A stretch of DNA of 42,717 nt, from the NCBI RefSeq assembly GCF_024345995.1, contig NZ_JAGQCE010000020.1:1-42717 (forward strand), read 5' to 3'. Shown here in pieces: positions 1 to 42,717 of this stretch; position 1 is the stretch's first letter; every line of letters starts with the position of its first letter. Under the pieces are notes generated by a model. That model ran no database searches, had not been told where the DNA came from, and saw only the letters and a program-made list of their open reading frames with translations. The position numbers were made by a program, and so were the translations under genes. Origin of the DNA: Synechococcus sp. Cruz-7E5. Lineage in GTDB: Bacteria > Cyanobacteriota > Cyanobacteriia > PCC-6307 > Cyanobiaceae.

Positions 1-72
1 ACTGGCCGGGATCCGCTCCTCGATCGAGACGTAGGAGAACAGTGAGCCGCTGCGCTCCTGCTGACCTCGCAT
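1..72 (-). CDS. IS5-family transposase, N-terminal fragment (runs off window start)
   Basis: Only the first 24 codons are inside the window; the ATG is at 72-70 and the frame stays open to base 1. The peptide begins MRGQQERSGSLFSYVSIEER, the usual opening of IS5-family DDE transposases of the type that start 'MRG...(M/L)FSYVSxExRxP'. The element's outer end is probably near 105-131, where the minus strand reads TAAGAGTTTGCTGAAAAA, an end-like sequence ahead of the start codon; that is my inference. The catalytic DDE residues are outside the window, so I cannot say whether the copy is intact. Confidence 0.75.
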   Translation of the reverse strand, partial: MRGQQERSGSLFSYVSIEERIPAS

Positions 73-134
73 CACGGCTGTGCGGTTGCCCCATTTTCGC
101 AGGGTGGGCGGGTTTTTCAGCAAACTCTTAGGGG

Positions 135-155
135 CTGACTCCAGCTCTGAGTCAG
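135..155. repeat. Short perfect palindrome next to IS end
   Basis: CTGACTC at 135-141 is the exact reverse complement of GAGTCAG at 149-155, with a 7-base spacer. It lies directly outside the likely end of the left insertion sequence. It could be a protein-binding site or chance; there is no T-tract that would make it a terminator. Confidence 0.4.
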
Positions 156-351
156 AAGGAGATCGCCACGATCAGCGGCCTGGTCAGGGGAACAACCTCT
201 CAGATTCTCACCCGCTCGCGGGACGCTGGAGGAGTGCTCTGCCGGACTGCGGATCAACGTTCTCAAACCGTTGCGCAGGAGCGGACTGATCAGCTCTTGA
301 GTGCTGTGGTCTCCGGCTGATTCCAGTCGCGGAGGGCGGCGATCAGTACGA

Positions 352-399
352 AACAGGCCGGCCTCAGAGGTGCTTTGCCACCGCTGCGGCCGGCCTGTT
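352..399. repeat. 12-bp perfect inverted repeat, possible hairpin
   Basis: AACAGGCCGGCC (352-363) and GGCCGGCCTGTT (388-399) are perfect reverse complements separated by 24 bases. The arms are very GC-rich. There is no T-run on either side, so it is not a standard intrinsic terminator. It sits in the gene-poor remnant region ahead of the ATPase and may be part of a decayed mobile element. Confidence 0.5.
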
Positions 400-603
400 C
401 GGCGTACTTGGCCCGGCCGCACTCGGTCTTGATCCAACGGGGAGTCTGGCCTGGTGATCTGGAGCCCGGGATGTCCATGGTGGGTCCCCTGAGGTGCCGC
501 TCACCGCGGCCGATACGTCCACCCTGGCGGCTCTGCTGGCGGCGGTGGGCCCGGAGCGATCTGTCTAGGTTGCGGCTATCGCTGTCCCATCCCACGGAGG
601 GCC

Positions 604-5896
<5,293 letters not shown>

Positions 5897-5991
5897 GCGC
5901 ACGTTCAGGTTGGAGAGTCTGACCGACGGCCCCGCCACCTCGGTGGCGAACCCTGCACACTGGGCGCACGGTTGAGCCACCCGTCTGCGGC

Positions 5992-6534
5992 ATGCCCCTG
6001 GCGCCCCTGCTGCCCCTGTTCCATCGCCTCGACCGGGAACACTTCGGCGGCGCCCTGGCTCCTGGAGGCCGCGCCCTGCTGGATCTGCGCTGGAGCGACG
6101 GGCGCATGAGCCGCACCGCCGGTCTCTACCGCCGCGGCCGCCGACGTGATGGCTCCAGCCTGTGCGAGATCGTGCTCTCCCGGCCGGTGCTGGCGCCCCT
6201 GCCCGCCAGCGCCACCCTGGGCACCCTCTGCCACGAGATGATCCACGCCTGGATCGACCGGGTCTTGCAGGCGTCTGAGGTGCATGGTCCCCACTTCCGC
6301 GCGGCCATGGCCCGGATCAACGCCGCCCAGGGGGAGTTCAGGGTGAGCCTGCGCCACCACTACCCGCTGCCGCTGGCATCCGCCCCCTGGATCGCCCGTT
6401 GCCCCTGCTGCGGTGTCAGTGCGGCCTACCGTCGCCGGGTGCGGGGCCTGGCCTGCCGGCTCTGCTGCGAGCGGCTGCATGGCGGCCGCTGGGATGCCAG
6501 CTGTGCCCTGGTGTTCGAAGCGCGTGCGACCTAG
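5992..6534 (+). CDS. SprT-like zinc metalloprotease
   Basis: A 180-residue SprT/Spartan-family protein. It has the HExxH zinc site CHEMIHAWID (H81, E82, H85) and a third candidate His in HGPHFR (H98/H101), followed by a C-terminal zinc ribbon with Cys pairs at 137/139/140 and 155/158/159. Eukaryotic Spartan proteins cleave DNA-protein crosslinks. The bacterial versions are little studied, so a role in DNA-protein repair here is inference; the position next to ligA fits but does not prove it. It is divergent from the one-TM gene, and the two start regions are close enough to share a bidirectional promoter. Confidence 0.88.
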   Translation: MPLAPLLPLFHRLDREHFGGALAPGGRALLDLRWSDGRMSRTAGLYRRGRRRDGSSLCEIVLSRPVLAPLPASATLGTLCHEMIHAWIDRVLQASEVHGPHFRAAMARINAAQGEFRVSLRHHYPLPLASAPWIARCPCCGVSAAYRRRVRGLACRLCCERLHGGRWDASCALVFEARAT

Positions 6535-6558
6535 GGTTCCGGCAACCGGCTGGGGCCC

Positions 6559-6693
6559 TTGGATCTGTTTCTTTGGGTGCTGCAGGGAGGGGGACTCTCG
6601 ATCGCCCTGCTGGGCCTGGGGCGAGAGCGCTGGATGCGGGCCCACCGCCTGGGGCTGTCTGATTCGTGTGCGCGGCCGATCGTCGGCCGTTGA
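6559..6693 (+). CDS. Candidate small membrane-associated protein, 44 aa
   Basis: A short open frame beginning at a TTG and ending in TGA, in the same frame as SprT and directly after its stop. The product starts LDLFLWVLQGGGLSIALLGL and continues with a basic, Arg-rich segment (RERWMRAHRLG), the pattern of a single-span small membrane protein. Third codon positions are strongly G/C-biased as in the neighbouring genes, which supports coding. There is no good Shine-Dalgarno sequence ahead of the TTG, so it could instead be a remnant. Confidence 0.33.
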   Translation: MDLFLWVLQGGGLSIALLGLGRERWMRAHRLGLSDSCARPIVGR

Positions 6694-6725
6694 GTGGCCG
6701 TTAAGGTCGGATTACATCGATTGCG

Positions 6726-7322
6726 ATGGCACACGCGAGGGCCATGAACGGTTCGGGTGATCCTCCCCGCCGGGGACGCCGCCGCAGCGGCGGTTCTCTG
6801 GATCAATGGATGTCGGCGGGCCGGCAACTGGTCGATGGAGTGGCAGGGGCTCGCCCAGGCTCGCGTCCCCAGGTCCGTGGAGCCGAGCGTCGAGCCGGTG
6901 GCCGCCCGGGCCTGGAGGGTCTGGGCCGCTGGGTGGAGAACCGCATCGACTGGTTCCTTGAAGGCGACGACGATTGGCCGGAGCCCTGGCAGGAGCGGGC
7001 TGAGATCCCGGAACGCAGGAGGCCACCGCTGAACTCAGACGTGGCGCCCTGGCAACTCCAGAGCGAGCGTCAACCGACATCGCCATCGCAACCGCAACCC
7101 CAGCCGCCGGCCCGGGCTTCGGCGCCTGTGGAAGGAACCCGCCGTCCCCTGGAGGCCATCTCCCGCCGCACTGCACCCCTGCTGCCTCCGTCCCGGGGTC
7201 AGTCCTCCGTTCAGTTGCCGCCAGTGCAGCTCGAGCCGCCACCGCAGCCGCAGACCAGCGGGGAGATCCCCCCTGGAGCCCGTCCTCTGCCTCGCTCCAG
7301 CCGGCGGCCCCGGCGTGAATGA
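6726..7322 (+). CDS. Conserved picocyanobacterial hypothetical protein, Pro/Arg-rich
   Basis: A 198-residue protein without a recognisable enzyme domain. The N-terminal 90 residues are ordered and look conserved (SLDQWMSAGRQLVDGVAG, then a GRWVENRIDWFLEGDDDW block). The C-terminal half is disordered, rich in Pro, Gln and Arg. There are no membrane segments. The combination of a short basic N-terminal block and a disordered tail suggests nucleic-acid or protein binding, but I do not assign a function. The ATG at 6744 is an alternative start 6 codons downstream. Confidence 0.7.
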   Translation: MAHARAMNGSGDPPRRGRRRSGGSLDQWMSAGRQLVDGVAGARPGSRPQVRGAERRAGGRPGLEGLGRWVENRIDWFLEGDDDWPEPWQERAEIPERRRPPLNSDVAPWQLQSERQPTSPSQPQPQPPARASAPVEGTRRPLEAISRRTAPLLPPSRGQSSVQLPPVQLEPPPQPQTSGEIPPGARPLPRSSRRPRRE

Positions 7323-7363
7323 AGCCCTAGCCTGAGCCCCAGTCCCGACATTCCCCAGCGTCC

Positions 7364-7885
7364 ATGAGCAACCTGATCGTGGTGGGTTTTCCCAAGGTTG
7401 ATGAGGCAGAAGCCGTGCGCAAGGAGCTGGTTGCCATCCAGCAGGAACATCTGATCTCCCTCGAAGACGCCGTGGTGGTGGAGCGTGATGCCGATGGCCA
7501 GGTGCAACTGCGTCAGGCTGTCAACCTCACCGCCGCTGGCGCCCTGGGCGGTGGTTTCTGGGGGTCGTTGGTGGGGCTGCTGTTCCTCAATCCCCTGCTC
7601 GGTGCCGCAGTCGGCGCCGGCATGGGTGCGGCTTCAGGGGCGCTCAGCGATCTGGGCATCAACGACGGCTTCCTGCGGGAGCTCGGTGAAACCTTGCCCA
7701 AGGGCAGTGCCGCTCTCTGCCTGCTGGTGCGCGATGCCACACCTGATCGCGTGGTTGAGCGCCTGCGCAGCTTCGCGCCCCACGCCAAGTTGCTGCGCAC
7801 CAGCCTCAGCCACACTGATGAGGCCCAGCTCAACGAGCTGCTGGAGAACAGCCGCAAACAGGCCGAAGCCCTGCGCCTGGGCTGA
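7364..7885 (+). CDS. DUF1269-family membrane protein
   Basis: A 173-residue protein of the DUF1269 type: an N-terminal ferredoxin-like segment (MSNLIVVGFPKVDEAEAVRK), a central Gly/Ala-rich hydrophobic hairpin (about residues 55-95, GALGGGFWGSLVGLLFLNPL and the following GAAVGAGMGAASGAL), and a second alpha/beta segment (SAALCLLVRDATPDRVVERL). Family members are widespread in bacteria and often annotated as general-stress-like proteins, but the biochemical role is unknown. It follows the Pro/Arg-rich gene by about 40 bp on the same strand and could be cotranscribed with it. Confidence 0.85.
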   Translation: MSNLIVVGFPKVDEAEAVRKELVAIQQEHLISLEDAVVVERDADGQVQLRQAVNLTAAGALGGGFWGSLVGLLFLNPLLGAAVGAGMGAASGALSDLGINDGFLRELGETLPKGSAALCLLVRDATPDRVVERLRSFAPHAKLLRTSLSHTDEAQLNELLENSRKQAEALRLG

Positions 7886-7911
7886 GCGCCCCGGAGCAGG
7901 ACGCTCAACGC

Positions 7912-8451
7912 TCAGTGGCTATGGCGCACCCTGCTGCGGCCAGGTGCCATCTGGCTGTGGTGCTGGGCGGTCTGCTGGGGCCTGGAGGGATGGTTTCTCA
8001 CCTGGAAGTCCCAGCCTTTGTCCTGCAGCTGACGGTTCACGGCCCCCACCAGCTCATGGGGAAGATCTTCCGCCATCTGCTCGGCGGAGGTGATGATTGA
8101 GGGGGAGCCCTGCTTCAGGGCCCAGAGCAGTTCCGCCCACTGCTCCACCAGGGTGGGCTGAACGACCTGCCGTTGAGAGTCACCCTCAAGGACGGCAGCG
8201 CAGCCGCTCTGCTGCCAGAGGGTGGCACGACCCCTTTGCAGGCCCTGGCCACTGGCCCGCGCCAGACCCAGTTGCAGTGCCCGCTCGGTGGGGCGGCCAT
8301 CAAGCTGGCGCAGCCCGGCCTGAATCAGCTGGCGGCCGCAGCTCACGGCTGAAAGGCCGAGGGAGCGCCCCAGGTCAGTGAGGGAGATCCAGCGATCCCC
8401 GGATTCGTCGGGGCCGTGCCCGCCTGTGGTCCCAGGCATGGTGGTCGTCAT
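7912..8451 (-). CDS. Conserved cyanobacterial hypothetical protein with HTH-like N-terminus
   Basis: A 179-residue protein from the ATG at 8451. The frame is open up to 8568, but those extra codons would run into the end of the chorismate lyase gene and read as low-quality sequence (Met-Gln-Ile-Ser-Ile-Lys), so I prefer the internal start. The first part (WISLTDLGRSLGLSAVSCGR) looks like a helix-turn-helix, as in proteins that begin 'isLtdlGr.lGlsa..vgrwL'. The middle is helical and the end basic and disordered. Being a DNA-binding or adaptor protein is inference. It lies downstream of chorismate lyase on the same strand. Confidence 0.65.
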   Translation of the reverse strand: MTTTMPGTTGGHGPDESGDRWISLTDLGRSLGLSAVSCGRQLIQAGLRQLDGRPTERALQLGLARASGQGLQRGRATLWQQSGCAAVLEGDSQRQVVQPTLVEQWAELLWALKQGSPSIITSAEQMAEDLPHELVGAVNRQLQDKGWDFQVRNHPSRPQQTAQHHSQMAPGRSRVRHSH

Positions 8452-8542
8452 CGTTGAAGAGGTGAAACCGATGCCGCCATCCTGTTCAGATTGCCCGAAA
8501 GCGCAAGTTGTCAAGTGGAAACCGCCACAGGTTGCGACGATT

Positions 8543-9178
8543 TCATAAAACTTTATGGAGATCTGCATCGGGCTGGCTGGGGCCGAGCCAGCGCTCCAGT
8601 GCTGGTGAGAACACTTCCCGGATCACCGTGAGTTCCCGTCCCTGCCTGAAAAAGCGGTAGTGGCGGCTCCAGAAGGGACCCTTGGCGGCGAATCCCCGCT
8701 CCAACCAGTCGGCGTTCACCTGGGCCAGTCCGTCCACTTCCCGAAACAGTTCGGCCCGCTCACTGGTTAGGCTCAACCAGATGGGCTGCTGCCGGTCGCG
8801 CAGAGACTCTTCGGCCTCCGCCTGATTCCACCAGCTCTCGGCCCAGGCCAGGGCCTGGCCGTTGCAGCGCAGCCACACCTGCCGCAGCAGCAGGGGTGGG
8901 ACCAGCTCCGCCACCTCGGCGGGCCGAGTCTGGGCGGTATCAGGGCCTGGTCCTGGGCGCCGGAGCTCCTGCTCTGGCCCCATGGCGATCAGATCGATCG
9001 TGACCGGCCTGCCGGTGAGCAGGTGCAGGTGGCGGGTGGGACTGCCGTCGCCCAGGAGCAGCAGTTTCCAGGCGCCGCTGAGCTGGGCTCCGGCCCGGGC
9101 GTTGAGCACCTCGCTGATCGGGGCTTCCCAGAGCGGTGTCGGGGAGACCGATGGCCTGGTGAGCAGGGAGTCAGCCAT
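8543..9178 (-). CDS. Chorismate lyase, DUF98/cyanobacterial type
   Basis: A 211-residue protein of the DUF98 (chorismate pyruvate-lyase / Rv2949c) fold. In cyanobacteria this family is thought to make 4-hydroxybenzoate from chorismate, the first step towards plastoquinone. Features seen: an LxGDGSPTRHLxLLTG core, a substrate-pocket Arg region (VWLRCNGQALAWAESWWN), a WLSLTSERAELFREVDGL strand, and the C-terminal RHYRFFRQGRELTVIREVFS block. The length is normal for the family. Assignment rests on recognised motifs; substrate choice could differ. Confidence 0.78.
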   Translation of the reverse strand: MADSLLTRPSVSPTPLWEAPISEVLNARAGAQLSGAWKLLLLGDGSPTRHLHLLTGRPVTIDLIAMGPEQELRRPGPGPDTAQTRPAEVAELVPPLLLRQVWLRCNGQALAWAESWWNQAEAEESLRDRQQPIWLSLTSERAELFREVDGLAQVNADWLERGFAAKGPFWSRHYRFFRQGRELTVIREVFSPALERWLGPSQPDADLHKVL

Positions 9179-9280
9179 CAGGCTCAGCTCGGTTATTCAG
9201 GCTAAGGAGGTCCGAGAGGGCAACGGGAAGACGATCCAGGAGCCTTACCTACTACGTGGGGCTAGCCGGGAGCCTGACCC

Positions 9281-10249
9281 TCAGAAGCCTCCGCTGATGC
9301 TCACCCGTTGCTGCTGGCCGTTGCGCTCAATCACCACGGAGTTGCCGTTGGCCGAGCGCAGGCGCCAACCGGTGGAGCCGATCGCCTCCCCCACTGCTGC
9401 GCTGGTTGAGCTGCCGCCCATCTGGAAGATGGCGGAGCCACTCTGGCCAGGTACCTGTACGACCCCCACCAGCTCGGGGGAGCCACTCTCCGCTCCAGCA
9501 CCGCCGCCATCATCTGACGGACCGGAACCGCTGGCTGCTCCAGCTGTCGGCATGGCGGGGGCTGGTGGAGCCCTCCGCGTGATCGTGCCACTGACTGGAA
9601 CCCGCAGCGGGGCTGCGGATGAGGCACGGGAGGTGCTCTCCAGCGGCTCCAGTTCCTGCACCCAGGCTTCCTCCGGCGGCGGCGGCGGCAGGCCGTTGAT
9701 GGCGCCATCGACAGCTTCGCCTGGAGGCTGGGAGGTGGCGGCGGCCGTGGTTCCAGGCTCGGCAGCCCCCAGGGGGCCCACCGAGCGCAACCGCTCCAGC
9801 AGTTGCAGGGTGCGCTCCTGTTGAAGGGCGATGCTCGCCTGGGTCCAGCCCCGCCACACCAGCAGGGTGCTGCCGGCCCCCAGCACCGACAGGAGCGCCA
9901 TCGCTATCAGCATTGGCCGTTGCTGCTGGGGCCGTACCGCTGCCGAAGAGGGGGCTGTGGAGCTTCGGCCCCTTGCCACGGATCGGCTTCCAGGCCTGGC
10001 TGCCTGCCGCAAGCGCGGTGGTGCGTCGTGCACCACCACATCGATGGGTGCGGGATCGCAGCCAGGCTCCATGGCCAGGTTCGGCTCCGGCTGGTGCGGG
10101 TCGCGGCTGTAGCCCTCCAGGGTCAACCGCTCCCCAGAGCGGATCCCCAGGGTAGGCAGACCGGAGGAAAACACGCGGTCCATCACCTGCTCGGCCTTCA
10201 GCTCCCAGAACGCGCGGGAGGAGGAGATGGGACGCGGATCACCGCCCAT
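9281..10249 (-). CDS. Single-TM protein with PilP/GspC-like C-terminal domain
   Basis: A 322-residue cyanobacterial protein. A soluble N-terminus of about 110 residues leads to one TM helix (PMLIAMALLSVLGAGSTLLVW), a Pro/Ser/Ala-rich linker, and a compact C-terminal domain (VGVVQVPGQSGSAIFQMG, then IGSTGWRLRSANGNSVVI and a QQRVSISGGF end). That domain has the alternating short beta pattern and 'G..I...GW.L.......v...' layout of the PilP/GspC HR domains that line the periplasmic part of pilus or secretion machines. A pilus-assembly role is inference. It starts 11 bp after the mnmG stop on the same strand. Confidence 0.72.
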   Translation of the reverse strand: MGGDPRPISSSRAFWELKAEQVMDRVFSSGLPTLGIRSGERLTLEGYSRDPHQPEPNLAMEPGCDPAPIDVVVHDAPPRLRQAARPGSRSVARGRSSTAPSSAAVRPQQQRPMLIAMALLSVLGAGSTLLVWRGWTQASIALQQERTLQLLERLRSVGPLGAAEPGTTAAATSQPPGEAVDGAINGLPPPPPEEAWVQELEPLESTSRASSAAPLRVPVSGTITRRAPPAPAMPTAGAASGSGPSDDGGGAGAESGSPELVGVVQVPGQSGSAIFQMGGSSTSAAVGEAIGSTGWRLRSANGNSVVIERNGQQQRVSISGGF

Positions 10250-10260
10250 GGCCGATGGGC

Positions 10261-12249
10261 TCAGGAGTCAAGTCCGGTGAGTGTACCGGCGGTTTGCTGA
10301 TCGGACAATCGTTCCTGCTGGGACCCGCGGCGCCGGCGCAGCTCCAGCCACAGCAGCAGGGCGGTGGTATCCGCCGGGCTCACTCCAGGGATGCGGGAGG
10401 CCTGCCCGAGATTGAGCGGTTGCACGGCGGCGAGCTTCTCGCGGGCTTCCTTGGAGAGGGTGGCGATGTTGGTGTAATCGATTCCCCCCGGGATTGGCCT
10501 CTGGTCCTGCTTGCGCACCTGATCGATCTGTTGTTGCTGGCGGGCCAGGTAGCCGCTGTATTTGAGGTCGATCTCCGCACCCTCACGCACCCCATTCGGC
10601 AAGCTGGCCTCCGCCAGGCCCAGCTCCACCAGATCATTGCTGTGGAAGCCGGAACGGCGCAGCAGATCAGCGAGTGTGATCGATCCCTTGATAGGCGCGC
10701 CCGAGCGAGCCTCCACCTCAGGCGCCACCGGGTCACTGACCTTGAGCCGCACTGTCTCGAGGCGCTGCTTTTCGGCGGCGATGGCGGTCTGCTTGGCCTC
10801 GAACAACCCCCAGCGGCGGTCGTCGATCAAGCCCAGCTCACGGCCCAGCGGGGTGAGGCGTCGGTCGGCATTGTCACCGCGCAGCACCAGGCGGTATTCA
10901 CTGCGGCTGGTGAGTACCCGGTAGGGCTCACGCAGGTCCTTGGTGACCAGGTCATCGATCAGGGTGCCGATGTAGCTGCCTTCCCGGGGGAAATGCACCG
11001 GTTCCTGGCCCCGCAGCAGCCGGGCGGCGTTGAGGCCGGCCACCAGCCCCTGGGCGGCGGCCTCCTCGTAGCCGGTGGTGCCATTGAGCTGGCCGGCGCT
11101 GAACAGACCGCGAACCCGCTTGGTCATCAGCGAGGGCAGGCACTGGGTGGCAGGTAGGTAGTCGTACTCGACTGCGTAGGCCGGACGCAGCATCACGCAG
11201 TGCTCCAGGCCGGGCAGGGTGCGCAGCAGCTCCAGCTGCAGCCGCTCCGGCAGGCCGGTGGAGAAGCCCTGGATATAGAGCTCAGGGGTGTCGCGCCCCT
11301 CTGGCTCCAGGAAGATCTGGTGGCTCTCCTTGTCTGTGAAGCGGACGATCTTGTCTTCGATCGAGGGGCAGTAACGCGGGCCCTTGCTGTCGATGAAGCC
11401 GCCGTAGATGGGGGTGAGGTGGAGGTTGTCGCGGATGAGCTGGTGGGTGGCGGCGGTGGTGCGGGTGAGATGGCAGGCCATCGGCTCACTGCTCACCCAG
11501 GCGGCAGGATCGAAGGAGAAGAAACGGCCATCGGCGTCGCTGGGCTGCTCTTCGAGCTGATCGAGGCGGACGCTGCGGCGATCCACCCGGGCTGGGGTGC
11601 CGGTCTTGAGGCGGTCGGTGTGGAAGCCGAGGGCCTGCAGCGCTTCGGTGAGCCCTTCAGCGGCCTGCTCGCCGGCTCGGCCGGCGCTCATCGACTGGTT
11701 GCCCACCCAGATCTGGCCCCCCAGGAAGGTGCCGGCAGTGAGGATCACGGCCGGCGCGGCATAGACGCTTCCGAAATAGGTGCGCACGCCGGTGATCCGG
11801 CCCACCGCTCCATGTCCTGGCTGGCTGGGGTCGTCTCCCTCCAGCTCCACCTCCAGCCCCGTGACCATCGCCTCGCGCAGCTGCAGGTTGGGCGTGTGCT
11901 GAAGCAGCTGCAGCATCTGGCGGGCGTACTGGCGCTTGTCGGTCTGGGCGCGCAGGGCCCAGACGGCCGGGCCGCGGCTGGCGTTGAGCACACGCTTCTG
12001 CAGGGTGGTGGCATCGGCGAGGCGGCCGATCACCCCGCCGAGGGCATCCACTTCATGCACCAGCTGGCTCTTGGCCGGACCACCTACCGCCGGGTTGCAG
12101 GGTTGCCAGGCGATGCGATCGATGTTGAGGCTGAACAGGGCCGTGGAGATCCCCAGCCGCGCCGCGGTGAGCGCCGCCTCGCAGCCGGCATGGCCGCCGC
12201 CGACCACGATCAGCTCGAATGTTTCGCTGGGGGCTGCACTGAGGGCCAT
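10261..12249 (-). CDS. mnmG: tRNA uridine-5-carboxymethylaminomethyl modification enzyme MnmG (GidA)
   Basis: With MnmE, this FAD enzyme installs cmnm5 on the wobble uridine of several tRNAs. The protein is full length (662 residues) and begins with the Rossmann FAD motif [12 protein letters not shown] (GGGHAG at 17-22). Family signatures follow: [22 protein letters not shown], the tRNA-binding [10 protein letters not shown] region, and the C-terminal helical domain ([33 protein letters not shown]). It lies 4 bp after the hydroxylase stop and 11 bp before the PilP-like gene, so all three are likely one transcript. Confidence 0.97.
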
Positions 12250-12253
12250 CAGG

Positions 12254-13069
12254 TCAATGTATGGCGCTCAGATCGTTGGAGGGCTCCATGGCGGCGTCGT
12301 AGCTGGAATCTTCGGTGCCGCCGATCCGGTCCCAGAGCGTGAAGTAGAGCCCGAAGTGCACACCTGGGTGGCGATGGTGCAGCGAATGGTGGGCAGGTCC
12401 GATCACCCAGCGGCCCAGCCAGTGGTGGGGGAAGCCGCTGGGCAGACGGTCAAGGCCGAGGTGATTGACGATCGCCCAGATCGTCATGGTGCTCAGCACC
12501 GCCATCAGGGTGATCAGGTGCAGCGGCACCAGCATCACCAGGAGCACCAGCACCAGCGCCTGCAGGATGGCTTCAGGGGGATCGAAGGCGAAGGAGGTCC
12601 AGGGGGTGGGCTGGCGCGTGCGGTGGTGACCGTGGTGGCACCAGGGGTAGAGCCAGCGGTGGTGGATGAGACGATGAGTGGCGTAGTAGATCCCGTCCTG
12701 AAGGATCAGCACGGCGCCGTAGCTAAAAGCGAGGTACCACCAGCCGTAGGTGTCAGGCCTGGCATAGAGGCGGGTGAGCCCATGGCTCTGGAGCGCGAGC
12801 ACGGTGACGGTGGCCAGAGCGAACACGGCGGCGGAGAGCACCGAAAGGCTGATGTCGGCGCCGATGCCATTGGAGTCGTTGTGCTTCAGACGTTGTGTGG
12901 ATCCGGAAGATGTCGCGGGGGAGCGGGCATACAGCCACCACCAGGATCCACCGGCCAGCAGAAAGTAGCGGGCCAGGATGATACCGAAGAAAACAAGTCC
13001 GTAGAACACGAAGGAGTGATCACCGAGTGAACGGATCACTGTTTCGGTGTCGATCTGAGCGATCGGCAT
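12254..13069 (-). CDS. Sterol desaturase / fatty acid hydroxylase-superfamily membrane diiron enzyme
   Basis: A 271-residue integral membrane protein with the His clusters that bind the diiron centre: HRLIHH (132-137), HHGHH (145-149), NHLGL, and HHSLHH (227-232). Several hydrophobic helices surround these clusters. The family hydroxylates or desaturates lipids and carotenoids; in cyanobacteria the closest functions are carotenoid ketolase/hydroxylase-like or unknown lipid modification. The substrate cannot be read from sequence. It is the first gene of the probable hydroxylase-mnmG-PilP-like unit, with only 4 bp to mnmG. Confidence 0.9.
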
Positions 13070-13154
13070 GGACTGGTTGTCCCATCGGCGGCATGAACCC
13101 CCAGCCTAGAGACCCTGCACCTCACCAGCCTGCGCATCACAGCTTCGACCAGGC

Positions 13155-13262
13155 TTGGATCTGGATCTGTTCGCCGGAGACTTTGGCTATCTGCCGCTGG
13201 ACCCTGGTGCGCGCAGCCTTCTGTTTGAGCGCTGGCGTCCGGCTTGGCCGCGCCGCAGCTGA
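13155..13262 (+). CDS. Candidate small protein or gene remnant, about 35 aa
   Basis: An open frame in the gap between the hydroxylase and the repeat protein. From a TTG at 13155 it reads LDLDLFAGDFGYLPLDPGAR and ends with ERWRPAWPRRS before TGA at 13260-13262. The residue mix looks protein-like (acidic/aromatic start, basic end), but there is no clear Shine-Dalgarno site and the frame is closed by TAG at 13107-13109 upstream. It may be a genuine small protein or the surviving C-terminus of a lost gene. Confidence 0.28.
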   Translation: MDLDLFAGDFGYLPLDPGARSLLFERWRPAWPRRS

Positions 13263-13281
13263 ACCACGGCTGAATGTCTGC

Positions 13282-13866
13282 TCAGAAGCCGATCCGGATG
13301 CGCCGGTGCTCCAGCTGATTGATCACGTTGGCCTCCACTTTCCCCTGCACGGTGGCTCCCACGTCGCCACGCACGGTTGCCCCCACATCACCAGCCACCT
13401 GGGCGTTCACCGTGCCTCTGACCTCTGCTGTGACCGGGGTGTTGACTGTTGCTTCGACGGGACCCCTGACGGCGACGCCGATGCCTCGGCCCAGCTCCGG
13501 CACGTTCACGGCCAGAGGAGAGGCCACAGCGATCGGCTCCGCCACCGTCACCTTCGCGGTGATCGGAATTGTTTTGATCGGAGCGGTCCGGATCGGTGCC
13601 GTGATCTCCTCGACCACCAACGGCGACTGAATCGAGCCCAGATCCACCTGACCTGACACCGGCAACGGGCTCTTCATCACCAGTTCGATCTTGATCGGCT
13701 CCTGCAGGATCCTGCCCAGGGAGACTGCCCCGATTCCCACAGCGGCCACCACAGCGATGGGCCAGCGCAGGGCCAGCACCCAGCCCATCAGGGCCGGCGA
13801 AGGCCCGTGAGGGCCCGCTCCTCCTTCGCTTTGGAGGCTGGACTGGCTGGCTGGGGGCTCGCTCAT
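13282..13866 (-). CDS. Membrane-anchored protein with V-x-G-x-V repeat region
   Basis: A 194-residue protein from the ATG at 13866 (an upstream ATG at 13890 adds 8 residues). One TM helix (MGWVLALRWPIAVVAAVGIG) precedes a Val/Ala/Gly-rich region with short, near-periodic units such as VAVRGPVEATVNTPVTAEV and NAQVAGDVGATVRGDVGATV. The regular alternation of Val with small or charged residues every few positions suggests an extended beta-structure or beta-helix. I do not recognise a family. A signal-anchored surface protein is possible. Confidence 0.72.
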   Translation of the reverse strand: MSEPPASQSSLQSEGGAGPHGPSPALMGWVLALRWPIAVVAAVGIGAVSLGRILQEPIKIELVMKSPLPVSGQVDLGSIQSPLVVEEITAPIRTAPIKTIPITAKVTVAEPIAVASPLAVNVPELGRGIGVAVRGPVEATVNTPVTAEVRGTVNAQVAGDVGATVRGDVGATVQGKVEANVINQLEHRRIRIGF

Positions 13867-13917
13867 CGGATGCGGGGGCGTTGGACCCATGTTGATGGGG
13901 CTGCGGGCGAGTGAGGG

Positions 13918-15384
13918 TCAGGGCGCCGCCAGGTTGCGGAAGCGGGTGAACTGGGGCTCGAACAGCAGCTTCACGGTGCCCACAGGGCCGTTGCGGTGCT
14001 TGGTGACGATCACTTCGGTGATGCCGCGATCGGCCGTTTCCGGGTTGTAGTACTCGTCCCGGTAGATCATCAGCACCAGGTCGGCGTCCTGCTCGATCGA
14101 GCCCGACTCGCGCAGATCGCTGAGCATCGGCCGCTTGTTGGTGCGGCTCTCCACGCCGCGGCTGAGCTGGGAAAGGGCAATCACCGGCACGTGCAGCTCC
14201 CGGGCCATGCCCTTGAGGCCGCGGGTGATGCGAGAGAGCTCCTGCACCCGGTTGTCGGGGGTGGATCCCTCCATCAACTGCAGGTAGTCGATCACGATCA
14301 GACCCAGTTCCTTGCCCTGCTCCGCCATCAGCCGGCGGCAGAGGGAGCGCATCTCCAGCACACCGGCATTGGGCTTGTCGTCGATGAACAGGGGCAGCTG
14401 GCCGAGGGTGTTGATGCCCTGGCCCAGCAACGGCCATTCCTCCTGCTGCAGCCGTCCGGTGCGCAGCCGGCCGCTCTCGATGCCCACCTCCATCGACAGC
14501 AGCCGGTAGGTGAGCTGCTCCTTGCTCATCTCCAGGGAGAACACACAGACCGGCAGCTGGTGGATCTGGGCCACGTTCTTGGCGATGTTGAGCACGATCG
14601 AGGTTTTGCCCATCGCCGGCCGGCCCGCCACGATGATCAGATCGCTGCGCTGCAGTCCCTGGGTGATGGCATCGAGGTCGTAGAAGTTCACCGGGATGCC
14701 CGCCACCGAGGTGCCGAGGGACCGGCTCTCGATTTCGTTGAAGGTGCTGGTGAGGATCTCGGCGGTGGGGGTGAGCCCTACGGAAGGTTTCTCCTGGCTG
14801 ATCGCGAAGATCTGCTGCTCAGCCTCATCGAGCACCTGCTCCATCGGCTTGGCCTGATCGAAGCCGAGCTTGATCACCTCGTTGCCTGAGCGGATCAGCT
14901 GCCGGCGCAGGTATTTGTCCATCACCAGGCGGGCCACCTGGTCGATCGAGGCGGTACTGAGCGTGCGCTCCACCAGCTCCACCAGCCGATTGCTGCCGCC
15001 CACCTTGTCCAGCTGACCGGTGTCGGCCAGCCAGGCGGCCATGGCGGTGAGATCGGTGGGTTTGCCCTGGCTGTGCAGCATCAGGGCGGTGCGGTAGATC
15101 TCCCGGTGGGCATTCAGGTAGAAGGCTTCGGGCCGCAGCACGTCGGCGATGCGGCCGAGGGCGTCGGGGTCGAGCAGGATGCCGCCCAGCACGGCCTCCT
15201 CCGCCTCCAGGTTCTGGGGCGGCACCTGATCGGGCAGGGCCTCGAAGCGAGCCTCGTCCTGGTCCCGGCCGCGGCGGCGAAAGGCTGGTGTCAGAGCGGC
15301 GGCGGCAGCTGCCTGGTCGCTGCGCTCGCCAGCCGGCCCCCACTCGGGACCGCCATCAGGGGCCGGCAGGGGAACACTCACCAT
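13918..15384 (-). CDS. dnaB: Replicative DNA helicase DnaB
   Basis: Hexameric 5'-3' helicase that unwinds DNA at the replication fork. It is 488 residues long. The N-terminal DnaB domain begins after a disordered, Ala- and Arg-rich leader (first 50 residues; VPPQNLEAEEAVLGGIL starts the fold). The RecA-type core has the Walker A site AGRPAMGKTS (Lys260) and Walker B LGLIVIDYLQLM. Many cyanobacterial dnaB genes carry an intein; none is present here, as Walker A and the DLRESGSIEQDAD loop are uninterrupted. It is downstream of rplI, with a terminator between. Confidence 0.97.
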   Translation of the reverse strand: MVSVPLPAPDGGPEWGPAGERSDQAAAAAALTPAFRRRGRDQDEARFEALPDQVPPQNLEAEEAVLGGILLDPDALGRIADVLRPEAFYLNAHREIYRTALMLHSQGKPTDLTAMAAWLADTGQLDKVGGSNRLVELVERTLSTASIDQVARLVMDKYLRRQLIRSGNEVIKLGFDQAKPMEQVLDEAEQQIFAISQEKPSVGLTPTAEILTSTFNEIESRSLGTSVAGIPVNFYDLDAITQGLQRSDLIIVAGRPAMGKTSIVLNIAKNVAQIHQLPVCVFSLEMSKEQLTYRLLSMEVGIESGRLRTGRLQQEEWPLLGQGINTLGQLPLFIDDKPNAGVLEMRSLCRRLMAEQGKELGLIVIDYLQLMEGSTPDNRVQELSRITRGLKGMARELHVPVIALSQLSRGVESRTNKRPMLSDLRESGSIEQDADLVLMIYRDEYYNPETADRGITEVIVTKHRNGPVGTVKLLFEPQFTRFRNLAAP

Positions 15385-15433
15385 GGGCTGAGGCTAGGTC
15401 CAGGCTGGGAGAGCGGCGATGGGTGCGGGCGCC

Positions 15434-15464
15434 AAGAAAAACGCCGGCCCAACAAGGACCGACG
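15434..15464 (-). terminator. Intrinsic terminator of rplI
   Basis: On the minus strand a 9-bp stem (arms at 15456-15464 and 15442-15450, two G-U pairs) with a 5-base loop is followed by TTTTTCTT (15441-15434). The stem and U-tract fit a Rho-independent terminator directly after rplI and before dnaB. The two wobble pairs are stable only in the minus-strand RNA, which supports the assigned direction. Confidence 0.8.
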
Positions 15465-15497
15465 TCGAAAGGTCTGAAGGTGCGAGCCGGAACGTTG

Positions 15498-15956
15498 TCA
15501 GTGGCTGACCACTTCCAGATTGATCTCGGCGGTTACCTCGGGATGGAGCTTGACCTGCACCTTGTAGGAGCCGGTGCGGTGGATTTCGGGTACCGCGATG
15601 TCGCGGCGGTCGAGTTCCTTTTTGGTGGCTGCTTCGATCGCTTCGGCCACATCGCCGTTGGTTACGGTTCCGAAGAGCACGTCGTCGCCGCCGGTCTGTT
15701 TTTTGACGGTGAAGCGGCCGATGGTGGTCAAGGCCGTGCGGAAGGCTTCAGCCTCCTGCTTCAGGGCTGCCTGGCGCTCGGCCTCCTTGGCGCGGCGGTG
15801 CTCCACCTGGCGCAGCACGGCTGGCGTGACAGCAACTGCCTTGCTCTGGGGCAGGAGGAAGTTGCGGGCATAACCGGGAGCCACCTCCACCAGGTCACCC
15901 TGTTTACCGAGGCTGTAAACGTCCTCGCTGAGGACGACGGAGACGCGCTTGGCCAT
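15498..15956 (-). CDS. rplI: 50S ribosomal protein L9
   Basis: A 152-residue L9, part of the large ribosomal subunit near the L1 stalk. The N-terminal domain is typical ([19 protein letters not shown], then [15 protein letters not shown]), the long connecting helix is present ([20 protein letters not shown]), and the C-terminal domain ends in [13 protein letters not shown]. The length is normal. A terminator follows it, so it is probably transcribed separately from dnaB despite sharing direction. Confidence 0.97.
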
Positions 15957-16034
15957 GGAAACAGAACGGCGGGAACGAGGGATCGGGCAGGAGCCGTCGG
16001 CGTGACGGCCTGCATCCTGAGGCGATCAGCGATC

Positions 16035-16997
16035 CTAGATCACAGCTTGCGATGGCCTGGCAGCGGCCGCGGGCAGACGCACCTGGGTGGCCAGGCCCAG
16101 GGCTCGCAGCAGGCGGATGTGCTGCCAGGTGAGGTCGAACTGGCGGGCTCCGAAGCCGTGGCGGGCCGAATGGGGGAAGGCATGGTGGTTGTTGTGCCAG
16201 CCCTCACCGAAGGTGAGCGCCGCCACCCAGGGGTTGTTGCGCGACTGGTCGCCGCTCTGATGGGTCACGCTGCCCCAGCAATGGGTGGCGGAGTTCACCA
16301 GCCATGTGCAGTGGTAAAGCACCACCAGGCGCAGGGGGATGCCCCAAAGCACCAGGGCCCAGCCGCCGGCGCCGGTGGCCGTGCCGATCCAGAACAGCAG
16401 CAGGCCCACCGGGATCTGCAGCAGCAGGAAGTTGGTGTTCAGCCAGCGGTAGTAGGGATCGCGCTGCAGATCGCCGGTCAGGCGGGGCACGGCGGCCATG
16501 GCCGGAATCTCCTCGAACATCCAGCCCATGTGGCTCCACCAGAAGCCCCTGTGGCTGTTGTGGTGGTCGGCGTCGGTGTCGGAGAACTTGTGGTGGTGGC
16601 GGTGCAGGCCGGCCCAGTCGATCGGACCGTGCTGGCAGCTGAGGGCGCCGCAGGTGGCGAAGAATCGCTCCAGCCACTGGGGCACCCGCAGGGCCCGGTG
16701 GGCCAGCAGACGGTGGTACCCCAGGGTGACCCCCAGACAGCCGGTGACCCAATAGAGCACCAGCAGGCTCACCGCGGCCGGCAGGCTCCAGAACTGGGGC
16801 AGCAGGGCCACCAGTGCCAGCACGTGGACCACGGCCATGAAGCCGATCGTGGCCCAGCGGGTGCCCTTGGGCGCCTCAGGTGCTGGTTGGCCGGGCCGGG
16901 GCCGGTGCAGGGCGCGGGCCTGCTTCAGTGCCGCGGCAGCCGGTGCCAGGCGTGCCACGCCGGATGGGCGGGTGGCGGGTTGAGGGGTGACCGTCAT
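16035..16997 (-). CDS. Acyl-lipid/acyl-CoA delta-9-type desaturase (first copy)
   Basis: A 320-residue membrane desaturase with the three His boxes of the DesC/SCD family: HRLLAH (95-100), HRHHH (132-136), and HNNHH near residue 268. Four to five hydrophobic helices flank them. In cyanobacteria DesC introduces the first (delta-9) double bond into acyl chains of membrane lipids and helps cold tolerance; the exact acyl substrate is inference. A disordered Pro/Ala-rich leader of about 45 residues precedes the first helix. It resembles the second copy at 17785-18768 in all His boxes. It is divergent from the gene at 17054. Confidence 0.93.
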   Translation of the reverse strand: MTVTPQPATRPSGVARLAPAAAALKQARALHRPRPGQPAPEAPKGTRWATIGFMAVVHVLALVALLPQFWSLPAAVSLLVLYWVTGCLGVTLGYHRLLAHRALRVPQWLERFFATCGALSCQHGPIDWAGLHRHHHKFSDTDADHHNSHRGFWWSHMGWMFEEIPAMAAVPRLTGDLQRDPYYRWLNTNFLLLQIPVGLLLFWIGTATGAGGWALVLWGIPLRLVVLYHCTWLVNSATHCWGSVTHQSGDQSRNNPWVAALTFGEGWHNNHHAFPHSARHGFGARQFDLTWQHIRLLRALGLATQVRLPAAAARPSQAVI

Positions 16998-17053
16998 GCG
17001 GGGGGCGACTCCTGATCGTTCCTTAGAATGGTAGCAGTACGAATCCAGATCAG

Positions 17054-17815
17054 GTGGGATATCAGGCAGAAATCGAATCAGGACGCGAAGCTTTTTCGTA
17101 TCTGATCAGGGCCTGGCATGAGCGCAACGGCTGGTCTCACCGGGTGCTGCCCGGCCTGGCCGAGGTGCTGGATCTGGGCCGGATCCACAACTCCCAGGTC
17201 TCGATGCTGCGCAACCGCAAGCTCGCCTCCCCCGGCCCTGAGGTGTTCCTGGCCCTTGGTCGCATCAATCAATGGATGGCCGCCCCCGGCGGGGTTCAGG
17301 CTGGCCTCCTGGCCGGCCATCCCGATCTGATTGAGGCCCTGGGCCAGGGGGGGCGGCCCCTGCTCAGTGACAACGGGGTGCCGCTGGGGCCCGGTGATCT
17401 GCTCGAAATTTTTGTGGGCCTGGTTCCTCCACCGCGGGCCTTCGATCTGCGCATTGCCGAAGAGGAGGCCGCGGGCCTCAGCTTCGCTCTGGCGGACCTG
17501 CTCTGCGCCGGGCGGCCCTGGCGGCTCTGCCGCGACCAGGTGCTGGCTGCCTATCCAGTGGCCAAGGCCCAGCGCAGGGAGCGCTTCGCGGCGGTGATGA
17601 GCGGCCAGCGTGATTACAGCGCCAGCGAGCTCGACGCCGAGCTGATGGACCTGCACCGAACCCTGGAGGGGCTGGGGGTGGCGGCCGAGCAGGAGATCAG
17701 CGCCGACCGCTTCCTGGATGTCCTCCGCCAGAAAGCCCGCCTGCAGCAGCAGGCGGGCCTTGAGGATCTGGCAGCAGCCATCCGTCAGGAGCTGGTGGCC
17801 GATGGCAGTGGCTGA
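17054..17815 (+). CDS. Conserved cyanobacterial hypothetical protein, HTH-like N-terminus
   Basis: A 253-residue protein starting at a GTG. The N-terminus has a helical segment resembling an XRE-like helix-turn-helix (VLPGLAEVLDLGRIHNSQVS). The middle has EIFVGLVPPPRAFDLRI, and the C-terminus is long and helical (AELMDLHRTLEGLGVAAEQE). There is no enzyme motif and no TM segment. It lies between two desaturase genes and converges on the second with a 31-bp overlap (17785-17815). A regulatory role over the flanking desaturases is a guess suggested by position only. Confidence 0.8.
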   Translation: MGYQAEIESGREAFSYLIRAWHERNGWSHRVLPGLAEVLDLGRIHNSQVSMLRNRKLASPGPEVFLALGRINQWMAAPGGVQAGLLAGHPDLIEALGQGGRPLLSDNGVPLGPGDLLEIFVGLVPPPRAFDLRIAEEEAAGLSFALADLLCAGRPWRLCRDQVLAAYPVAKAQRRERFAAVMSGQRDYSASELDAELMDLHRTLEGLGVAAEQEISADRFLDVLRQKARLQQQAGLEDLAAAIRQELVADGSG

Positions 17816-18768
17816 CCCAGATGGGCCTCCCGGATTCGTTTGGCCAGCCCCAGGGCGCGCAGCACCTTGATGTGCTGCCAGGTCATGTCGAACTCGAACC
17901 AGCGCAGACCGTGGCGTGCACTGGCTGGATGGGCATGGTGGTTGTTGTGCCAGCCCTCTCCGAAGGAGAGAATCGCAACCCACCAGCAGTTACGCGAAAG
18001 ATCAGGACTGTCGAAGTTGCGATAGCCGAAAGCGTGGGTGGCGCTGTTGACCAGCCAGGTGACGTGATAGACGATCGCCAGGCGCAGGGGAATGCCCCAG
18101 AGCACCAGCCCCAGTCCGCCACCAGGAACGCCGGCCCGCTCGCCATACCACCAGAGGGCAGCACCGAGGGGCACCTGCAAAAGCAGAAACCAGCGGTCGA
18201 GCCAGCGGTAGAAGGGATCGCGCTGCAGATCACCGGTGAAGCGAGACATCTGGCGCACGGCCGGAATGTCGTGAAGCATCCAATCACTGTGGCTCCACCA
18301 CAGGCCACGGCCAGCGTCGTGGTGGTCGTTGGGCTGGTCGGAATATTTGTGGTGATGGCGGTGCAGCCCCACCCACTCGATCGGTCCGCTCTGGCAGGCC
18401 AGACTGCCCATCAGCACCAGTGTGCGCTCGAGCCATTTCGGCGCCACGAAGCTGCGGTGGGCCAGCAGGCGGTGCAGCCCCAGCGTCACGCCCAGAACCG
18501 TGGTCCAGTAGAGGACTGCCAGCACCACCACGGCCTGCCAGCTCCAGAAGCGGGGCAACAGGGCGAAAACGGCACCGACGTGAATCGCCAGCATGAAACT
18601 GGTGGTGCCGAACTTGTACTTGCGCTGGCTGGGCGGCAGGGGCTGACGACGGCCGCTCACCGAAGCGCGGATGGCGGCGTCCTGATGTTCGGCGGCGTGG
18701 CCACGCAGGGCCTGGCCCGCAGGCCCGACCTGGGGCAAAGCGGATGCTGGATCTGAAGCGGCAACCAA
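17785..18768 (-). CDS. Acyl-lipid/acyl-CoA delta-9-type desaturase (second copy)
   Basis: A 327-residue paralogue of the desaturase at 16035-16997, with HRLLAH, HRHHH and HNNHH boxes. Shared stretches include GDLQRDPFYRWL (DPYYRWL in the other copy) and the WLVNSATH region. It has a 45-residue polar N-terminal leader before the first helix (TSFMLAIHVGAVFALLPRF). Two linked copies suggest different acyl positions, head groups or conditions, as with DesC1/DesC2 types elsewhere. The 3' end overlaps the convergent gene by 31 bp. It is divergent from the PLP-enzyme gene, with a 199-bp spacer. Confidence 0.93.
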   Translation of the reverse strand: MVAASDPASALPQVGPAGQALRGHAAEHQDAAIRASVSGRRQPLPPSQRKYKFGTTSFMLAIHVGAVFALLPRFWSWQAVVVLAVLYWTTVLGVTLGLHRLLAHRSFVAPKWLERTLVLMGSLACQSGPIEWVGLHRHHHKYSDQPNDHHDAGRGLWWSHSDWMLHDIPAVRQMSRFTGDLQRDPFYRWLDRWFLLLQVPLGAALWWYGERAGVPGGGLGLVLWGIPLRLAIVYHVTWLVNSATHAFGYRNFDSPDLSRNCWWVAILSFGEGWHNNHHAHPASARHGLRWFEFDMTWQHIKVLRALGLAKRIREAHLGQPLPSATSS

Positions 18769-18811
18769 ATGAACACTCGCGATGGTGGCGCAGGCTCGAG
18801 TCCTTCATCTC

Positions 18812-18839
18812 CCCTGCGGCGGGCTATCCCGTTGCAGGG
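18812..18839 (+). promoter_or_regulatory. Strong 12-bp hairpin in the leader region of the PLP-gcvHP unit
   Basis: Bases 18812-18823 and 18828-18839 form a 12-bp stem with a 4-base loop (CTAT). Two of the pairs are G-U, which are stable only if the plus strand is the transcribed RNA; on the minus strand they become C-A mismatches. This suggests a structured 5' leader for the downstream plus-strand genes. There is no T-tract, and I could not match the glycine-riboswitch consensus, so the function is open. Confidence 0.45.
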
Positions 18840-18967
18840 AACCCATCAGGCTGAGGTGCGACCTTGACCTGGGATGTCGGCTGTTATGTAGCCGATGCAT
18901 CGAACAGAAATCTAGCGGCGTGGGGGAAGCCCCAAGGCAGCATGGCGATGCGTGCCGGTTTCAGGCC

Positions 18968-20290
18968 ATGGCGACAACAGCAGTGAGCGCTGGTGCCCAT
19001 GCCGGCTGGGCCCGGCAGCGGGTGGCCGCCGCCGCTGAGCGGATCGCGCCCTTGGCAGCGGCCCGCACCGCTGCCGTTCAGCCGGCCCTGGAGCGTGTGC
19101 TGGCTGCCTTCGCGGCCGAGCGGCTCGGCACCCATCATTTCGCCTCCGTCAGCGGCTACGGCCACGGCGATCTGGGCCGCGAGGTGCTCGATCGGGTCTT
19201 TGCGCGGGTCCTCGGGGCCGAGGCCGCCGCCGTGCGCCTGCAGTTCGTGAGCGGCACCCATGCCATCGCCGCGGCCCTGTTCGGGGTGCTGCGGCCCGGA
19301 GATCGCCTGCTCGCCCTCACGGGCCGCCCCTACGACACCCTCGAGGAAGTGATCGGCCTGCGCGGCAGCGGCCAGGGCTCCCTGGCCGAGTTCGGCATCC
19401 ACTACGAGGAGCTGCCCCTCACGGCCGCCGGTGCCGTGGATGCAGATGGCCTGGCTGCGGCCCTGGCGCAGCCCACCCGGATGGTGCTGATCCAACGGAG
19501 TTGCGGCTACAGCTGGCGGCCCTCCCTGAGCCTGGAGGCGATCGCTGGCCTCTGCGAGCGGGTGGCGGCCCTCCAGCCCGGCTGTATCCGCTTCGTCGAC
19601 AACTGCTACGGCGAATTCGTCGAGCCCCTCGAGCCCCCGGCGGTGGGAGCCGACCTGATCGCTGGCTCGCTGATCAAGAATCCCGGCGGCACCATCGCCC
19701 CCACCGGTGGTTACGTGGCCGGCCGAGCCGATCTGGTGGAGCAGGCTTGCTGCCGGCTGACGGCACCGGGTATCGGCGGCGAGGGCGGCACCGGTTTCGA
19801 TCTCTATCGCCTGCTGTTCCAGGGGTTGTTCCTGGCGCCCCAGATGGTGTCTGAGGCGTTGATCGGCGCCGAACTCACCGCCGCGGTGTTCAGCGATCTG
19901 GGCTATGCCGTCCAGCCCCGGGTGGGGGAGCATCGCAGTGATGTGATCCAGGCGGTGCGCTTCGGTGCCCCCGAGCCCCTGATCCGGGTGTGTCGGGCCT
20001 TCCAGTCGTGCTCGCCGGTGGGGAGCTATCTCGATCCGGTGCCGGCGCCGATGCCCGGCTATGCCAGTGAGCTGGTGATGGCCGGCGGCAGCTTCATCGA
20101 CGGCAGCACCAGTGAGTTCTCCGCCGATGGCCCCCTGCGCGAGCCCTACGTGCTTTTCAGCCAGGGGGGCACCCACCGCGGCCACGTGGCCCTGGCGCTG
20201 GAGAAGGCCCTGGCGGCGCTCGGCCCCGGCTCCGCTCCCAGCTCCGCTCCGGGCTCCGCGCCAGGTGGCGGCTCCGGTGGGATTGGCTGA
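18968..20290 (+). CDS. Methionine gamma-lyase / aluminium-resistance family PLP enzyme
   Basis: A 440-residue PLP-dependent protein of the Met_gamma_lyase (aluminium resistance) family. The PLP-binding lysine is in GSLIKNPGGTIAPTGGYVAG (Lys237); other conserved stretches are VRLQFVSGTHAIAAALFGVL, CIRFVDNCYGEFVE and FSQGGTHRGHVALALEKAL. I use the ATG at 18968; the frame is open further upstream to 18782 but that portion has no protein-like character. The C-terminus ends in a low-complexity Ser/Ala/Pro/Gly tail. The in vivo substrate of this family in cyanobacteria is not established. gcvH starts 52 bp downstream. Confidence 0.87.
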   Translation: MATTAVSAGAHAGWARQRVAAAAERIAPLAAARTAAVQPALERVLAAFAAERLGTHHFASVSGYGHGDLGREVLDRVFARVLGAEAAAVRLQFVSGTHAIAAALFGVLRPGDRLLALTGRPYDTLEEVIGLRGSGQGSLAEFGIHYEELPLTAAGAVDADGLAAALAQPTRMVLIQRSCGYSWRPSLSLEAIAGLCERVAALQPGCIRFVDNCYGEFVEPLEPPAVGADLIAGSLIKNPGGTIAPTGGYVAGRADLVEQACCRLTAPGIGGEGGTGFDLYRLLFQGLFLAPQMVSEALIGAELTAAVFSDLGYAVQPRVGEHRSDVIQAVRFGAPEPLIRVCRAFQSCSPVGSYLDPVPAPMPGYASELVMAGGSFIDGSTSEFSADGPLREPYVLFSQGGTHRGHVALALEKALAALGPGSAPSSAPGSAPGGGSGGIG

Positions 20291-20342
20291 GCAAGCCGGT
20301 CCGCCGGGAGCCACACTGGTTCAAACCGTCTTTCGGTCCGCG

Positions 20343-20732
20343 ATGGCCCTCCAGGTCCCCGACGACTGCCGCTTCGCCGACAGCCATGAGTACGTGCGCC
20401 CGGAGGGGGAGCTGGTGAGGGTGGGGGTGAGTGCCTTCGCTGTCGATCAGCTCGGCGACATCGTGTTCGTGGAGCTGCCCGAAATCGGCAGCCAGCTGGA
20501 GCGAGGCAATTGCTTCGGCACGGTGGAGTCTGTCAAGGCCGTCGAGGAGATCTACGCCCCGATCAGCGGCACCGTGGAGCTGCGCAACGAGGCGGTTATC
20601 TCCAGCCCCGAGGAACTGCAGAACGACCCCTACGGCGAAGGGTGGTTGCTGCTGCTCCGCCCCAGCGATCCCTCCCAGCTCGACGACCTGCTGGAGCCCG
20701 CCAGCTACCGCGCCAAGCTGGCGGGTTCCTGA
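20343..20732 (+). CDS. gcvH: Glycine cleavage system H protein
   Basis: A 129-residue lipoyl carrier that shuttles the aminomethyl group from GcvP to GcvT in photorespiratory glycine breakdown. The lipoylation site is Lys65 in ESVKAVEEIYAP, and the fold is typical (SHEYVR, VGVSAFAVDQLGDIVFVELP, NDPYGEGWLLLL). I use the ATG at 20343; the open frame extends upstream but overlaps the PLP-enzyme gene in another frame. gcvP follows 58 bp later. gcvT and lpd are not in the window. Confidence 0.97.
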   Translation: MALQVPDDCRFADSHEYVRPEGELVRVGVSAFAVDQLGDIVFVELPEIGSQLERGNCFGTVESVKAVEEIYAPISGTVELRNEAVISSPEELQNDPYGEGWLLLLRPSDPSQLDDLLEPASYRAKLAGS

Positions 20733-20790
20733 GCGTCAGCCAGCCGGGCCGAAGTCCCTAGGATCCGGTCGCTAAGCCGGTTCGGGTGGC

Positions 20791-23844
<3,054 letters not shown>

Positions 23845-23984
23845 GATTCGGCCAAGTTAGATAATCCTTAGATTTTCTTTCGAATCCAGGGGTTGTTTCT
23901 TCCCGTCGATCAGCAAGTAATGCGCCCGGAAGTTCCGGCAACGCTGCTCCTTCCGATCTGCCCAATCGCTTCGCAGACCCATTC

Positions 23985-24299
23985 ATGAACGGCAAAAACG
24001 ACGACACTTCTGGCCCTGCGGCCATTCGTCGCCTGGTGATGGCTGACGCCCTGGCGGCCGGTCAATCGGGATTGCCGTCCCGGCAGGGTCCATCTTTGCC
24101 GCCAGTGCCCACCACCCTGTCCAGTTCCCACGACCGGGGAGAAATCTTCCGCGAGGAGGGCACCAACGTGCTGCGGGTTCCCTTCGGGGTGCGTCAGGCC
24201 AAGCTCCAGCGTGGTGTGCGCCCGGAGCGCTGGGCCACGCTGGTGCTTCCCTTCCAGGCCGCCGGCGGCCCCACCCCCACGCCACCTCAGGCCGCCTGA
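23985..24299 (+). CDS. Small conserved hypothetical protein
   Basis: A 104-residue protein with no known domain. It has an N-terminal polar segment, a central block NVLRVPFGVRQAKLQRGVRP, and a Pro-rich end. The AT-rich DNA just upstream (23845-23900, including TTAGATAAT) looks like a promoter region for it. Codon third positions follow the chromosomal GC bias, which supports coding. Its end faces the small minus-strand gene at 24331-24558. Confidence 0.58.
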   Translation: MNGKNDDTSGPAAIRRLVMADALAAGQSGLPSRQGPSLPPVPTTLSSSHDRGEIFREEGTNVLRVPFGVRQAKLQRGVRPERWATLVLPFQAAGGPTPTPPQAA

Positions 24300-24330
24300 G
24301 CGAGCGGCTTTGGAGTGGACTTGGATCGGG

Positions 24331-24558
24331 TCAGGCGGCCCGGGTGAGCCGCCAGTCGACCAGGGCCTTGACATCCGCCAGCGAGCTGGCCGGGGTGCGG
24401 AAGGGCAGGACCGGCATCGGACTGCGCTCGGGTCGCACCAACCAGGTGAGATCAGCCTGGGGCATCAGCACGAAGCCGCGGTAACGCACGATCCAGCGCC
24501 TGGGTTCCAGATCGGGGACCACCCGCAGGACAGGAGCGTAGGGATCGTGGGTCGCCAT
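24331..24558 (-). CDS. Small conserved cyanobacterial protein, 75 aa
   Basis: A compact protein of 75 residues whose residue composition looks well conserved: YAPVLRVVPDLEPRRWIVRY, LMPQADLTWLVRPERSPMPV, and a helical end SLADVKALVDWRL. I know no function. It is too structured to be chance, but has no catalytic motif. A hairpin (24610-24630, 7-bp arms) lies upstream of its start, downstream of the DUF924 gene. Confidence 0.72.
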   Translation of the reverse strand: MATHDPYAPVLRVVPDLEPRRWIVRYRGFVLMPQADLTWLVRPERSPMPVLPFRTPASSLADVKALVDWRLTRAA

Positions 24559-24708
24559 GACCAGATGCGCGATGGTTCAGTCGAAAACCATTGCAGTTGT
24601 AAGCCCGATCAGCGGCAGCATCAGCCGCTGCCTTTCGAGTGAACGGTCATGAATTGTCATCAATTGCCCTGGCGGCGGCAGCGGCTGCTTCCGGGCTTGG
24701 AGGTGCCC

Positions 24709-25260
24709 TCAGAAGCGAGAGCCCGGTTGCTGCAGAAAGGCCAGTTCCTCGGCGCTGGAGCTGCGCCCGAGCGCTTCGTTGCGGTGCGGGAATCGGCCGA
24801 AGCGGGCGATCACATCGCGGTGGCGGACGGCGAACGCCGTGGTGTCTGCATCGCAGAAGCGCTCGAACAGCACCAGCCCCTGCTCCTGGACGGAGAGGTC
24901 TTCGCTGTGCATCAGCGGCATCAGCCAGAACTGGCGCCGACTGCGCTCAGGTTCTGCTTCGATCCAGCCCATGGCTAGGGCCCGCAGGCTCAGCTTCAGG
25001 GCCTCGCCATCCCCGGCGAAGGCCCCGGGCTGCTCACGCCAGAGTTGCCTCGGCAGCTGATCGAGCAGCAGCACCAGCGCCAGCGCCGAGCTCGGGTCGT
25101 TCGCCCACTCCTGAAGCTCTCCGGCCACGGCACGTTCGCAGAGCGCTCCGAAGCGCTCGCGCACCTGCTGGTCGAAGGCGGGATCTTTGCGGAACCACTG
25201 GTCTGGAGTGATCTCCTCGAACCAGAAGCGCAGCAAGTCGTGAGCGCTGGCCCCGTTCAT
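24709..25260 (-). CDS. DUF924-family protein
   Basis: A 183-residue, all-helical protein of the DUF924 family (TPR-like fold). Typical stretches: LLRFWFEEITPDQWFRKDPA, ALVLLLDQLPRQLWREQPGA, RQFWLMPLMHSEDLSVQEQG, and RHRDVIARFGRFPHRNEALG. The function is not known; the 'rfGrfPhRN' motif is a family hallmark. It is the last gene of the operon that begins at flv3. Its ATG overlaps the pirin stop by 4 bp, so it is translationally coupled. Confidence 0.9.
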   Translation of the reverse strand: MNGASAHDLLRFWFEEITPDQWFRKDPAFDQQVRERFGALCERAVAGELQEWANDPSSALALVLLLDQLPRQLWREQPGAFAGDGEALKLSLRALAMGWIEAEPERSRRQFWLMPLMHSEDLSVQEQGLVLFERFCDADTTAFAVRHRDVIARFGRFPHRNEALGRSSSAEELAFLQQPGSRF

Positions 25261-25982
25261 GCCAGCTCGAACAGCAGCAGATCGGTGCCGGCAGCCGTGG
25301 CCGTGAGCTGCCCTGATCCCCCGGCCACAAAGCCGAGCCCGTCACCGGCACTCAGGGGCTGGGGCCCATCAGGGCCGCTCAGCGCCACGCTGCCATCGAT
25401 CAGCTGCAGCCAGGCCTGGCGCCCCGCCGCGACGGGCAGATCGAGGCTGACACCTTCGCTGGGCTGGGCCCGCCACAACCGCACCGGCCGGTGGATCGCC
25501 ATGGCCCCCTCCGCCTGCTGGGGATCAAGCAGCAGGGTCCAGTCTTCTCCGACGGTGAACAACTTCTGCTCATAGGCCGGTTCGATGCCTTTACTGCTGG
25601 GCTCGATCCAGATCTGCAGCAGCCGGCAGGGGCGGTTGGAGTTGTTGATTTCGCTGTGGACGACCCCGGTGCCTGCGCTCATGCGCTGCACTTCCCCCAC
25701 CATCAGCACGGCGCCGTTGCCCATCGAATCGCGGTGGGTGAGTTCCCCCTCGACCATCACCGTGATGATCTCCATGTCGCTGTGGGGATGCATCCCGAAG
25801 CCGCGCCCAGGGGCGATGGTGTCCTCGTTGATCACCCGCAGGGGGCCATAGCCCATCCAGGCAGGGTCGTAGTGGTGGCCGAAGCTGAAGGTGTGACGGC
25901 TCTCGAGCCAGTCGAGCTGGCCATGGAAGCGCTCGGCGGCCGGCCGCAGCAGCGTGTCGCGGCGAGGGGTGGTGGTGGTCAT
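25257..25982 (-). CDS. Pirin family protein (YhhW-like bicupin)
   Basis: A 241-residue bicupin. The metal-binding set of the N-terminal cupin is present: H65 and H67 in GMHPHSDMEIITVM, H109 and E111 in GVVHSE. Pirins bind Fe(II)/Zn and some act as quercetin 2,3-dioxygenases or redox sensors. The reaction here is not known. It overlaps the old yellow enzyme stop by 4 bp and the DUF924 start by 4 bp, so it is embedded in a tightly coupled operon. Its place beside a flavodiiron and rubrerythrin set suggests an oxidative-stress link (inference). Confidence 0.92.
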   Translation of the reverse strand: MTTTTPRRDTLLRPAAERFHGQLDWLESRHTFSFGHHYDPAWMGYGPLRVINEDTIAPGRGFGMHPHSDMEIITVMVEGELTHRDSMGNGAVLMVGEVQRMSAGTGVVHSEINNSNRPCRLLQIWIEPSSKGIEPAYEQKLFTVGEDWTLLLDPQQAEGAMAIHRPVRLWRAQPSEGVSLDLPVAAGRQAWLQLIDGSVALSGPDGPQPLSAGDGLGFVAGGSGQLTATAAGTDLLLFELA

Positions 25983-27043
25983 GGCAGGGCGGGGTAGTCG
26001 GTGTAGCCGGCCGGGCCGGGGGTGTAGAAGGTGGCGGGATCGGGACTGTTGAGCGCCGCGCCGCGCCGCAGGCGCTCGGGCAGGTCGGGGTTGGCCAGGA
26101 AAGCGGTGCCGAAGGCCACCGCGTCGATGGCGCCAGCTGCGATGGCGGCGTTGGCCTCGCTGGCGCTGTAGCCCATGTTGGCAATCAGGGTGCCGCTGAA
26201 GCGCTCGCGGATCGGGGTGAGCAGATCCCCCTGCTGCTCGCCGAGCAGATCGCCGCGCATCACATGCAGAAAATCCAGGCCGGTGCCGCCCAGCCGCTCC
26301 GCCAGCCAGCTGGAGAGGCCGATCGGATCGGAATCGGCCATGGCGTTGTAGCTGTTGAGGGGGGAGATGCGTAGCCCTACCAGATCAACCTCCGCTTGCA
26401 CCGCGGCGATCACCTCGAGCAGCAGCCGGGCCCGGTTCTCAAGCGGCCCGCCGTAGGGCCCTGTGCGCTGGTTACTGCCATCGCGCAGGAATTCATCGAG
26501 CAGGTAGCCGTTGGCGCCGTGGATCTCCACCCCATCGAAACCGGCGGCGATGGCGTTGCGGGCGGCAATGCGGAAGCCCTCCACGATGGCCGGCAGCTCC
26601 TCGTCGGCCAGCTCGCGCGGCACCACGTAGGGCTTCTTGCCCTCGGGGGTGTGGATCTCGTCGCCGCTGATGGCGATCGGGCTGGGGGCCACCGGTTGGC
26701 GGCCGCCATTGAGGAGCGGATGGCAGGCACGGCCGCCGTGCCAGATCTGCAGGATGATCCGGCCACCGGCTTTGTGGACTGCCTCGGTAACCAGCCGCCA
26801 GCCGGCCACCTGGGCGGGGGAATAGATACCGGGCTCACTGATGAACGATGAATGGCCTTCCATCGCCATGGTGGCCTCGGCGATGATCAGTCCGGCTGAG
26901 GCGCGCTGGGCGTAGTACTCGGCCATCAGCTGCCCGGGCACGTGATCCTCCTCGGCCCGCGAGCGGGTGAGGGGCGCCATCAACACCCGGTTGGGCAGCT
27001 CCAGGGTGCCGAGCGGCAAAGGCGTGAACAGGCTGGCGGTCAT
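25979..27043 (-). CDS. Old yellow enzyme-type NAD(P)H:flavin oxidoreductase / alkene reductase
   Basis: A 354-residue FMN TIM-barrel. It contains NRVLMAPLTRSRA near the start, the substrate-anion pair H175/N178 followed by Tyr180 in EIHGANGYLLDEFL, and FMN contacts near the end (NMGYSASEANAAI and AVAFGTAFLANPDLP). Such enzymes reduce activated C=C bonds, including reactive electrophiles made from oxidised lipids or quinones. It starts 6 bp after rubrerythrin and overlaps the pirin ATG by 4 bp. Confidence 0.94.
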   Translation of the reverse strand: MTASLFTPLPLGTLELPNRVLMAPLTRSRAEEDHVPGQLMAEYYAQRASAGLIIAEATMAMEGHSSFISEPGIYSPAQVAGWRLVTEAVHKAGGRIILQIWHGGRACHPLLNGGRQPVAPSPIAISGDEIHTPEGKKPYVVPRELADEELPAIVEGFRIAARNAIAAGFDGVEIHGANGYLLDEFLRDGSNQRTGPYGGPLENRARLLLEVIAAVQAEVDLVGLRISPLNSYNAMADSDPIGLSSWLAERLGGTGLDFLHVMRGDLLGEQQGDLLTPIRERFSGTLIANMGYSASEANAAIAAGAIDAVAFGTAFLANPDLPERLRRGAALNSPDPATFYTPGPAGYTDYPALP

Positions 27044-27049
27044 GGTGGA

Positions 27050-27763
27050 TCAGGCGGCAAGCAGTTCGGGTTCGCGGTAGGGCTCGAAACTGACCTTGCG
27101 AGCGCCGCAGATCGGGCACTCCCAGTCGTCGGGGATGGCCTCGAAGGGGGTGCCGGCGGCGATGCCGGAATCGGGATCGCCGATGGCGGGGTCGTAGATC
27201 ATCGAACAGACCTTGCAGATCCAGAGGCCGGGCAGCGGCTCACTGGCCTCGCCGGCCTTGCCCTCACCGGAGAGGGCCTTCAGGGCGATGCCGTAGCGGT
27301 CGGCGTGGTGGTTCTCGATGGGGGTGAGGAAGCCGAAGTTGCTGGCGGCCTTGCGGAAGAGGCCGGCGTGGTCTTTCGATTCCGCGATCTGCCCATTGAA
27401 TTCGCTCTCGGCGCTGGCGTCATGATCGGCGCGGGCGGCTGCGGCGAACTCCGGATACATGGTGGTGTACTCGTAAGTTTCACCCTCGATCGCCAGCTCA
27501 AGGCAGCGGGTGAGCACCGTCTGCTTCTGCTCCTCGCTGAGGGATGCAGGATCCTCCACCACCAGCTCTGGATGGAGCAGGCGGAAGTGGGCGAAGGCGT
27601 GCTCTGTTTCCTGGGCGGCGGTGTCTCGGAAGAGCCTGGCCAGCTCGTGGTTGCCGAGTTTTTTGGCCACATCGGCGAAGAAGAGGTATTTGCGGTTGGC
27701 CATGCTCTCGCCACCGAAGGCGGCTTCGAGATTGGCAGTGGTGGCGGGGTTGGAGAGATCCAT
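27050..27763 (-). CDS. Rubrerythrin with C-terminal rubredoxin domain
   Basis: A 237-residue protein: a four-helix ferritin-like diiron domain (E19 in [10 protein letters not shown]52 and H55 in QETEHAF, E94 and E96 in EGETYEY, and NHHADRY at 151-157) followed by a rubredoxin domain with paired Cys (C183/C186 and C216/C219). Rubrerythrins reduce peroxide. This fits the upstream Flv1/Flv3, which reduce O2 to water. The 73-bp gap from the flv1 stop contains an inverted repeat that could be an internal promoter or operator. Confidence 0.94.
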
Positions 27764-27806
27764 GGGCGAAGAGGGCTGAATGCGCCTGATTCACCACACG
27801 GTACCA

Positions 27807-27840
27807 CTAAGTCGGAGTGAGTATGAGTTAGCCGACTCAG
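27807..27840. promoter_or_regulatory. Imperfect palindrome with repeated AGT between flv1 and rubrerythrin
   Basis: CTAAGTCGG (27807-27815) and CCGACTCAG (27832-27840) are reverse complements except for one base. The region also carries AGT at 27810, 27816, 27820 and 27826. It overlaps the flv1 stop codon and lies about 45-75 bp upstream of the rubrerythrin start. It may be an operator for an internal promoter or an RNA hairpin; there is no T-run for a terminator. Confidence 0.4.
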
Positions 27841-29645
27841 TAGTTGGCTCCGCTGCGCCGCTTGTGCACCGCCGTGGTGCCCGCAGGATCCAGCAGTGCG
27901 CCGTTGCTCACTTCGGCATAGATCAGCCAGTGATCGCCGCATTCCATCCGCTGGCTCACCCGGGCCTCCAGCCAGGCCAGGGCCTCCGGCAGCACCGGCT
28001 GCCCCCCCGGGCTGCTCTCCAGTTCCAGGCCGGCAAAGCGATCGGCGCCGGGGGGGAAGGGTTGCAGGAACTGCTTCATCGGGCCGCTCTCCCGGCCAGC
28101 GGCCAGCACGTTGAGGGCGAAGCCATCGCCCACATGCAGCAGCGCCTCGACGGCGCGGTCCTTGGCCACGGCCACCGTGAATCCCGGCGGACTGAAGCTG
28201 GCCTGGCTGACCCAGCTGGCCACCATCGCTCCTGCCAGGGCCTCCTCCCCCTCCCCCTTGCGGGTGGTGAGGACGCAGAGGGATCCCACCACCCGCCCGA
28301 GGGCCAGCACGGCCGGGTTGCTGCGGCTTTCGCTCAGGCCACCGCCGGCCACCCGCTTCTGGCGTTTGTGCTGCTGCTGCAGGTCCCGCCCCAGGGCCGT
28401 GCCGGTTTCCTCCAGCCGTTTGAGGGTGGCGCCATCGGGGCTGAACTTCACCCGGATCGGCTCAAAGGCGAAGCGGAAGCCGCCGTCGCGCAGCTTGCTC
28501 TCGAGCAGGTCGATTGCTTCCCCACTCCAGCCGAAGCTGCCGAACACGCCCACCGGCTTGTCCCGGTCGCCCTCTGCCAGCAGGGTGCCCAGGGCGGAGA
28601 CGATCGGCGTGGGTGCATGGCCCCCGAGGGTGGGGGAGCCGATCATCAACGCGTCGCAGCCGCGGATGGTCTGCAGGAGTTGCTCCGGCGGCGCGAATTC
28701 ACAGTTCAGGCTCTCGACCCTGACCCCCGTGCGCGCCACTCCCTGGGCCAGGGCATCGGCGATGGCGGCGGTGTTGCCATAGGCGCTGGCATACAGCAGG
28801 GCCACCGACAGCTGTGCCTTCTCCTGGCTCTCGCCCCAGCGGCGGTAGTCGGCCAGCAGGCTGCGCCAGCTTTCGCTGATTGCCGGGCCATGGCCCGGCG
28901 CGATCGTGCGGATCGGCAGCTCATCGAGGCGGTCGACCACCGTTTCCACCTGGCGTGCCATCGGCGCCATCAGGCAGTCGTAGAAATAACGGCGATCCTC
29001 CTCGGTGCTGTCGCGGTTGGCCTCGGCCCAGCTCTCGCTGCAGAGGTGGGCCGAGAAGAACTTTCCGCTCATCAGCAGGCCGGTGCTCTCCTCAAAAGCC
29101 ACAAGGGCACTGGGCCAGCGGGGTGTGGGTGTGGGGATCAGGGTGAGGCGGTAACCGGCCGCCAGCTCCCGGCTCGCCTCCTGCTTCACCACGTCGATCG
29201 GGGGCAGGGGCGGCAGGGGTGGCTCCGGCTCCGCTCCTGCCGCCGCGGGCCGGCGCTGGCTCCAGAGTTCCTCCAGAAGCCGGGCACCGGCGTTGGAGGC
29301 CACCAGCATCAGCGCCGGCCAGCGCAACGCCAGCTGGTGCAGCAGTGCCACCCGGTTGGGGTTGAGGTGGCCCACCACCACCTTCAGGGCCGCCTCGCTG
29401 GGCACCAGCTCCGCGAGCTGATCCAGAAAGGGTTGCGCGAAAGATGCTCCAGGTGGATGGATCAATACCGGTGGCACCGGCTGGCCAGCGCTGGTGACGC
29501 CGGCGGTGAACAGATAGGCGTTGGCGGTGGTGCCGCGCTCGAGGCCGTACTCCACCTCGAAGCGCAGGCGCTTGGGGCTGAGGCCCCTCAGGCAGAGCAG
29601 ACCCGGCTCGATCTGCAGGGCGATGACGCTGCGTTCGGTGCTCAT
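27837..29645 (-). CDS. flv1: Flavodiiron protein, Flv1-type with substituted diiron ligands
   Basis: A 602-residue cyanobacterial class C flavodiiron protein: metallo-beta-lactamase-like domain (about 1-260), flavodoxin-like domain, then a flavin-reductase-like C-terminus (VGSLCVLTTRKGEGEEALAG, FTVAVAKDRAVEALLHV). The iron-binding motif that should read HxExDH is HLNPNR (93-98), so the Glu, Asp and second His are lost; another ligand Asp is Lys in MSGKFFS. Substituted ligands identify it as the Flv1-like subunit that pairs with Flv3 in the NAD(P)H-linked reduction of O2 in light. The start at 29645 overlaps the acyltransferase TGA (ATGA). Confidence 0.93.
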   Translation of the reverse strand: MSTERSVIALQIEPGLLCLRGLSPKRLRFEVEYGLERGTTANAYLFTAGVTSAGQPVPPVLIHPPGASFAQPFLDQLAELVPSEAALKVVVGHLNPNRVALLHQLALRWPALMLVASNAGARLLEELWSQRRPAAAGAEPEPPLPPLPPIDVVKQEASRELAAGYRLTLIPTPTPRWPSALVAFEESTGLLMSGKFFSAHLCSESWAEANRDSTEEDRRYFYDCLMAPMARQVETVVDRLDELPIRTIAPGHGPAISESWRSLLADYRRWGESQEKAQLSVALLYASAYGNTAAIADALAQGVARTGVRVESLNCEFAPPEQLLQTIRGCDALMIGSPTLGGHAPTPIVSALGTLLAEGDRDKPVGVFGSFGWSGEAIDLLESKLRDGGFRFAFEPIRVKFSPDGATLKRLEETGTALGRDLQQQHKRQKRVAGGGLSESRSNPAVLALGRVVGSLCVLTTRKGEGEEALAGAMVASWVSQASFSPPGFTVAVAKDRAVEALLHVGDGFALNVLAAGRESGPMKQFLQPFPPGADRFAGLELESSPGGQPVLPEALAWLEARVSQRMECGDHWLIYAEVSNGALLDPAGTTAVHKRRSGANY

Positions 29646-31783
29646 CGGTGCTGCCCGGCGGAGTTGAGGTTGCTGCTGGTCAGTCTGGGATTGGCCAGCA
29701 GGGATTCGAAGGCCTCGTACAGGGTGAGCATGGCCTGAGCCGATAGGTGATCCGTGTCTCTGAGCATCTGGGTCACCATGGCGTTGCTGCAGCCATCGCT
29801 GCACAGCACCGGCATCGGATCAAACAGCTCGACCTGGGCGACGAGCCCCTCTCTGAGCAGGGAATTCATGCGCTTGGCGTTCGCCACTTCTCTGCCCACT
29901 TCCTGCTCACATTGCGTGACCGCCTGCAGGCTGAACCACTCCTGGAAGCAGATGTCGTAATCGAGGTTGCGTGGCGTTGCGCCGATCAGAATTGTTCTCA
30001 CGCCTCTGGCGGAGGCCGCTTCGCCGAACGCATTGATCGCTCTGAGGTAACTAGCGCTCTTTTCTTCTCCCGTTGTCAGGGTCTGGCCATCGAGCCCGCG
30101 GAATTGGTCTCGGGTGTCCTTGAGATTCTCCCTGTCGCCCAGGTGGCTCAGCAGATAGCCGTTAATGACAACCACATCGCCTGGCCGCGCCTGGGACAGG
30201 ATGAATTCCTCGGAGAGTTCCAAGAATCGCGAGCATCCTTCTCGGGTATTCCCGTAATCCGTGTCTGGGAAAGGGCAGCCTGGTCGGCCGAAGAGGGTGA
30301 TCGATGCGTGCCCTCGCTTGAACAAGCGATTGGCCAAGGGCGAGAAGGCCATCGCATGGCTGTCGCCCACTACGAAGATATGCCGCTTATCGTTGGTACG
30401 AACGGCGCCTCCCTGATTAATGGGATGTCTGGCCGTGCAGAGCGTCGCATACTCATTGAACGACTCCTTGCTGGAGAGAATGGTTTTGTCATTCTTTCTG
30501 GAGGCGCAGTTTGGAGGGTTGATTTTCGATCCCTTGATCTTGAGTGGGCCTCCATCGCGGACGCCATCCATCATGCTTCGATCTCCCAGATAGAGGCTGC
30601 CCTTGAGGGGGCTGCTGAGTGCCCATAACGGCAGGGAGGTCGATACTGCACCGATGAGCCCTAATGCGATGGTGCGCCAGCTAAGGCCGGACCATTGGGC
30701 ATAGCGAAGGGGTTGTTCGATGTAGCGATAGGAGGCGATGGCAAGCAGCCAGATCACGGCGATTTGCAGAGGGATGGTCCACCACTGGATGCCGATTGTC
30801 CAACGGCTGATCGCAAGAACGCTCCAGTGCCAGAGATAGAGTGAATAGGAGAGCAGCCCTATGCCCACAACTGCGGGGTTGGACAACCAGCTCTTTGCCA
30901 GCGATTTGGGCTGCAGGCAAGCGATCAGTGCGGCCGTCAGCACCACGACGGAAAGCGTTGCTATCACCTGCAGCCTTTGGGGAAGAAGGAACGAGGCGAT
31001 CAGCAGAGCAAGAACGACCAACGGTGAGAGCCGCTCCGCGAATCCTCGACCCCGTCCTGCCGTAAGCATCAGAAACAGCAGGCATCCTGCGCCAATCTCC
31101 CAGAAGCGGGATGGCATAAGGAAGTAGGCTGCCGAAGGGTTGGTGTCACTAAGGCGGATGAAGGCGATCAGAGAAGCGACACTTGGAATGCCGACCAGCC
31201 AGATGAGTTTGTTGCACCTGGCTGAGGTCGATGTAATGAAGCCTGAAATAAGAATAAGAATCGGAAAGACGAGATAGAATTGCTCTTCGATCCCCAAGGA
31301 CCAGGTATGGGTGAAGGCATTCAGCTCTGTTGTCCGCGCGAAGTAGTCGGTCGATTGCTGAAAAAGGTAGATATTGGAAAAACCGAACAGCGCGCTGATG
31401 CCGGTCGCCAGGGTGACCCCGGAATGGCGATCAAACAGTGAAATGAACAGGCTGGTGATGGCCACGCAGACAACCAATGCTGGCAGTAGGCGTTTGATGC
31501 GCCGCGCGTAGAACTCCAGCAGTAACTCCTTGTTGTTGGAGACTGGTCTGATCCTGGCGAAGGATGCTGTGATCACGAAGCCGGAGATCACAAAGAAAAT
31601 ATCGACACCCAGATAGCCGCTGGGAAGGATGTCTTTGTTGAAATGGTTTGCAATCACAGCGATCACAGCAACCGCCCGCAGCCCATCGATCTCGGGCCGG
31701 TAGAAGGATGATCCCTTGCCTGGTGACGTCTGGTCTGTCTGTTGAGCGGGGTGCGGCATCGTTCGATCATGCATAGGCTTCAA
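29642..31783 (-). CDS. Acyltransferase-3/SGNH two-domain protein (OafA/YrhL-like), inserted between flv3 and flv1
   Basis: A 713-residue membrane protein: N-terminal acyltransferase-3 domain with about ten TM helices (FYRPEIDGLRAVAVIAVIAN with catalytic His47, YLGVDIFFVISGFVI, FTHTWSLGIEEQFY, SYSLYLWHWS) and a periplasmic SGNH domain (VVGDSHAMAF, Ser475; ending DTDHLS). The class O-acetylates lipopolysaccharide or other glycans. GC is visibly lower than its neighbours: one 60-base line at 31201 is 40% G+C against 60% in a flv3 line at 33001. It starts 30 bp after flv3 and its TGA overlaps the flv1 ATG, so it sits inside the flavodiiron operon without breaking it. ATGs at 31783 and 31774 are both possible. 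Confidence 0.9.
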   Translation of the reverse strand: MKPMHDRTMPHPAQQTDQTSPGKGSSFYRPEIDGLRAVAVIAVIANHFNKDILPSGYLGVDIFFVISGFVITASFARIRPVSNNKELLLEFYARRIKRLLPALVVCVAITSLFISLFDRHSGVTLATGISALFGFSNIYLFQQSTDYFARTTELNAFTHTWSLGIEEQFYLVFPILILISGFITSTSARCNKLIWLVGIPSVASLIAFIRLSDTNPSAAYFLMPSRFWEIGAGCLLFLMLTAGRGRGFAERLSPLVVLALLIASFLLPQRLQVIATLSVVVLTAALIACLQPKSLAKSWLSNPAVVGIGLLSYSLYLWHWSVLAISRWTIGIQWWTIPLQIAVIWLLAIASYRYIEQPLRYAQWSGLSWRTIALGLIGAVSTSLPLWALSSPLKGSLYLGDRSMMDGVRDGGPLKIKGSKINPPNCASRKNDKTILSSKESFNEYATLCTARHPINQGGAVRTNDKRHIFVVGDSHAMAFSPLANRLFKRGHASITLFGRPGCPFPDTDYGNTREGCSRFLELSEEFILSQARPGDVVVINGYLLSHLGDRENLKDTRDQFRGLDGQTLTTGEEKSASYLRAINAFGEAASARGVRTILIGATPRNLDYDICFQEWFSLQAVTQCEQEVGREVANAKRMNSLLREGLVAQVELFDPMPVLCSDGCSNAMVTQMLRDTDHLSAQAMLTLYEAFESLLANPRLTSSNLNSAGQHR

Positions 31784-31813
31784 GGCTCGGTTGGGGGTGT
31801 TCCGTTGTCGTGC

Positions 31814-33592
31814 TCAGTAATGGTTGCCCACCTTGCGGTGGTGCACCGCGGTGGTGGCTTCACTGTCGGCCACGTTGCCCTCCTCCACCTCGGCGTAGAT
31901 GATCCAGTGGTCGGGGCCCTCCATGCGCTGGGCCACCCGGCAGCCCAGGTAGGCCAGGGCATCGCCCAGCACGGGACCGCCCGCTGAGACCCCATCGAGG
32001 GTGGAGACTCCAGCGAAACGATCGGCCCCGGGCGGGAAGCGCCTGAGGAAATGGCGCAGCAGCTCCTGGTGGTTATCGTCCCGCAGGATGTTGAGCACGA
32101 AGCGGTCGCCCACCTGCATCAGGGCCTCGATCGCCCGGTCCTTGGCCACGGCGATCGAGAGGCCAGGAGGATCGAAACTGGCCTGACTCACCCAGCTGGC
32201 CACCATGGCGCTGCTGCGTTCCCCCTGGCGGGCGGTGACGATGTAGAGCCCCCCGCTGAGGCGTCCGAGGGCTTTGTCGAGGTCGCCATCAAGAGACTTC
32301 ATCGCTGCGATCGTGCGGGCGCGGGTGAGCAGCTGGCCCAGGTCGGTCCCGGCTTCTTCGCAGCGCTGGTAGTCGTTGCCGTCAGGCACCTGGCGGATGC
32401 GCAGGGGCTCAAAGGCCTCCTTCTGGCCCACGCTGCGCAGCTGGGCGGCAACGCTGTCGATCGGCTGGTCATTGCCGCCGTAGGCGTCGTAGGCGGCAAC
32501 CCACTGCTTGGGTTTGAGGGCGGCCAGCAGGGTGCCGATCGATTGCTGCAGCTCGGGGTCAGGGTTGGCGGGCCAGGTGGGCACCACCACGGCGCTGGCG
32601 TCCCCCACCAGGGCCGCCAGTTCCTGCGCATCGGTGGCGCGCAGATCCACCAGCTGCACCTGGGCCTCGGCCTTGCCGATGCCGCGGGCGATGGCCTGGC
32701 ATAGGCGGTCGCAGAAGCCGTACTGGCTCACGTAACAGACGGCGGCATAGGTTTCGTCGGCGCTGCGCTGGCTGCTCCAGTCGCGGTAGTCGCCGGTCCA
32801 GAGGCTCAGGTGATCGCGCAACAGCGGGCCATGGCCGGTGGCGATCATGCGGATCGGCGGCAGGGCATCCATGCGCTTCAGGGCCTGCAGCACGCTGCGG
32901 GCGTTGGGCCCCATCAGGCAGTCGTAATAGAAGCGGTAATCGGGGGCGATGGCGCCGGGATCCACGTCGTAGATGTCGTCACCGCAGTAGTGCAGACCGA
33001 AGGCATCGCAGGTGTAAAGGATGCCGGTGCCGTGATCGAAGGAGAAGATCGTGTCGGGCCAGTGCAGGTTGGGCGCGCTCAGGAACTCGAAGCGGTGCTG
33101 CACCCCGCTGGTGGGATTCACCCCCAGGTCGAGCTCTTCGCCACTCTTCACGGCCCGGCTGCGGAAGGGCCTGTGTACCTGGTCGGCCAGGAACTGGATC
33201 GCCACCTTGGAAGCCACGATCTCGATCTCGGGGTTGCGCTCCAGCAGGTGGCCGATCAGGCCGCTGTGGTCGGGTTCGGTGTGGGACACGATCAGGTGAT
33301 CGATCGCCAGCGGATCGATCTGCTCCTCCAGCAGGGGCAGCCAGGTGGCTTCGAACTTGAGGTGGCTGGTGTCGATCAGGGCGGTGCGCTCACCCCGCAC
33401 CAGGAAGGCGTTGTAGGTGGTGCCGTTGCGCAGGCCGAACTCGATGTCGAAGCGGCTGCGGTCCCAATCGAGGGAGCGGATGGTGGTGGTGTCGGGCCCG
33501 ATCGCGGCGCACTGGAGCGAGAGGCGAGGGGGTGCAGCGGTGGCGACAGTCATCGACGGCGTCTGCGAAGGCGACGACTCTAGAAAGGCCAT
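31814..33592 (-). CDS. flv3: Flavodiiron protein, Flv3-type with canonical diiron ligands
   Basis: A 592-residue class C flavodiiron protein. The iron motif is intact, HTEPDH at 104-109 (H104, E106, D108, H109), as are the later ligands in SFDHGTGILYTCDAFG and ATGHGP. A flavodoxin-like domain (AVCYVSQYGFCDRLCQAI) and a flavin-reductase-like C-terminus (LYIVTARQGERSSAMVA) follow. With Flv1 it forms the light-dependent O2 photoreduction (Mehler-like) enzyme that protects PSI. I chose the ATG at 33592, which has AGGG 8 nt ahead; an ATG at 33553 is a possible alternative. It is the first gene of the operon. Confidence 0.94.
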   Translation of the reverse strand: MAFLESSPSQTPSMTVATAAPPRLSLQCAAIGPDTTTIRSLDWDRSRFDIEFGLRNGTTYNAFLVRGERTALIDTSHLKFEATWLPLLEEQIDPLAIDHLIVSHTEPDHSGLIGHLLERNPEIEIVASKVAIQFLADQVHRPFRSRAVKSGEELDLGVNPTSGVQHRFEFLSAPNLHWPDTIFSFDHGTGILYTCDAFGLHYCGDDIYDVDPGAIAPDYRFYYDCLMGPNARSVLQALKRMDALPPIRMIATGHGPLLRDHLSLWTGDYRDWSSQRSADETYAAVCYVSQYGFCDRLCQAIARGIGKAEAQVQLVDLRATDAQELAALVGDASAVVVPTWPANPDPELQQSIGTLLAALKPKQWVAAYDAYGGNDQPIDSVAAQLRSVGQKEAFEPLRIRQVPDGNDYQRCEEAGTDLGQLLTRARTIAAMKSLDGDLDKALGRLSGGLYIVTARQGERSSAMVASWVSQASFDPPGLSIAVAKDRAIEALMQVGDRFVLNILRDDNHQELLRHFLRRFPPGADRFAGVSTLDGVSAGGPVLGDALAYLGCRVAQRMEGPDHWIIYAEVEEGNVADSEATTAVHHRKVGNHY

Positions 33593-34439
33593 TGGGATTT
33601 CCCTGGCTCCAGAGGCGCCAGAGAGGCGCCGGGTCGATTCGGCCCTCTGATGGCATTCATGGGCATGGCTTGGGCCACCGGAAGCCAATACGGCCAGCCG
33701 CGGGTGGTGCCGGCAAGCGCTGTGGCGTTCCCTTAGCTACGTCCATCAATTACCCGTCAGATAACCCACGCTTATCTGTAGGATTTGCAGCTCTTTACAT
33801 AACTAGGCCCACCGCCATCGGGATGGAGTTAAGGTCTCCCGATCTTGACAATCACCAACCATGTTTCACTCCTGAGAACTCTTGATCGCTCAGGGGATTC
33901 ACCCTTTGTGCTCCTGCCCAGACGCCAACTCCCGTGGCAATCTGCCCCTTATCCAGCGGTTGGTTGTACTGGGTATCTATCGCTTTCCTTGCCCTTCCGC
34001 TCAAAACCCATGACACTCGACTGAAGAGACATCGCTGGCTGGACTGTTCGTCTGAACTTTCTTGCCTGAGTACTGACGAGCAGCTGCAGTCCCCAGCACT
34101 CAACTTTGAATTGACGGGATGATCAGCGCACTTGTCACCAGCGTCAAGCGTGGAGTCAAACCCATGCTTGAGGTCTCTCACTCCGGTCACCCAGCAGAGC
34201 TGAGATCCCCGTGACATGTGATTTTCGCTGACGTTCTCTCAGCCCGAGCTCCTCCCAGGCATCGAAATATGGTTTGGCTACGTTCCTGCCTTTGGCGATG
34301 ACAGCAGTTCCGGTTCCTGCCGATCTGCTGCTCTGAACGGGTCGAAACCCATCAATCTGGTTGCAAACTTAGGCCGTTTTCATCCCATGACCCCTGATCT
34401 TTCAGCGATCTAAATAATCAACACAACGGAGTATTTGCC
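33593..34439. other. 847-bp divergent intergenic region between flv3 and sbtA
   Basis: No convincing gene. The open frames at 33852-34217 (minus) and 33934-34122 (plus) have no recognisable domains. The region is relatively AT-rich and presumably holds the promoters of flv3 (minus) and sbtA (plus). It contains a perfect 7-7-7 palindrome at 33758-33778 and, before sbtA, the AT-rich TAAATAAT (34411-34418), a -10-like element. I could not find the LysR-type NdhR/CcmR consensus. Confidence 0.55.
33758..33778. promoter_or_regulatory. Perfect palindrome CAGATAA-N7-TTATCTG upstream of flv3
   Basis: CAGATAA (33758-33764) and TTATCTG (33772-33778) are perfect reverse complements with a 7-base spacer. 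The total span of 21 bp fits a dimeric helix-turn-helix regulator site. It lies about 165 bp upstream of the flv3 start and over 650 bp from sbtA, so flv3 is the more likely target. The regulator is unknown. Confidence 0.5.
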
Positions 34440-35438
34440 TTGTCCGATTTCATCACACTGTTTCTTGAGCAGGTTCAGTCTCCAACGCTGGGCTTCCTGA
34501 TCGGCGGCATCGTTGTTGCTGCATTAGGCAGCGAGCTGGCCATTCCAGACTCGATCTACAAGTTCATCAGCTTCTTCCTGTTGATGAAGATCGGCTTGAC
34601 AGGTGGGATCGCCATTCGCAATTCCAATCCCACCGAGATCTTCCTCCCGGCGCTCGCGGCTGTGGGGATTGGCATCGCGATCGTGTACATCGGTCGTTAC
34701 ACCCTGGGGAAGCTGCCAGGCATCAGCGTGCCTGACGCCGTGGCCACCGGTGGTCTGTTCGGCGCGGTGAGTGGATCCACTCTGGCAGCGGTCCTGCCGC
34801 AGCTGGATTCCGCCAAGATCCCCTATGAGGCCTGGACGGCGGCACTCTATCCCTTCATGGACATCCCGGCCCTGGTGACGGCGATCGTGGTGGCCAGCGT
34901 TTACCTCAGAAAAAAGACCGGCAACGCTTCCGAGAAAGTCGAAGTATGGCCGATCATCAAGGAAAGCATGCAGAGCTCGGCCGTCACGTCGCTGCTGCTG
35001 GGCGTGGCCCTTGGCATTCTCACCAAGCCAGAGCCCGTCTGGGAGAGCTTCTTCAATCCTCTGTTCCGCGGCTTCCTCGCGGTTCTGATGATCATCATGG
35101 GGATGGAGGCCGCCCAGCGCATGAATGAGCTGCGCAAGGTGGCCCAGTGGTTCGCCATCTATGCCTTCTTTGCGCCCATCGTGCATGGTTTTCTAGCCTT
35201 CGGTCTTGGCCTGATCATCCACAAGCTCACCGGCTTCAGCATTGGTGGCGCGGTCGTGCTGGCGGTGATTGCTGCGTCGAGCTCGGATATCTCGGGCCCG
35301 CCGACCCTTCGTGCTGGCATCCCGTCGGCGAATCCCTCTGCCTACATCGGCGCCTCCACGGCCATCGGCACGCCAGTGGCGATCGCCATCTGTATCCCGC
35401 TCTTCATTGGGATTGCCGAGATGATGCTCGGTCGTTAA
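34440..35438 (+). CDS. sbtA: Sodium-dependent bicarbonate transporter SbtA
   Basis: A 332-residue inner membrane Na+/HCO3- symporter of the CO2-concentrating mechanism. About ten TM helices in two repeats are visible (LGFLIGGIVVAALGSELAIP; GGLFGAVSGSTLAAVLPQL; VVLAVIAASSSDISGPPTLR), with the paired Ser/Gly-rich core motifs typical of SbtA. The start is TTG at 34440: GGAG (34428-34431) is 8 nt ahead and no upstream ATG exists in frame. The next gene, sbtB, follows 46 bp later. CO2-responsive control is likely but I see no recognisable operator. Confidence 0.96.
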   Translation: MSDFITLFLEQVQSPTLGFLIGGIVVAALGSELAIPDSIYKFISFFLLMKIGLTGGIAIRNSNPTEIFLPALAAVGIGIAIVYIGRYTLGKLPGISVPDAVATGGLFGAVSGSTLAAVLPQLDSAKIPYEAWTAALYPFMDIPALVTAIVVASVYLRKKTGNASEKVEVWPIIKESMQSSAVTSLLLGVALGILTKPEPVWESFFNPLFRGFLAVLMIIMGMEAAQRMNELRKVAQWFAIYAFFAPIVHGFLAFGLGLIIHKLTGFSIGGAVVLAVIAASSSDISGPPTLRAGIPSANPSAYIGASTAIGTPVAIAICIPLFIGIAEMMLGR

Positions 35439-35484
35439 AATTTCAAAAACCTTTCAAAATCTCAACTAATTGGAGACTAAGTTC

Positions 35485-35799
35485 ATGAGTCAACAAGTTT
35501 GGAAGCTGGTGATCGTTGCAGAGGAAATCCTCTCTAAAAAACTCATCAAGCTGATCAAGGCGGCAGGTGCAACCGGTTACACTGTGAATGCGGCCGGTGG
35601 GGAAGGAAGCCGCAATGTGCGCTCCACGGGGGAGCCAAGCGTGTCGCACACCCTCGCCAATGTGAAAATAGAGGTGCTCACCGGCACCCGCGAGCTCGCT
35701 GACAAGATCACCAGCGATATCGCAGCCAAGTTTTACGCGGACTACTCGATCATCACTTATATCTACCAGGTGGAAGCCCTGCGCGATCATAAGTTCTGA
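35485..35799 (+). CDS. sbtB: SbtB, PII-like regulator of SbtA
   Basis: A 104-residue trimeric PII-like protein that binds adenine nucleotides (cAMP, AMP, ADP, ATP) and inhibits SbtA at high carbon. The T-loop region [12 protein letters not shown] (36-47) and C-terminal [17 protein letters not shown] are visible. The last residues lack the CGPEGC redox loop seen in the Synechocystis protein; the short form resembles that of Cyanobium. GGAG at 35472-35475 lies 9 nt before the ATG at 35485, which decides the start over a TTG at 35470. A terminator follows. Confidence 0.95.
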
Positions 35800-35828
35800 C
35801 CTGTGATCTGATCCGAGCTGTTTTATGT

Positions 35829-35865
35829 CCCCGGCTGTGTGCCTGCACATGGCCGGGATTTTTTA
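35829..35865 (+). terminator. Intrinsic terminator after sbtAB
   Basis: CCCGGC (35830-35835) pairs with GCCGGG (35852-35857), with TGTG/CACA extending the stem inside a short loop and one unpaired stretch. TTTTTT follows at 35859-35864. It ends the sbtA-sbtB operon, 30 bp past the sbtB stop. Confidence 0.8.
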
Positions 35866-35918
35866 GTTTCAGGTTGTCTTGACGGCGGTGCGGGCGGCCG
35901 CGCACACGGCGGTGGCAC

Positions 35919-36776
35919 TCAGGGATTGCACAGCGGGCAGTGCTGCGGATCCGCCTCAGCCAGTCCATCCGGGCGGGGGTGCTCCTCGGTATGGGAGCAG
36001 CTGACGCAGCCGAACCGTTCACGGTGTGTCAGGGGCGTGGGCATGCCGCAACAGCTGCAGGGAAGGCCTGGCACCACCTCCAGTCGCCCCCAGCCAGGGG
36101 CCGCGCAGGCGGGGCAGGCCGTGGAGATCCGTTTCGCCAGCCTGGTGGCCAGGGTGCGTAGGCAGGCCATGCGCGTGGGGTTGCGGTGGGCGCGCATGTC
36201 GGTCTCCAGCAGGGCCCGGCCGTTGCTGGAGGCGGTCGCAGCGGCGTCGATCGCTCCGGCCAGTTGCGGGTGATCAGGCAAGTCTTTGAACAGAAGCGTT
36301 TCGGCGCCATTGCAGGGGTGTTCCGGGCGCACGATCAGGCCATGGGTGGGGAAGCCCACCTGCGTGAGCCAGCCCTCCAGCTCCGCCGGCTCTGCGGCGC
36401 AGCGGTGATTGAAGTTGGTGCGCCGGGCGATCAGCCGTTCCCAGATCTCCAGACCGCGCTCCTGATCCAGGAACACCATCACTTCCAGCCCGGCAGCGAG
36501 GAAGGGCATCTCCGGGTGGGGGCCGAAGCTGCCCTCACTGGCCAGGCCCAGTGGCAGGCCGAGATTCTCTATGCCCAGCCGGGCCTTGCGGAGGCAGGCT
36601 TGTTCGGCGCCGCCTGCGCGCGGCACGAGCCCGTCGAAGCTGCCCAGCTGATCGGTGTCGAGCCCCCTCGGGAGCTCCAGCTCGAGGCCAAGCAGGGAGC
36701 GGAAGGGGCGTGCGATGGCCCGCTCTTTGCCATGCATGGTGGCCAGGGCAACCTTGCTCCCTAGATAACACTCCAT
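35919..36776 (-). CDS. DUF6671-type protein with C-terminal zinc ribbons
   Basis: A 285-residue protein beginning YLGSKVALATMHGKERAIAR, the family's recognisable start, with conserved GGAEQACLRKARLGIENLGL, PLGLASEGSFGPHPEMPFLA and KDLPDHPQL stretches. Four Cys pairs at the end (CPAC, CSCC, CVSC, CPLC) make one or two zinc ribbons. The function is unknown. I use the ATG at 36776; a GTG lies one codon upstream. It stands between the sbtB terminator and the decayed nrt/cmp relic. Confidence 0.8.
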   Translation of the reverse strand: MECYLGSKVALATMHGKERAIARPFRSLLGLELELPRGLDTDQLGSFDGLVPRAGGAEQACLRKARLGIENLGLPLGLASEGSFGPHPEMPFLAAGLEVMVFLDQERGLEIWERLIARRTNFNHRCAAEPAELEGWLTQVGFPTHGLIVRPEHPCNGAETLLFKDLPDHPQLAGAIDAAATASSNGRALLETDMRAHRNPTRMACLRTLATRLAKRISTACPACAAPGWGRLEVVPGLPCSCCGMPTPLTHRERFGCVSCSHTEEHPRPDGLAEADPQHCPLCNP

Positions 36777-36858
36777 CACGGCAGGCGGATTTCAGCTGGA
36801 ATCCATGGATTGGGCTGTACCAACCTAAGCAAAAGCACCATATCCAGAGTGCGAGTTT

Positions 36859-37776
36859 GTGGCAGACGACAAGGGCCTTGAGACAAAGACGATCAGTCTC
36901 GGTTTCATTCCAGTCCTTGAGGCCGCCCCACTTGTGGTGGCCGTCGAGAAGGGGTATTTCGCCACGCATGGTCTAGAGGTGAACCTCAGCAAGCTGGGCA
37001 GCTGGCCTTCTGCCCGCGACAACGTCGTGCTTGGTTCCGCCGGTGGCGGAATCGACGGCGGTCAGTGGCAGATGCCCATGCCCCAGATGATCAGCGAAGG
37101 TGCGATCACCGATGGCAAGAAAGTGCCGATCTATGGGTTGGAGATGCTGACGAACCAGAGCAACGGTATCGCCGCCTCCAATGCCGTCAAGAACGGCAGC
37201 AAGTTCAAGGCCTCCTACACCATCACGAAATCCAACCAGGAGATCTGAATCCTCTACTGGCTGGCCGCTGGCGGCGTGGACCCCGACGAGCAGGTGTAGC
37301 TGCTGACGATGCCCGCCACGGACACCCTCCTCGGAATGAACAACGGCAAGATGCAGGCGTTCTCCACCGGCGACCGCTGGCCCTCACGGATCGTCGAGGA
37401 CGGGGCTGGCTTTCTGCCGGCAATCATCGCCCAGATCCATAGGTCCCACCCCGAGGAGTATCTGGCAGTACGGGCCGACTGGGTGGACAAATATCCCCGG
37501 CCCACGGTGGCCTTGCTCAAGGGGCTGATCGAAGCCCAGATGCGGATGAATCAGACCGAGCGGACTCCTTTCCTGACGCAGTGGAAGTGCACTGTGCTGA
37601 TGATCACCCACGACATCGATGAGGCCCTGCTCCTGGCTGATCGGCTGGTGATGATGGCCAACGGCCCTGCCGCAGAGATCGGCGAAATCATGGAGGATCC
37701 GCTCTACTACGACCTGCGCAACCAGGCGCTGAATTTCCTCTACAGCCGCTTCGCCCACGACGACACGGCGGACTGA
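36859..37776 (+). pseudogene. Decayed nitrate/bicarbonate ABC transporter relic: NrtA/CmpA-like SBP fused by deletion to an NrtD/CmpD-like ATPase tail
   Basis: One reading frame carries NrtA/CmpA substrate-binding protein sequence (LGFIPVLEAAPLVVAVEKGY, AGGGIDGGQWQMPMP, YWLAAGGVDPDEQV, AFSTGD.WPSRIVEDG, EEYLAVRADWVDKYPR), broken by an in-frame TGA (37246-37248) and TAG (37297-37299). After the LIEAQM stretch it switches abruptly to the C-terminus of the transporter ATPase (VLMITHDIDEALLLADRLVM, then DLRNQALNFLYSRFAHDD). The signal peptide, a middle SBP loop, the permease, Walker A and the ATPase PRPRDR segment are missing. This is best explained by a large deletion in an nrtABCD or cmpABCD operon followed by decay. 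Whether the substrate was nitrate or bicarbonate cannot be decided; sbtAB next door favours bicarbonate only weakly. Confidence 0.85.
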
Positions 37777-37780
37777 CATC

Positions 37781-37811
37781 AAAAAAAGCCCCGACCGGAA
37801 GGCCGGGGCTT
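37781..37811 (-). terminator. Intrinsic terminator of hsp20
   Basis: An 8-bp stem AAGCCCCG/CGGGGCTT (37786-37793 and 37804-37811) plus two inner pairs and a GGAA-type loop. The run of seven A at 37781-37787 becomes a U-tract in the minus-strand transcript. It therefore ends the minus-strand hsp20 gene rather than the plus-strand relic. Confidence 0.85.
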
Positions 37812-37871
37812 GCTCAGCTCTCCTCGTGTCGACTCCAGCGGGGGTCCGGTTCAGCCGGCCCCCGATTCCGT

Positions 37872-38279
37872 TCAGCTCTCCACTTTCACCACTACGGTGC
37901 TGTGGGTCTGGGCCTTCGGCGCCGTCACCGTCAGCAGGCCATCGCGGTAGCGGGCTTCGATGGCTTCCCGCTGCAGGCCGGCTGCAAAACGGAAGCTGCG
38001 GCTCCAGGTGCCATAGCGGAATTCGCTGTGGATGGGGCCTGCTTCCTTGGCGTTGTCGTTGCCGCTGCTGGTCTGGGAGCGGCGCTCGGCACTGATCAGC
38101 AAGGAGCGATCGGTGGCCTTGACTTCGATCGAATCCTTGTCGACTCCGGGCAGTTCCAGCACGACGACGTAGGCCTCAGCGGTTTCATGCACTTCGGCGG
38201 CAGGTACACGCTCGGCCTGATTGACCTGTTGCTCCAGACGCTCGAGCAGATCGAAGGGGGAATGGCGCAGGGTCAGCAT
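37872..38279 (-). CDS. Hsp20/alpha-crystallin family small heat-shock protein
   Basis: A 135-residue chaperone that holds unfolding proteins until refolding. The alpha-crystallin domain is clear: VVVLELPGVDKDSIEVKATD, RSFRFAAGLQREAIEARYRD, and the hallmark GLLTVTAPK. The C-terminus (VVVKVES) lacks a clear I-x-I. AGGA precedes the ATG at 38279 by 8 nt and decides the start over the longer frame to 38336. No CIRCE element is visible upstream. The terminator follows at 37781-37811. Confidence 0.94.
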   Translation of the reverse strand: MLTLRHSPFDLLERLEQQVNQAERVPAAEVHETAEAYVVVLELPGVDKDSIEVKATDRSLLISAERRSQTSSGNDNAKEAGPIHSEFRYGTWSRSFRFAAGLQREAIEARYRDGLLTVTAPKAQTHSTVVVKVES

Positions 38280-38442
38280 GGTGATGTCCTTCACAGATAA
38301 ATGATCAGGGTGTTTCCGGATCACCCGTCCAATCAATGTGGCTGATCTAGATGAGATCCTGGAGGGCAGAAACCGTCCATCTCGGTACGGGCTGCACGCC
38401 TGGGTCGGTCTCTACACCAGAGCAGGGGGGAGAACCGACAAA

Positions 38443-38466
38443 AGTTGCAGCCAGGAGTTGCAGCCA
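38443..38466. repeat. Tandem 11-bp direct repeat AGTTGCAGCCA
   Basis: AGTTGCAGCCA occurs at 38443-38453 and again at 38456-38466, separated by GG (13-bp period). It lies between the MEKHLA stop and the hsp20 start. It could be a double binding site about one and a quarter helical turns apart or a chance duplication; I do not recognise a regulator. Confidence 0.5.
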
Positions 38467-38470
38467 AGCG

Positions 38471-39013
38471 CTAAGTCGGAAGCCACCACCAGTTGGAGAA
38501 GGCAGCGGCCTGACCGCAATCGCGGCCGTCGCGATCGCGCAGGGTCCAGAGGCGGGCGCGGCTGATCACAAAGCGACGGCCGTGGCTGTCGATGCGGATG
38601 CCGGTGTAACCGCTGATCGCCTCCAGGGCCCGGGCGCTGGTCAGCAGGCGGGCTCGGCTTGAGCGCTCAGCTGGCTCCGCCGTGAGCCGGGAAGGCATGC
38701 CCACCATCTCGTGCCAGGGGCGGCGCCAGAGCGCCAGGGCGGAGCGATTGGCGTAGATCAGGCGGGGGTCGTGATCAGGCCGGTCCACACTGCCGTCGTG
38801 AGCGAGCACCACGGTGGCGGCGGCGAACAGCTCCTGGGCCCGCTGCCTCGCTTCACCGGGGGATGGCCCTGACGGGGCCGGGGTGAAGGTGGCGATCAGG
38901 GGCCGTCCGAAGGCCCGCTGGTGCGAGGCCAGCAGCCAGCGGGTCCGCTCGATCCCAGCGGGGCTGAGCCAGGGAGCTTCGCCGGGGGACGGCCCGGGCT
39001 CAGTCAGCGGCAT
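38471..39013 (-). CDS. MEKHLA domain-containing protein
   Basis: A 180-residue protein with the MEKHLA domain, a PAS-related fold named from plant homeodomain-leucine zipper III proteins: DPRLIYANRSALALWRRPWH, GMPSRLTAEPAERSSR, RALEAISGYTGIRIDSHGRR, and the end GQAAAFSNWWWL. It is likely a sensory or ligand-binding module; no output domain is present, so the mechanism is unknown. I use the ATG at 39013; an alternative at 39028 adds 5 residues. It overlaps the SWIM gene end by 14 bp on the same strand. Confidence 0.88.
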   Translation of the reverse strand: MPLTEPGPSPGEAPWLSPAGIERTRWLLASHQRAFGRPLIATFTPAPSGPSPGEARQRAQELFAAATVVLAHDGSVDRPDHDPRLIYANRSALALWRRPWHEMVGMPSRLTAEPAERSSRARLLTSARALEAISGYTGIRIDSHGRRFVISRARLWTLRDRDGRDCGQAAAFSNWWWLPT

Positions 39014-39899
39014 CGCTGTTGCCGCCACCCATGGCCTGGGCCAGGGCCAGCTGGCTCACCCGGCTGGCCTGGGCCTGCAGCAGGGAGAGGAAGCGGCTGT
39101 TGGCGTCTGGGAAGAGGGGTTCGTGGGCCAGGGGCAGCTCACCAGCCTCATCGAGCCCGCTCTCCCCTTCCATGGCCGGCGTGATCACCACCAGATCCGG
39201 ATCCAGGGCCGATGCGTACGACCACCAGCGGCTCGGGTCGCTCACGGCTGGGTGGACAGGGTGGAGCACGTGAACGGCGGCCTGGCGCCGGCCGCCTGCG
39301 GCTGCAGCCAGCTGTTTCCGTCTGCGCTTGGCCAGGTCGGAGAGCAGCTGGGTTCTGGAGCGGCCGCGCAGCTGGAAGAGCACGAAGGGGTCTTCGCTGA
39401 AGCGATCACCCATCAGGTAGTAGACGGCGCTGACGTGCTTGCAGGGGTTGGCCTTGTCGGGGCAGCTGCACTCGCTACGCACCTCCTGGAGCTTGAAGGG
39501 AAAAAGGCGGCGGCCGCTGGCGGCGAAGGCGCGCTCGATGTCCTGGGGCATCACCCCGGCCAGCAGCTGGGCCGACCAGCGGGCCTTCTGGCCGAGGGCC
39601 TCGAGTACGTAGCCCCAGTCGTCGTCGCTGAGCACATCCAGCCAGAGTTTCACCTTGTAGGGCTCCTCCTCGGTGCCCTGCACGCGGGCATGAACCCGCC
39701 TGCCCTCGAAGCGGATCGAGAGCACGTTGCCCTCACGCACATACGACCAGGCGCGCTCAAGTCGTTTCTTGTAGCGGTAGGAGTTGATCAGCTCCATCCA
39801 CTGCTCCACCCACCAGGGCTGCTGCCCCAGGCCCTGCTGGCCCAGCTGGGTGGTGATGGGGCTGCCGCCGAAGGCGGCGCCGCTGCCGGAAATGGTCAT
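39000..39899 (-). CDS. SWIM zinc-finger family protein
   Basis: A 299-residue protein with a SWIM motif, CxCx6CxH: C144, C146, C153, H155 in ECSCPDKANPCKH. The part before it (WWVEQWMELINSYRYKKRLE, GNVLSIRFEGRRVHARVQGT) matches the N-terminal region of bacterial SWIM proteins near SNF2-type helicases. The part after it is variable. The frame is open to 40808, but the start at 39899 fits the known start of this family and leaves the divergent gene free. Possible nucleic-acid binding is inferred from the motif. Confidence 0.92.
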   Translation of the reverse strand: MTISGSGAAFGGSPITTQLGQQGLGQQPWWVEQWMELINSYRYKKRLERAWSYVREGNVLSIRFEGRRVHARVQGTEEEPYKVKLWLDVLSDDDWGYVLEALGQKARWSAQLLAGVMPQDIERAFAASGRRLFPFKLQEVRSECSCPDKANPCKHVSAVYYLMGDRFSEDPFVLFQLRGRSRTQLLSDLAKRRRKQLAAAAGGRRQAAVHVLHPVHPAVSDPSRWWSYASALDPDLVVITPAMEGESGLDEAGELPLAHEPLFPDANSRFLSLLQAQASRVSQLALAQAMGGGNSDAAD

Positions 39900-39980
39900 G
39901 GAGAAAGTATGCCGAGCGACCGGATCAGCGGCCGCTGATGGTCCGCGCTCGCCAGGCTGGATTGGTCCTGGAGTCTGGCC

Positions 39981-40889
39981 ATGGCCCGTGTCGCCGAGCG
40001 TCTGGCCGTCAATGTGGACGGTCCCTTCTATGTGGATCGCAGCTGCATCGACTGCGGCACCTGCTGGCAGTTCGATCCGGCCCATTTCGCTCCCAGCTGC
40101 AACACCTCGCATGTGTGGGCCCAGCCGGCCGGGGAGGAGGAGACCCGGGCAGCTCTGCTGGCGCTGCAGGCCTGTCCGGTAGCGGCCATCGGCGCCACCC
40201 GGGAGCTGCTGGCGCAGACGCCGGCTGATGGCTTCCCGACGCTGGTGGCGAGCCTGCCGCGGGGGGAGGTGCACTACTGCGGCTGGGCGTCGCGCAAGAG
40301 CTTCGGGGCCAGCAGCTGGCTGATCACGCGACGGCGACCAGATGGCAGCCCCGACAACGTGCTGATCGATTCCCCGCGCTGGAGCGCGGCCCTGGCCCGC
40401 CGGATCGAGGCCATGGGCGGCGTGGGCCGGATTCTGCTCAGCCACCGCGATGACGTGGCCGATCACCAGGCCTGGGCCCGGCGATTCGGCGCCGAGCGCT
40501 GGATTCACGGCGCCGATGCTTCGGCAGTGCCGCAGGCGGAGCACCGCTTCGAGGGCACGGAGCGCCTGCAGCTCGATGACGATCTGCTGGTGATTCCGGT
40601 GCCGGGACACACAGTCGGCTCTGTGGCGGTGCTGTTCGCCGATCAGGTGCTGTTCAGCGGCGACCACCTCTGGTGGGGTGTGGATCCGCCGGGTGTGGTG
40701 GCCTCCCGCCGCGTTTGCTGGTGGAACTGGGAGGAGCAGCTGCGGTCGGTGGAGCGGCTGCTCGATCTGGACGTGCGCTGGCTGCTCCCCGGCCATGGCC
40801 GCTGGCATTCATTCGCCCCGGGCGAGTGGCGGCGGGAGTTGGAGGCAACACTGACGCGGGCTCGGGAGGGACCGAGCGGTGAGCCCTGA
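39981..40889 (+). CDS. Ferredoxin-like domain fused to metallo-beta-lactamase-fold hydrolase
   Basis: A 302-residue fusion. The N-terminal 70 residues resemble a ferredoxin with Cys22, Cys25, Cys28 (CIDCGTC) and Cys65 (CPVAAIG), suggesting one [4Fe-4S] or [3Fe-4S] cluster. The rest is a metallo-beta-lactamase fold: LSHRDDVADH (154-162) in place of HxHxDH, then PGHTVGS, SGDHLWW and PGHGRW metal ligands. Ferredoxin/MBL fusions of this kind occur in cyanobacteria and plants. A redox-linked hydrolase or sulfur/thiol chemistry is inference. It is divergent from the SWIM gene. Confidence 0.9.
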   Translation: MARVAERLAVNVDGPFYVDRSCIDCGTCWQFDPAHFAPSCNTSHVWAQPAGEEETRAALLALQACPVAAIGATRELLAQTPADGFPTLVASLPRGEVHYCGWASRKSFGASSWLITRRRPDGSPDNVLIDSPRWSAALARRIEAMGGVGRILLSHRDDVADHQAWARRFGAERWIHGADASAVPQAEHRFEGTERLQLDDDLLVIPVPGHTVGSVAVLFADQVLFSGDHLWWGVDPPGVVASRRVCWWNWEEQLRSVERLLDLDVRWLLPGHGRWHSFAPGEWRRELEATLTRAREGPSGEP

Positions 40890-40906
40890 AAGTGGATTTG
40901 CGTTGA

Positions 40907-41579
40907 ACGCAGAACCAGGCGCTTTCGGCCTTGCTGTTTCTCTACCGGACGGTGCTGGGCGGAGATGTGGGGAACCTGGAGGGAGCAGCTCGTGGCGCAG
41001 CTGTTCTACGGCAGCGGTCTGCGGCTGATGCAAGTCCTGCGGCTACGGATCAAGGATGTGGACTGCCAGGCCCGGCAGCTGACCGTTCGCAGCGGCAAGG
41101 GTGACAAGGACCGGGTCACCGTGTTTCCAGCCAGTCTGGTGGAGCCTATGCAGGGCCATCTACTGGGCGTCCAGGAGATGCATCGGGCTGATCCGGCGGC
41201 CGGGTGGGGCCGTGTGATGTTGCCCCTGGCACTGGGACGCAAGGATCCGACCGCAGCTTCGGAGTGGGCCTGGCAATGGGTGTTTCCGCAGGCTCACCGC
41301 TGGCGCGATCAGAAGGAACGAACCGAAGGCAGGCACCACATCGACCCATCCCTGATCCAGAAGGCCGTGAAACGAGCCATGCTGAGCGCAGGAATCAACA
41401 AGCAGGCCAGTTGTCACACCTTTCGGCATTCGTTTGCCACACACCTCCTGGAGCGTGGCCATGACATTCGAACCATTCAGGAGTTGCTGGGTCACAGTGA
41501 CGTGAAGACGACGATGATCTATACCCATGTGCTGAATCGCGGCCCCTGTGGGGTGACGAGCCCAGCAGACCTTTTGTAG
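40907..41579 (+). pseudogene. Integron integrase IntI, N-terminally truncated and frameshifted
   Basis: A remnant of an integron-type tyrosine recombinase. At 40907-40984 one frame reads [19 protein letters not shown], the IntI core-binding domain; after a frameshift and loss of about 20 codons, the catalytic domain continues from 40965: [19 protein letters not shown] (first Arg), GKGDKDRV, the IntI-specific insertion [40 protein letters not shown] (His/Arg) and [18 protein letters not shown] (His and catalytic Tyr). The end SPADLL is the usual IntI terminus. It lacks most of the N-terminal SAM-like domain, so it should not recombine. Confidence 0.82.
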
Positions 41580-41806
41580 CTGAACAAACATTTGTTTCGC
41601 GGACCCGCCTAAGTTCCCTTGAGCGATGGGGCAATGCCAGAAATGACCCTATGCTGTAAGCGATTTCAGTCATCGGCTGGGGAGTCTAAGCGTTCTTATA
41701 CTGCCACACGGTCTTGTCAGGGAGTGGATACCGGACCCGTCGAAATACTGTCAGGCTGCATAGAGCGAACCCGGACAGTTCGGCAGTATATTGAAGAGGA
41801 CAGAGC
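41580..41806. other. 227-bp accessory spacer with inverted repeats ahead of the GNAT gene
   Basis: No gene. It holds an AACAAA-CA-TTTGTT hairpin just after the integrase and a 9-bp perfect inverted repeat, TATACTGCC (41697-41705) and GGCAGTATA (41782-41790), with further pairing inside (ACTGTC, GACAGT). The element is about 94 bp long. TATACT within the left arm also resembles a -10 box. I searched for an attI or attC core site (GTTRRRY) here and found none. Confidence 0.45.
41697..41790. repeat. 94-bp element bounded by 9-bp perfect inverted repeats
   Basis: TATACTGCC (41697-41705) mirrors GGCAGTATA (41782-41790), with 76 bases between. Internal complementary stretches (GTC/GAC and ACTGTC/GACAGT) would allow a long imperfect stem. 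The size is within the range of integron recombination sites or of a small MITE, but no core site is visible. It ends 16 bp before the GNAT start. Confidence 0.4.
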
Positions 41807-42343
41807 GTGGAGTTCCGAAGCATTGATAGAAAGTACAGTCAAGAGCTGGCGGATCTTTTCCGGTCCTGCTTTACGTCATCCGAAGGCGAAGCGGAGGGCG
41901 AATCAATTGCAGCACTCGCTGCGGAGCTTGCTGAGTCCATCGACGACGAAAGCGTTTTCTGCTTTGTTGCAATCGAAAGTGATGCCGCCGTAGGGGCAAT
42001 ATTCTTCTCCAAGCTCACCTTCGAATCGCCAGCGCGGGTTTACATGCTTTCCCCAGTTGCGGTTCTGACATCACGACAAGGGCAAGGGATTGGGAAGAAG
42101 CTAATTGAGTTTGGCCTCAACAGCATGCGGGCGCGCGGCGCCGAGATTGCTGTCACCTACGGTGATCCGGATTTCTATGGTGATGTTGGTTTCTTATCTT
42201 TGAGCGAGGATTGCCTCAAGGCTCCGATGAAACTGTCCATGCCATTTGGTTGGCTTGGGCAGTCGCTTACCGCATCGCCAATCCCGGTGTTCAAGGATCG
42301 CCCAACATGCGTCACTGCGTTCAAGAATCCAGCTTATTGGTAG
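41807..42343 (+). CDS. GNAT-family N-acetyltransferase
   Basis: A 178-residue acetyl-CoA-dependent transferase. Motif A is VYMLSPVAVLTSRQGQGIGK with the Q/RxxGxG/A loop at R90-Q-G-Q-G-I-G96, followed by IEFGLNSMRARGAEIAVTYG and the DPDFYGDVGF block, common in YhbS/acetyltransferase-1 proteins. It starts at a GTG with AGGA 6 nt ahead. G+C is lower than the surrounding chromosome (a 60-base line at 41941 is 52%). It lies between a broken integron integrase and an attC-like palindrome, so it may be a captured cassette gene. The acceptor substrate is unknown. Confidence 0.9.
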   Translation: MEFRSIDRKYSQELADLFRSCFTSSEGEAEGESIAALAAELAESIDDESVFCFVAIESDAAVGAIFFSKLTFESPARVYMLSPVAVLTSRQGQGIGKKLIEFGLNSMRARGAEIAVTYGDPDFYGDVGFLSLSEDCLKAPMKLSMPFGWLGQSLTASPIPVFKDRPTCVTAFKNPAYW

Positions 42344-42368
42344 CGGCTTCATGAAATATTTTCAGGCT

Positions 42369-42391
42369 AACTATTCGCTCAGCGAATAGTT
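42369..42391. repeat. 23-bp near-perfect palindrome, attC-like
   Basis: AACTATTCGCT, a central C, then AGCGAATAGTT: 11-bp arms with no mismatch. The flanks read GGCTAAC (42365-42371) and GTTGGCT (42389-42395), each a 6-of-7 match to the attC core sites RYYYAAC and GTTRRRY. Position fits an attC at the 3' end of the GNAT cassette. It is short and has no extrahelical bases, so it would be atypical. It could instead be an operator or a GNAT terminator without a T-run. Confidence 0.4.
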
Positions 42392-42445
42392 GGCTGTACA
42401 GAAGGTGCGTGGTGGCTATCATTGATGTGGCGGTGGCGAACACGG

Positions 42446-42594
42446 ATGCCGACAATCCTCAGAAGTGGCCCGTACAGGTTCTACTTTTTCAGTCACGAAC
42501 CAAGTGAACCTCCCAATGTTCGCGTTGACAGAGATCAAGACTCCTGCAAAGTATGGCTCACGCCAGTCGGGCTTTCTTCAAGTCTTGGTTTTAG
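42446..42594 (+). pseudogene. DUF4160 gene truncated by IS insertion
   Basis: The frame from ATG 42446 reads MPTILRSGPYRFYFFSHEPS, then EPPNVRVDRDQDSCKVWLTP and VGLSSSLGF, the well-known start of DUF4160 proteins (usually about 80-90 residues and often beside DUF2442, as in toxin-antitoxin-like pairs). After GF (residue 49) the family resemblance stops and the frame runs into an insertion sequence. TTAG (42591-42594), a YTAR target of the IS5 subgroup, marks the junction. The rest of the gene is outside the window or on the far side of the IS. Confidence 0.72.
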
Positions 42595-42717
42595 GGAAAC
42601 CCTGGAAAACCCAGCCCGATCACGGGACAATGGTCCTGTGATCACTGACCAGGACTGGGCTGATGGGTGGCAAGCAGCTGGGATTCGGCGACTACGAGCA
42701 ATCCACGGCCAAGAAGC
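42595..42717 (+). mobile_element. Insertion sequence of the IS5 family, left end (runs off window end)
   Basis: The sequence GGAAACCCTGGAAAACCC starts after TTAG at 42591-42594 and is the probable left terminal inverted repeat. The transposase ATG follows at 42663. The right end is outside the window. The insertion interrupts DUF4160. The boundary is inferred from the target motif and loss of family similarity, not from comparison with a second copy. Confidence 0.6.
42663..42717 (+). CDS. IS5-family transposase, N-terminal fragment (runs off window end)
   Basis: The first 18 codons read MGGKQLGFGDYEQSTAKK, the characteristic start of IS5-subgroup DDE transposases ('MGGKQLGFxDYExxTAKK'). The catalytic triad lies beyond the window. 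This start differs from the one at 1-72, so the two edges carry different IS5-family types. Confidence 0.85.
   Translation, partial: MGGKQLGFGDYEQSTAKK

Follow-up and report, generated by a model that had tools for sequence, protein, structure and literature searches.

An acyltransferase gene between flv3 and flv1 in Synechococcus sp. Cruz-7E5, probably a horizontally circulating tenant of the operon junction

The flavodiiron genes flv3 and flv1 of Synechococcus sp. Cruz-7E5 are separated by a gene for an AT3-SGNH membrane O-acyltransferase (ATF). With a probability of roughly two in three, we regard ATF as a horizontally circulating accessory gene that entered the flv3-flv1 junction in a single insertion, that sits there as a passenger, and whose junction was recombined among the backgrounds of the genus. 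The observations behind this reading are the domains and motifs of the protein, the overlap with flv1, the patchy presence, the single ATF clade, the common junction bases and purifying selection. A single insertion would have replaced the original flv1 start, and translation of flv1, formerly coupled to the flv3 stop, would now couple to that of ATF. The ATF-bearing junction would then have reached other flv backgrounds in the genus, most likely by homologous recombination via its flv3 and flv1 flanks. Expression of ATF with the flv genes would be expected by read-through, as that of a passenger and not of a partner in O2 photoreduction.

The window, i.e. the whole stretch of 42,717 nucleotides that was analysed, carries the three genes on one strand (Table 1). 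Pfam detected ODP, Flavodoxin_1 and Flavin_Reduct in both Flv3 and Flv1, and the ATF reading frame between them is intact, with 713 amino acids from the TTG or 710 from the ATG at 31774. The layout claimed in the original prediction was confirmed, namely the 713-aa acyltransferase gene between flv3 and flv1, the 30-bp gap (measured from TGA to TTG) and the ATF stop (TGA, 29644-29642) lying over the flv1 ATG (29645-29643). As gene order and ATGA overlap are identical in two genus mates (G004 and G007), the split is no accident of assembly. Promoter- and terminator-like sites did not exceed chance counts (1 versus 0.9; 4 versus 4.0), and neither intergenic gap contains one. A duplicated ATF was ruled out, as the source genome (G000) has a single copy at E<=0.001.

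Table 1 Features of the flv3-ATF-flv1 locus and its context in the window.
Feature	Position	Strand	Basis or remark
flv3 (Flv3-type flavodiiron protein, 592 aa)	31814..33592	-	ORF and Pfam
flv3 end, CATTACT (His-Tyr and first stop base)	31816..31822	-	
Spacer, flv3 stop to ATF TTG, 30 bp (39 bp to ATG 31774)	31784..31813	-	
ATF (AT3-SGNH membrane O-acyltransferase)	29642..31783	-	Pfam, motifs and tree
ATGA, overlap of ATF stop and flv1 start	29642..29645	-	same in G004 and G007
flv1 (Flv1-type flavodiiron protein, 602 aa)	27837..29645	-	ORF and Pfam
Rubrerythrin-rubredoxin gene (rbr), downstream context	27050..27763	-	ORF and Pfam
sbtA, Na+/bicarbonate transporter, divergent from flv3, context	34440..35438	+	ORF and Pfam

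In ATF, an AT3 domain (Acyl_transf_3, PF01757, 4.6e-24; residues 30-347) is fused to a C-terminal SGNH domain (PF19040, 2.4e-26; residues 461-693), both above the Pfam cut-offs. The four AT3 motifs R/K-X10-H, RXXR, G-F/Y-X-GV-D and FFx[IVL]SG[FWY], as defined in the cited passages of PMC7448272 and PMC9558356, are all present in the ATFs of the window, G004 and G007. The window ATF also has SGNH block I (GDS at 473) and block V (DxxH as DTDH at 676), and thus all six AT3/SGNH motifs. With a crude hydropathy scan we obtained 8 segments, compared to about 11 transmembrane helices in the OafA/OafB type. By domains and motifs, ATF belongs to the OafA-type AT3-SGNH transmembrane O-acyltransferases, which move a cytoplasmic acyl group, as a rule acetyl, through the inner membrane; judged from the family, its predicted acceptor is a glycan of the envelope, for example LPS, capsule or exopolysaccharide. 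A search for sequence relatives with solved structures returned none at E<=1. Prophage origin of ATF was rejected: viral contigs contained no relative, and the phage records, annotated as O-antigen acetylases, are partial matches to the AT3 part with 28-33% identity among the matches listed.

ATF occupies the junction in three of nine genus genomes (G000, G004 and G007) and in one of 80 named loci, which is that of G007. In the other six genus genomes flv3 and flv1 are joined by a TGATG overlap; flv3 identity is 94-98% in the eight genus mates. This synteny comparison, proposed in the original prediction, did not bring out the refuting case named there, with the gene at this place in most related genomes; it supports the view of an insert, foreign to most relatives, that kept reading order and translational coupling (same strand, ATGA overlap). 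Other genera have the empty state too, including the flv1 N-terminus and TGATG; in the window flv1, the N-terminal extension found behind the TGATG start in empty genomes is replaced. The further assumption that flv3 and flv1 normally stand together did not hold. Their organisation is not conserved (Allahverdiyeva et al. 2015, PMC4390876), and the part of that paper cited here lists flv3-ORF(s)-flv1 in 5 of 27 alpha-cyanobacteria (CB0205, CC9605, CC9902, RS9916 and WH 5701). Occupancy of the junction is frequent among relatives: more than 500 bp separate the two genes in 12 of the 75 named loci having both, and opposite-strand genes also occur there. Related AT3-SGNH genes elsewhere had no flv gene beside them at any of 31 other loci, these being the ones fetched from a longer list of ATF matches in family and class genomes. 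No potential donor, with an ATF of intermediate type at this junction, was found in 400 family and 388 class genomes, with flv neighbours checked at these 31 loci, and this counts against the preferred reading.

Identity between the two ATF types is 61%, compared to 92-93% for flv1, and the ATFs of the junction form one clade with a support of 100/99 in a tree of 36 sequences. In the tree of flv3 and flv1, from which 17 of 90 loci with too short flv3 were left out, the carriers are scattered: the source genome groups with the empty G001 and G002, and G007 pairs with the empty G006, beside G004. Carriers and non-carriers are separated by 3 of 5,211 flanking columns (1,980 variable), all beside the insert, at 31820 (T; 7 bases from the end of the flv3 stop) and at 29631 and 29625 (15 and 21 bases into flv1); each of the other 83 genome triples has at most one separating column within 40 bp. 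These positions point to one insertion haplotype on different backgrounds, which was probably spread between them by homologous recombination. Between G004 and G007, dS is 0.061 in ATF (dN 0.013) versus 0.525 in flv1, 0.200 in flv3, 0.263 in rbr and 0.183 in sbtA, and local identity around the flv3 end is 99-100%. In the source genome, the flv3 flank stays native until a few bases before the insert, and the foreign look is limited to the first tens of flv1 bases; judged from these bases, the pattern is that of a short exchange tract and counts against transfer.

An alternative that we consider unlikely, though not negligible, is that the genus ancestor acquired ATF between flv3 and flv1 and that the gene, after fast evolution, gave way to recombining empty alleles in six of nine lineages. 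One ATF clade with one junction haplotype and the native composition of the G004 gene would fit such a vertical history. Moreover, ATF dS between G000 and G004 (1.398, with dN 0.341) exceeds flank dS (0.87-0.96) by a factor of only about 1.5, which leaves room for an old vertical descent with fast protein change. However, deletion alone cannot restore the empty state that is common to other genera, and recombination would therefore be needed anyway. The low ATF dS between G004 and G007 relative to the flanks also speaks against it, as does the confinement of low ATF G+C to the source genome.

The G+C content of ATF in the window is 0.569, which is the 5th percentile of 153 reference ORFs (0.658 +/- 0.050) that are 300 aa or longer and come from the window together with 360 kb of contig C1. 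Its GC3 of 0.701 lies at the 6th percentile, its codon-usage distance is equalled or exceeded by 11% of the reference ORFs, and the neighbouring sbtA has a G+C of 0.600. The lower G+C reported earlier is thus real but only moderate. As the G004 copy is of ordinary composition (GC 0.657, GC3 0.836), G+C is not decisive for the recent arrival that had been deduced from it, and this argument was dropped. The suggestion that the insert was selected or at least tolerated fared better, since dN/dS of 0.21-0.25 indicates purifying selection on ATF and hence a maintained gene.

Elements of 4-8 kb were unexpectedly found at the junction in eight genomes of relatives. In all eight a tyrosine integrase adjoins one element end, starting about 93-277 bp after flv3, and Pfam detected Phage_integrase in all five elements examined (L142, L248, L249, L253 and L254). 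The flv3-end core CA[CT]TA[CT]T recurs before flv1 in seven of the eight (exception L249), versus none of 15 non-integrase inserts; among 4,000 interior windows of equal size, 220 contain the motif. Integrase position and core recurrence make the flv3 end look like an integrase attachment site. The core-bearing flv3-end DNA reads AACCACTACTGATG. At L251 (G033), where no flv gene was found, GATGCACTACTAG lies just upstream of a related integrase, and this may represent another site or a joined form. The integrase search gave matches in 36 genomes, of which 30 loci were taken (G212, G216, G231, G376, G324 and G372 were left out). All eight flv3-adjacent integrases fall into one clade (93/85, with a long-branch warning from the program), which includes L222 without flv3 beside it. 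The L145 integrase had no viral relatives, and the L248 integrase matched two phage records weakly (27%).

We lean towards the view that the conserved flv3 3' end (...Asn-His-Tyr-stop) serves a picocyanobacterial family of small mobile elements with tyrosine integrases as chromosomal attachment site, with the flv3 end rebuilt and flv1 left intact, and that the operon is a docking site with long-term cargo tenants. Covered by the same degree of confidence is the part of this view that counts three kinds of single-gene tenants, which encode the acyltransferase, a periplasmic binding protein and a 400-aa protein without a name. The 400-aa protein (class C) has no Pfam or NCBIfam family. When its low-confidence model (mean pLDDT 59.3) was compared by Foldseek, many Rossmann folds were listed and a polysialyltransferase (5wc6) took rank 4, which is too weak for a putative identity as such an enzyme.

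That ATF itself came on an integrase element using the flv3 end, the integrase part being lost later and the cargo left, appears doubtful. The elements sit exactly at this junction, and the carrier-specific flv3 base falls within the repeated core; however, this CAT for CAC also occurs in L093, an empty relative. The insert consists of the ATF frame and overlapping frames, without an integrase, and the flv3-end integrase has no relative in the nine genus genomes at E<=1e-12. In none of the eight elements was an ATF found. The three ATF genomes all lack the core in the 120 bp preceding flv1, as do 12 of 12 other non-integrase inserts at this position, and no direct repeat flanks the ATF insert in the window. 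Without integrase or repeat, arrival by integration is unproven.

On a reading drawn from the original prediction, O-acylation would be a selected partner of O2 reduction in the Flv1/Flv3 operon; the analysis found nothing that links ATF to O2 photoreduction. Same strand, start/stop overlap and purifying selection would agree with such coupling, which we nevertheless dismiss as a leading reading and judge very improbable, because ATF is missing in six of nine close relatives and the same gap holds unrelated genes, some on the opposite strand; its relatives elsewhere, moreover, sit apart from flv genes at the 31 loci checked. That related acyltransferases were inserted here twice, independently of each other, as 61% identity and differing G+C could suggest, is hardly credible given the three shared carrier-specific positions, the identical ATGA overlap and ATF types that are mutually closest among 400 family genomes.

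With the circulating passenger gene as the preferred reading, a one-genome oddity becomes a testable rule for the junction of the O2-photoreduction operon, which tolerates cargo on both strands and, as the flv3 end is apparently an integrase target, would be a repeated landing place. If true, picocyanobacteria have a defined chromosomal docking site, and the Flv1:Flv3 balance is predicted to vary by strain with the intervening DNA. It also cautions that operon membership is not evidence of function.

Tycheposons of Prochlorococcus are small integrase elements of picocyanobacteria that target tRNA genes, and T7-like cyanophage integration involves a tyrosine-type recombinase. Unlike with tycheposons, no tRNA lies near the flv3-end integrase in ten of ten loci scanned. 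The T7-like cyanophage described in the cited part of PMC8776855 similarly integrates site-specifically in picocyanobacteria, its target being a tRNA-Leu gene, whereas here it is the end of a protein gene. Recombinase and flv3-type gene are likewise associated in heterocyst-forming cyanobacteria, where the elements described in the passages cited from PMC4874684 interrupt flv3B, use serine recombinases and belong to filamentous species; here a tyrosine integrase follows an intact flv3 end. Split flv3-flv1 pairs have been published before, and as in our locus one or more ORFs separate the genes; section 2.1 and Table 1 of PMC4390876 give these ORFs as accessions or numbers, and no treatment of their nature, origin or exchange was found there. 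The O-antigen acetyltransferases OafA and OafB, in the cited passages of PMC7448272 and PMC9558356, share with ATF the fused AT3 and SGNH domains and the motifs R-X10-H, RXXR, GYxGVD, FFxISGF, GDS and DxxH; unlike them, ATF, with its putative glycan substrate, sits inside a photosynthesis-related operon.

On the minus strand of the window, an AT3-SGNH O-acyltransferase gene (ATF) stands between flv3 and flv1, the flavodiiron protein genes of O2 photoreduction, in the order flv3, ATF, flv1. A motif scan of ATF found the AT3 motifs R-X10-H, RXXR, GYLGVD and FFVISGF and the SGNH motifs GDS and DTDH; motifs of both parts are called functional or conserved in passages of PMC7448272 and PMC9558356. 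A search of the whole genome (G000) returned no second ATF-type copy at E<=0.001. Divergent from flv3 are sbtA and a PII-like gene, a pair for uptake of inorganic carbon that adjoins the genes for O2 reduction; all nine genomes of the genus sample, G000 included, have an sbtA match.

Positions of the features discussed, by locus
Locus	Feature	Position	Strand	Remark
Window	flv3	31814-33592	minus	Pfam-confirmed
Window	ATF	29642-31783 from TTG, or from ATG at 31774	minus	Pfam-confirmed
Window	flv1	27837-29645	minus	Pfam-confirmed
Window	CATTACT core	31816-31822		flv3 end
Window	Carrier-separating positions	31820; 29631, 29625		flv3 end; flv1 start
Window	sbtA and PII-like gene	34440-35799		
L044 (G012)	400-aa protein gene	8098-9309	opposite to flv genes	between flv3 and flv1
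L155	Insert	3165-6019		between flv3 and flv1
L251 (G033 contig 2)	Related integrase	~1-1600		
L213, L214, L248, L249, L253, L254, L255, L256	Integrase elements		integrase as flv3	between flv3 and flv1

Within the genus, ATF is carried by G000, G004 and G007 and is absent from G001, G002, G003, G005, G006 and G008. Where the junction is empty, flv3 and flv1 overlap as TGATG, as they also do in several other genera. In carriers, 30-39 bp separate the flv3 stop from ATF; flv1 starts at a new ATG, which the stop of ATF overlaps, and lacks the N-terminal extension that it has in the empty genomes. This indicates that translational coupling of flv1 has shifted from flv3 to ATF and was not simply retained. 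Elsewhere in G003 lies an ATF relative (L181), 46% identical to the window ATF, which has two in-frame TGA codons within the matched stretch and may be in decay.

The three ATFs form a single clade (support 100/99). Those of G000 and G004/G007 are mutual best matches among 400 family genomes, the next match (49%) being at another location, and share 61% identity, compared with 92-93% for flv1 and 96% for flv3. The flv3+flv1 tree splits the carriers: G000 groups with G001 and G002, while G007 pairs with G006, next to G004. Only 3 of 5,211 columns (1,980 variable) separate the carriers from the other six genomes, and all three flank the insert; in 83 other genome triples, at most one separating column fell within 40 bp of the junction. 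Beyond these three bases, flv3 and flv1 each track their own lineage. Between G004 and G007, local identity peaks at the junction, and dS is 0.061 for ATF but 0.525 for flv1, 0.200 for flv3, 0.263 for rbr (rubrerythrin-rubredoxin gene) and 0.183 for sbtA, which indicates that these two genomes have shared ATF more recently than its flanks. The dN/dS of ATF is 0.21-0.25. Two observations count against a simple recent transfer into G000. Between G000 and G004, dS is 1.40 for ATF and 0.87-0.96 for the flanks, values that are both close to saturation, and only a short stretch of G000 flv1 looks foreign. As judged from these alignments, a single insertion haplotype of ATF appears to sit on several flv backgrounds.

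Recent arrival had been proposed from low G+C. The value is indeed low (0.569, 5th percentile of 153 ORFs), but the codon distance is ordinary (11% of ORFs are at least as distant) and ATF in G004 reaches a G+C of 0.657. The composition is thus compatible with, rather than proof of, a copy from a lower-G+C relative.

The view that flv3 and flv1 are normally inseparable was not supported. Their separation is already published (PMC4390876, in its section 2.1 and Table 1), and among 80 named loci, 75 of which had flv3 inside the fetched DNA, the gap was <=140 bp in 63 and >500 bp in 12. L145 was one of the five scored without flv3, because its element outruns the fetched flank. In L043 (G031), L084, L085, L087, L099 and L117 the junction holds Peripla_BP_6 protein genes that run opposite to flv3 and flv1. 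Close relatives of the L043 protein (E<=1e-70) occurred in 6 of 201 genomes, each time between flv3 and flv1 (L196-L201), antisense to the flv genes in all four checked for orientation. Another tenant, a 400-aa protein gene also oriented against the flv genes, occupies the junction in L044, L141 and L149 and is broken in L143. The protein has no Pfam or NCBIfam match; structural comparison gives a weak hint of a GT-B/polysialyltransferase-like fold. Its matches (E<=1e-20), in 3 of 201 genomes, all adjoin flv1, with flv3 on the other side in two; at the third (L217, G091) flv3 was not found within 5.4 kb upstream. Further inserts occur in L138, L142 and L155, the last 2.85 kb long with a G+C of 0.418 and neither integrase nor core repeat.

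In L142 (Synechococcus sp. AG-670-A05) and L145 (Prochlorococcus sp. AG-412-I05) the two genes are separated by AT-rich elements, 5.9 and 7.7 kb long, whose integrases are 51% identical over 148 residues. An integrase search of the 400 family genomes gave matches in 36, from which 30 loci were fetched. In eight of these, two being the genomes of L142 and L145, flv3 lies directly upstream; the integrase starts ~93-277 bp past it and flv1 follows 4.4-7.7 kb further on. The flv3-end core CA[CT]TA[CT]T recurs <=120 bp before flv1 in seven of the eight (exception L249), against a background of 220 in 4,000 interior windows of equal size, and in none of 15 non-integrase inserts, those of the three ATF genomes included. 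In L214 the repeat extends to 14 bp, CCACTACTGATGAG, across the flv3 stop and flv1 start. The eight integrases fall within one nine-row group (support 93/85), the ninth being L222 (G033), where the core adjoins the integrase at another genomic place. In L251 (G033 contig 2), a related integrase has GATGCACTACTAG upstream and no flv gene nearby, which would be either a different target or a circular, joined form. The 21 remaining loci had no flv3 in the 1.5-kb flank, and no tRNA was seen near the integrase in ten loci scanned. As examples of cargo, L248 encodes a transposase and a ParB_N/DNA-methylase protein, and L253 a methyltransferase-like protein.

We consider it likely that the flv3 3' end is an integrase attachment site, which would explain why the junction is so often occupied in the family. 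To the attachment site and its cargo genes as tenants, taken together, we assign a probability of roughly 0.6. ATF itself is most likely a passenger gene for the predicted acylation of an envelope glycan, which would be translated from the flv message and pass from strain to strain together with its junction. Its arrival by the integrase route is only possible, because neither integrase nor repeat remains in its insert.

The literature searches yielded no report of integration at the flv3 end. The serine-recombinase elements described in a part of PMC4874684 lie inside flv3B of heterocystous species and thus differ from elements placed after the flv3 end, and the cyanophage integration covered in a part of PMC8776855 uses tRNA-Leu, whereas the eight elements found here sit at the end of flv3.
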